64,000 nt of DNA. It comes from Physcomitrium patens. Taxonomy: Eukaryota; Streptophyta; Bryopsida; Funariales; Funariaceae. Both the position numbers and the translations under genes were made by a program. Positions 1 through 64,000 of the stretch are shown here, one piece after another. Where the stretch lies: the NCBI RefSeq assembly GCF_000002425.4, contig NC_037258.1, positions 3,773,003-3,837,002 of the forward strand, in the 5' to 3' direction. A model generated the notes under the pieces. That model did no database searches, had not been told where the DNA came from, and saw only the letters and a list, made by a program, of their open reading frames with translations. Every line of letters starts with the position of its first letter. Position 1 is the first letter of the stretch.

Positions 1-1286
1 GTAAGTTTTCGCATCTATTGAGCTCCTGTAAACATCGAATCAGAATCATTCCAAAGTGTTGTAGACGTTCATCACTGTTGCATGATGAACCTCGGAGATA
101 GGTTATTGAGAATTGAAGGGCAGCTGGCTTTCTGGGATATTCATATGAAGGAAGAATCAGCCGTTCACTGTGGGCTCCAGGGTGATGAAGCCCATTCTGC
201 CACAGGATGACTTTGCATGTTGAAGATTTTTATCGAGCTGGAACGCATCACAGTGACTCACCTAATCTCATGCAGTACAAAATATGCAGAAAAATCCAGG
301 TTCAGACACTTAACTCGAGTTAGATAATATCTGCACAACTTTATTATTTCGTGAACTCTCCTGCGTGACTTAGCATCGCCATAGTCGATAGATGAAAAAG
401 CACTGTAACAACATTCTCAGAACTTGTGACCCTAATCTTATAACTACATGGGTTTGCACTGCCCTATGAGTATAACTTCGTGAATATTACACTCTTTTAC
501 TAGATGAATTACATAAGGCTTGAGTAACGCAATCGAGGTAGCAATTTACGAATTGCTTCGATGACATGCTCCGAGGTTATTGTTGCGCTGCTTCAATTCT
601 TTACACAACCGAAATCACTGACACGTATGGAATATTATGCTAACAACATGTTTACAACAGATTGTGTGACTCGCCGTTGTGGTGGCCTCATCTCCTGTTA
701 AACCGACGCCCAAGTTTGACAATCACACGGTCTCCATCACCTGCCGAAATAATATTGTCGAGTCGTCTGCTTAACTGGAAGGAAACTGAGGAGACTGGCA
801 TCCTACAGCTCCTTGTGACCCTTCCCCAATTTCATTATCTGGGCATATGCGTCTTTTACTAAATTGTACTCTGGGTACTTCTGCATCAACACTGTACAAA
901 CGAACAAGAATCATGCAGCGCCGTCATCAGTAGCCGAAACTAGATCTCACCCCTCTCAGCTTTGTCATAGATGATTCCAAGTGCACTAATCGGATCTGAT
1001 ATGGCCTCTAACTTCATAGTTGTGTCTAGGATCGCCTCTGCTTGATTCCACCTAAATAATCTAACAACACAAACTTCCGGCCCAAGTTCAATTGCCTATG
1101 GGACTAAAGTTCTGCCGCATAAATTTGAGATTATAAACATACGAAACGGAATACAAAACATGAATTGTCAGCTCGATCTAACATGCCGCTCATCAGTACA
1201 TCGCTAAGAAACGTTTGATCGGATCTGGAAAATGCTAGGCTGTAAGCTTGCAGTTATCAACATCAATCGCATGCTCACTACATCAT
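1..1286. other. Flank of the first gene, no supported CDS
   Basis: No convincing coding region is visible on either strand. The stretch has balanced base composition, unlike the AT-rich DNA further right, so it probably belongs to the gene segment. On the minus strand it lies downstream of the small membrane-protein gene and may hold its 3' untranslated region. The first bases of the window, GTAAGTTTTC, match a plant 5' splice donor on the + strand, so an exon of another gene could end just outside the window; nothing inside confirms this. The open frame at 662-862 has no recognisable features. Confidence 0.4.
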
Positions 1287-2055
1287 CTAGGCTGCAAAGA
1301 TGTCACCGGAAACATTTCGAACTTAGTCCTACACCGCGCTGACCTCCAAATAGGAGTACAAACATGTTGGGTACGAGACAAATCCTCACATACAGCGTCC
1401 AACTCTCCAAGAAAACATTGTACTGAAGTGAAGAAGCATGCGATGATGGATACGGGAGAAACAGTGCGGCAATGCTACGAGACAGAATATGTGCAGATTC
1501 AAGGATAGTACCTCGGAAGAGAAGGCCAAGAGCCATGAGACCGACGATGGCGGCAAAGAAGGAAACAAAGCGCTTAGGGTCATCTCGCACCATCTTCCCT
1601 CCTTCCATCGTTTTGGCGCCGCTGGCCTTGATGGCGCCCGTGCCCTTCTGTACGTAGGGATTGTTCACCACGGTCTGATGAGCCTGGACGGCTCTCTGAC
1701 GCAACGTATTCACAACCGGGTGGTTGGCCACAGTGTCGGCGTGTTTCTTCATAGAGGGATGGATCCTGTCAAGCAACGTATTCCATCTCCCTGCAGCAGC
1801 GGCCGGCACAGCAGAAGCTACCGAATCGGGTGATTCTGATGCCGGGGTGGGTTCCTCAGCTTTTTTGCTTTCTGCTTCGTCATCGCTGCTGGAGCTGCCA
1901 CTGTCGTCTGCTGCAGGAGGCTGGGTTTCAGACTCCTCTGTCACGGCAGGTGTTGGCGCATCCGTGGGATCGGTCGCGGCAGGAAGCTCAAACGATCTTG
2001 ATTCCTGCTCCACAGTTGGTTGAACATCGCCTGCTCCATCGACCACATCCGCCAT
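1287..2055 (-). CDS. Small acidic single-pass membrane protein, function unknown (predicted two exons)
   Basis: The ATG is at 2055-2053. Residues 1-90 are low-complexity and rich in Ala, Pro, Ser, Glu and Asp, with an acidic serine run near 52-60. Residues 90-160 are basic and probably helical (RWNTLLDRIHPSMKKHAD), and about 163-181 form one hydrophobic segment (FVSFFAAIVGLMALGLLF). The uninterrupted frame runs on to 1303, but a good splice donor (GAG|GTACTA, intron starting at 1511) lies right after the membrane segment, and an acceptor (TCTTTGCAG, ending at 1292) joins in frame to a stop at 1289-1287. That gives 182 residues ending just after the membrane segment, the layout of a tail-anchored protein. 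Without splicing the protein would be 250 residues with an implausible tail. I do not recognise the family. The start and exon 1 are well supported; the intron is inference. Confidence 0.6.
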
Positions 2056-4060
2056 CTTAATTGCCTTTCGTCACGCTGCAACTTCAATCCTACCTCAGAT
2101 CTGCAGCTTCCTTCAACAGAACTGCAAAACTTCAATCCAATCTGATTCGCTGGCTGCGAAACCTTGATGCCCGGTTATGGCGGTTACAATCTGAGGGATT
2201 TTAGTGCACTGTCACCGCAATGTTGACTAGGAATTGACTACAACCATCAGGTGTTAGAAGTGCACTCCAAGAACTAGTATGATCCCCGCCAGATTATGGA
2301 ATCAAGGCACAAACAGTTTGAAGATGAGGCTTATGCTGCGAGAGTACTCGTTTTAAGAGTACAAGAAGAGTGGTGCAGCGGGGTGCGAAAGGTTGAGGAA
2401 ATTGGAAGCAGTAGCAGGCGACTGCATCTTTCGCCAAGTGGCCCGGAGGATCGGGGTTTGAAACAGTCAGACCTCCTCGTTGCAAGCGCCATCTAATTAT
2501 TTTGAATTCATGCTTCTCACAGCATAACCACCCCCCCCCCCCACCAGCAACAGAATAAGATGACCGCTTTCATATACAATTGTAGGTGAACGAGGAATGA
2601 AACCCGGCATTGCTCCAATTTCCGAAGTGAAATGTACATTTGTCTTTAAAGGATCGAATTGTGAATAGAATCTTTGGATAGCTGAGTTGCTACAAGCCGT
2701 GAACAATTCAACGAACTGTACTTCCTGTCGTGGTCACCGGACGTCGGTTTAACTTCGTGGCTGCGGTGATCAGTTTCGAGGTTTTCTTAAGTCATCCGGT
2801 GATGCATCAAGATATTAATCGGTTGGCCGAAATCGGGTGATTACATGCACAATTCTGCTTATTGAGCAACTCCATCCGAAACCCTACGTCGACATGTGTA
2901 GGTACTCCTCGGAATGGGCTTTTGAAGAATCCTAGGGGGGTTCTGTGACCGGGTCATGAGGATCCCCTTTCCAGCTCAAAGTGCGTGTTGCTGGTTTTCT
3001 CAACACGGCCTGGATACGGACAGTGTAGCGTCACTTTTCCAGAGTGAATGGTCGGTGACACATACAAGAAAACCTAACACAGCATTTGGCTAATGCAGCG
3101 CCACCTCGCAACACTGAAGAGCATGCAGCTTACGCGTTGGAAACTTCTGCACGCAACGTGGTAGCTGGATTGCAAGATGCTTGGAACGTCGCATTGTTTT
3201 TTCTTTTCTTTTCAGAAGAAATTGCTCCAAGGATCCAATTAACTATGCGTGATGTGCTTAAGCGCCCGTGTATTATAATCCACCATGATGGATGGCTTGC
3301 GTCAAGAGGACAATGCATCATCTCCAGCCCGGCATCAAACATACATGAAAAATTAGGTCTACAACAAATTTGTAATCCCGCTAGGGAGGTATTTCTCGAG
3401 GAATGTGGCGCAAGCTACTCCCGCCGAGCCATATGGCGACTCCTCCGCACTGCCGCTGTCATGAGTGCAACTTCGCGTTTCGATACTATGGATCGACCTC
3501 GATTACGTGCTTTTTTCAGATTTTGGTATCTCCCATGCAAAGCTATATCGACGCGTATTCACAGCAATCGTTTCACACCGCTACACAAGCACCGACCAGC
3601 TCAAACGCTCCGACAAGACCATGGATGGAGAAAACTTCCCCGAAGCTTTACCTTAAAACCTGCATGAAAAAGAAACACAACCCCCAACGACGGAGTCACA
3701 AACAATCTAAGCTTCCTGAGTGCATTCATTACCAATTGCGGCGTTATACAACATCCAGCACGGCCCTATAGTGGGCCCTCCAAGGTTCATAGTACCTGAA
3801 TCCAAGCAACTTAACTGGGATGTATCCACTCAATCCTAAACACTGTTTGTAATGCGACAATTGATCATCTCCAGGACACAGATCAACACACATCATATCG
3901 GTGAGTAAGTCTCACCATCTGTCGGCATCTGGAAAATGGTATCATTCTACACAAACTCAAGCTCCACAGAGATTTCCACACATCGTGCTGCTAAAGCAAC
4001 AATTGGGTTTGTTTCATGATCCTGCAGTAACACTAACCCCTCTTCGTCCTTGAATTAGCA
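2056..4060. other. Intergenic stretch, balanced composition
   Basis: The first few hundred bases are the promoter side of the minus-strand gene starting at 2055. A 12-base C run lies at 2531-2542. Several overlapping frames of 60-190 codons exist between 2284 and 3771 on both strands, but the longest begins with TTG rather than ATG, has no recognisable motifs and overlaps other frames of similar length. I see no supportable gene. Confidence 0.4.
2531..2542. repeat. Poly-C run
   Basis: Twelve consecutive C residues in the promoter-side spacer of the minus-strand gene starting at 2055. Confidence 0.9.
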
Positions 4061-6507
4061 TTAGATTTTGTGTGTATGTATATGTATATACAAACATACA
4101 CATAGTCATTGTTGGATGTTGTTGTTGTTGTTGTTGTTTTGTTTTGTTTTTTTGTTTTTGTTTTTGTTTTTTTCTTTTTTAATTTTATTTTCCTCGTCTT
4201 CTAGCTTGGTTTTTTAATGGCTGAGTGGAAGGTTTGTATGTGTTACGTTTTTCCAAAAGTGATTCGGTTTTATCAATTCGGTGATGTGACAAAGAGCTGC
4301 ATGCATGCATGCATTGTTTTGGAAGAATTTAGGGTTTGCAAGGTTATCAAACTTTCTTTTGTAGTGTTGGATTGTTTGCATGGCCTAGTGTGGAAAAGTT
4401 CTACATGTTCGTTATGTGCATGCTACTATTAATTTATGAATTGCATGAGAGGAAAATGCATAAATGTTATATGTATACTCTTATAATGTGAAGTTTTTTC
4501 TTTTCTTTTTTGATTTTTTCTGAATTTCTTTAAAGTTAGTATTTTGTTTTTGTTTTTGTTTTTTTTGTTTTTGTTTTTGTTTTTTTGTTTTTTGTTTTTT
4601 TTTCTGCTTAGTATTGCAATGTGCTTAGAATACTGTTCATCGAAATATTTTTGGAACATTTTGGAACATTATAATATGAATAAAACCTGGATAAAATTTT
4701 AAATCTAATTTTAAGCAGCATAAGCATTATTTGGCTTTATTATTACACATTTTAGAATACAAGATTAGGCATAGTATACAAAACTTTGATAACATAAATA
4801 GTAATAAAAATCTTATATGTGAAAACATGCAAAGAAAATAATAATTTATAATTTATATTATATAATAATATAATAATAATAAAAATTATAAAATATAACA
4901 CCAAAGTCTCTAAATAATTTTAATAAATATATATATTAAATAAGCTATGTGAAAAAAAAACAAATGTCAAAATATTTGATAATAATTGGAGAAGTTATGG
5001 TTGATTTATTTGAATGTTATTTTTAAAATAAGAATTAACACATCCAAAAAAAAACTTGTTATATTTAAGACTATGATATTTTAATTTGTACTATATACAA
5101 AAATTATGTCCATGTAAAATAATGTTGAAGAAGAGAAAGTAGGGAGTTATTGTTTAGTTTTACTTTTCTACTGTTTAAATAATTTGGTATATATGAATTA
5201 ATTTTATTCAAAGTAGATATATAAAATTAATAAAACAAAATATATCTATTTTGGTTTTTATTGCTTTTGGATCTAATAGTGGAGAAATGAATGTAGAGGT
5301 CATTTTATTTTTTGCTTTTTTCATGATGGTTAGGATGAGTGGATCAATTTAGTAAAAGCTTAGATCTATTCAACATTCTCATATTTAAAAATTTAGATTG
5401 AAAATAAAATAATATATATTTTAATTATATCTATATTATTTTAAAATTTTATGGTAATTTTTTTATGATGCTAAATTGAATCTAATCTTTTAATATATAA
5501 ATAAGTATCAATAGTTTAAAAAATAAGAAATTATACAAATTTATTTGTTTTATTTTAATATTTAAAAAAATATACAATTGTAAAAAAACATCTTTCAATA
5601 AGAAATATGTTAAAACTTTAAAGATTAATAGAAATACTTATTTATCAAGTTAAAAATTTAAAAAATAAATAAAAATATAATTATATATTGAATAAGTACA
5701 ATAATATATTAAAAAATGAGTGCAAATTTATGGAGAAATAATTCATTTGATCGATCTTTAAATTAGTGAAAAAAGATCAAATACATGGTCTTTAATAAAT
5801 AAGACATAATAGCTAGTTCCTTTGTAGATACTAAAGCCAAAATACTAGCGAATAATGTTACAATCACTATCTAGCTTACAATTTTTGTCAACAAAGATAT
5901 TTAAATCCAATCCTACTATAATATTTTCCAAAAACTAAATATATTTTATGGAATTTTTTAAAAATATATATTATTGAAAAATCCTTAAAAAATAATTATA
6001 CTGCTTATTAAAAAATATTAGGACAGTAAGATCAAGTAGCATGCACCTTCACAAAATCTTTAGATAAGCATTAAATTATTAAAGAATGAACAATAAATAT
6101 GTAATATTTTAAAAACTAAAATGATTATATACATCATCTTCTATATTTATTAAATATTAGAATTAGCACATATATTTGTTGTTTATATCTCTATTATAAA
6201 TAAAATTTTCTTTTTACAATGCACTCTGTTTTTTTTAAGTTTTTGAAGCCCTTAAATTTGGTTGTAATTAAAATTTAAATGTAAATCTAAATACCCTACT
6301 AATTTTTAATATAATTCTATTATATAATAAATCAAATGATAACAAATTAAGATATATCTTTATTTTGAGGAAAATAAGTACATGTTTATTTAATATGTTC
6401 TGAAAAATATTTCTCAAAATTACTAAAAATAAAACAACTCACAAAAGATAAATTTGAAATAAGATTCCTTAAAAATTACATATTTGTGTCTAATTAAACC
6501 AAAAATA
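4061..6507. other. AT-rich spacer with TTG and TTTTG tracts
   Basis: Composition shifts abruptly to AT-rich here. Short tandem tracts are visible: (TGT)n near 4110-4137, TTTTG-type runs at about 4137-4175, and again at about 4540-4605. The rest is AT-rich DNA with stops in all frames. No gene or clear mobile element was recognised. Confidence 0.5.
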
Positions 6508-6888
6508 TAAGGAATTGCTAGTTGGACACCTCCCTTTTCCTACTTAGACACACCTTATCCTTCCCTTCCAAGCCACACACTCTCACATAGTAAAACTCTT
6601 GTTTACACTAAAAACATTTAAGAATTTATTTAGTAAAAGATTTCTTTGCACTGTTACAAAAAAATTATGTTTTATACTTATTTTTAATTAAATTTAATGT
6701 AATGCTATAATAGATTTAATATAGTTTTTTCATTCACTTCAAAAAGCTTATTTATTATATTTAAGGATTTTATTTACTATAAATTTACTTTAAAACTGTT
6801 TACTGTAAATAGGAATTTTATTGTGTATATGTGAGGTAGAAGGGGCGTTTACGCAAAATTAGGGGAGTTGTCCACCTATTAATTCTTA
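6508..6888. mobile_element. Probable MITE with imperfect terminal inverted repeats
   Basis: The left end (TAAGGAATTGCTAGTTGGAC, continuing ACCTCCC) and the reverse complement of the right end (TAAGAATTAATAGGTGGACA, continuing ACTCCCC) agree at most positions over about 30 bp. The element is about 381 bp, non-coding and AT-rich, which fits a miniature inverted-repeat DNA transposon. I could not identify a convincing target-site duplication, so the superfamily is unassigned. The paired ends are seen directly; calling it a MITE is inference. Confidence 0.5.
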
Positions 6889-7315
6889 AAGTATAAACCA
6901 TTCATCAGTAATGTTTCCAAATACTCTGATCAAGTGTTTCGTCCTTTTTTATTTTTTTGAATACATCAAATTGAATTTTACAAGTATGGACCAAGTGGAC
7001 AACCCACCTTACACTGCAATTGTGCATTATCATTATTTTAAATAATTTCATTGTATTAAAGTTCTTCTTATAATAGAGTAATTCAAGATTTTGTATCCAT
7101 ATTACACAATGATAATAAAGCACAGTAGAATGGCAAGAATAAAATAACAGTATTGGCATATTGTTTCAATTTTATTTTTTTTTCTTTTTTTTCTTTTTTG
7201 TATTTTGAAATTTGAACAATAAATTTCTACTTGTATATTTCGTTTCACAACTTGCTTAAATTTGCAACTTGGAGATTATTAAATTTATCTTGAAAACTTG
7301 TAGAAAAGAAATAGG

Positions 7316-7336
7316 AAAAAAAAAAAAAAAAAAAAA
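7316..7336. repeat. Poly-A run
   Basis: A run of 21 consecutive A residues in AT-rich spacer DNA. It could be the tail of an old retroposed sequence, but nothing upstream supports that. Confidence 0.85.
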
Positions 7337-8851
7337 CATTGTGGGTTCTTACAAAACTGAGTCATTGTCTGCTGTTGCATGTACTTTAATATTATAGTTG
7401 AACGGGAAACTTAAACATACTTCATTGAGCTGTCATTGTACTTGCATGGTGTATAAATTGTATTAATTGTGGATTATGAGTGGAATATATTGGATCAACT
7501 TAGTGGAGTATGTTTCATGCTCTTGTTATTGATCTTTGATAGATTATGTTTTTGGTGTGTTGCATATTGAAAATATTAATTTGTGCAAAGGATAATTCTC
7601 TTCAAACCAATTGGCTTAAGTTAGAATTTTATAGTTAATGTAGTTAAGTGGATTATAAGATAATATTTGTTACTGCTATCATATTTGATTTTCAAAACTT
7701 TTGTATCGAGCAAAAATAAAATAAAATAAAATAAAAATGTAATATTTATTTTTATTTTATTGCATATTTATTAACCAAAATAGAATTGAATAGTTGAATC
7801 TATATTTAAAAGTAAACATTGTTTTAAAACTAACAATAATGGTATTATTCATGTAGATTAGATGTTAATATGATGGAAATCAAAGATTGTTTTTATAAAA
7901 GTACTTAATATAATTAATAGACTTTGTAAATATATTATAACGTTTCTAAAATGATCAACTAATTCTAAATTTGTTTTCTTGAGTACATGTTTACAATAAA
8001 TTTCATAAATTTATCTAATTTAATTTAGTTTTGAGGTGTTTTTCAAATTTCCAAATGGTTTTGCTTTAATAAATTTTCATTAGTTTCACATTATAACATA
8101 GTCCTGATTTTTTAAGAATATCACGTCTTCACACAGTATTGATTTATTATCACAATTAATCATATATATACATATATAATCATATTAATCATATATATTA
8201 ATCATCTATATATATCTATCTATATATATATAGATGTATTTCAGTACTTCTAATTACTACTTCTAATCAATTTTTCAATTTACAAATATTATGCATTTTT
8301 TTTAATATCCAAAATAACTTTGGAATATGTAATTTGAATTACCTTGTTTAAAGCTTATTGTTATATTTTATACTTTTTTAAAGACATTGTATCTAAATAA
8401 ATAAAAAATTGAAAAATGTCCAAAAAAAAAAAAAAAAAAAAAATGATTTTGAGAGCTAAAATCTTACACAAAAATTACAAAAAAGACTTGATACAAAGAA
8501 AAAGATTACTAGAGATTCTTGCATTATTCAATGAAAAATATAAAAATGTAATTACCAATATAAATAGAGACATGTGCATATATCTTTTTGGACTTGAAAC
8601 AAAATCTTCCAATAAAAATAGATTTTAAAAATACAGCTTCATGCAAGAATAATTCTTAAAGGTGGTGCCTTGCCACCTTAAAAAAAGGAAAAAAAAAAAA
8701 AAGAAAAGAAAATGGAATACAACTGGAGAGAATTTGATTTTTGTTTTGTATCTCATGACACGAAATAAGAGTGGTAGTTATGAACAAAGCCCTATTCATG
8801 AGGTTTTATTTTTCCATCTTTGCTAAAAATTCATTCAATACAAATTTCACC

Positions 8852-8855
<4 letters not shown>

Positions 8856-8882
<27 letters not shown>
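8856..8882. repeat. (AT)n microsatellite
   Basis: About 13 uninterrupted AT units. Confidence 0.9.
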
Positions 8883-8887
<5 letters not shown>

Positions 8888-9129
8888 AAAACTCGATGAC
8901 CGAGCAAGTCATTTCCAGTGGATATGGTCAAATCTATGGAATCCTCATTTCCACTGGTCAGAAATATGGAACCAACCATCATCAAGATTCCATTCCAAGA
9001 GCTTTTGCATGCTTACAAAGACTTTTACAACAAAATTTAAAAATTGCAAAAAAATAAATGGGATCTCAGTTCTTGGTTTAGAATTGAGCCAAAAAGAATG
9101 TCAGTTTATCAAACTTTTTTTTGATAAGA

Positions 9130-9134
<5 letters not shown>

Positions 9135-9171
<37 letters not shown>

Positions 9172-9182
9172 CTCTCTCTCTC
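9135..9182. repeat. (TC)n microsatellite
   Basis: An almost pure TC tract with two single-base interruptions (GC), about 570 bp beyond the stop codon of the kinase gene. Confidence 0.9.
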
Positions 9183-9260
9183 GCTACAGTAATAAAATCA
9201 GACTGTGAGTATTAGTCTGTTTCACTACTCTAAATACTCTATTCAAGTCTCACATTGCCT

Positions 9261-9753
9261 GTACACAAATGAATAGAAACTATACTTATTATGAGCTACA
9301 GGATTGCCTTCCTTTGTGCAACCTGCAAATAATACTATACAACCAGTACAGTACAACAATATGCTGCCATATTTGTAAAGAAAATGAGCTACTGATATCA
9401 CCTCCTACATCAAATAAGAATATCCTACTAATTGGGTTGTTGTCAATGCAACTCCAGCAGGTGTATAACTTCAATTCCTTAGCCATGTTGCGGATCTCAT
9501 TCTAGCTGAAATGCAGCAAACAAGCTGGCTCTAGTTCAATTTTATGACTGGGATTTTGGATAAAATAATTGCAACTTGTTAACTGTGGATTTCACACAGG
9601 AACTATCCAAGACTTTGAGGTTCATAAGCTTCGAAAACACGACGAAATTGTACACTTAGCTTCTTAGTTGGACTAGAATACAAATGCTGCAGTTGGGTAC
9701 AAGAGTTTTAGGGCTATCCAACTTTGCAGTGATTGATGGCCGGGAAGAAGATA
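9261..9753 (-). other. 3' flank of the kinase gene
   Basis: Sequence immediately downstream of the kinase stop codon (9756-9754) on the minus strand. Base composition is intermediate between the gene and the AT-rich spacer, consistent with a 3' untranslated region followed by flank. Short overlapping frames at 9269-9505 on both strands show no motif. Confidence 0.4.
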
Positions 9754-11176
9754 TCACTCACTGTTACAACGAATGCGTTGCAGGAGATGTCGAAAGCAGT
9801 GTCGATCCTGCCTCGGTGACCTTTCCTGGATCTTTTCTAACTCTTCGATGATATAATCGAAGTCGGGCCGTTTCACTGCAAACTCTGACCAACATCGTGT
9901 GATTAGCTCCCTCATGCCTTCTGGATAATAAGTCCTGGAACCAAATTCGGGCCGCTTGTTGAATCTAGCAACCATGTAAGCAGCTTCGTATGATTCCTCG
10001 CTATTGAAAGGTGCTGCACCTTCGAACATCTCATACAGAACCATGGCAAATGAGAAGACGTCCACTTTGGTGTTGTAATCTTCCTTGAGAAATACCTCCG
10101 GTGCCATGTAGCGGTAGCTGCCAGTTTCACCTGTCAGCTTGTATACATCATGCACGTTTGTCACTTTTACCAGCTTGCTTAATCCAAAGTCGCCGACCTT
10201 CAGGACGTTGTTTTCGTCGATGATGAGATTACGAGGCTTTATGTCGCGGTGAATGACAACATTGGGTCCGCCGTGAAGATACGCTATCCCTCGAGCTATG
10301 TCTAGTGCGAATGCAACTGCTAGATCTGTAGGCAAGGGACCCTTCTGAATCAATGCATGGAGATCTCCTCCTGGTAGATATTCAGTCACCAGCATCAGTG
10401 GCTTTTTGGTGGTAACCGCGGCTAAGAATTGCACGATGTTGGGATGGCGCAGCTGCACCAACAACTCCACCTCACCAATGAAGTCCTTCACAACTGCTCG
10501 ATCCTGAATTCATACACAATCACATTAAGAATAGATACACATACACACAACTCTTAACATAGAAGAATGCAACAATATAAAATGAAGTCGTCTCGCTCAC
10601 GACAGGCATTTCATGTTTGGAAGCGTTGCATGGCTTTCACCGGATGATAGGAAACAGTGCGAAGTGTACCTGAGAGAGAGAGGCTCGAATGGTCTTCACA
10701 GCAACAGTTGTGCCCCACCAATTGGCCTGCCTGATTTCTCCAAAAGCTCCACTCCCAATGAGCTTTCCGCCTTCGAAATCAATTTCGCTGGGGTCCGAGA
10801 TTCGCCAGCTCCAGCTTTGAGGAGGTTTCGTGATGAGAGCACCATCGCCCCATCGATTCTCAGCCACTGGCTCAGCGCCATACCTCTTCAGCAACCTCGC
10901 CATGGAGCTAAACCCCAGTTTCTGCGCGTTTGCCAGCGGGGAGTTGCACCAGCGGTCCAGCGGATCACTCGCAGCGCCGGCACTCAGGAGAAGCTGCGCA
11001 GACATCAAGCTGTTGTTGGACACCGCAACATGAAGCGGCGTTCGCTTGTCGTAGTCTGCGCCATTGATCAACCACGCCCCTTCTTCCCTTTCCAGCAGCT
11101 TCTTCAACGCTTCCACATCGTCGTTGATCACGGCCCAATGCACTTGCGCCAATGCTCTCTCCCTACCCTTCCCCAT
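9754..11176 (-). CDS. Ankyrin-repeat Raf-like protein kinase (VIK/ILK type)
   Basis: Two exons: 11176-10670 (169 codons, phase 0) and 10503-9754, separated by a 166-bp GT-AG intron (donor CAG|GTACAC, acceptor GAATTCAG|GAT). The protein has 418 residues. The first in-frame ATG (MGKGRERALAQ) is chosen; a TTG eight codons upstream is unlikely. Residues about 10-100 hold ankyrin repeats (KRTPLHVAVSNNS). The kinase domain starts near 136: glycine loop GSGAFG 141-146, ATP lysine K161 in VAVKTI, HRD 254-256 with IKPRN, DFG 274-276, APE 303-305. All core catalytic residues are present, so activity is expected. Known relatives are plant ankyrin-kinases of the C1 Raf-like/ILK group, cytosolic or plasma-membrane serine/threonine/tyrosine kinases in hormone and stress signalling. 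Length matches that group (about 420-480 residues). A single intron is few for this family. The precise substrate cannot be inferred. Confidence 0.93.
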
Positions 11177-11990
11177 CTCTTCCCTTAAACCCCCCTTCAA
11201 CTCCTACTCTCTGTCTCTCTCGCCCTCAAATCCACACTCACTATCTAGTTCTCCCCCCTAACTCTCCAATAATCGAACCACTCCTCTGTCTAAACTATCA
11301 ACCCTGAAATTTCTGCAACACAGTAAACAAACTCTCAAACGCACACCGGATCCTTGCAATACGAAACGCTCCAGATGATGGTCGATCCGGCACACATTTC
11401 CAGCCTCCGGTTACGCAATCATACACAACTTCCCAGCGCCGTCGATCAATCCTCAAGCAAACGCAACACCAGCACACACGAATTATTCTAAAAAACGCAG
11501 CAAAATTGGCGAAGTGAAATACTAAAAAGAGGGAAAAAGATGAGGAGGAGGAAATAGGCATCTTCATGAGCACGCCACCCTCCAGAGCAAGTAACTGAAT
11601 TCCCCATGCCAGCTCTCCTACCCCATGCTCTGCTGCCAGCCCCCAAATCTGTCCGAAAATTGCGTGACATTCTCTCAACCCCCTTTCCCGACGCGGCATT
11701 ATTGTGCTTCCCCCTCACGACTTGGGAGTCCACCTCACCCCAACCCAACTCAACACAAGCTTGTCTCCCAAGTCACGTGACTCTCACCATCACCATCACC
11801 AACAACCAACACCATCGCCTACTACTTCTACTATTACTGCTGCACACTGGATGAGTTTCGCCATCGCTATCGTTTTCGTTCTCGACGTCGGGGAGGTTCG
11901 AGCTCTCGTCACCGACAAAACTGAAGTCGCAGTCATGGGAACCAGGTCAACGGTGCCACATTGTACTTCTGGGTTCTATCACAGAAATTA
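11177..11990 (-). promoter_or_regulatory. 5' leader and proximal promoter of the kinase gene
   Basis: Upstream of the kinase ATG the minus strand is GA-rich (CT-rich on +, for example 11207-11222), typical of plant core promoters and leaders. A palindromic G-box lies about 600 bp upstream. The stretch is clearly GC-richer than the DNA beyond 12,000. Several overlapping open frames on both strands (11298-11991) are composition artefacts with no motifs. No TATA box or start site can be fixed by eye. Confidence 0.45.
11772..11781. promoter_or_regulatory. G-box palindrome GTCACGTGAC
   Basis: A perfect 10-bp palindrome with a CACGTG core at 11774-11779, the recognition core for plant bZIP and bHLH factors, about 600 bp upstream of the kinase ATG. 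Whether it is functional is inference. Confidence 0.45.
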
Positions 11991-14039
11991 GTGCCGGATT
12001 GTTTCATAATTTGGTTTTAGATTTTTTGTGTGTTTGTTTTCTTTGTTATGTTTTTGTTTTTTTTTTTGTTTTCTTTTGTTAAGGGTGTTGTTCGTTGAGG
12101 GGTGTGGAGGACAGTGGTTTTTTTTTTTTTAAATGATGATCCCAAGTTTTGTTTTAGTTTTTGTCGTGGTTTGGATTAGCTTATTTATCTTATTTTCATT
12201 TGAATGATAAAAGGATGTTTTTAGAGTGGGTATTTATTGGTCTTCCATTTGGTGACATGTTGTTGTTGAGCATCTTGGTTTTGTGTCTATGTTAAGTTGA
12301 TTGAAATGCAAGGTGTTTGAAAAGGGATTGTAATTGTGTATGGAAGATTAAAGCATTGTAGGTGGTAGGAAGATGATAATTTACTTTATTAAGATGTAAA
12401 GTTGACTAGAAATTTGTCAAAAAAGAAATTGCTATGAAGATAGTTAATGATATGAAAATCTTCATGGTGGTTTTTTTGGTATCATGAATTTGTGTTATTA
12501 GTTTTTAATTTTTTTTAGAAATAATAATAATAATAATTATAAAAACATAAAATAAAGTGAAGTAAATTAATACATGATTATGTGGCTTATTATAATTGTA
12601 TTATAAAACTTATCAAATGTCACTTGTTATCAATTTTATAGTAATATTGCATTCATAAAATTAATTATCAACTAACTTATAACTTACACTTATTCTTTAC
12701 TTTTACTTTTCTACTTATAAAAGTGAAGTGACTTCTTAACCTTACTAACTTATTTTTATCAAAGTTAGCATCAAAATTATTACTTGTGTTTAATACTTTT
12801 TATATGATATCATCTTATCATGGTCTAACAATCCTTAAAAATATTACAATCAATCTATTCTAATCATCAAATTTTTTAATATTATTTTAAATAATTATGT
12901 GATTTATCTTTGTTATTTTATAATCAATTTATAAATGGTAGCATTAAAGTAAAAAAATATTGGTTTTTAATTATCATTATTAATGATTATATATATTTTT
13001 ATGTTTAGATTTAAGAATGTAAAATCTGTTAATATTATATACTTTAAAAGTAAATACATCTATATTTTTTATATAAGTTAATAAGAATTAATATAATATT
13101 ATAATACAAAAATTTAATACACAAAAAATCAGTTTATCAATTGAATTAATAAAAATAAAAAATAAAAAATTATATACTTAATTAAAATAAATATTATAAT
13201 AGAATAAATTCTACTTAGATAATCCATAAATTTTGATTGTGTGTATTATGCATGTACATTAGTTAACATCTTAGTATCAAATTAAAAGATTTACTAACAA
13301 TTTTAAATAAGTACCTCACATATAAGTATCTATGTTTTAAATATAAAAATATTTTTATTACAATAAGAACATATTAAAGGTATAAAGACAAGATATTAAG
13401 AAATAGAAGAAATAAAAAATTCTAAGTTAAAAGGAAGATTAAATACAAGACTTAAAACTATATAATATTTAGGTTCTTCTGAAACTTATCTTAGTAAGAG
13501 TAAGTTGTCTTATTTCTTTCTTTTTAATTTACACTATGTCAATTAGGTTCAATAAAATCTTTTTAGAGAAGATATATGAGATTAATCAGATGTTCTTAAA
13601 GTCTAAAAACCTTCTACAAAGACCTCTAAAAGATTATAAAGGATTGTATAAGCTTAGTTATTTTAGTCACATTATATGTTTTTAATAGTTCTACTATTTA
13701 ATTTAATAATAGAATTATATTAAAGAATATTAATTAAATAATATATCAATAAAAAATCTTTTAAATATTAATTATACATCTTAATAAAATATAATTAATT
13801 TAATGTATAGATTTTGATTAGTTGGTTTATTTTTAGATTAATATTAAAGTGGCAACAATAGTGTTAGTAGATTCACACATCTCACAATGTTTAATATGTA
13901 TTGGAAGAAATAAAGTAGTATACCTTGAATGGATCATGTTGGATAATTCTTTACATTGTACATGATAGAAGGAACTTGCTTACATCATCTTGGCTATAAT
14001 CAAAGGTCATTTGTATCAAGTTATTTGTTTTAAAAGAAA
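11991..14039. other. AT-rich spacer, no gene seen
   Basis: Extremely AT-rich DNA with T runs near 12,058 and 12,118, short AAT repeats near 12,520, and stops in all frames. The part nearest 14,000 may be the decayed leader or LTR of the copia remnant that follows, but no paired LTR was recognised. Confidence 0.4.
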
Positions 14040-17000
14040 AGAAGTTAACATATTTAACAATCTATATTTACAAGGACCAATAATTGCTTTAGATCTCTTA
14101 TTTACATTATCTTCAATTGAATGCTAAAGTTGTGTGCAGTTAAACTTCCAAAACTATATCTTCTTAGGCAAAATAAGAATTTTTGTTTGTGTTAAAGACA
14201 TTGTTGTTCTAACCTTAAATGGTCTATCAAGAAATTGATTGACTTTTAAGCAAATTCAAAAAAAAAAACTTACATTATCTATCTTTTTTAAATTAAAAAG
14301 ATTACTTTTACAAGAAAAAGTCAGCCATCAACTTAAGAAAAGTAGAAATAATAAAGAAGAGGTATTATACACAAAAAGATTTTTTCATGACATAATAGCC
14401 AAAAGGAAAAGTTATAATCAAAATTTTAAAAGTTATTTTTTTAGACATCATCGTCAAAGAAGAGAATATAATCTTTATCTATTTGCAAGAAACATCAATA
14501 CAAAAAATTGAGAACGTGGATCAAAACATACCATCCTTTGCGACAAATGTGGCAAATTTGGTCATGTTGCATGAGAATGTGATGTAAAGATGTTGAAAAG
14601 CCAAATAGAAAAACTACAACTACAACTACAACTATATAGACTAAAGAAGACCAATTATATCAATATTATTGAAGATGATGAAGAAAAAGATCTAATGCAT
14701 CCATCAATGAAAGCTACTAAGAATGCATGTTTTAATGCATTTGACTTTGATAATATATAATTCTTGGATTTTGAAGCCAATTTTCATGTAATTAAAAACA
14801 AATAATTATTTACAAAAATCAAAGAATCAAATATTTCTAATATTAAAAGAATTAGAGGACAAAATTTTCTTATAATTAGACAAGAAAGTATATCTATTGA
14901 AAATTATTTTAAAAAAATAAAAGAAATAAAAAATATTCTTTATGTTTCTAGTATAAAAAAAAACTTCTTATTTGTTTAAAAATTTGATGATTTGGAAATG
15001 CAATATTATTCAATTCTACATCATATTGCATATTTGACAAAGATAATTCTAAAAGTATTTATATACAAGAAAATTAAGTAAAAAAAATCTTTACCATATA
15101 AAAGAAAAAGATAATAATTTAATATTGGCTACTTCATTATCAATAGAAGAAAACATCATAAACATCAACATACAACCAAATGATATAAATATATCAAAAA
15201 TATTTCAAGTTTCTAAAGATAAAATTTGTCTATGGCATAAGAAGATTTTTCACTTCAACTTCTAATCATTATATTAATTGTCAAATCAAAGGTAAGTTAG
15301 TAGATTACTACAAATGTTTTTATGGAAAGAAATTTGTATAAACTATGTCTATAGGAAATTACACAAAAAACATATTCTTAAAAAAAAAAGTTAATTCATA
15401 ACTAAACTATTAGAAATTATTCATTTTGACTTATGTGGCTCATTACCAATTTTTTCAATAAAGAAAAAAAATATATTTTGACTTTTATTGATGACTACAT
15501 ACAAAAGACTTGATTATGCTTTTTATAAGAAAAATTATAAATAATTGATAAGTTCAAAGAATTTAAGAAATTAATAGAAAATCCAAATAGAAAGATCAAA
15601 TGTTTGAGAATAAATTGCAGAGGAAGATATCTATTAAATGAATTTTTAAGTTTTTATAGACAAGAAGGAATTAAAAGAGATTTCAAAATGACTTATTATT
15701 TCCAATAGAATGGTTTAGCAGAAAGAAAAAAAAAAGATCAATCTTAGAAGGGATTAGAAGTATCATTAGTAGAACAAAAATACTTAAATATTCAAAATAA
15801 ATATCCAAAAAAAGCCTTACATTGGATGACACCAAAAGAAGCTTTCTCTGGACATAAGCCAAATCTTTTATACTTATGTGTATTTGGATGTGTAGCCTAT
15901 TGCTATATTCTTTTAATATATAGGAATAAATTAGATTCAAAAGCTTTATCTATCTAATTTATTGGATATAATAAAAATAGAAATATATATCAATATTATG
16001 ACCTTCTCAAATATAAGATAATTATTTTTAGAGATGTATCTTTTGATAAAGAAAAAATTGATTTAAAAATCGATATGTCTATAATCTCAATATCAAAAGA
16101 AAATATTAATTTGTTGATTAATCAGAACATACTATCTAGCAATATAAGATAAAATATTATTATCTTATCTTTTGACAGAAAAACATTCACTAAACCAACA
16201 ATTTTTTTTAATAAAATGAGTCAATGATGAATATTCTATTGGAAAAACATTAAATTAAAATTGTATTGATAGATATAGTCTTGATTCTTCACTTAAGACA
16301 ACTCTTCTTCTATGCAAATCCATGAGACTTAAGAAAATCAACATAAAATAAAATTATTATTATATTTATGTATCCACAAAAGATTATAATATATGCTACT
16401 TGGCTTTGAAAAGTTCAAACATTACAAAACAAAGAATTAAACATTCAAGAAAAAAACATTGATTTTATTCAAGCCTATAATGATATAAGCTAGAAAAGAG
16501 AAATGAAAGAAGAAATGGATTCTATTATCAAGAATGAAACTTGGACATTAAAAGAATTACTTGAAAAAAAATGTCATATTTTATCAAAGTAAATCTTTAA
16601 GTTAAAACCTGACAAGAATAATCAATTATGTAGAAAGAAAACTAGATAAGTTGGAAGAGGTTTGAGCAAAGGAAAGATATAGATTTCATAAAAACCTTTG
16701 ATCTTGTTTTAAAATAATTAACTATTCAAACAACTATAATTTTAAAAATTATCAATAATTAAAATATATATCATATAAATATAAAAATAACATTTTTTAA
16801 TGGCATACTTAAGAAAAAAATATATATACAACAATCAAATGGATTCATTTGCCTTGGAAATGAAAGATTAATGTACTAACTTAACAAATCTATCTATGGA
16901 TTGAAACAACTACATAGAGTTTGATAAAAAAGAATTGATTGTGTTCTAAAAGATATAGATATGACCAAAAGGGATTTTGATGCAAACTTGTATTACATGC

Positions 17001-17640
17001 ACAAAGACGGTTATATTATTATTCTTATGTTATATATTGAGAACTTATTTATGACACCAAGATTATAACTTGGTTAAAAAAATACATTAAAAATACTTTT
17101 TGAAATGGTGGACCTTGATATTATTTAAAGATATTTAGAAGTTAATTTTGACAAAATATCAAATAGAATATCTATACACTCAAAAAAATATGCAAGTAAT
17201 ATTTGGAAGCAATTTGGAATGTTGGATTGTAAATTTACATACCCATTACTACTAGAGGGATTAATACTTACCAATAATAATTCAACCTTGTATAACACAA
17301 TAATATTTTATCAATTAAATGAAAAACTTATATTTCATACTATTAATAGATTAGATATTACATATGTACTTAGTAGAATTAGAAATTTTATGTCTAAACT
17401 AGAGAAGATATATTTGAAAGAAGAAAAAAATATTTTATGTTATATTAAGCAAGCAATAGACTATAGCATATACTATTTATAAGAAGCTTCTTGTATTATA
17501 ATTGGATTTATAAATATAGATTGGAGCTCTTATACAAAGACTTAAAGATTAATTGGTTCATATATTTTCACCATGAGAGGTGGTCCCATTACATGAAAAA
17601 ATAAACATCAATTGAGTATAATGCCTTGTAATTTTTTAAT
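14040..17640 (+). mobile_element. Decayed Ty1/copia retrotransposon
   Basis: Domains appear in copia order on the + strand, all broken by stops and frameshifts. A gag zinc knuckle CX2CX4HX4C is at 14539-14580 (CDKCGKFGHVA, then a stop, then ECD). An integrase core is at about 15,420-15,740, where the region equivalent to the second catalytic Asp reads RINCRGRY and is followed by GIKRDF and NGLAERK. Reverse transcriptase covers about 16,480-17,060, with the YVDD box decayed to YIEN (17033-17044). RNase H follows to about 17,640 (GFINIDWSS and a GGGxxxWxxKKQ-like end). Integrase before reverse transcriptase is diagnostic of copia. No LTRs were recognised and no protein can be made. Confidence 0.8.
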
Positions 17641-18296
17641 TTTTAATTTTTTCTCATATCTTAAGTAATGTATTATTATTATTCATATAAATTTCTATTA
17701 TAGATATTTATACAATAGAAATTTCTGACCAAGAAATTATTTTAATATATTAATATCAAAAAAAAAAAAAACATTGTCTTGTGGTCATCATTTGATCAAT
17801 ATCTTTACTATTGCTAAAAATTAAATTGAGGTCTATATCATGGTAAGATATTCTACTACCAATAAACCTTCAATACTTCTTTTTATGCTTGCAACTTTGC
17901 TATTGTTGAAAATCAAATCCAAGCTTGTTCAACAATACTCATGCATCATAGTCTTGCATGGAGTTAGATATATTAAATCTATTTATACTTTGGTGACATA
18001 AAAAATTTCTATATTACAAAATTCAACATTTGGTTCTTTATATGTAATTTTCAAATATCTCAATATTAAGATTTATTAAAGTACACAATTTTATCATCAC
18101 ATCATGTTTTTTTTTTTTTTTATTATATATAAACATCCAATTGCACTTAATGAACTTTGCATTGAACATTGTTGTATTACATGTGTTCATACTTAAAAAT
18201 GTATTAAGCACTTAAATATAGAAAGTATGTAAAAATACAATAATAATCCTATAAATTCTAATAGAATATTAAAGATATATATATATCTACTATAAT
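17641..18296. other. AT-rich spacer between copia remnant and chromovirus A'
   Basis: Low-complexity AT-rich DNA including A and T runs near 17,758 and 18,108. It may hold the decayed 3' end of the copia element. No gene seen. Confidence 0.4.
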
Positions 18297-18823
18297 TGTT
18301 ACTTAGGTAATATGAATAAATAGAAGTAAGTAGAAGTAGATTGATTTCATAATACCTTCTAAAAAAGCTTCTTAGAAGCTTTTTAGATGTTGTTTTGACT
18401 TTACATATGTTTGTAGTTGATTGATAGGTTAGAAACTTGGTCAACAAGCTAACTACATGCCATATGTATTGATAACTTATAAAACAAGCTAATTATATAT
18501 TGTCCATATAGAAAACTTACCTTATAAGTCAAGATACATGTCATACAAAGTCAACACATTTTTGGAGGTCCTATAAAACATCACTATATAGATTTTAAAT
18601 AGATAGTATATATAGAGGTAAGAAAGAAGTCTTCTTCACTCTTTTCAATTCTTTTCTTATTTCTTATTTAGTTTCAAAAGTCTCTAGTTTTCTTATCTTT
18701 TGGCAATAGCCATTCTATATATATATTTTTTTAATATATATGCTTTTTTGTTTCTATTTTTTCATATTTCTTTAGAAGAGTCTCACTTATTTATTTGCTT
18801 TCATTAAGTTCTTGTCCTTGACA
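18297..18823 (+). repeat. 5' LTR of A'
   Basis: Aligns along its length with the LTRs of element A, with heavy C-to-T and G-to-A change. It starts near TGTTAC and ends TTGACA. The TATA box TATATATA is at 18607-18614; the predicted transcript start at 18638-18650 (ACTCTTTTCAATT) pairs with the 13 nt directly after the LTR, 18824-18836, at 12 of 13 positions. Confidence 0.8.
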
Positions 18824-19531
18824 AATTGACAAGAGTGTACCTATAATATTAGAGCTTTATCTTCTCTTGATTAAGAGTAGATTATCTCTTTCTCTTGATA
18901 AGACATAAGTATATTAGAAGTTGTAGATTACCCTCTTCTAAACTAATATTATTCTTAGTATTTTCTTTATTTTTAAGTCCTCTCTTCTACTTGTCTTGAG
19001 CAATATTAGAAACTTTTTTTTTCTAAGTATTATTATAGTAGAGCTTCTTAAAATAAAGAATACAATAGCTCAAATCTAAGAGTATTGAGGGAATTGATAC
19101 TTACAATGTATCAACTTAGTTTATTGCTACTAGGAACAATAAAAATGGCAAGAAGTAAAGATACAGATAAAGTTGGAGCTGCTTCAATATCTACACCAAA
19201 TCACATCCCTTTTTCTATAACAAAATATCTTTCTAATATTAGAAAGCCTAGAGTTATCTTATCTAAGAAGTTTGATGGCACAAGATAGAAATTTTGAAGA
19301 TTTATCAATCAAATATAATTTGTGATTGAACTTCAATTCCAAAACTATCCAGCACTAGGATTAGAAGTTAGATTCATTGCTATACTTCTTTCAAGTTTGA
19401 TATTATCATGTTTTTTATCTTTTCTTTCACTACTTGATCCAATATTGAATAATCTAGAGGTTTTTTTTTGGCATAGTTTTGATTTATGTATGAAAAATAT
19501 GATGTAATTTGTATTACAACCAATAAGATTT
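18824..19531 (+). pseudogene. A' leader and N-terminal gag fragment
   Basis: Begins with the candidate self-priming site, then a leader and a gag start similar to that of element A (for example the ITKYLSNIRKPRVILSKKFD region at about 19,222-19,279). It is broken by stops and cut at 19531, where element A inserted between GATTT duplications. Confidence 0.75.
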
Positions 19532-20062
19532 TGTCACGGCCATAATCATGTAAGCTAATAATTACATAAAAAGTAGATAAAAGTAAGTTAATTCTATAAT
19601 ATTTAATATAGAAGCTTCCTAGAAACTTTCTAGATGCTGCTTTGACTTCATAGGTGTCTTTAATTGACTTTTTGGATTAGAAACGTGGTCAACAAGTTGG
19701 CCATGTGCCACACATGTTGTTAGCTTGAAGATCAAGCTAATTATGTGGCCCACACGTAGAAAAACTTGCCTTGTAAGTGAAAGCATGTGTCCTACAAAGT
19801 CAACACATATTGGAGGTCCTATAGAACGTCGCCACGTAGCCCCTAGTTAGATAGTATATATAGAGATAAGAGTGAAGGCTTCTTCACTCTTGTCAACTCC
19901 TTTCTTGCTTCTAGTCCAGGTTCAAGAGTCTTTAGTTTCTTGTCTTGTGGCAATAGCCATTCCTGTTTCCTTTTAATATACCTACTTGTTTATATTTTGA
20001 CTTATTATATCGAGATAGCCTTTTTGTGTATATTTTCTCTCATCGAGTCTTTGTCCTTGACA
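19532..20062 (+). repeat. 5' LTR of element A
   Basis: 531 bp, TGTCACGG...TTGACA. It differs from the 3' LTR by about ten substitutions and lacks about 20 bp of the GTAGAAGTAAG-type repeat near its start. The promoter lies in the second half. Confidence 0.93.
19855..19896 (+). promoter_or_regulatory. LTR promoter: TATA box and predicted transcript start
   Basis: TATATATA at 19855-19862. The sequence 31 nt downstream, ACTCTTGTCAA (19886-19896), lies where plant transcription normally starts. Between them is a hairpin (AAGAGTGAAG / CTTCACTCTT). The start sequence is exactly complementary to 20065-20075 just after the LTR. TATA and complementarity are seen directly; the start site is predicted from spacing. 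Confidence 0.65.
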
Positions 20063-20094
20063 GATTGACAAGAGTACACTTACAATATCAGAGC
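20063..20094 (+). other. Candidate self-priming site and relic tRNA primer site
   Basis: Two nucleotides after the LTR, TTGACAAGAGT (20065-20075) is the exact reverse complement of the predicted first 11 nt of the transcript. Further on, TATCAGAGC (20086-20094) matches the core of the usual initiator-Met tRNA site TGGTATCAGAGC, but the essential TGG is replaced and the site is displaced about 20 nt from the LTR. Family-wide conservation of the first motif suggests it is the functional primer site; this is inference. Confidence 0.6.
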
Positions 20095-20273
20095 TTTGTT
20101 TTTCTTGAGTGAGAGTGGATTACCCCTTTCTCTTGATAAGACATAAGCGTATTAGAAGTTTGCAGATTACCCACTTCTAAAGTGATATTGTTCTTAGTAT
20201 CTTCTTTGTTATCAAGTCTTTCTTTTCTTTTGTCTTGAGCAGTATCAAACAATTTTTTTTTCTTAGTGTCATT

Positions 20274-21278
20274 ATGGCAGAGCTTGTTGAAATGAAGAGT
20301 GCAATGGCACAAATGCAAGAGCAAATGAGGGAGTTAATGCTTGCGATGCATCAACTCAATTCACCAACACATGAAAGAACAAGAATAGCAGAAAGTGGGG
20401 ATATAGAGATGATCGGAGCTGCTTCAACATCTACAACAAATCACGTTCCTTCTCCAATTGTACAACACCCTATAAGCACTAGAGAACCAAGAATTGCCTT
20501 ACCCGAGAAATTTGATGGTACGAGATCTAAGTTTCGAGGGTTTATCAATTAAGTACAATTGGCAATTGAACTTCAACCGCAAAGCTATCCAACTCCAGGA
20601 TCACAAGTCAGGTTTATTGGCACTCTACTTTCTGGTTCTGCATTGTCGTGGTTTTCGTCTTTTCTTGAACAACGAAATCCAATATTGGACAATTTGGAAG
20701 CTTTTTTGGCAGAGTTTCGATCTATGTATGGTGAACACGATGCAACTCGTGTTGCAACAAATAAGATCCGAATTCTGCGACAAAGAAATCGCTCAGTAAC
20801 AGTATATGCTTCACAATTTTGACAACTTGCAATTGACATCAAGTGGGATGATGCTGCATTCATCAATCAATTTCTTTATGGATTGCAATACGAAGTAAAG
20901 AAATTGATGCTCAACTTACCTGATCCTCAAACTTTGAGTCAAGCAATCGATTTTGCGGTAAAATGTGATAATCGACTTTTTGAATTTCGATCTGAGAATC
21001 ATTCACGGGAACCTCAACGTTATTACTCAATGGCAACATCAACATCTTTGCCAAACGTACATTCGGAAGTAGAAGACATGCAAATTGACGCGGTATGTTT
21101 TAAACCCCTAACTGAGCAAGAAAAGATTCATCGTCGTCAAGAAGGATTATGTTTATATTGCGGAGAACCTAAGCACACTGCTCAACATTGTCCAAAGAAG
21201 CGACGCAACTATAAAATGAGGGGTACGACGGTCAAAGAAAACAACATGTCAGAAAACGGATTCGTCCAGCTACAATAG
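20274..21278 (+). pseudogene. gag of element A, two in-frame stops
   Basis: Starts at ATG 20274 (MAELVEMKSAMAQMQ) after a 211-nt leader and stays in one frame to TAG at 21276-21278. An N-terminal coiled-coil-like stretch is followed by a Retrotrans_gag-type capsid region (GTLLSGSALSWFSSFLEQ, about 20,620-20,670) and a CX2CX4HX4C zinc knuckle at 21150-21191 (CLYCGEPKHTAQHC). Stops at 20550-20552 (TAA) and 20820-20822 (TGA) interrupt it; the related element C still has Arg at the second position, so that stop is a C-to-T change of CGA. The protein would form the particle and package RNA. pol follows 5 nt later in another frame. Confidence 0.85.
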
Positions 21279-21283
21279 GGACC

Positions 21284-24200
21284 ATGCAGCTGGAACCTTG
21301 TACAATTCCTAATGAAGGTCCTATCCTCTCCTCAAAACCCTCTCCTTGTTTTATAATAGACTTATATTTAGGACCTAAGAATTACAAAGCCTCTACTTTA
21401 TTAGATTCAGGAGCCTCAGCATGTTTTTTAGATGAACAATTTGTTAAAAGTCGTAAAATACCTTTTGTACAAAAACCTAAACCAGTACATGTAGAAGTCA
21501 TAGATGGTCGTCCCTTGTCTTTTGGAGATGTCACTCATGAAACTCATCCTATAAAAGTAACAATAGACGGTCATGATAGCTACATAGCTTTTAACATAAT
21601 TAAATCTCTGTCCAATCCAGTTACTTTAGGTTTATCCTGGCTAGAAAAATATAACCCTCGAATAGATTGGAATTCGTGTAAACTTGACTTTTCCCAGAGC
21701 GTTATTAATAGTTTTACTAACCAAGTAAAAAATTATAAGTCTAGTATAGTAAAACCCGTACTGATAGGTGCAAAAGCATTTATACACGCAGCAAAAGAAG
21801 GATCAAGTTTTGCTATTTATACTGCACCTATTTCTGAAAACGTAAAGACTTCAAGTGGCATTCCAAGTCAATATCAAGAATATGAAGACGTTTTTGAGAA
21901 AAAGAATGCAGATATTCTTCCTGAGCATCGCCCATATGATTGTTCAATTGACCTCAAGGAAGGAACTCAGCCACCATTTGGACCAATTTACAGTTTATCG
22001 CAAGATGAGATGGCTGAACTTAAGACATATATTGACGAGAATTTAGCAAAGAATTTCATACGCCATTCAAAATCTCCAGCAGGAGCTCCAATTCTATTCG
22101 TAAAGAAAAAAGATGGATCTTTACGAATGTGTATTGATTATCGACGACTCAACAAGATCACAATCAAGAACAGATATCCATTACCTTTGATATCAGGACT
22201 CCTTGACCAGTTGAATCAAGCTAAGATCTATACAAAAATAGATCTAAGAGGAGCATATAATCTAGTACGGATCAAAGAAGGAGATGAATGAAAGACTGCG
22301 TTTCGAAGCAGGTATGGACATTTCGAATATAATGTCATGCCCTTTGGACTCACGAATGCACCAGCTGCTTTTCAACATCTCATGAATGATGTATTTCGTG
22401 AATTCTTAGACAATTTTGTCGTCTGCTATCTAGACAATATCCTGATCTATTCTAAGAACGTCGAAGAACATGAAATACATGTTTGTCAAGTATTACAAAA
22501 ACTTAGAGATGCAGGATTGTACGCCAAGATGGAAAAGTGTGTATTTCACACTACTCAAGTTGACTTTTTAGGATACATCATTTCAAATGATGGTCTCATG
22601 ATGGATTCTAAGAAAGTCCAAACAATCATAGATTGGAAGATTCCAAGGACAGTAAAAGATGTCCAATGTTTCTTGGGATTTACCAATTACTATCGGATCT
22701 TCATCAAAGATTTCTCACGAGTTGCAGCTCCACTTACACACTTGACTAGTAAAGATAAATTTCAATGGAATCAAGAAGCGGAAGCAGCATTTGAAGCCTT
22801 GAAGACATCGTTTGTCTCTGCACCAGTCTTATATCGTATTGACTTTTCCAAGGCATTTTTTATAGAAACAGATGCATCAGATTTTGCCTTGGGTGCAGTT
22901 TTATCACAAATGGGAACAGATGACAAACTTCATCCGATAGCTTTTCATTCAAGAAAATTCTCAGCAGCCGAGATCAATTATGAGATCCACGATAAAGAAC
23001 TTCTTGCGATCGTGGATTCCTTTCAAGAATGGCGTCATTATCTAGAAGGCGCTTCTAGTCCAATCACTGTGTATACAGATCACAAGAACCTCGAGTATTT
23101 CATGTCAGCATGTGTATTAAATCGTTGTCAAGCTCGTTGGAGTATGTCTTTTTCAAGATTCGAGTTCATTATCACTTATCGGCCAGGAAAACAACAAGGT
23201 TTGTCCGATGCCCTATCTAGACATTCTTATTTTGCACTAAAAGAAGGAGATGCAGCTTTTGAGCAACAAAGAACGGTCCTCTTGAAACCGGAGCAATTTC
23301 ATCTTCGAGCAATGAAATCAACATTGACTGTTGATTCAACTTTTCTTAAGCAAATCCAGTCCAGTATGTCCTCAGACCCTCTTGTTCATGATATCGAGAA
23401 TAATTCTTCCAAGTCTCATGATCCTTCTAAGTTCGAGTTTAAGAATAATCTATTATATTTTGAAGGACGCCTATATGTTCCAGAAGGAGAAGCACGTTTA
23501 CGTGTTCTTCAAGCACGTCATGACTTTTCAGCAGCAGGGCACTTTGGATATAATAAGACTTTGGAACTCATATTAAGAGATTTTTGGTGGCCTTAAATGT
23601 GGAAGTCAGTCAAAGACTTTGTACAATCATGTGATATTTGTTCAAGATCAAAAATTCCTCATCATCGACCTTACGGACTTCTTCAGCCATTACCTATACC
23701 AGAACAACCATGGTCTTTTGTTTCTATGGATTTCATCACAGATCTTCCAAGCTCAAGATCTTATGATTCTATATTTGTGATAGTAGATCGTTTCACCAAG
23801 ATGGCACATTTTGTGCCATGTACAAAATCTATCACAGGTGAAGAAACAGCTAAGCTTTTCATTGATAATATCTATCGCTATCATGGATTATCTAAAGATA
23901 TCATATCGGATAGGGGAACTCAATTTGTGTCAAGATTTTAGAAGACCCTTTTTAAGATTTTAAAAGTGGACATAAAGCTATCTTCGGCTTTCCATCCTCA
24001 AACTAATGGACAAACAGAGCGCGTAAACCAAGTCTTGGAGCAGTATTTAAGGTGTACTATCAACTACCAACAAGATGATTGGATAACCCTTCTGCCATTG
24101 GCAGAGTTTGCTTATAATAATACGGTACATTCTTCCACGCAACAAACACCTTTCTTTGCCAATTATGGCTATCATCCACGACTTGATACTTTTGGTTTTT

Positions 24201-24772
24201 TAAAAGTTGATAATCCTGCAGCAGAAGATATGGCAAATCGGTTGTCAGAGTTACATGCAATAATGAAGACACAATTGAAGGAAGCTCAAGAACGACAAAA
24301 GATAAACGCAGATCTATATCGTAAGGAGCAACCACAACTCAACGTGGGTGATAAGGTATGGCTACTTCGTCGCAATATCAAGACTACTCGACCTTGTGAC
24401 AAGTTGGACTATCGTAGGCTTGGCCCCTTTTCTATTTCTGAACAGATCAACCCAGTTGCATATCGGTTATATCTACCGGAGTCAATGAAGATCCATCCTG
24501 TATTCCACATGTCTCTTCTTGAACCATATAAGACAGTGGATATACAAGGAAGAAGACAAATGCCACTGCCTCCTATAGAAGTAGATAATAATGAAGAATT
24601 TGAAGTGGAAGAGATATTAGACTCAAGGCGGCGCCGAAATAAGCTGGAATATCTTGTTCATTGGCGCGGATATGATATTAGTGAATGCACATGGGAGCCA
24701 TCCAGGAATCTAGCAAATGCATCAGCTAAAGTCAAAGTTTTTCATCAACGACATCCATCGAAATCAAGATGA
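21284..24772 (+). pseudogene. pol of element A: protease, RT, RNase H, integrase, chromodomain
   Basis: One frame from ATG 21284 to TGA 24770-24772. Aspartic protease DSGA is at 21404-21415. Reverse transcriptase spans about 22,000-22,600. Its active-site box reads YLDN (22427-22438) instead of YLDD, removing a catalytic Asp. RNase H is at about 22,860-23,120 (IETDASDF, YTDHKNLE). Integrase has a zinc finger ending in CDIC near 23,630, catalytic D at 23729, D at 23909 and E at 24017. The C-terminal chromodomain is at about 24,585-24,745 (EVEEILDSR, YLVHWRGY, CTWEP) with F/W/W cage positions, expected to bind methylated histone H3 and steer insertion to heterochromatin. Three stops break it: TGA 22289-22291 (copy A' has TGG here), TAA 23594-23596, TAG 23939-23941. 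Confidence 0.93.
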
Positions 24773-24866
24773 AAATCTCTCTTATAAAAGAGACAAGATT
24801 GAGGCAAGATAACATTCAATTTCCTATCCTTGTTTGTAACTTCTTTGCATTTGTGACACTAATTAG

Positions 24867-25289
24867 ATGGAGAGCCAATAACCAGTGGATTCAACTCAAG
24901 AACCTTCGTTTGCTGACCTGCCGGATGAGACATTACGATTGTCACAACCTTTAAGACGACGCAATCGAGATGAAGATCTTCAAGAACGACATGTTCTTCG
25001 TCGAATAGATGGTGAGATACAATGCGTTTGGTATCACGATTTGGGAAGGGACTCCCGATGTTTGGTGATTTTGCTAGAGGTAGGAACAACTCCTGATGGT
25101 GTTCCAAATATTCTATTCAAAGGAAGTTACGAAGGCCTCAACAATGATCAAATAACTGGGTGGTCTTCCCGCCCTGGTATGGGACACTATTGATGGTTGA
25201 GAGGCCCTATCAATCATCTTCGAAGAGAACAGAGATCAGAGTATGTGGCGAATATAATTCGTCGCATCATAGATTTCCTCAACATATGA
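24867..25289 (+). pseudogene. Extra reading frame between pol and 3' LTR, unknown function
   Basis: An ATG at 24867 opens a frame of about 140 codons to TGA 25287-25289, 95 nt after pol and just before the polypurine tract. It is interrupted by TAA at 24879-24881 and TGA at 25191-25193, each one transition away from a sense codon, the same kind of damage as in gag-pol. The product would be hydrophilic and charged (RRRNRDEDLQERHVLRRIDG), then mixed (CVWYHDLGRDSRCLVILLEV), with no signal peptide or membrane segment, so not envelope-like. I do not recognise it. It could instead be a chance frame in the 3' untranslated region, though its length and composition resemble coding DNA. Confidence 0.5.
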
Positions 25290-25316
25290 TGACTGCTCCT
25301 CGTGGAACTCGTCTCT

Positions 25317-25327
25317 AGAAGGGGGGG
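25317..25327 (+). other. Polypurine tract of element A
   Basis: AGAAGGGGGGG, separated from the 3' LTR by TAA. This is the plus-strand priming site for reverse transcription and marks the end of the internal region. Confidence 0.85.
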
Positions 25328-25330
25328 TAA

Positions 25331-25881
25331 TGTCACAGCCATAATCATGTAAGCTAATAATTACATATAGAAATAGGTAGAAGTAAGTAAAAGTAGATAA
25401 AAGTAAGTTAATTCTATAATATTTAATATAGAAGCTTCCTAGAAACTTTCTAGACGCTGCTTTGACTTCATAGGTGTCTTTAATTGACTTTTTGGATTAG
25501 AAACGTGGTCAACAAGTTGGCCATGTGCCACACATGTTGTTAGCTTGAAGATCAAGCTAACTATGTGGCCCACACGTAGAAAAACTTGCCTTGTAAGTCA
25601 AGGCATGTGTCCTACAAAATCAACACATATTGGAGGTCCTATAGAACGTCGCCACGTAGCCCCTAGTTAGATAGTATATATAGAGATAAGAGTGAAGGCT
25701 TCTTCACTCTTGTCAACTCCTTTCTTGCTTCTAGTCCAGGTTCAAGAGTCTTTAGTTTCTTGTCTTGTGGCAATAGCCATTCCAGTTTCCTTTTAATATA
25801 CCTACTTGTTTATATTTGACTTATTATATTGAGATAGCCTTTTTTTGTATATTTTCCCTCATCGAGTCTTTGTCCTTGACA
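25331..25881 (+). repeat. 3' LTR of element A
   Basis: 551 bp, TGTCACAG...TTGACA, followed directly by the GATTT target duplicate and the continuation of A'. It includes about 20 bp near its start that the 5' LTR lacks. Confidence 0.93.
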
Positions 25882-28006
25882 GATTTATATCTTACGACAA
25901 GACAATTGATGAATGACATCATACACTTTACAATTTTGATAACTAGCAATTGATATCAAGTGGAATGATGCTCTTCTTATTAATTGATTTCTATATAGAT
26001 TACAATATGAGGTAAAAAAATTGATGGTCAACTTGATCTTTAGACATTGAGTCAAGCAATTGACTTTGTTGTATAGTATAATAACTGGCTTTTTCAATTT
26101 CAATCTAAGAATTTCACAAGAAAACTTCTATATTATTATAATTCAATGATAATACTAAAGACCTCTCAATCTAAATATTTTGAAAGTAGAAGACATGCAA
26201 ATTCATACAACACCTTTCAAACCTCTTATTGAATAAGAAAAGATTCATCATTGTCAAAAAAGACTGTATTTATATTATGGAGAAGCTAAACACACTACTC
26301 AACATTATCCAAAGAAATGATGCAATTATAAAATAAGGAGTATGATTGTCAAAAATGAAAAAATGTCAAAAATCAAATTTGTCTAGCTATAATAGGGACC
26401 ATGTAGTTGAAATCTTATGCAAATGAAGATCTTATCTTCTCTTTAGAACCCTCTCCTTATTTTTACAATAGATGTACATTTAGGACATAATAATCACAAA
26501 GCCTATGTCTTGATAGATTTGGAAGCCTCAACTTGTTTTTTAAATGAAGAATTTGTTAAAAACCATAGAATACTGTTAATACAAAAACTAAAATCATACA
26601 TATAGAAGTCATAGATAGCCATTTCTTATCTTTTGGAGTTATTAATCACAAATTTTTTCCTATAGATGTAACAATAAATAGTCATAATAGTTGCATAATT
26701 TTTAATATAATTAAATTTATCTCTAATCTGATTATTTTAGATTTATCATGGCTAAAAAAGTATAATCTTTTGATAGATTGAATTTCTCATAAACTTGAAT
26801 TTTTTTAGAATCTTATTAATTTTTTTTTGGAAAGCCATGAGTTTAGTGTAGCCAAACTTGTACTTATAGGTGCAAAAGCTTTCTTGCATGCTATAAAAAA
26901 AAGATCAACTTTTATTATTTATTCCACAGTCATTTTTAATGATGGAAAGACTTTAAGTAATATTCTAAGTTAATATCAAGATTTATAAGATATTTTTAAA
27001 AAAAAGAATGTAGATATTTTCCTAGAGTATTGTCCATTTGATTGCTCAATTGATCTTAAACAGGGAAGTCAACCACCATTTGGTCCATTCTACAGTTTAT
27101 CACAAAATGAGTTGACTAAACTTAAGAAATACATTAATGAGAACTTGGCTAAGAATTTCATATGCCATTCAAAATCTCTTACATGAGCTCCTATCTTATT
27201 TGTGAAGAAAAAAGATGAATCATGACAAATATGCATAGATTATTAATGACTCAACAAGATTACCATCAAGAATATATATCCTTTATCTTTGATATCTAGA
27301 CTTCTTAATCTATTAAATGAAGCTAAGATCTATATAAAAATAGATCTACAAAGAGCATACAACTTTGTTTGCATTAAAAAAGGAGATGAATGGAAGACCA
27401 CATTTCAAACAAGGTATGGATACTTTGAATATAATGTCATGCCTTTTTGACTCACGAATACACCAACTACTTTTTAATATCTTATAAATGATAATTTTGT
27501 GAATTTTTAGATGATTTTTTTGTCTATTATTTAAATAAAATTTTAATCTATTTTAAAAACATAAAAAAAAATAAAATTCATATTCATTATATGTTACAAA
27601 AACTTAGAAATGTAAGTTTGTATACCAAGTTGAAAAAGTGTGTATTCTACACTTTTCAAGTTGACTTCCTAAGTTATATCATTTCCAACGAAGTACATAT
27701 GATGGATTTGAAGATGGTTCAAATTATTATACATTGAAAGATTCTAAAAATAATAAAAGATGTGTAATACTTTTTGGACTTTACCAATTACTATAAAATC
27801 TTCATTAAGATTTTTTTTCAAATTGAGGCTTTTTTTTACACGTCTTATATGAAAAGACAAACTTAATTGAAGTAAAGAAGTTGAAGCATCTTTTGAAACC
27901 TTAAAGTTGGCATTTATTTCTGTACTAATTTTATATTATATTGAATTTTTTAAGATATTTTTTTATAAAAATAGATGTATTAGAATTTACTATGGATGTT
28001 ATTTTG
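25882..28006 (+). pseudogene. A' gag-pol remnant (gag to RNase H)
   Basis: Resumes gag of the older copy exactly where 19531 broke off. Recognisable pieces are the decayed zinc-knuckle region (near 26,255-26,320), the protease region (near 26,510-26,560), reverse transcriptase (about 27,050-27,800, including an undamaged GDEWKT segment near 27,385-27,402) and the start of RNase H. The active-site box is decayed to YLNK. Stops and small indels are frequent. It is cut at 28006 by a solo LTR. Confidence 0.8.
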
Positions 28007-28548
28007 TGTCAAAGACAAGAACTTGATGAAAAAGAAATTTAGACAAGTAAGCCTTCACTCAAAGAAAGGTAACAAAATATAAATAAACAAGTATGTATAT
28101 GGAAAGAAAAACTAGAATGGCTATTGCCAAAAGATAAGAAAACTAGAGATCCTTGAAACTAGATTAGAAGAAAGAAAAGAATTGACAAGAGTGAAGAAGG
28201 CTTCACTCTTGTCTCTATATATACTATCTAACTAGGGGCTACATGGCGACATTCTATAGGACCTCTAATATGTGTTGATTTTGTAGGACACATGCCAAGG
28301 CAAGTTTTTCTACGTGTGGGCCACATAGTTAGCTTGGTCTTCAAGCTAACAACATGTGTGGCACATGGCCAACTTTTTGACCACATTTCTAATCCAAAAA
28401 GTCAATTAAAGACACCTATGAAGTCAAAGCAACATCTATGAAGCTTCTAGGAAGCTTCCATATCAAATATTATAGAATTAACTTACTTTTACCTATTTTT
28501 ACTTACTTCTACCTATTTGTATATGTAATTATGAATATGTCCATGACA
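28007..28548 (-). repeat. Solo LTR of family A, reversed
   Basis: A 542-bp copy of the family A LTR in reverse orientation, flanked by a perfect TTTTG target duplication (28002-28006 and 28549-28553) inside RNase H of A'. There is no internal region, so it is a solo LTR left by recombination. It keeps the TATA box (28216-28223 on the complement), the predicted transcript start ACTCTTGTCAATT (28192-28180) 31 nt away, and a perfect 12-bp hairpin with a 4-nt loop between them (28185-28212). Confidence 0.92.
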
Positions 28549-28742
28549 TTTTGATACAACAAGAGAAGATAATAACTTCCATCTAATAGCTTTCCATTCC
28601 AAAAATTTTTCAATAGCCAAAATTAACTATAAGATCTATGAGAAAGAACTTTTTACAATTGTGGACTCTTTTTAAGAATGGTGTCATTATTTAGAAAGTA
28701 CTTCTAATCTAGTTACTATATACATGGATTATAAGACATAGT
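28549..28742 (+). pseudogene. Last A' RNase H fragment
   Basis: Continues A' RNase H after the solo LTR; the NYKIYEKELFTIVDSF-like peptide matches NYEIHDKELLAIVDSF of element A. Similarity ends near 28742. Confidence 0.75.
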
Positions 28743-30054
28743 AGTGGTTGCATACTTTTTTGTTCTTTGGTTCTTAAATTAAGATGTGGCATTATTAAGT
28801 GGTATTTATAATGGTTTAGGCAATTATTACACTAGATCTAAATTACAATGGAGTAGTTGTTATTTATCCTAATTTTTAAGGTGGCAATAAAGGTAGATTG
28901 TACAACAATCTTATTTGATTTTGTAGCTTCTTTGGATGTAGTAAATTTTTTAGTTGGATACTATTTTTTATTGGACTTTGATTGTGGCAAAGTATAAGTC
29001 ATCAAATTCAATTAATAATTATTTTAAAAATAAAAGATTATATTTAGAATTTCAAATTATAATTATTAGGTGAAGATTAGATTAGAAGATTTCAAATATA
29101 GGCAAAATAGTATTAGTAGAAAAAATATAGTTAGTATAGGAAATCTAATAGAAATTTTTAATATAAAAGTTATCTTGAAGGTATGAATTTAGCATCTTTT
29201 TTAATATGTTTGAAGCATCTAGAAGAAATTTAGAATAGTCAAGATTTTAATATTATATGAATTAAATACCATAATAGATGCAAATATAGATACAAATCCT
29301 ATATTAGATATAATACTAAGTATAGAGACAACTATCATATTATGCTCAAAGACCATGTGGCATATAATATATAGTATATTATGTATGAAATACTTATAAT
29401 ATGTTAAAATATTAAGCTAGCAGTTATTAAGTCAATAAGTATTGAGTTATGTAAATATTAACTTACTTAGTATCAAGATTTTTGTCTTCAAAAGACAACT
29501 ACAAAGATAAAAGTGTAGTGTAGTTCAATCTTTTTTTGTAGCCTCTTTATATTTTTATTTTTTTTTAATTGTTGAAGCTCTTTTAATGAGGTGTGGTAGT
29601 ATTCTTAAGTTAGAGTATTTTGTTTGATGAGTTGTGATTTTTTGTTGTATTGAGGCAAAGCTATAATATAGAAGGTTCTAAGTTTTTAAGAATCTGCTTA
29701 TGATTGTTGCACATTATTGTTCCAACATCAATTCTTTCAAGCAACTTCCTTTCTATTTTTTGTTTTCTCATTATTATTGCTTCTAAATCATCTCTATTAC
29801 TTTAGCAATTCTACAATGGAAGTATTAAAAAATCTCTCTTATTTTTCTTTACTTTTGAATTTTTGAGCTATTGCGCTAATACAGTAGAGCTGCACAAACA
29901 ATGATTTTTTTTGTTCTTTGATAAAATTATGGTAAATTGGCTGCAAAGACTGTCTTTATTAGTAATTTTGATTCTGGGCGTGGTTGCTACATGCAACGCT
30001 TTTATATATTGCAGTAGAAGTATTGAAGACTTCATTGGTTTTTTTTCTTAATCT

Positions 30055-30090
<36 letters not shown>

Positions 30091-30170
30091 TTCTCTTACA
30101 CTTAGTTCTTAAGAGTAAGGTGTACAAAATAGTGGCTAGTTTTCTTTAAGACAAAGAAATTGGTGGCTAT
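28743..30170. other. AT-rich stretch, no gene recognised
   Basis: No domain recognised in any frame. A (TTA)n microsatellite lies at about 30,055-30,092. It could be very old transposon DNA. Confidence 0.4.
30055..30092. repeat. (TTA)n microsatellite
   Basis: About 12 uninterrupted TTA units. Confidence 0.9.
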
Positions 30171-30826
30171 TGTAAATTAAAATAAACCCCCACTAGTTAG
30201 AAGTCTATCCTAGTTTATAATGATGTAGTTGTCTAATAACTTTAATATTTATTAGTTATTGTTTAATTAGTATTTAAAAAATCTTATAAATTTTTCAATT
30301 GCAAGCTAAATAAACACCTCTAAGAGGTAAATAAACCCCTCTAATAGGTTATTCTAGTTCACAACTATTATTCAACTTATGAATTGATTACATAAAAAGT
30401 CCTTTTACTTCTTATTAAAACTCTTCATTTTCTAACTAGTTAAATTTCACATCTATGCATCCACAACAACACAAGCCACTTAACAATACAAAAACCACTT
30501 ACTTGAAAGGAGATTGATTTTTTATGGTTTTATTTAATGTTATTTAAATTTTTATTTATTTAATTGTCTAGTAAAAAGATCATCCAATGTTTAAATTTCA
30601 TCTAAGACAAATTCTCATCTTTAAATGAGTTTTCATCGAAGAATGATTTCTCATCTGCAATTGAGAATTTATCCACTCTTAACCAAGGCTCATCCAACCA
30701 AAATCATCCAAATTCAACCTAACTCCACCTCCCACATTCAACCACTCGAAATAATAGTTTTTGATCCCCTTTCAAATTAACTCTTGAATTCTTTTATTTT
30801 GTTTTTATTATTGAAAAAAACTCACA
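30171..30826. repeat. Left LTR-like repeat of the non-autonomous element
   Basis: Direct repeat partner of 32541-33049, diverged but collinear. The right boundary is approximate. Confidence 0.45.
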
Positions 30827-31780
30827 GTTCCCGGCTGTGAGTCACTTCGGTTTGGATCCTTTGTTGAGAAGCGCACCACTGCGGCTAAAGGTTTGGTCGG
30901 GAGAGCACTTCTCCAATGGTTCCGTGACCAGGCGCTCCTTTGCTGACCACTCAGGCTAACTATGCCACTGGCGGAACAAGCTCACACCACTGGTCACTAT
31001 GTACTAAGCTAATCAGGACAAGGCGAGATTGCGGAGTTCTTGTGGCTAACATTGTCACCAAATTGCGTGAGCTTCTCTGTTGCAGCACTGCTTAGACTTC
31101 GCCGAATATTGGTCTCGAACTTGAGATTTTTGTGACGTTAGTTGAACTAGAAGGTACCTCGAAGAAGAGTGAATCGCAAAGGAAGAAGGAGCTCACGGTC
31201 AACGTGCCAGCGCTGATCGCGACCCCAACCAAGAAGGAACGGAATAACAGATTTGGTGACAATGGAATTCCGTCGATCAATCGGGCATGTGGATGGCGCA
31301 GTAATCTTGGCGCTGATCAAATACCGCAACTAGACACTACCGCTTTTTGTTGGGATTCTTTGATTTTGCGATATCAGTGATGGCGACTTTGTTAGCAATC
31401 AATCCACCTGGTTGCGATTTCGTTCGCCTACATGGTGGTTAGTTGTTTGTCTAGATCTAAGTGGCTTTTGGAGTGTGGCGCTGCAAGGTGGTTTAATTCA
31501 CTTTTGGATCCTGCGATTGGCGAAGACATTGAGAAACGTTGAAGAAGGCGGTGTGGCTAGAAGTCTGGGGTGGCGTTGAAGGAATTTTTCGCAGTATGTG
31601 ACAATCGTGGGGTGTCACAGGTGGACCACAATCTAGAGTGGTTGCTCTGATGCTAGAAGCATTGGAGTTTGACTCATCTACTAGAGGAAATTCAGTTGAT
31701 GGCATTGCTAAGAATCAACAAAATGGGAGGTGCAAGTTACAGGAGTCAAAATCCAATTCACACTTGATCCAAAAGCGGGT
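30820..31780. other. GC-rich island inside the non-autonomous element
   Basis: Composition rises sharply to that of the gene segment. The island begins with a hairpin (ACTCACAG, 7-nt loop, CTGTGAGT; 30820-30842). Open frames on + (31132-31380) and - (31493-31705) show no domain I recognise. It may be a fragment of host gene DNA carried by the element, or its original leader; nothing here identifies the source. Confidence 0.45.
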
Positions 31781-32540
31781 TTAGTTACCTATCACCAAAA
31801 TCAAATATTTGCATGTGGTTTTAATTTAGTATGATTGTTAATGATCAATAGAAGTAGATAATCATCCAACCACAGTCTAGCAACTTAAGCAAAGTAGAGC
31901 TTACGCAATTTGGGCTTGAATGTTGGAAACTTGGTCAATGTTAGATATAAGCACATCAAGTGGAAAGAATCTTGTAGTATTTAGATTACATTTTGGAAGT
32001 AGTTGAAAATACATCTTGAATTCCTAGATACTATTCAATGGCTAAGTTGCTAATCACTAGAATAAAATAGGAAGGCATTGAATTTCAAACAACAAAATTT
32101 AAATAAAATAAAGTAGAATCATACTTATTATTATACACACCAAATAGGTGAATAAGACACTACTGATTGGCTTCATGGTTTAGAACTTCTATTATTGGTG
32201 CTGAATATTTAAGATAATAGATAGCTAGGATAGAATTAGATTTGGATCAAAGATAAGAATAAAAAGATTAATGTTAATACATCCAATTGCTTAGAATAGA
32301 GCTTAAAATATTAAGAGAATTAATACTTATTGGCATCCACTTTTAAGTGCTCCCTGATAGTCCAAAGTCATCATCAACATTACCCACTAATCTAGGCCAA
32401 GAAAAGTCATTTCTAGGAAGAGACTTATCGACACTAGTTGTAGTTGTTTTTCAATTGGAGTTGGAACTTTGACCAATTTAGGTTCTTGTTTGAATATTTA
32501 CTATTCTTTGTGATTTTTTTTAAATGCAATTATATATTGA

Positions 32541-32753
32541 TGTGAGTTAAAATTAATCTCCACTAATTAAAAGTTTATTCTAGTTTACAAGTGAATTAAG
32601 GATTTTTAGCTATTGTTCAATCCAACTTAATTCATTCTTAAAGACTTTTTAAATAATTAAAGTTATCAAAGAAAAACTCTATTACTAACTCATGTTCAAA
32701 ATAATAAACCATTCAACAAATTTATGCTATAAAATTTTTTTATTTTAGTTATT

Positions 32754-32788
<35 letters not shown>

Positions 32789-33049
32789 ATTAAAAAAATT
32801 CATCTATTAGAAAAAAATCATCCATAAATGATAATTCATCTTAGAATATTAATTCATCTTTAAATACTCTTTCATCTGTAAATACTCTTTCATTTATAAA
32901 ATCCATCCAAATTTAATTCATCCAAAATCTTAACCTAACTTCATGTAAGTTTGACCTAATTCACTAAATAGATTCATTTAAATATAATTTTATTTCAACA
33001 ATAAAATTAAACAAAATTACCTTGTAAAATCTATCCAATTCTTGATACA
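32541..33049. repeat. Right LTR-like repeat of the non-autonomous element
   Basis: Direct repeat partner of 30171-30826, including a (TTA)n tract at about 32,755-32,789. The end at GATACA is tentative. Confidence 0.45.
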
Positions 33050-33251
33050 GGCTTAGATTTTATATATGGATATTTAAGGATGGTACTTTGTACCACTTTT
33101 GATACTATTCTTCTTCATTGTCAAATAAGATTTGTAAGCATGGATTTGAATTTGACATTTTAATTATGCGTGACAATATTAAATACATCTAGTACTTAAA
33201 CATCTATCAAAAGAGGGAATATTTGGTACAAGTAACATATAAGACTACCCT

Positions 33252-33750
33252 TGAAACATGACCAAACTATCTCAAAAATCCAAGATCCTTCTATTCCATA
33301 ATAACATAAGATTTCATCACAAAATAAAACAAAATAGATCAAAACAGAATTGAACGAAATTATACAAAATATGACATGAAAGACAACTGAGCAAATGAAA
33401 ATAGAATAGAACTTAAACTGAACAAAAGGATGCAAAACTTAACTTTACTAAGAAAAAGGATTTGAAGCCACACCTAATTAGCTAACCCAAAAGGCCTTGG
33501 CCAGTTCTATTTATACCTTGTCGTACTACCTTGGAATTTTTAGAATATTTTCAAGTGATGGACCCCATCTAAATAACCACCCTAAGTCTTTTTTAGAAAG
33601 TTCTATGATAGGTCCTACTTAAATAACCACCTTAAATTCTTCTAGAATGTTCTATGGTGGATCCTACCTAGTCCATTAATCTAATTCCAATTCTAGAAAC
33701 TTCCATGGTTCTAACTATCTATATAATTATCTTTTCTATACCCTATTACA
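33252..33750 (-). repeat. 3' LTR of element B
   Basis: About 499 bp, collinear with 44793-45237 (for example the shared AGTTAAGTTTTGCATCC-like and GGTATAAATA segments). On the minus strand it starts TGTAATAGGG. Confidence 0.85.
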
Positions 33751-33769
33751 GTTCATCTTCTTCTATTAA

Positions 33770-34849
33770 TGCAAAACATTCTTAATTCACTCCCGATGGT
33801 ATTTCTAAATTATTTCTTAGTAATTGGTGAGATTTTGTGCAGGTTCGTATGTTAAATTGTGAATGGGATAACCTTTCTAAAGAACATTGTACTGAAGTTG
33901 TGGACGTCCATTGCCATGACGAAGGTAGTGATGCTCAAAAATGATATTCACTTCATATTCTTGTTGGTCATCAATTACAACTGGTGGTGAGGGTGATTGA
34001 TATCAATTCAAAAAGCACTTTGGCTCGATATGAAATTCCTTCAATAACAAAATATGAAAGACTAGATGGACTCAAATATGTAGTGAAAGTTCAAGATAGT
34101 ACTCGATATCAGAAATCATTGCAGAAATGTAAAGAGGTCCAAGCCATCAAGGTGTTAGTTTACGGATTTGGATTGATGTAGCAAGTGACAAGTTGGCATT
34201 GGAGAATAATACTTGATCACCTTCTCAAAAGTCTCGTATTGTGGATGATTATCTACAAACTGTTTCTCTCCATTCTATGCAGTAAGGACGCGATGTCGTA
34301 CCTCTTGTAAGGCCATTGTATAAATTTTTCTATTGTCGATTTATTAGTGTTGATGGGACAATGGAAAATGGTTGGTATAATTGGATATTGACTCATATGA
34401 AGAAAAAATGGTGAATGACTGGTATGTGCTTAAATACTATCATTATAAGCAAACTCCAAGGGCATCAAGTATTCATCCCAATCATTATGATGAATGGCCA
34501 CAAATATCCACAACATATCTTCCAAGGTCTAATTTGCATGCTTTTTTTGTCCATTTGTTTAGAGATGGAAGGTTGTAGACTTGACAAGTCGTGTATCTAA
34601 TAGCTTGAATAAAACTTACCAAAAACTTCTTGTAAAGTGTAGATCCCGATCTGAAACAATGAGACAAGGTAATCTATGGTGATAGAAGTCGATATCAAAG
34701 AAGACTCATGCAAGCATTGAGGTATCAATATCTAAGCACATAGCAGCCAAGTAAAGTTGCTTCAAGAATTGATCTACAAAGACGAAAATTGCAATATGAT
34801 TATAAATCATCTGCAGCAAGCACATAATGAGATCCTTAGTTATTTGCTT
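33770..34849 (-). pseudogene. Element B integrase core and chromodomain
   Basis: Minus-strand peptides match Ty3 integrase: VSDRDLHFT (second catalytic Asp), then a TNGQ-like stretch, LEDML, and NDWDEYLMPLEFAYNDS. Near 33,790-33,960 a chromodomain survives (YNVL, stop, KGYPIHNLTYEPAQNLTN), where the second cage Trp is now Tyr. Stops and frame changes are scattered through it. It joins the integrase zinc-finger part at 41,328-41,560 once copia H is removed. Long + strand frames here (33984-34578) are the antisense of this integrase. Confidence 0.8.
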
Positions 34850-34854
34850 CATAT

Positions 34855-35181
34855 TGAAGAAAAGAAGTCTAAAAGCTACAAAAACTTAGCATCAACAAGG
34901 ATTGCATTGTAAGAGAAGTGTGAAAAAAGATGTCTCTTACTTCCAATATCCTTTACTTATAGGTGGAGTTTACATCCCAAGTACATGGACTTCATCAAAG
35001 TCACTTTTATCCTTCTAACTAGATCTAGATTCATCTTAAAATAGCCACTACTTTAAAACCCTAACTACCACTATAATAACTTTTTTAAACTTTTTCTATC
35101 TTTTAACTATTAGTAACTTACTATGATTAATTTTCATGTAGTGGTAACTAAGTAAGAATTTACTAATCTTCAACACTCCTA
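34855..35181 (-). repeat. 3' LTR of copia H
   Basis: About 327 bp. On the minus strand it starts TAGGAGTGTTGAAG next to a purine-rich tract and ends CTTTTCTTCA. It matches the outer parts of 39447-41322. Confidence 0.85.
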
Positions 35182-35193
35182 CTTTGCTAATTT

Positions 35194-38100
35194 TCAAAAG
35201 GTTTTTAATCCTAATCTCTGAATCAAGTTATGATGTCTATCCTTCACTAATGCCATTGTAAGCACATCAATAAGCATGTCTTTTGTAGTACAATACTTCA
35301 TATCTATTATTCCATCTTCAATCTTCTCTCGTATGAAATGATGTTGAATATTAATGTACTTGATCCTTGAATGTTGTTTTGGATTCTTAGCAAATGTAAG
35401 ACATCCTTGATTGTTACACATAATTAGAGTCACTTCTAATTGTACTAAGCCAATGTCTTTTCAGAGTTGCCTCATCCAATATGCCTCTATTGTATAATGA
35501 CTTATTGCCATGTACTTTGCCTCCATCGTTGATCTTGCAATGGTTGGTTGTTTTTTGCAATTCTATGAAATGGCTCCTATTCCAATGAAGAACACATATT
35601 CTATTGTGAAACTTCTATCATTTGTATCTCAAGCCCAATCCACATCACAATAACCTTGTAAATCAATGTTCTTACCACCAAGGCACAATTTGAAGTCTTT
35701 TGTATCTTTTAAGTATTTCAATATCCTCTTTACCGTTGTCCAATGGAATGGTCCAGCCTTACACATGTGTTGGCTTACAACACTCATTGCATATGTAAGA
35801 TCCGCTCTTGTGGCCACTATTACATACATGAGTGAACCTACTGCTACCTTGTATGAAATACTTTGCATCTCACCTTTAATTTATGCAAACTCTTCATTTG
35901 TGAGCTTCATCAACTTCAAATTTGCGTCCAAAGATGTTCCAATAGGCTTGTACTCTTCCATGTTGAATTGTTTCAATACTACTTAGTTTGGCTCATTATA
36001 ATAGTCTTTTAATCACAATCTCTTACAAATTCTACTTCCAAGCAGTAGTGTAACTCTTCCAAATCACTCATCGCATATTCCTTCTCTAATTTGGCCTTCA
36101 TCAAATCCATCTTTTCCATATTGTTAGCTAAGATGAGCAAATCATCAACATAGAAGATTATAATTAGTAAGAACTCTCTAGATTTGCGTTGTTATACAAA
36201 GTCATGAAGTTGATCTATTTAGATGCTGAAAGAGGTGCCAATTTCGAGATACCATTGTCTATAAAGCATTGGTACTCTTCTTCCATAGCCTTCTCCCACT
36301 TGATTGCATCTTCACACTTCATAGCATCACAAAAAGACAATGGATCAACAAGAAGAACAATATTTGCATGTTCTTTACTTACTTGAGGGAAGATGTGTTC
36401 CTTCCACCATTTGCCATGTTGCCTTCTTTTTCTTAAAAGATATCTTCTTTCACTTGTAAAAGAACATTCACCTTATTGTACTCTATGTTCTTTTTCAACC
36501 TTCTTCTCTCTTAAACCTTATCGTTTCTCACTCAATGGTTGGTACTCTTCATCATTATCATCATGCTAATCTTCAACATCTTCATTTCTTTCATTGCTGG
36601 TCCTAGCAATTGTAAGAGCCTTCATCTTTTCAACCTTCTTTGGCTTTTCATCTTCACTATCTTATTTGTCTTCATCTTCTTGTTTCTTTATTGAATTCAA
36701 AAATGTATCTACAAACATACTATTACTTCTACTTGCACACATCTCTAAGTACTCAAAAGCACTTTTGTACTCCAAAAACTCAACATCATGACTTTTAATT
36801 ATCTTCTTGGTTTTCAAGTACATTAGCCTTTATGCCTTAGTATCTTTACAATAACCAAGAAACACACACTTTGTACCTTTTGCATCAAGTTTAGACCTCA
36901 TACAATCTAGTATTTTTGCATATGCAATGCAATCAAAGATCTTCATATGGAAAACGTAAGGTTATCTCCCACTCCAAGCTTCTTGTGGTGCCATTGATGC
37001 AAGAGCTCTTGTTGGATGCTTATTTCTTATATATACTACATTCACCACAACTTTCGTCCAAAATTCATAATCAAAGTGTTGAACATGAAACATGCTCCTT
37101 GCTATTACTACAATGGTTCAATTTGTCCTTTCAGTAATACCATTTTATTGTAGAGTGTACGGAGTTGTGGTTTGTCTAACAATTCCTTTATTCTTTAAAT
37201 AAATATTAAATTACTTAGATATGTACTCAATTCCATTATCTGTACGTAGCACCTTAACTTTGGATTCACTTTATTTTTCAATAAATACTTTAAATTATTT
37301 AAACTTCCAAAAACATTCACTCTTGACTTTAAGAATGTAGATTCAAATCTTTCTTGAATAATCATCAATAAAAGTGAGAAAATACTTTGATCCTCCAATA
37401 CTTGTATTCTTCATAGGTCCACATACATCTCAATGGACAATCTCCAATAACTTGGTAGCAAGTGTTGCTACACTCCTTGGAAATGAGGCCCTTTGTTGTT
37501 TACCTTATATGCATTCTTCACATACAAGTTATTTTATATTTTGGCTTACATTACTGAGATCTAAGCCACTTACTATAGACTTGAGTTCTTTCATGTTCTT
37601 TATATTCAAATGACTAAGGCGACAATGCTATATATTCAACTTATTTTAGTTTGATGTAAACTCAACAAATGCGGCTACATCTACTCCATTCACCTTTTTA
37701 CAAATGAGGTAGTATAAATTTCCCTCTTTTAAGCCTTTGAAGACCTTGTCTCTACTCAATGTTCTTACAAAACATCCATTCATGTCAAATTAAACTTTAA
37801 AACCTTCCATTATAAGTTTATTCACCAAAAGTAGATTTTGCTTCATCTTTGGTACATGAAGGACGTTTTTGAATCTGATCCTATTGGTTTATCCATTCGC
37901 AGCCACTTCTACCATAATAGAGCCAATTCCAATGGCTTAACATATACTACTATCTGCCAACACCACATCTGATGCTAAAATAGCCTCATAAGTGTTAAAT
38001 GAACACTTATAAGGTGTCATATGCTTGGAACAACTTGAATCTATAATCCATCTTGACAAGGCAGCCATAGAGGTTCTATTTGTTGCCGTGAATGTATAAT

Positions 38101-38200
38101 CTTATCCTCCAAACTCATCTTGCATACTATTTGCCTTATTTTTCTCCATCTTTTTGCCTTTGTAGCAATTTCAAGCAAAATGGCTTACTTTGCTACAAAT
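35194..38200 (-). pseudogene. pol of copia H: integrase, RT, RNase H
   Basis: On the minus strand, a decayed zinc-knuckle (CSKVSHFA, then a stop, then NC) lies near 38,170-38,200 at the gag-pol junction. Integrase peptides follow at about 37,150-37,700 (FLKSRVNVFGSLNNLKYLL), then reverse transcriptase with FYVDDLLILAN at about 36,130-36,155, and RNase H at 35,868-35,194 (YAMSVVSQHMCKAGPFHW; CNNQGCLTFAKNPKQHSR; HHFIREKIEDGIIDMKYC). The C-terminal part is nearly intact, but stops break the whole. It would copy and integrate the element. Confidence 0.88.
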
Positions 38201-38221
38201 GAAGTAAGATTTGACATTACC

Positions 38222-38878
38222 TCATTGATTTGGATAGTTGTCCTTGCCTTGACATGGATACAGTACTGAATCTTCACTTTGGGGCTCCTTTTCTTTCTTC
38301 TTGATTACTTCATGGATAAATCTTGCTGTCACATAGTCCATTGTAAGATCTTTTAGTTTAATGGACTCCAATGCCACAATAAGGTAGTTATAGGATTTGG
38401 GAAGGCTCATCAACAAGGTCATAACAATATCACTTTCTTCTAAAGGCTTGTCAATAATTGCTAGTTGATTTGTAAGAGCCTTTATCTTATTGACATGAGC
38501 CATGAGGTCTTCACCTTCTTCCATCTTGCAAGTGAAGAACTTCTTTCTTGTATAGATGATGTTAGATAAGTTCTTACTCTCATAGATGTTGCAAAGAGTC
38601 TTCCATGCTTCCACTAGTCCTTTGCAAGAAATAATGTGGAAGAAGTTGGCTTCATCCACATTGATTGCAATCAATCCAAAAACATTCTTTTCATGATGTT
38701 TGAACTCCTTCTTTTCCTTCATATTAGCATCTATGCTTGGAGCCTCTTCACTTTCATCTACAATATCCCAAAGATCCAAAAATGCCAACAAAAGTTCCAT
38801 TTTTATCTTTCAATGGTAGAAATTCTCACCTCTAAACTTCTCAATAACTCTCAATCCTTCACCTTCACTTGAAGCCAT
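38222..38878 (-). pseudogene. gag of copia H
   Basis: ATG at 38878-38876 (MASSEGEGLRVIEKFRGENF). A TGA where copia gags carry Trp (FYHWK-type motif) interrupts it near 38,810; the frame then stays open to about 38,222. It contains the copia gag capsid pattern (AWKTLCNIYESKN, KMEEGEDLMAHVNKIKAL, MTLLMSLPKSYN) typical of the UBN2/retrotran_gag families. This is the best-preserved part of the element. Confidence 0.88.
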
Positions 38879-39645
38879 GTTTAAGAAAGAGTTGTATCAA
38901 AAAAGATTGTAAGAAGAAATTCTAATGCTCTCAAAATCCGCAAGAAGGTTTTGCTGCCTAAGAATCACAGAATCCTTCTTTGTGAACAAACTAGTATTCT
39001 TACTCTCAAAAACACTCTCAACTTCACTTCTAAGACTTTTTACAAGACGGATGAACTATCTAAGTATCACAAATCTGATTTGCCATTCTAATATCACTCT
39101 TATGCTCACAAATCACCTCTATACACCATAAGAGGCTCTTTAAGCACAATCAACAATATTAGGACATGAAACTATAAAGTTTGATCACCAAGGATCTATC
39201 TCAGCAATAGCACAATGTAAATATTTTATAACTTTTTGTTAAGGTGAAAAACCAAACACCAATATCAAAATGCTCTTAACTACAAATAAGAGCAAATCAA
39301 GATCTATATCTACATCTGAATTTAAAAGTTAGGTACTTCTTAACTCTTATATCAGCAAAAATAACTTGATCTACTCCACACTTACACAACCACTTCAAAG
39401 AACTTCAAAAAGCACTCAAGCAAATGTGAGTGGGCCCATAACCTATTGAAGAAAAGAAGTCTAAAAGCTACAAACACTTAGCATCAACAAGGATTGCACT
39501 CTAAGAGAAGTATGGAGAAAGATGTCTCTTACTTCTAATACCTTTTACTTATAGGTGGATTTTACATCCCAAGTACATGGACTTCATCCAAAGTCACCTT
39601 CATCCTTCTAACTAGATCTAGATTCATCTTAACCTAGCCACTGTT

Positions 39646-41268
39646 GTGTTGTAACATGACTATATAGTAAAAGATGATAATAAGGATCTTATTGTAGAAG
39701 AGCTAAGTTAAAAGATAAAGTAAAAAAATATGGATAAAAGATAGGGAGGTAGTAAAACTTTTAGTAGTAATGCTGGCTTTTTAGAAAAGTGACTTCTACT
39801 TACTTTGTAAAGCCATAAATAAGGCAAAACAAAGTAGATTGGAAAAATAAATGATATAAGCATCTTTAAGAGAAAGTTAAGAGTAAATTTTAGCAAAAAT
39901 TATTTAGAAAAACTAGATATTGATATCTAGAGAGGGCCGGTTATGAACCAGGGTCGAAATCAGATCCTAAGACACAAAACCGAGTCTCAACGATGACTCC
40001 GGGGTTCTTTTGCAGATTGAAGAAAGGGATTTGATAGCAAACTCAATAAGGTTTCTATGAGCATTAATTTTAGGTAATTTGGAGTTGTTTTGACTTTATA
40101 AGAGCTTTACAAAGTTAAGATTGTTTTTAGATGACTTGGGGTTTGAAAAATAAAATAGGGTTGATGTTTCTGGTGATTTCAAGAGTTTAATAATAGATCT
40201 ATAAGTGAAATTTTTTAGGTTAATGGTCATAGTTGTGCTTAATGTGTGTTGTAAATATTAACTCGATTTAATGGTTGAATTGACAATTATTGAGGTTTAA
40301 GTTGGTGAAGGTCTCAGAAAGTAGAATTTTAGGTCCAATGTGTGTTTTTAAGATTACTTGCAATCTACAAGTTGGATTAGAGTTAAATTTATGTAAGAAG
40401 ATATAAGACTTATTTTTCTATGTGTATGAGAATTTTGAGATCAATCAAACAGTGAAAAAGAGAGATATTGGCTCTGGGAGATTAGCATCTAGGTTGGAGA
40501 AGGATGCTGACGAATATCCAAGCACATTTTTGAGGTTATCATGTGTTTGGTAATTTCGATTTTTTTCAAATATTTTTTTTATTTATTTTCAACTTAGTTT
40601 TTAAGAAGTGTGCAAAATTTGAGTTAAGATCAACAGTTCATTCATTAGTTATTGAGGTTTAAATTTGTTGTAAAAATTACCAGGATTTGGTTAGCATTTG
40701 ATTTAGGATTAGGATTTGGTTAGGATTTGATTTAAGATTAGGGTTTGGTTTAGGATTTAGGATTTCATTAGGATTTGATTTAGGATTAGGGTTTGGTTTA
40801 GGATTTAGGATTTGATTAGGATTTGATTTAGGATTAGGATTTGGTTTAGGATTTAGGATTTGATTAGGATTTGATTTAGGATTAAGATTTGGTTAGGATT
40901 TGATTAAGGGTTAGGGTTTGGTTTAGGATTTAAGACTAAGATTAGGATTTGGTTAGGATTTGATTTAAGATTAGGATTTAGGATTTGATTAGGGTTTGAT
41001 TTAGTATTAGGATTTGATTAGGATTTGATTAGGATTTGGTTTAAGATTTAAGATTACGGTTAGAATTTGGTTAGGATTTGATTTAAGATAAGGATTTAGG
41101 ATTTGGTTAGGATTTGGTTTAGGATTTAAAGTTTGATTAGGGTTTGATTTAGGATTTAGGATTTTATTTGAGTTTATTTAAGGTATAAGATTTAGTTAGT
41201 TTTTGGCCTAAAATTTGAATGAAATAAGATTTCAACTAGGATTATATTAAAATTGAATTAAGATGTAT
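39646..41268. other. Insertion within the copia LTR carrying minisatellite DNA
   Basis: Not related to the LTR. It holds a short palindrome near 39,913 (CTAGATAT-TG-ATATCTAG), a GC-richer segment at about 39,930-40,020, about 650 bp of unremarkable AT-rich DNA, and the telomere-like minisatellite. No coding domain or target duplication was identified. Confidence 0.5.
40681..41215. repeat. Telomere-like degenerate minisatellite, 48-bp unit
   Basis: A higher-order array built from TTTAGGATT, TTAGGGTTTGG and GGATTTGATT words. Near-identical 48-bp units begin at 40737, 40785 and 40833, with a diverged fourth at 40881; flanking units are degenerate. The words are one or two changes from the plant telomere unit TTTAGGG. 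Confidence 0.85.
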
Positions 41269-41327
41269 TTGAGATATGTGGTAGTAACTAAGTAAGACCT
41301 TGTTGTTCTTCAACACTCCCAACATAT

Positions 41328-44300
41328 TGTAGATAGCGATATTAGCTGCAATAATCTATGAAATGCTATGTTAGAAGATTTTTTAAATTGATATAACTTG
41401 CAAGAAGATATAAAGACTTAAACATCATGATCCAAACTTGCTCAAAATCATGTCCTTTCATGATCTATTCCAGGGTCTTTTTTTATTGTCTAGATATTGG
41501 GATGTCATGTCCATCCTAAAATATGAGCATTTAGAGTTTAGTATTGTTGGATGCATAAATTTACTTCTTGAAATAGAACAAGCCATTATCAAGAATATAA
41601 TTTTAATATTATATATTATCTACTTTCAATCGATTGCTAACCATCTTGAAATAAGCATCCCATTACATAAGTTCTTTCTATTCTATCTCTTTAATTAGAT
41701 TTAAAATGATCTTATTAATAGTAGCAACTTCTATCTTATCTTCTAATTCGTCCTTCAAGTTTGGTCTCCATGATAAACTGTTTGGCACAGTATGTTGTTG
41801 CCTTTGCTTGTATTCAAGTTGAATATCAAAAAGTTACAATTGATCTTTTCAACAATAATACTATAATTTCATGTTTTCTAGATGCAAATCATATAGTAAG
41901 AGTCAATAGTTAGTCCAAACAACTACTTGTTTTTCCAATAGATAGTGTTGCCTCACTATGTTGGTATGTATAATTACTAATTGCTCTCAATTATATGCAA
42001 AGTAATTGTGCTTTGTTCTTTTGAGCTTGCATGATTTATATGCCATATGTTGATGATTCCTACCAAAGTCTTGTTGAAGGACCTTCTCCAATAGCAAAGT
42101 CAAAAGCATCAATGTCAAGTATATAAGAGAGTTTAGGATCATATGATTGTAATATTGGAGTAGTAATAAGTGCCTCCTTTAATTTATCAAAGCTATTTTT
42201 CTGCTCTAGTTTCCATTCAAATGGAGCAACCTTCTCCAATAGGTTATCAATGATACAACAATGTGAGCAAAATATCCAGAAAATGGCAATAGTACCTAAT
42301 AAGGCCTAAAAATAAGCAAACTTCAAAAGCATCCTTAGGGATTGGCTAAACTTCCACTGCTTTCATCTTATTTTGTTCCATATGCATACCTTTGGAGGAC
42401 ACCACATGCCTCAAAAGGTGACTTTTGACTTCCAAAGTTCATATTTTGATTGCTTGCAATGGAAGCAACTATGTTGTAATTGACATAGCACCTATCGTAG
42501 GTGTTGTTCATATTCTTTAAGAATTTTACTATATATAAGGACATCATCAATAAAGATGACTACATACTTATCCAAAAAGTTTCAAAATAATCTATTCATG
42601 TGATCCATGAAAGAGGCTGGTGCATTAATGAGACCAAAAGATAAAACCAGCCATTTAAAATATCCATAGCACATACAAAAATCTTTTTTACATCCTTTCT
42701 TGCAATAGGTATTTGCCAATATCACTTCAAAGATTTAATTTACTAAAGATGGTCACACCTCAAAGTTCGTCAAGAAGATCATCCATGCATGAAAGTGGAT
42801 ATGCATTTTCAACAGTCTTCTTATTGAGACCTTAATAATCAATACAAGGGCAAAGTCTACTATCTTTCTTAGGTACAAAAAGTATAGGTGCTTTCTATGG
42901 TGATTTGCTTTCTTGAATGAAGCCCTTTTCCAAGAGTTTGTCCAATATCTTCCGTAGCTCTTCAAGTTCTTTTGGTGTTAGGCGATAAATTGATCAACTT
43001 ATTGATTTGGCTCTAAGCAATAATTCTATTTGAAAGAGGGTACCTCAATCAAGAGATACATTACTAGATAGGTCAGTTCAAAAGACCTCCTAATATTTCC
43101 ATATGAGTTGTTCTGCCTGTTTTATCTCTTTAGTTGTCTTTTTCATCATTGATGTGAGATTTAGAACCACCATATATATCGATTGCTCATGCTGTAATTG
43201 CTTCTTCATAAAGGTTGTCCCTACAAGTAACTCTTTGGTTGTAAGTTGTCTTTCCTCTTCATTTAATGTGGGGGTGCAAAGAATTACCTTGTGTTCTCTA
43301 TCTTCAAAAGTGATTGTCCTTGCTACCTAGTCAACTTTCTTATTTTCCATCTCTAGCCATAGCATACCAAGGATAACATCATACCTTAGCTCTGTCATAT
43401 TGAATCTCTCTCTTAAGACATAGGTGTCTATTAATCTCAAGATTTCTTCTTCTTACATCTCATTCAACACCTTCTATTGGTTATCTATAAGGTATATACT
43501 TCTTCTTTTGATTTCTTTGATTTTAATTTCAAGTCGATTGGCAATTTTAGTTGAGATGTAATTTTCTATAGAGCCACAATCTACAAGTACTTGACATAGT
43601 TGTCTTCTTACTAGTCCTATTAGATGCATCGGTTGACTATTTTTATAGTTGTCCAAAGCTATACTATTTTTCTTTGAGAGATAGTAGCTACCCCTAGTAT
43701 TGGCCGTTGCCGTATTTATTGAAAAGCTCTATTTCTCTGTTTTGACTTATTATCGGCTTGATGAGTTTTAAGACTATGAACTTATCTTATCTTATTTGTA
43801 CTTATACTTTGATATTTTGAACAACCTTCAATCTTATGGCCTAGCTCTCGAGAATAAAAATACAATCCTTTTTGCACCAATATTTGTCATCTTTTTGGTA
43901 TCAATGATCATTGTAAGGCATCAATCTCCATTAATATTGATTGTTGTGCCATAATATTAGATAGCAGCATAGGACTTCATGCTTTAGGTTGTATTCCATG
44001 ATTTTTGAAATCTATAGCATCAACCCTCTCTGCAATCCGAATTGCCTCTTGAAATGTTTGTGGATTCCTTAGCTTCACCTCTCGATGGATTCTAGATTTC
44101 AAACCTTATAGGAATGGATCCATCATCTCTACCTTTGAAACATTACCAATTTGGAGACATAAGGATTTGAATTGAGAGACATAATCTTGTACCGACCTAG
44201 CTTGTATAAGCTTGCGTGCTATCTTTTCTACATTGATAAGCTAAAATTGATTCCTAAACTTAGTCTCAAACTCCTTCCAGTTACAAAATTCACCTTGAGT

Positions 44301-44780
44301 TCCAAAGCTTTAAACTCGATGTTGCTAACAAATAGATGTTACATCCCTCAAATAGCTGGCTGCATATATAATTCTTTCAGTGGTATTTGCTCTGGATAAT
44401 TGAAGGTATTTTCACATGTTGAAGAGCCATTGACATGTATCTTCTTGTCTTGAAGTTCCAGAGTATGTAATAAGTTTATTCAATTTCAATCTAACAGATG
44501 TCAATTCTCTTCTCTTTGAGGCTTCTATTTGCCCTTGCAAAATAGCTATCTAGCCTAAGAGGTGTTGTATTTGAGCTTCTATCTGGGATTGCTCTGCTAT
44601 ATCTCTTATACTATAATTTCTTTGTTGGACTCTACTAATATAATATCTTTTCACTTCCTAATTGAATTTTTAAGAGTAGCTAGTAGTAGCCTCAAGACAG
44701 TACCTAATATGACTGTAACAGTTGACTTTAGACTATATGATGATTATTCATGCTATCAAAAATAAACAGTCTAATAATCA
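41328..44780 (-). pseudogene. Element B gag, protease, RT, RNase H and integrase zinc finger
   Basis: Minus-strand order: gag from about 44,700, a decayed zinc knuckle near 43,850, protease at about 43,656-43,474 (LCQVLVDCGSIENYIS, with DCGS for DSGS), reverse transcriptase at about 43,010-42,400 (CIDY...LNKKTVENAYPL; active-site FIDDVLIYSK with FIDD at 42554-42543), RNase H near 42,130-42,060 (LDIDAFDFAIG) and integrase zinc finger from about 41,560. Both catalytic Asp residues of the reverse transcriptase remain, but stops and frameshifts are frequent. The chromodomain at the other side of copia H completes the polyprotein. Confidence 0.83.
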
Positions 44781-44791
44781 CTCTGATACCA
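44781..44791 (-). other. tRNA-iMet primer binding site of element B
   Basis: On the minus strand TGGTATCAGAG begins one base inside the LTR, the standard complement of the initiator-Met tRNA 3' end. It is a useful contrast to families A and C in the same window. Confidence 0.88.
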
Positions 44792-44792
44792 A

Positions 44793-45237
44793 TGAAATAA
44801 GACCAGACTATCTCAAAAATCCAAGATCCTTCTATTCTACAGTAATATAAAATCTCATTACAAAATAAGACAAAATAGACTAGAATAGAACTGAATAAAA
44901 CAATATAAAATTGGATATGAAAGACAATTGAGTACATGGAAACATAATAGAATAGAACTAAAAAATAGGATGCAAAACCAAACTTTACTAAGAAAAAGGG
45001 TCTGAAGCCATACTTGACTAACTACTCCAAAAGGTCTTAGACAGTCTTATTTATACCTTGTTCTACTACCTTGGACTTTCTTGAATATTCTCTGATAGGC
45101 CCTACTTACATAACTATCCTAAATTCTTTTAAAATATTCTATGATAGATTCTATTTTATTCACTAATCTAATTCTAATTTTAGAAACTTTTATGGTTCTA
45201 ACTATCTATATAATTATCTTTTCTATACCTTGTTACA
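44793..45237 (-). repeat. 5' LTR of element B
   Basis: About 445 bp. On the minus strand it starts TGTAACAAGG and ends TTATTTCA. It matches 33252-33750 with moderate divergence and several small deletions. Confidence 0.87.
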
Positions 45238-45718
45238 GCCTTCCATGTTCTTAAGTTCAATTATACCAATTCTTTGAAGATCACCTTTTATCACAACCAA
45301 CCCCAAGAGCCTAGTTGTTGCTTCTAGCCATTCATCAATAAATAATCAACTACAATCTGCCTAATTATTCTCTTAGACTTCCAACTAATTGCCACCACGT
45401 TATGAATTGGAAGTTATAGATCCACCTTCTTTGTTCATTTAATCTACCATAGTTTTTTGTTTGATCATACCAATAATCTTGGCTTTTTATTATTTATTAT
45501 ATATTATTTTTAAATAAAATACTTTTTATTTTTAATTCTCTCAAAGCAACAATCCATTATATAACAATATTAAAAATTAAATGTTATTGGACATTTGATC
45601 CTTTTACTACTAACTAACACAAAAAAACACCTCTTAAGTATTATTCACAAGCTATTAATGCCAACATTGTTGAACACTTAGGCTTGATCTTCTTTAGTAC
45701 TTCGTATTAAAGATATAC
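45238..45718. other. Spacer between elements B and C
   Basis: AT-rich DNA with no recognised gene or element. Confidence 0.4.
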
Positions 45719-46083
45719 TGTTCAAAAGACTAAACAAGAAGTTGAACAAAAGCATTTCATCAAGAAAGCTAACATGAAATTAATTAAACTAGATAATTAT
45801 AAGATCAATACCAAGTGAAGTGATCTAAAACTCTAAGAGACATATTGTTGAGACTAGAGATCTCCTTAGCATCAATCCTAATATATATTATGTATTAGGA
45901 AGCTTCTTGAGAAGTTCCTATATTGCTTGGAGATGAAGCAATATTAAGATCTTTTTTGAACAACTTCTTTAATCTTCTCAAAACTTTCTAAAATCTACTA
46001 GAATATTTTGAGAACCTTCAAGAATCTTTTATTAGAATCTTTTAAGAATATTTCTAAAATCTTCTTGTTAGATGTTTGTAACA
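45719..46083 (-). repeat. 3' LTR of element C
   Basis: About 365 bp, collinear with the two parts of 51383-52326. On the minus strand it starts TGTTACAAAC, has a TATATATT box (45887-45880) and the predicted transcript start TAGTCTCAACAA (45856-45845), 31 nt apart. Confidence 0.8.
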
Positions 46084-46089
46084 TCATCC

Positions 46090-49000
46090 CATCTTCTAAC
46101 TTGGAATTTTATAAAGAGTATCAATTTTACATTTATAAAAATTTAAAGATTTATTAGATACTAAATACAATATATGTTGCCTATTGATCTCTACTCAAAG
46201 AATAGACTGATTTACTTATATAGCGATAAATGCTACTTTTATCTACTCATGAAAGATATATTCTTTGGACTTGGTTAGCATTAAGGGCTTCAAATCATCT
46301 ATAAAAAGTGACTTTAGCTCCATTGGATTTTACTATATCAACTTGTAATAGAATGATCAAAATTCAAGTATCATCTTAGAAGTTTTTATATTTGAATTAA
46401 TTATAGTATGGACGTTTCTTGCCTTGAGAAGATCCAATTTTATCATGAAGATGATTTTACAAAGGTTGCAAGAATTAGGACAATTGATCTAGTAGCTATG
46501 ATAAAAAAAGCTTTAGCTCTTATTCTATTTGAGATTCATGATGTAAAAACTCTCTAATTACTTTTTAATTTGATATATTGGATCATAAACTAGATACACT
46601 AAACTTTGAGGTTGTTATGAGCAATACTTGCTCTCTTCTTTATATTAAACATCATAGTAGAAACTTCATAAAGAAATTATCTTAAAATAGATTTAAGTTT
46701 TTAAAAATAGTATCAATTAAATTCTAATATCTTTTATGATATATTAATTTAAAAAAAAATTATTTTCTATGTGTGCTCATTGATATCTTAGTCATGCCAA
46801 TGAATAAAGTACTCCAACTTACCTCTTCTTTACCACAAATCAAGGAAATTTTTTACCTTATATCCCATATAATTACCTATTTTAATGCAAGGAAATGATG
46901 GTTGTATTCTTTCTAGAATAATTTATTTTATATAAGTTTTTAAGAGAGAAATAAAAAAGACTAGATGAACCTTCATAAATGTGGGTGGTTCCAATTAATA
47001 AGCCATTAAATTGATTTTTTTATATAATACAAAATGGCCTTAATCTTCTATAAACTATCTTATTATAAGGCCAATTTATCTTGATATTTCATCAAAAAAT
47101 CCATACTTTATCTCCAACTTAAAAAGTAAGAGATTTAAAAAAAAAATTATTTGAAGGTATTGTGTAAGAATCTTAAACTACTTGTAAATGGAACTTCAAG
47201 TCGTTTAGAATTGTGACAATTGATTTTAAGATTTTTAGCTATTAGATTTTTATTCTTTGATATATCTATCAAATCAAGCTTTAGATGATAATCATAATTA
47301 GTATAAAATGGTGTTTGTTGTGTTTAAGCATGAAAAGTATCATTATAAGCACACTTCACTTTAAATAAATAGAAGGTTCAATCATTTTATTAATAATTGA
47401 TAGTACATAGAAAGTACTGCTCTAAAACTTAATTATTTTTTTATTTAATTATTGATTTAAAAATAGAAAGTAAAAGAAAGTTTGATATCTATTTTAAATA
47501 TTTCAAAAAATAATTTCTAAACTTTGATATAAATTAAGGTCTTTGATCAAAAATGATGTCATCACATAAGCCATGATATCAATATATATTATTAAGAAAG
47601 AGCCTTGTTATTTCTTCTTCAAAAATTATTTTTTTACATTGGACAAAATATGCCATGTTTATAAGTCAATCCACAATAACATAAATAGCATCAAATATAG
47701 CTGATGGACGTAGATTAGTCATGAAGTCCATTGATACTAAAGACCATAGTTGCTTTGGAATTGGTGGTGGCTATAGAAGTCTATAAAGACAATGTCATGA
47801 ATTCTTAGATCTTAAACATATATCACACAAGAGGATAAAATCTTTCATGGCCTTCCATATTTGAGGCCACCAAAAATTTCAAGAAATGAGTTTTAATATT
47901 TTATTAAATTTAAAATATCCTATAATTAAAAAATCATAATAAGATTGAAAAATAAGATGTTGTACTAGTCTTTTGGGAATATATAAACAATCTTCAAAAT
48001 ACAAAATATCTTCTACAAACTTGAAATTTTTGTTGTTAAGATACAATTTCTTATTACAAACTAATGGGTTGTTAGTTGATATTGTGCAGATTTGTTCAAG
48101 AAAACTTAAGTCAACACGTGTAATCATAGAAATAGTACAAAGACAACATTATTATGGTTTCAAGAAAATTACATATTGTTAATCAAATATTACTTCTTTG
48201 GCCTTTAGAGCAAGATATGATCTCTTTGATAAATCTTCTAAAAGTCTCTACTTCTTCTTTAGTCAATATATAATCATAAAATTAAAATAAAATAATAACA
48301 TATTTTAATAAATTAATCGGTAATTTAAAATTCAAGCTAATATAAAATAATCAAAGTTTTTATGATTTATATACACATAGGATGTATAGTATCTTCTACA
48401 TATAACATCATTCTTAAAAAGTATCTAAAATTGCAAGAAGCTCTTTATCATAAATCTCATAATTGATTTTCATAGTTAAAAACTTTGTAGAATAGAATGC
48501 AACTAGGTGGAATTTTCTATTCTTTTCTATATGTGATTGTATAGCTTTTAATGCAAAGTCAAAATCAATAGTCTCCAAATAAAAAGCTTTTATAAAATTT
48601 GAATGCAATAAGATTAAAGCTATAATAAAAGTTACCTTTAAATCTTAAAAAGTCCTTTGTGCTTGAAGTTCCTATTTCAATTTGTCTTTAGATGCCAATC
48701 AAATGAGAGGAGCAATAATTTGGAAATAATTCTTAATAAATATCTAATAAAAATTACCAAATTTAAGAAAATATTATACAATCCATATTGTCTTTAGAGT
48801 TGTTTATTCTATTATAGCTTGAACTTTCTTTGGATCCATCAATAGGCCTTCATTGGATATAGTATATCCAAAAAATTCTACTTTTGATTAATAGAATACT
48901 CATTTTTTTAATTTGGCATATAATTTTGCATCTTATAACTTTTACAAGATTAATTTCACATATTTTTTATGCTCTTCAAGAATCTTAGAGTAGATTAAGG

Positions 49001-51095
49001 TATCATTAAGATAGCACACAATAATTTTATCTAAAAATTCTAAAAAAATATCATTCATCAAATTTTAGAATATAGTTGGCACATTTGTTAATCCAAAAGA
49101 TATGAAATTATATTCAAAATGTCCGTACTTTGTCCAAAATATTGTCTTTCATTCATCTCTTCCTTTAATCCATATCAAATTATATGTTCTACAAAGCTCT
49201 ACTTAAGTGTAGATCTTTGCTTAATCAAGTTGCTTCAAAAGCCTTAATATCAACAATAATGGATAACAATTCTTCAACATTATTTTATTGAGGCTACAAT
49301 AATCAATACACGTTTGCAAAGATCTATCTTTTTTTTCACAAAAAATATTGATGTACTTGTTGGAAATTTAAAATATCAAATAAAATTCTTTATAAGATTT
49401 TTTTTGATATAATTCTTTAATGTTGAAAGCTGGTTCTATGATAGATTATAAATTGGGCCAAATAGTAGTTGAGTTCTTTCTAAAAGATTGATAGCTCAAT
49501 CATATGATCAATGCTTTGGCAATATATCAACATTCTTTTTTTTAAAGACATCTTGAAATTTGTTATATTGCTATAGAATAGCTACTAGTAAGCACACTTC
49601 TTTATAAACTAGGATTACATAAATAAAAAATGGCATTTTTTTCTTAGTTGTCATCATAAAAATATTTGCTCTAAGAAATAAAGACTTTGATGTTGATGAC
49701 TTCTTGATAGGTTTTATCTAAAGAATTTTTGTAGAAAATTCAACCTTATAAAATATCAAATTTACAAATAGGTTTTATCTTTTTAATCAAAAAAGTCCTA
49801 AAATGATAGGATTCAATAGAATTCTAATAATATTAAATTTTATTTTGCTACTATAGTCTTCAAATGATATTTCTAGTGCTATGGTCTTATAAATAATATT
49901 GCTTGAAGATAAAAGTTGACTATCTATTATTTCTACATGTACAAGTTTTGACTTTTGTATTGAAATAATTTTATAAAGTTTGATGAACTTTTCATCTAAA
50001 AAATAATTAGATCCTCTTGAATCTAATAAGGCATTTGTTTGAGGTTTTTATAGATAAAGAAATAATTTTATAATAAAACAACAAGCAGATTAAGCAAAGA
50101 AAGATGGATCTTAATAAACTTGAGGTGTTGGAATGTTTAGCCACACTATTCTTATTGTGGCTGAGCCTCTTTATTTTTTTTTAAATAATTTCACTCTTAA
50201 TCCTAGTTGTATATTATTTTTTTGGACAATTTTAAGATTTGTGGCTTCTTTCATGACAATAAAAGCATAGATCTTATTCAAATTGATACTTTTTCTATTC
50301 TAATATAAGAGGTTTGAATCATATTGTATCAATTTTCATATCCTTGGCTCTGGAGGTTGGAAGTAATATATTTGTTAAAGCACCAAAGTAAATTTTTTTA
50401 ATGCATTGCTTTGTTAAAGTCCACAAGTATTAGTCTTGATGGCATTGAAATAATTGATTATTGTGCTTCATAGCTTAGTTGATAGCTTCATTGAGTATTT
50501 GAAGATCATATAATAATAATAATAGGTCTTTGACATCTTCTCTTAATTTCCAATAGAATTGGCTCATAAAAACTTCTTCATTCCAATTGATATCACAAAT
50601 CAATTGCCTAAAATCAGATGTATAAATTGATGCAAAGTGTGACCTTTGATATAATGAACAAATCTTTATTGTCACTCATTGAGCCTTGTTATGTTCTCTA
50701 AATTCTTTTGCAAATACATCTAAAAAAACTTCAAAGTTGTTCAAGATTAGAGATTTTTTTTCAGATAAAAGAGCAAATCAAGCTAAGGCTTGTCTTGTGA
50801 GTAAGATTCCAATTAAATCAACTTGTGATTCTTTTTTTGGATAATGCCTAGGTTATAGAAAAATTATCAATTAAATTTAATTAACAAATCCTTGAAACTT
50901 GGAGCATGTATTATAAAACTTTTTGAAAGACTAATTTAAGGCTCTTTATATTGATGAATAAGTGAATTTTCTTATTGAGGTACAAGTACCACCATATTCT
51001 TGAATGTAGAAGCTTGAGAAAGTAGTTGCATCATAGATTGAATTATTCTAGGTCTTACATTACAGATTGAATTCCTCTAGATCTTGCATCACCAT

Positions 51096-51100
<5 letters not shown>
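46090..51100 (-). pseudogene. Element C gag-pol
   Basis: Minus-strand pieces line up with element A: gag 50,675-50,475 (FRQLICDINWNEE, matching the region broken by a stop in A), reverse transcriptase with the box YLND (49013-49002), RNase H 48,608-48,414 (FALKAIQSHI; NYEIYDKELLAILDTF), and the integrase N-terminus 48,127-47,879 (YFEDCLYIPKRLVQHLI). Integrase continues to about 46,800 with many stops. The chromodomain was not confirmed. The reverse transcriptase lost the first Asp of YLDD, whereas A lost the second. Confidence 0.8.

Positions 51101-51128
<28 letters not shown>
51098..51128. repeat. Poly-T run of 31
   Basis: 31 consecutive T residues (A on the strand of element C), near the gag N-terminus of element C. 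Confidence 0.9.
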
Positions 51129-51133
<5 letters not shown>

Positions 51134-51363
51134 TTCTATGAGATTAAGTATTGAGTGTATTAATAATAATATCTAACTTAAATTTAGGAGATTCAACCAT
51201 ATTAACATCTTGACCTTGAGCCATCCTAAAAGATAAGAAATTTTTAAACAATACTAATTTAAAAGAGGATACTTTGCAATCTTTAAACCACTCAAATAAC
51301 TTCAAGAAGAAGAATAATCCATTCTCTATGAAAAAAGACCAAGCTCTAGTATTGATAAGAAGG

Positions 51364-51375
51364 TAGTCTTAACAA
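51364..51375 (-). other. Candidate self-priming site of element C
   Basis: On the minus strand TTGTTAAGACTA lies about 7 nt inside the LTR and is complementary to the predicted transcript start TAGTCTCAACAA at 11 of 12 positions; the one mismatch is a transition. A relic tRNA site (CAATACTAGAGCTTGG) follows at about 51,342-51,326. Confidence 0.55.
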
Positions 51376-51382
51376 ACTATCA

Positions 51383-52326
51383 TGTATATTCTATATAAAA
51401 AAAACAAAAAAGAAGTTGAACAAAAGAGTTTCAACAAAAAAAATAGCAAGAACTTAATTAAAGTAGATGAGTATAAATCAACATCAAGAAAGATGAGCTA
51501 AAGCTCCAAAAAATTTGTTGTCAAGAGTAAAGATCTCTTCAACGTTAACTCTAATATATACTAGATATTATAAAGCTTCTCAAGAAGTTTCTATATTGCT
51601 ATCAATGACATGAATCTTAAAATAAAAAATCTCAATACACTCTTATGTCATTCAAAAAGACTAAAAAATCACTCAAAGATGATAATATATTAAATTAAAA
51701 TGGCTACTACTAAAGATAAGAAGATTAAAAAGTCTTAAAATAAGATTAAAGAATAGAAAGGCGTTGATAAGAATAAAGGAGGTTTCACTCTTGCTACTAT
51801 ATATATTCTCTAATTAAGAGCCACATGACAATATTCTATAGGACCTCCAATATGTATTGACTTTCTTAGATACATGACTTAATTGAAAGGCAAGTTATTC
51901 ATATATATTCTACAAGCTTTTAATGCATAAAGTCAAATTTTTAGCCTACAAAATTAAGTACAAATACGTGTAAAGTCAAAACAACATCTATGAAGCTTCT
52001 AGAAAGTTTCTTTAGAAGATATTATGAAATTAATTTACTTTTAATTATTTCTACTTAATCATATAAATAATTATTGGAGTAAATATGTATATCTTTGACA
52101 ATTGCTTAAAGATGAAGCAAATCTAGGAAGCTTCTAATACAACTTTTTTAATTTATTTAGAAGTTTTAAAAATATATTAGAATATCATAAAAACCTTCTT
52201 AAAAAATTTAGAATATTCTAAAAAATATTTTTAAAATCTTCCATTAAAATATTTTAAAATTATTTAAAAATTTAATAGAATATTTTTAAATTTTTTTCAA
52301 AATTTTCTTGTTGGATGTTTCAAACA
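51383..52326 (-). repeat. 5' LTR of element C, interrupted
   Basis: 51383-51599 and 52101-52326 together match 45719-46083; a solo LTR of family A lies between them. Confidence 0.78.
51600..52100 (-). repeat. Second solo LTR of family A
   Basis: A 501-bp decayed copy of the family A LTR, same orientation as 28007-28548, flanked by perfect ATTGC duplicates (51595-51599 and 52101-52105). It ends TTTGACA; its other end has changed from TGTCAA to TATCAA. Confidence 0.85.
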
Positions 52327-52867
52327 AGTATTTTAGTGACGTTCCAGTCTATAAAATTATCTTTGACTTATAACGGCTTGTAATGGTATTGTTATGATTT
52401 CTTGAGTTATTGATATTGACTTGAATTTATAATAGTTGTGGTATGTATGAACTTCATAGAAGGTTAAAAATATGAGTCTTAAATTACAAATTCAAGGAGT
52501 TTGAAGGAAAGATTTTATATGATTATGTAAGCTTGAAGATTGTGGATTAAAGAGAGGTATAATTGTTATTGTAGTTGGTAGTTTTTTTTCTTGTACCAGA
52601 TTCATGGTAGAATAAGACAATCATATTCTAAAAGCTTAGTGCTAATTAATTAATATCATAGATGCAATAAGTTTTGAAATTCTAATTTTCTTTAATAATA
52701 ATAATAATAGATAATAGAATATAAAATATAATATATATTTGAATTTTAAGTAGCATTTAATTACAAATGTAATTTGAATTGACTTGCATGAGTAGGATTT
52801 GATCCTTGTTATGTAATTTTTTGTATTGTCAACACCAACTCAAATAAGTCTAGAATTGAACAGATTT
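52327..52867. other. AT-rich spacer
   Basis: No gene or recognisable element between C and D. Confidence 0.4.
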
Positions 52868-55750
52868 TTGGTAATAAGGGATATCAAAGATATGAATATT
52901 GAAGAAAGAAATCTTCAACACATTCTTATATTATTCAAAAAGACTAAAAAATCATTCAAAGATGATAATATATTGAATTAGAACGGCTATTGTTAAATAA
53001 AATAAGATTAAAAAGTCTTAAAATAAGACTAAGGATTAAAAAATAAAACCTTCAAAATAGAAAGATTATTCTTGAACTCAAACTTAGAAGTAACATGAGA
53101 CTTAGAAGAAATATTCTTGATATTATGAAAAAGAAAATTAGAGGATATACTTGATTGATTTTTTTTAATAAAGGTTCAATCAATAGTTAATATTAATTTT
53201 ATTACTTAAAGATGAAAATACTTTGGCTTTAAAAAAATTATTTTTTATTAATCAAAAGATACATTTTTTTTTGTGATGCAAGATAAAAATATCTAAAAAA
53301 GACATTTGACAAACCTTGTTATTTTCCAAGTCAATAAGTGATTTTAAAATCAAATCTTAATAAAGTAATACTCTAATGGACTTGAAAATGATTCAAAATA
53401 CGTGCCAACATGAAGTATTTGAAGTTTTTGGGATCCATATTTATGGTGATTGGATTCAAGGTGCCTTCTGAATAATGATGCCATTCTTAAGATGAATCTA
53501 TGATTGCAATAAGCTCTTTGTTGTAGATCTCATAGTTAATTTTGCTTCTTGAATTTTTTTAGAATGGAAAGCTATTAAGTAGAGCTTCTCATCTACTCCC
53601 ATTTATGACAAAATAGAATCTGTAGCAAAATCTAATGTATTTATTTTAATAAAAAAATACTTTAGAAAAATTTGATGTAATATAAAATTGGTATAGAAAT
53701 AAATAATATATTTAAGGCTTCAATCACAAAAAATATTATTCATTAAATATTAAAAAGAAAATGATATATTTGTAAGTCCAAAAGATATGAAATTATATTA
53801 AAAATATCCATATTAGGTTCAAAATATAATTTTCTATTTATCTCCTTCTTTAATATATATCATATTATGTATTCTTTATAGATCTATTTTTGTATAGATC
53901 TTTTTTTAATTCAATTAATCAAAAATTCTTAAAATCAAAGATAGAAGATACCTATTCTTAATGGTAATCTTGTTAAATCTTCAATAGTTCATATACATCT
54001 GTAGAGATCCATTTTTTTTCTTCACAAATAAGATTGGAATCCTAATTGGAGATTTTAAATGTCATTTGAAGTTCTTAGCTAAATTCTCATCAATGTATTT
54101 CTTGAGTGTAACCAATTCATTTGAGATAGGCCATAGATTGGTCCAAATGGTGGTTGATCTCTGCTTTAAAGATTGATGGAATAATCATAGGATTGATGCT
54201 TTGGAAGAATATCTAAATTCTTCTTTTAATAAAGTCTGGATAATCTTGGTATTAGCTTAGGATGCCACTTGAAATCTTTTCTCTATCAACAATAGATGTG
54301 GCATATATAATAAAATTTGACCCCTCTTTTGAAGCATGCATGAAAGTTCTTGTATCTACCAATAATAATTTGGATATATCAATCTCATAGATTTCTATTT
54401 GCTTAGCAAAAACATGGACTATACTATAGAAAAAAATCAATTTATTTAAAGATTATACTTTTTTAATCATGATAAACTTAAAATAATTGGATTAGAAAGA
54501 GGTCTAATTATATTAACTAATATTAAACTATTATGACTGCTAATTGTTGCTTTTAAAATAATAATTTTATATGTAACATCTCTAAAAGAATATGAACAAT
54601 CATCTATTATTTTTACATACATAAGTTTGATTTTCTAAGTTAATGATATGTTTTATTTTTTGACAAAGTCTTTATCTATAAAACATAATGAGGCTCGTGA
54701 ATCTAACAAGGCTAAGACTTTGTGATTTTTTGGTCATAAACAAACTTCTATTGTAAAACAAGATGAAGGATCTAAAGAGAAAATATGAACTTTATTAGAG
54801 ATTGTACAAGATTTTAGTCACAAGCTCCCTATTGTATTTAGAAAAACTTTTTTTTTTACACATTGTGCACTTTAGCAGCTATGCTCTTCATTTTGAGATT
54901 ATGTTGTTTTTTTAGATAATATTAAGTAAGATGGTAGGATTCTCTATAATATAAATATAAATATTTTTGACAATATTAAGTCTTTTTTTTTGCTTAATAA
55001 GATATTTAAAATGTACTATGTCAATTTATATAAGCTTTGGCATCGATAAGTGAGCTTTTAAAAACTTAAAAGATATTACAATGGCTTGACTTGTACTTTT
55101 CTAATCAAATTTCTATTCTTGGTATCTTTTAAAGAGTCAATTCTTATTTGTAATAGCTTAAGTAATAAATCATTCTAATGAATATATTCTTAATATTATT
55201 AATAATAAATTTTTTGATGTTATCTTTTAATCTATATCAAAATTGATTGATAAAGGATTTGTTATTCTAATCTACATGGTAAGAAAGATTTTAGAATTTA
55301 ACATCATATATGATGATTGAATGTAATCTTTATTGTAGCACTACAAGCTTGGTCTCTATTATCCTTTCTTAATTATTTTCTCTAGATATAGCCATAAATA
55401 CTTTCAAGAATGAATTAAAATTATAGAATAGTAATGAATCTTTTTCTATCAAAAATACAAAATAAGAGAGAGTACTTTCCAATAAAAGTGTGCCTATGAT
55501 TCCAACTTGAGTAAGTCCATTAAAATATTGGAAAGGATACAATCTTAAATAGAGCTTAGCTTATTGTAGAAATCTTCAAAAGCTTGATTTTGTTCCATTA
55601 AACTTCTTGAGTATACTAATTCTTATTTCTTTTGTGATTTTAGGAGCAAGACTTCTTGAATTTGATTGTGAGGCCAATCAACTTGCTTTTTGCAACTACA
55701 TAACTTTTTAGTGTAGATTTGTGAATCCTACAAATTGATCATAATTGGTG
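52868..55750 (-). mobile_element. Chromovirus remnant D, family A related
   Basis: 52868 to about 53,035 resembles the inner (U5) part of a family A LTR, near-identical to the start of the solo LTR at 51600. From about 53,490 to 54,470 the minus strand gives RNase H, reverse transcriptase and the segment between protease and reverse transcriptase (TFMHASKEGSNFIIYATS matches [18 protein letters not shown] of A). Gag-like similarity seems to continue to about 55,750. Integrase and the right LTR were not found. Heavily broken. Confidence 0.7.
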
Positions 55751-58050
55751 GATTAATTAAAAACATAGTTTTAAGTCATTTAATTATAAAAATATTAAGA
55801 TTAAAAAGTCTTTTTGACTTTATAAGTATTTATTATAATTTAGAAGTATTTATAAGTTGCAAACGTCTTATTAGAAGGAAAGTTATAAAAATGGAAACTT
55901 AATAAGTCTTGGAGGCAATTATCTTAGTTAGTTTATAATTTTTATTTATTATTAAGTATTAAGAGTTAATTATTGAGACCATTTTCTTCATTGGCTTTCT
56001 ATCGACATGTATTCTTTATAAAATCCTATCAATGATTAGTTAGTGGTTCGAAGAAGCATGAAAAAGAACTTCATGTCATTTTAATTAATTATATAAAAAA
56101 TAGGATTTTTAGTGGGTTTAAATTTATTTTATTACTATAAAAAATCATCAAGATAGAAAAATATAGCTTTATATGGATATTAATATTATATAAATTTTAT
56201 GTTATTTTTTAGAATTTATTTAGGACTTTTTATGAATTTTTAAAGAAAATTTCAAGACCTTGGTAAAATTGAGTTTTACCACCTTGAGATCTATTACGAA
56301 GAAATGATGTAAGACTTGAAGACTATACAAGATTTTCAGGCTGATTAGGTGTTTTGGAACACCATGGTGAAGTCAAAAATGCAAAAAGAAAATAGTTTTA
56401 TTAGTAGAAAATAGGAGGACCAGCAACTACTGTAGTCCTTGTAGGAAGAGAGGTGCACAATTCCCATATGGGTTGTAGCACTTTGGGTGTAGGTAGGAAG
56501 ATAAGACTAAGGCCTCAAGGCCTTTTTACAAAAACCAATATACACTACTTGTGAGCCTTGGTGAGGCTTGAACTCCTAATTTCTTAAGCAAGTTATCCTT
56601 GAAGTAAAAATTATTCACTTAACTTTTTTATTATTTACATTCTATCTTTAATCTATCATAACTTATCCATAGTAACTTAAAATTACATGATTTTTATGTT
56701 ATTGGAAAGATAAAAAAATTATCTATCTAAAACTATATTTTTTATTTTTTTACTGTTACTTTTTTCTGGATGAAAATCCAGTGAACAAACAGTGACTTAG
56801 TTTTGGGTGTTGTGATTACTTGATTTCATTTCTTTCACATGTATTGTGGTTGTTCCTCTTTGGTCTTTTGCCAATTGCTTACTTCACTTTACACCACCAA
56901 TGACAAGCAACTCGTAATTGAGGCCATCTTGTAATTGGGGTTGAGGAGTGAAATTTACACTCACATAAATGGTGCATTTGCTAGAAGATGGTGCTTCTAA
57001 TGGTGTGTGAGAATGTGAAGTTAGCTTTTTGTGAATGATCCTGCTTGGACTTGTTGTGTGAGCATTGCAACTTAGTCTTCATTATTTGTAATTTTTCTAC
57101 CTCTTTCCTTATTGGTGTAAACAAGGCCTTCAAATTTTTAAAAATCAAAAGATAGTTAAAAGTTTTATTATTGAGTAGAATGTTGATTTGCTCTCGGATT
57201 TTTGTCAATCAGTTTTTGGGTGTTTGATAGTTAAAGTTGAAACTTTGGAAATATATGTATCTTATTGTTAGCTTTCTAAAAAGTTATTATATGCTCAATT
57301 TGGAGCTATAACGAATTTGTGGTGAATTTTCGAATACAATAGGGTTCACTGCCTTGGCAGTTTTGTGTACCCTGTTTTTGACAAGGCATTTCTTAGTGTC
57401 GGGTGATTATTTTATAGTGAAAATTTCTGCATACAAGAATCTCAAAGTTGAGTTTGTATTGGGAAAAAATTCAATGCTTTTGAGTCAAAATTGAATTTGT
57501 GGTGATTTTTTGAGTAGAGAGAGGTTGTTGCCTTGAGCAAATACAATTGAGGTTAGTGATTTCTATCTCTTCAATCATTTACATTGTTGATTTTATGTTA
57601 TGCCTTTAATTTTTTTTTTAAAATTTCTCTTGATTACATTGAATTATAATCATGATAATAATAATAATAATAAAGAAAAATAAAATAAATAAATACGTGA
57701 ATTAAAAATAAAATAAAATAAAATAAAATAGAATATTAATAATAAATAATAATAATATTATTAAAATAAATAAATTGATAATTTATTTTTACTTTTAACT
57801 TTTATTTTTACTCTTATTTTTGCTTTTATTTTATTTTACCTTATTTGATTTCATTTTTTTTAATTTTTTTTATATATTTATTTGTCTTTTATTTTTACTT
57901 TTTTGTTTCAATTTTTACCATTATTTTTATTTATTGATATTATTCTTCTTTTTATTAGATGCATTATAAGTTTTATATATTGACTTAAGTTTATTATATT
58001 TTTAGCTATTTATTAAACTATTTTTTATGCAACATTGTTTTTTCTAACCT
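55751..58050. other. AT-rich stretch, no gene recognised
   Basis: Contains a GC-richer patch at about 56,320-56,560 and low-complexity (AAT)n and (AAAAT)n tracts at about 57,650-57,740, then T-rich DNA to 57,960. No domain recognised. Confidence 0.4.
57652..57740. repeat. AAT and AAAAT short tandem repeats
   Basis: (AAT)n at about 57,654-57,672, then AAATA and AAAAT repeats to about 57,735. Confidence 0.8.
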
Positions 58051-58176
58051 TAAGTAATATTGGATTAGTTTAGTGTTAGTGTTAATATTATTTGGTGGAT
58101 TTCTTTAGGTTGGTTGTCACTTCTAAAGTATCAAAGGTAGAGCTCGTCTTCAAGGTTTCATCACTCTCCTTCTTTG

Positions 58177-58341
58177 TAAATTTTCTAGTTGAAGGCCTTT
58201 CTCTAGTAGTAGAGGAATTTAATTACTCCCTCCACCCCTTGTATCATCTCTTTTTATTCTTTTAAATTTCCAGTGGAGGGCTTTTTTTTAGTGGGATGGA
58301 GATTTAATCACTCCCTCCACCTTTCATATCCCTTCTATTCA
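58177..58341. repeat. Tandem duplication, unit about 85 bp
   Basis: Two adjacent copies, each with an AATTT(C)TAGT-type start, a GGGCTTT or AGGCCTTT block and the shared ATTTAAT(T/C)ACTCCCTCCACC block. It may belong to the leader or LTR of the gypsy remnant that follows. Confidence 0.65.
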
Positions 58342-59579
58342 TAAGAGTAGTGTAGAAAGAGCTTAAGAAGAATTTAAGAAAATTCTTCATCAACAAAAGA
58401 AGAAGAGATTCAAGAAGAAGAAATAGATATAAGATTTAGATAGAAGGAATTTAGAACAGTAAGAAAAAGAAGAAAAGAAGAAAAAAGAAGACCAACAAGT
58501 TCAAATTATAATCGAAGTTGAGTATATTTTTAACAAAAATCATTTAGTTTCAAATTTATTTTTACTAACAAAGATTGTGGATTGAGTAAAAAGAACATAT
58601 ATTAGAAAAATTAGATGGGTTTTAAACTTGAGCTCTTTAATTTTATTTGAAAATTTAGACATGCAAGGAAGGAGCATGGCTTGGCAAAATTAGGTGGATT
58701 TGAAATCTTAGTTCTTTATTTTTATTTCAAGTTTAGATACACTTAAGAAGAAGCACGGTAGAACTTGCCATCCTAAAGGTAATACTTTAACCATTCTATC
58801 ACCTTGTAGTATAATTGAATATTAAAATATTCAATTACATGCACCAAAAAATTCTCCAATCTATCTCTTTTATTAAGATACTCTAGTTGTATTGTGATAG
58901 GTGCTTTTAATTTCTAGATGTTTGTAGGAAATAAAGTCAGATTGATGGTTGGTATGACTTCTTTTTGGTATTGAATCTATACTTGTGGGAAGTGATGACC
59001 CCTATAAGGCAAAGTTGATCAATGCATGCTATCCTATAAGTTGCCTTTTATTTGGTCCATCTAATTTTTGTGGTATCCACGTGATATATTTTTAAATTAT
59101 TTGTATGTTCCTTGGCCTTGTTTTTTAATTTCTAAATATTAAATGAAGTCCAAACATCAGGTGACTCCACTATATTAAGATCGGCATGAGATCTTAACTT
59201 GGTATTTAGTTGGATTTTATATATTACTTGTGAGAAAGGTTTAATTATTAGATGAGACCACTAATTTGAGATTGGCTCAAGATTTTATATTAGTATATAA
59301 TTAAACCATATTCCTCACAAATAGATATAGAAAGAAAGGATTTTATATTATTTTATAAAATAAAATAAAAATAATTTAAAGTCTACTTGTTTTATTTTTA
59401 ATTACCTATTAGGTCTTTTATCTTAAGGGAGTTATTGAAGAGCCATATATTTAGTTGTATGCTACCTAGGATTGAATCCAAGATAGTTTATCCTCTCCGT
59501 ATTGGCCTTATTTTGTGATCTGGATGCATTTTATAATCTAGATCATATATTGAACCTATAGTTTTAGAAATCCACATAT

Positions 59580-61945
59580 TAAAAGAACTTTGTGACAAGA
59601 TGCCACAAGCTTCTATTAGGATGGAGCATGGTAGAGAGCATCTTTTAGAGCCTCAAGTAGAACCTTTATCATTTCCAACTCAAAAGACTAATGTAGCTAA
59701 TGAAGATAACCACAACTTCTAAACCAAAATCCAAATTGACTTGATGATGTCACCAATGAAATTACCAATTGTAGCACGTTTAAGAATACAAGGAACATCA
59801 ATTCTACCTAATCTGTGAATATTTAGTGGATCTATCAATAAAGACCCCACAGTCCACATAGAAAGGTTTGTAGAAGTACTTATCACTAGTTTAATAATTA
59901 ATCATAGCTACTATTTAATATGGTTTCCAACAACCTTCATAGATATTGGGTATGCTTCATATAGATCCCATATAGAAGAAGAAATTATTAAATGGATACA
60001 TTTCTTTATCAATATAGGCTCGTAATTAGCCAACAACAAGTTCTTATAGTCTTGACAACCATTAGACAAGGTCCTTAAGAAGATATTACTTCTTATGTGA
60101 TGTAATTTTGAGTAGTATGTACTCAATATATTGGTAACGTTTTAAATGAGGATACCATAAGGAACTACTTTATCCAAGGTTTTGCCACGCCTTCTATAAT
60201 TTAAGATATCTCTAATAAGAGACCTAAAGATTTAAAAAGAGTCATTCAAGCAGCTTTAGAAGTAGAGGTTATTGATAAGAAAAATAATCATATGATTCAA
60301 AGAACAAAAGAATCAATATCCTCCTTTATAACCTTGTAACATCGACCAAAAAAATTCCATCAACCTCTAGCTTTACGCTACTCACAACTTTCTACTTTTT
60401 CCTTACTAATTAATAATCCAATATATTTAACTATACAACCTTCATATGATCAAGTTCAAACTAAGACCTTATATGATACTAGATTGGAAGAATTTAAAAG
60501 TAAAGTAAGGCAAATTAATAAAGTATTTAAAAATGAGATGATGAATACTATAAAATCTATTAGTAAACAAATGTTTTGCCTTGTTAAAAATCAAACTCCA
60601 ATTATAGAGCCTAAATACAATAAATTAAAAATTCATACTTTTAGATTGTGGTGTACAAATTATAGACAAGTAAATCACATTGCTCAATTTTGTCCACAAT
60701 TTTTATAACAACCACTTATAGAAAAGAATCAACCTCAACTTTATAGATTTCTTCACCATTCAAGATAAGTAGGTCCTAGGCTTCTTTCCAATTAAAAGAA
60801 TAATATTATACCTTTTCCTACTTGTAGAAAACCACAACGAGTAAGTCAATGTTGGATTGAGAATGAAATCATATGTTCTAATTGTAGAGGTTCTCATCCT
60901 ATCGATTGTTGTAGAAGATCTAACCAAGTTAAATCCTAAACCTCTTCTTCAAAGGATTATAATAATCAAACTAGAGGAAATATACAAGAAGTTAGATTTG
61001 CAGATCCTATTATTATAAAAAATCCATCAAACATGTATTATGATCCTTCAAATAATGGTTAAAATCATCATCTTTCAACAATAGTTAAAACCAATTATGG
61101 AACATTACAAAGATCTATAATCTATATTTAAAATCAAAACCAAAATTAAGAGCCACATTCTTCTAAAGATGTTAGATATACAATGGCTCAACTTGATGTA
61201 TTTACTACATCAACCTTACCATCTCCTCGATCCAATTTAGTCCAACTACACAATAAGGAGATCTTCAAAAATAATGTATATTTATCTTCTTTAGTTATAA
61301 CTAGAAGTATGAGTGCCAAAAAATCAATAGATTTAGCACTTCTTGAAGATAATGAAATATCTTTGGATACTTCAAAAGATTTGCCTAAGTTTGTAGAATT
61401 GACATAAACTACTCAAGAGGTAAAACATGACCAATTATCTTATTTGATTGAATCTAATGAGAATAAATATGAATTTATGGATAAAGAAGGGCCTTGGACT
61501 TTTAATACCTTGTTAAAATATCCAACAATTATTAGAGCCTAATATTGTCTTGCAGAACCATATGATTTGTGGGAAGACCTTTGTAAGACTAGAGCCAATA
61601 TTTTTTTTGGTTAATTGGTTCAAGTAGCACCAACCATCAAAAAAGACCTGAAAAAAGGTATAATTATATAAAGAAAAATAAAAAATATAGAAGAAATAGC
61701 GAAAGTTGAAGTTGGAGATTTAGAAGGAGATATTACCTCGGAAGAACAAAAAGACAATAGAGAGTATGGACCTCTTGAGATAGATGTAGAAATAGTAGAT
61801 AAAATAATTCCTAAGATCATAGTAGATGATGAAAGTAGCATCAATATTATGCCCGAATCTACCATGATCAAATTGAAATTAAAAATCACTCATAAGATAA
61901 TTATGAAGGTAAGACTTGTTGATCAAAGATCTTTTCAACTTTTAA
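59580..61945 (+). pseudogene. Gypsy gag-protease remnant E
   Basis: + strand peptides of a Ty3-type gag appear from about 59,840 (DPTVHIERFVE). Two zinc-knuckle-like motifs follow, one near 60,650-60,700 (CTNYRQVNHIAQFC, second Cys now Tyr) and one near 60,870-60,915 (CSNCRGSHPIDCC). An aspartic-protease-like segment lies at about 61,815-61,940 (IIVDDESSINIMPESTM, where DGSS-type is usual). Reverse transcriptase and later domains are absent, so the element is truncated near 61,945. It is unrelated to A-D at the peptide level and closer in look to the non-chromovirus Athila/Tat side of gypsy. Confidence 0.65.
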
Positions 61946-61966
61946 GTCAAATTTGAGACCTTTGTA

Positions 61967-63525
61967 TGTAAGCAAGAGGTGTAGATTATGTGATATTGTA
62001 GAATAGATAAATAAACTTTGTAGTAAGTTATTAGTTGGTTATTGACAACCTTGAGAATTAGACTGATGGCTAGGCAATTTAGTTGGTAACAGTAGGTTGT
62101 TAGTGGAATAAATAGTTAAGAATTCAAAAGGTCATAACCTTTGGAATCCGCTGGCCGATGGATCATCTTTTTAGTAGGATAAATAGTTTGAGGAAAGAGA
62201 GACCGAGAGCCAAATTGAGAGTCATAAGCCGAGAGTTAGATTGTGAGAGTCGTAAGCCAGAGTAAGCTTGGTGCTACCTCTTTGTTTTCTTTGCTTTTAT
62301 TATTTATTTATAAAGAATTGTGATTGAGAGAAGTAGTGTTGAATTGATAGTCGTAGAATAGATTATATGTTGAATCAAGATGGAAGTAGTAAGCCTTGGT
62401 ATTTTATAGTTTGATAATTGATTTCAAATACCCAGAGTACAGTCAATTGTGACACTAATAGACCCAATTCATATAACCAATCTCTTCCTATGTTCGAATT
62501 CACTTCTATTAGTTCAATTGCTTTGGTCTACTGAAGCTTGAATGCAACGAGAATAATAGATATCATTTTATGTCAAATGCCTATATAAAAAAGTGAATAG
62601 CTACTTTTCATTGTTAGGAAGAAGATGGTTGAGGCAATCTAAAGAAGTAACAAATTGGAGGACTTCTGTAGAATAGGAAGAAATTGATTTTTGTAGGATA
62701 TTGATTAGTTATTGATAAAATTCATTAATTATCTATAGGATAGTCAATTCATGAGGTAAGATAGATGATTTAGTCAAAAAAAGTAGTTAAATTAGGAATA
62801 TTGGTTGAAATCTTTATTTTAGAATAAGTATAAATTAGTTGAAGAAGAAGTAGAAATTGCCAGACTATGATAGTCATGAGTCAAGGTAAGCTTGGTGTTA
62901 CCTCTTGTTTTTATTTTCTTTAAAAAAATGGTAATGGATAGATTTTGAATAATGTGAAGTGAAATTTTGAAATGAAAGAAAGATTTGATTTATATGATGT
63001 CAAATGGAAAATTAAATTTATTAAGTACTCAATTATAAGTAAAAAATTGAAAATTCGATAATTAAAGATATTTATAAAGTATAGATATGAATGAAAGAAT
63101 TATAATACATTGATTATGGAAAGTTGAGAGTGTTCCACAAGGAGAAGTCTGTGGAATATGAAATTATATGAATCAAATTACTAAGAATGATAGTTAGTTT
63201 TGAAAGTTCTAGTATTTGGATTATAAAATATTTTATACAGTCTTTTAAGATAATGTAATATTACATATTATTATTATAAGTTTGGAAAAGAAAAGACATA
63301 GTGAATGCATAAGATGGAATTATCAATTATAATATTTTATTTGTTAAAAGAGGAATTGATAGAATTTAGAAGATATTGTAGTATTTTTAGATATTTTTAG
63401 GAGATCAAAAGATAGTTAATTGTATGACCTTAATATGTAAATTTATATGGATAGTCTTTACTCATATTTGAATTCCCCTTTATAGGTTTATTCTAGGAAG
63501 GTATTTGAAGAATAAGTAAAATGAC
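61967..63525 (+). repeat. Possible long LTR (Athila/Tat-like)
   Basis: Non-coding DNA that begins TGTATGTAAG where remnant E stops and ends AATGACA just before a tRNA-type primer site. It contains an internal partial duplication: about 62,249-62,292 and 62,862-62,912 share an AGTAAGCTTGGTGCTACCTC-like block. A length near 1.5 kb suits Athila/Tat LTRs. No second LTR is in the window. Confidence 0.35.
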
Positions 63526-63535
63526 AATTATATTT

Positions 63536-63548
63536 TGGGGCCGTTATC
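63536..63548 (+). other. Possible Athila/Tat-type primer binding site
   Basis: TGGGGCCGTTATC resembles the TGGCGCCGTTGCC primer site common next to Athila/Tat LTRs, with three differences. Decayed, low certainty. Confidence 0.4.
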
Positions 63549-64000
63549 AAAGATTGATAATAATATTGAATATTAGGAATTAATTGCCAAACAAGTGGTT
63601 TTGGATGTTACATGAAGAGGTTATAAAATTGATGCTAGGTCAAAAGTGAAGCCAAATATGTAATTAGATTGGAGATAGAAAGAAATTTTAATATTATATG
63701 ATGAAAGATTATGATTAATAAGAATGAGAATATTACATGAAGAAAAATACGCTAGTTGAAAAAAAGATAGGAGAAAGCACAAGCAAAAAAATTGTTGCAG
63801 GATCAATAAGAATGTAATCTAAAAAGGAAGCATTGACAAAGTTGGATTAAAATATGATTGCATGCTTGTCGATATATCCGATAATATCCAGAATCTGATA
63901 GATCTTTAATATTTTAGTCATATATACCATTAAAAAAATTATCAAGGACACTCATGAAAAATTTTGTCAATAGTCCAATCTATCTCTTGAGTCCTTTAAT
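63549..64000. other. AT-rich end of window
   Basis: No domain recognised; possibly the leader of the element whose primer site lies at 63,536. It runs off the window. Confidence 0.35.

Follow-up and report, generated by a model that had tools for sequence, protein, structure and literature searches.

We found that element A, a chromovirus (Ty3/gypsy) in the 64-kb window (the whole stretch of DNA analysed here), carries at the predicted 5′ end of its transcript an 11-nt motif, ACTCTTGTCAA, whose exact reverse complement lies 2 nt past its 5′ LTR. By sequence, the case consists of the pairing, its position and a compensated change, with no tRNA-type TGG close to the end of the LTR. The earlier note had read the motif as a Tf1-like self-primer. 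Pairing, position and the compensated change between two families support that reading, and we consider it very likely that the A family primes its own reverse transcription in the manner of Tf1.

In the mechanism that we propose, transcription would start at ACTCTTGTCAA (a start placed by its distance from the TATA box), and the first 11 nt of the RNA would fold back onto the site 2 nt past the 5′ LTR. The element's RNase H, whose domain was found by Pfam, would then cut after nucleotide 11, and the freed 11-mer would prime minus-strand DNA. A repeat across the U3/R border, at the RNA 3′ end only, may fold the 3′ primer copy away and leave only the 5′ copy to pair with the site. The self-priming part extends an existing prediction; the U3/R hairpin and its joint change with the primer are the new part of this work.

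Predicted primer motif and post-LTR site in the window

Element A lies within an older relative, A′, and the window also holds a more decayed relative, B, two solo LTRs and a Copia element (Table 1). The two LTRs of A diverge at 10 of 530 aligned positions. The RT frame of A is cut by the stop at 22291, and its gag piece matched no Pfam family. GC content is about 25% in the older copies (25887-28000 and 45708-52326) versus 38% in A; by eye and uncounted, C-to-T and G-to-A make up many of the differences in the older copies, a pattern known from repeats that are methylated and silenced. Neither Rfam nor tRNA scans matched anything in the window.

Table 1. Positions of the elements, LTRs and predicted priming features in the window
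Feature	Positions	Strand	Remarks
A′ (older relative, host of the A insertion)	left part to 19531, right part from 25882		
A′ LTR	18324-18823	+	extent matching A (first bases not fixed); motif 18638-18648
A′ predicted primer site AATTGACAAGAGT	18824-18836	+	directly adjoins A′ LTR
Element A, chromovirus (Ty3/gypsy), full-length but broken	19532-25881	+	two LTRs; TSD GATTT on both flanks
A 5′ LTR	19532-20062	+	TG..CA ends; TSD GATTT; matches 3′ LTR
TATA box TATATATA of A 5′ LTR	19855-19862	+	
Upstream (U3) arm of inverted repeat	19865-19877	+	13/13 RNA pairs (12 Watson-Crick, 1 G-U) with 19882-19894
Downstream arm of inverted repeat	19882-19894	+	includes first 9 nt of primer motif
Predicted RNA 5′ end/self-primer ACTCTTGTCAA	19886-19896	+	exact reverse complement of 20065-20075
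LTR-end hairpin UUUGUC-CUU-GACAGA	20050-20064	+	minimum-energy fold; predicted to abut primer helix
Predicted self-primer binding site TTGACAAGAGT	20065-20075	+	2 nt past A 5′ LTR
A protease and first part of RT	21215-22291	+	Pfam RVP_2, RVT_1; stop ends frame
A second part of RT, RNase H, integrase H2C2	22292-23596	+	Pfam; RT tree
A integrase C-terminal part, SH3_Tf2-1, chromodomain	23942-24772	+	Pfam; PDB alignments
A 3′ LTR	25331-25881	+	second motif copy 25706-25716; inverted repeat 25685-25714
Solo LTR S, within A′	28007-28548	-	TSD TTTTG on both flanks; motif 28182-28192
Copia gag	38222-38809		
Copia LTR	44792-45237	-	ordinary-looking site TGGTATCAGAG directly after
B (more decayed relative, L001-type)	45708-52326	-	
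B 3′ LTR	45708-46083	-	motif AGTCTCAACAA 45845-45855
B predicted primer site TTGTTAAGACT	51365-51375	-	2 nt past B LTR
B 5′ LTR, interrupted by solo LTR C	51378-52326	-	TSD ATACT/ATACG, 4/5; motif 51518-51528
Solo LTR C (A-like), inside B LTR	51600-52100	-	TSD GCAAT on both flanks; motif 51764-51774

The motif start and the first TATA-box T (19855) are 31 nt apart, and both this spacing and the exact complement 2 nt past the LTR were borne out as the earlier note had described them. The 13-mers of A′ likewise pair at 12 of 13 positions, as claimed. Solo LTR S does carry the claimed complement of the A′ site, with one correction: the exact match is 14 nt long, not 13.

Within the A 5′ LTR, the longest exact complement to the first 22 nt past the LTR is 11 nt. 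With position ignored, a complement of that length arose in 6 of 2000 dinucleotide shuffles of this LTR and, in the same test, in 10 of 2000 for the A 3′ LTR; the decayed copies fail the test (A′ 808, B5 135 and B3 982 of 2000). Scanning with an 11-mer, we found no place that matched as well as the predicted start in any of five LTR/site pairs (A5, A′, B5, B3 and L001, a relative of A on a contig outside the window), B5 being represented by a 225-nt part of its LTR and L001 also by a partial LTR. When a 13-mer was scanned over a longer B5 stretch including the inserted LTR C, the result was a three-way tie. Pairing in the decayed elements falls short of 11/11, at 10/11 in A′ and 9/11 and 10/11 in B. 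In L001 the motif AGTCTCGACAA and the site TTGTCGAGACT, also 2 nt past the LTR, pair at 11/11. Thus both A and L001 have a complement that begins 0-5 bp past the LTR and extends over 10 bp or more, which is the published mark of a self-primer in the accessible text of Neumann et al. (PMC6317226).

We then folded the predicted 5′ RNA. The primer helix formed with a mean probability of 0.96 over 25 distinct A sequences, chosen for an intact motif and site, and of 0.70 (range 0.01-0.94) over 21 distinct L001-type sequences folded in isolation. Against self-priming, the whole R-U5-site RNA of A was no stabler than its shuffles (z = -1.07; 35 of 200 as good), and in the A′ fold the 5′ end paired with the downstream leader instead of the site.

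Co-variation among copies in the host genome

The earlier note had proposed checking whether the motif and the post-LTR site change together across copies of the family. We searched the host genome (470,438,890 bases in 101 contigs) with A and L001 as queries. The A query gave 4077 first-look candidates, of which the best 40 were scored, and all 40 places were read, one of them being the window itself. The L001 query gave 3073 candidates; the best 40 were scored, with 77 matches, and 38 of the 40 main places were read. Beside the main match, L001-type copies (L019, for example) hold 37 extra matches that repeat the query from about position 211, and the stretch after the primer site seems, from these alignments, to be in tandem duplicate in most of them.

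The primer pairing was complete (11/11) in 37 of 40 A copies and 37 of 38 L001-type copies, that is, in 74 of the 78 genome copies read. The three A misses have one changed base each, one of them giving G-U, and in the single L001-type miss the aligned place reads differently (7/11). The distance from the first T of the TATA box to the motif was also constant, at 31 nt in 40/40 A copies and 32 nt in 38/38 L001-type copies. Mean identity within a family, over pairs of equal length, was 0.989 for A and 0.988 for the L001 type; a value of 0.199 in at least one L001-type pair probably reflects a comparison out of register. The copies are close within each family and are the best-scoring matches. 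These counts show the state of each family, and what provides independent evidence is how the two families differ.

The A and L001 motifs differ at positions 2, 6 and 8, and their sites differ at exactly those three, so that 11/11 pairing is kept; the proposed check thus came out in favour of co-variation, the site following the motif at all three of the 11 positions that differ. When three changes were put into the A site at random, full 11/11 pairing to the L001 motif survived in 4.6e-4 of trials. In a four-row alignment of A, A′, B and L001, 95.5% of the primer-helix cells are paired, versus at most 43% in slid versions, and 3 of the 11 pairs are changed on both sides. Column shuffles, a control that treats the four rows as unrelated, reached three two-sided pairs 47 times in 500, and the covariation score 8 times in 500. 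For comparison, A and L001 have the same base in 129 of the 230 columns aligned. Since the contrast comes from two families only, it provides three compensated positions. The counts include L001 and leave out the other contig loci, L002-L007, because L001 alone of the seven matches the A LTR and leader (E < 1e-3). Two of the loci left out, L005 and L006, carry their own end repeats.

The inverted repeat across the U3/R border and other readings of the pairing

The motif also shares its first 9 nt with an inverted repeat that straddles the U3/R border, in which, counted from the start of the motif, positions -21 to -9 are paired to -4 to +8. The repeat recurs in the A 3′ LTR and, on the minus strand, in S (28184-28213). 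At the RNA level, 39 of the 40 A copies retain the full 13 pairs, as do 35 of the 38 L001-type copies. Predicted hairpin energies are -19.4 kcal/mol in A5 and A3, -20.3 in S and -23.0 in L001, compared with -14.6 (A) and -16.3 (L001) for the primer helix, and within these LTRs (L001 in part) no other 38-nt segment folds as well. The hairpin is weak in the decayed A′, B and C. Furthermore, the compensated positions of the inverted repeat are the three already seen in the primer helix. Its cells are paired at 90.4% in the four-row alignment, with slid versions at no more than 54% and the covariation score in 8 of 500 shuffles, and random arms with five changes kept all pairs at a rate of 6e-5.

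With a transcript start at the motif, the RNA would lack the U3 arm at its 5′ end and have it at its 3′ end. A hairpin confined to the 3′ end, with a predicted stability above that of the primer helix, could therefore hide the 3′ primer copy. We tentatively suggest that this second, competing helix locks the 3′ copy and co-evolves with primer and site as a three-part system that tells the RNA's identical ends apart, a possibility to which we give somewhat less than even weight. It raises a question not posed in the literature covered, namely how a self-primed RNA keeps its primer site off the wrong, 3′ copy, and a literature search of partial coverage, with most subscription journals outside it, returned no U3/R hairpin hiding a 3′ primer copy. 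If the suggestion is true, self-primed elements need a built-in discriminator between 5′ and 3′ ends, which could be sought in Tf1, Tj1 and sushi.

A serious competitor, which we hold to be quite possible if not probable, is that self-priming is real and the U3/R repeat, instead of shielding the 3′ primer copy, serves as a promoter or polyadenylation element. The repeat sits between the TATA box and the predicted start, and retroviral U3/R hairpins can serve polyadenylation. The 13 Watson-Crick pairs found in 36 of 40 A copies would also be expected of a DNA palindrome. Two points speak against this without deciding the matter: in A and L001 the RNA helix is complete at 13 pairs, including a G-U that would be a mismatch in DNA, and the three positions that change in the repeat are those that change in the primer helix.

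Since we infer the start at the motif from its spacing, the RNA might instead begin upstream and carry the hairpin at its 5′ end. However, the upstream arm starts 10-11 nt past the first TATA-box T, nearer than the usual spacing of a TATA-driven start allows, and we regard this arrangement as improbable. We think it very improbable that the complementarity is a by-product, with no priming role, of a promoter palindrome in DNA that serves protein binding or as an initiator. The inverted repeat does share the motif, but a palindrome internal to the LTR leaves unexplained a complementary stretch that lies 2 nt outside the LTR and changes with the motif.

Proposed self-priming by A also differs from what the Copia element of the window displays. 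There the longest LTR complement is 5 nt, and the site TGGTATCAGAG, which we take to be an iMet-type tRNA site, has the tRNA-type TGG. In A, A′, B and L001 alike, the first 33 nt past the LTR contain no TGG. The word TATCAGAGC (20086-20094), which begins at nucleotide 24 past the A LTR, resembles part of an iMet-type primer site and may be a relic or chance; as a candidate primer site it was rejected, the word being lacking in L001 and the TGG missing. Ordinary tRNA-iMet priming from a displaced or worn site is hardly credible: TATCAGAGC has eight bases, TATCAGAG, in common with the Copia site, but the TGG needed for the tRNA CCA end is missing from the first 40 nt past the LTR in A and A′, and the aligned stretch of L001 reads ATATTGGAGTC, which shows that the word lacks conservation, whereas the LTR-proximal pairing is kept in 74 of 78 copies.

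Relatives of A and comparison with known systems

The RT piece of A had 7620 proteins at E < 1e-20 among 7983 candidates, of which the best 120 were listed. A quick RT tree with a midpoint root (119 rows, 11 of them named) put nine named fungal and vertebrate rows on A's side and split off two Tanacetum proteins (support 100, branch 1.42), the rows nearest A lying outside the 11 named. The integrase piece had 6145 proteins, and the best 120 listed include three from the fern Ceratopteris at 52-57% and one from a Kitasatospora record. In the chromodomain of A, alignment to the CDYL chromodomain puts F, W and Y at the positions that we take to form the aromatic cage. Judged by these comparisons, A classes as a Tf1/sushi-type chromovirus, probably of the plant Tcn1-like kind, the Tcn1 placement being drawn from named matches.

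A contig search for relatives of A returned the seven loci L001-L007. L001 is a eukaryotic-looking contig in a cyanobacterial MAG record that has 70% amino-acid identity to A and reaches the LTR border. Scans of viral contigs found no relatives of A, and phage and plasmid collections gave one and three records, respectively, all below 33% identity. A-like genes stand in bacterial records (L001-L003 and P0143: two cyanobacterial MAGs, an alphaproteobacterial MAG and a Kitasatospora protein), where they are probably contamination.

In the host, A is probably RLG1 of Physcomitrium patens, an assignment based on copy number. A host gene search, under a length limit that probably left full-length kinases out, returned 21 proteins, and the one with a name was a Cryptomeria VIK kinase at 35%. 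RLG1 is described in the accessible text as the most abundant family, with a chromodomain, transcribed, polymorphic and recently mobile, and its phylogeny as not clearly that of plants (PMC7466625). Very high copy number and the chromodomain are what A shares with it. If A is RLG1, its host is a tractable moss and the element is transcribed and recently mobile (PMC7466625), so that the mechanism is directly testable.

Among plant elements, the Tcn1 clade resembles A in predicted self-priming and in a caged chromodomain. In the portions available of Neumann et al. (2019), self-priming is predicted for most moss and club-moss Tcn1 chromoviruses, whose chromodomain has the aromatic cage in 95%, and also for TAR Copia elements (PMC6317226). 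The accessible text of Novikova et al. (2010) gives Selaginella SM-Tcn1 as having neither tRNA nor self-priming evidence (PMC2864245). The earlier note had known of no established plant case. This holds for experiment, as our search, again partial and with most subscription journals outside it, found no experimental proof of plant self-priming; it does not hold for prediction, which already existed for Tcn1 and TAR Copia (PMC6317226). In the literature so covered, plant self-priming has been a prediction from complementarity only; the support added here is that two families of the same genome, each read in about 40 copies, differ by compensated changes. The TAR-lineage Copia elements (Houba, Osr-1), for which self-priming has been proposed in plants as we propose it for A, belong to a different superfamily.

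The closest parallel is with Tf1/Tf2 of Schizosaccharomyces pombe and the Tf1/sushi group, as far as the accessible portions of the papers describe them. Tf1 uses its first 11 nt as primer, with an RNase H cut between nucleotides 11 and 12 (PMC7175516), and Tf1/sushi elements have a common three-duplex structure (PMC10085805). Like A, they combine an 11-nt RNA 5′ end (predicted in A) with a complementary site at the 5′-LTR border; they also have a chromodomain integrase, and the RT of A falls on the side of fungal and vertebrate relatives. Of the three-duplex 'pretzel', the central duplex was found in A-type RNA; we also sought the flanking duplexes and, a point against the proposal, recognised none at the matching places. 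A U3/R hairpin covering the 3′ primer copy, as predicted in A, goes unmentioned in the accessible descriptions of Tf1/sushi elements.
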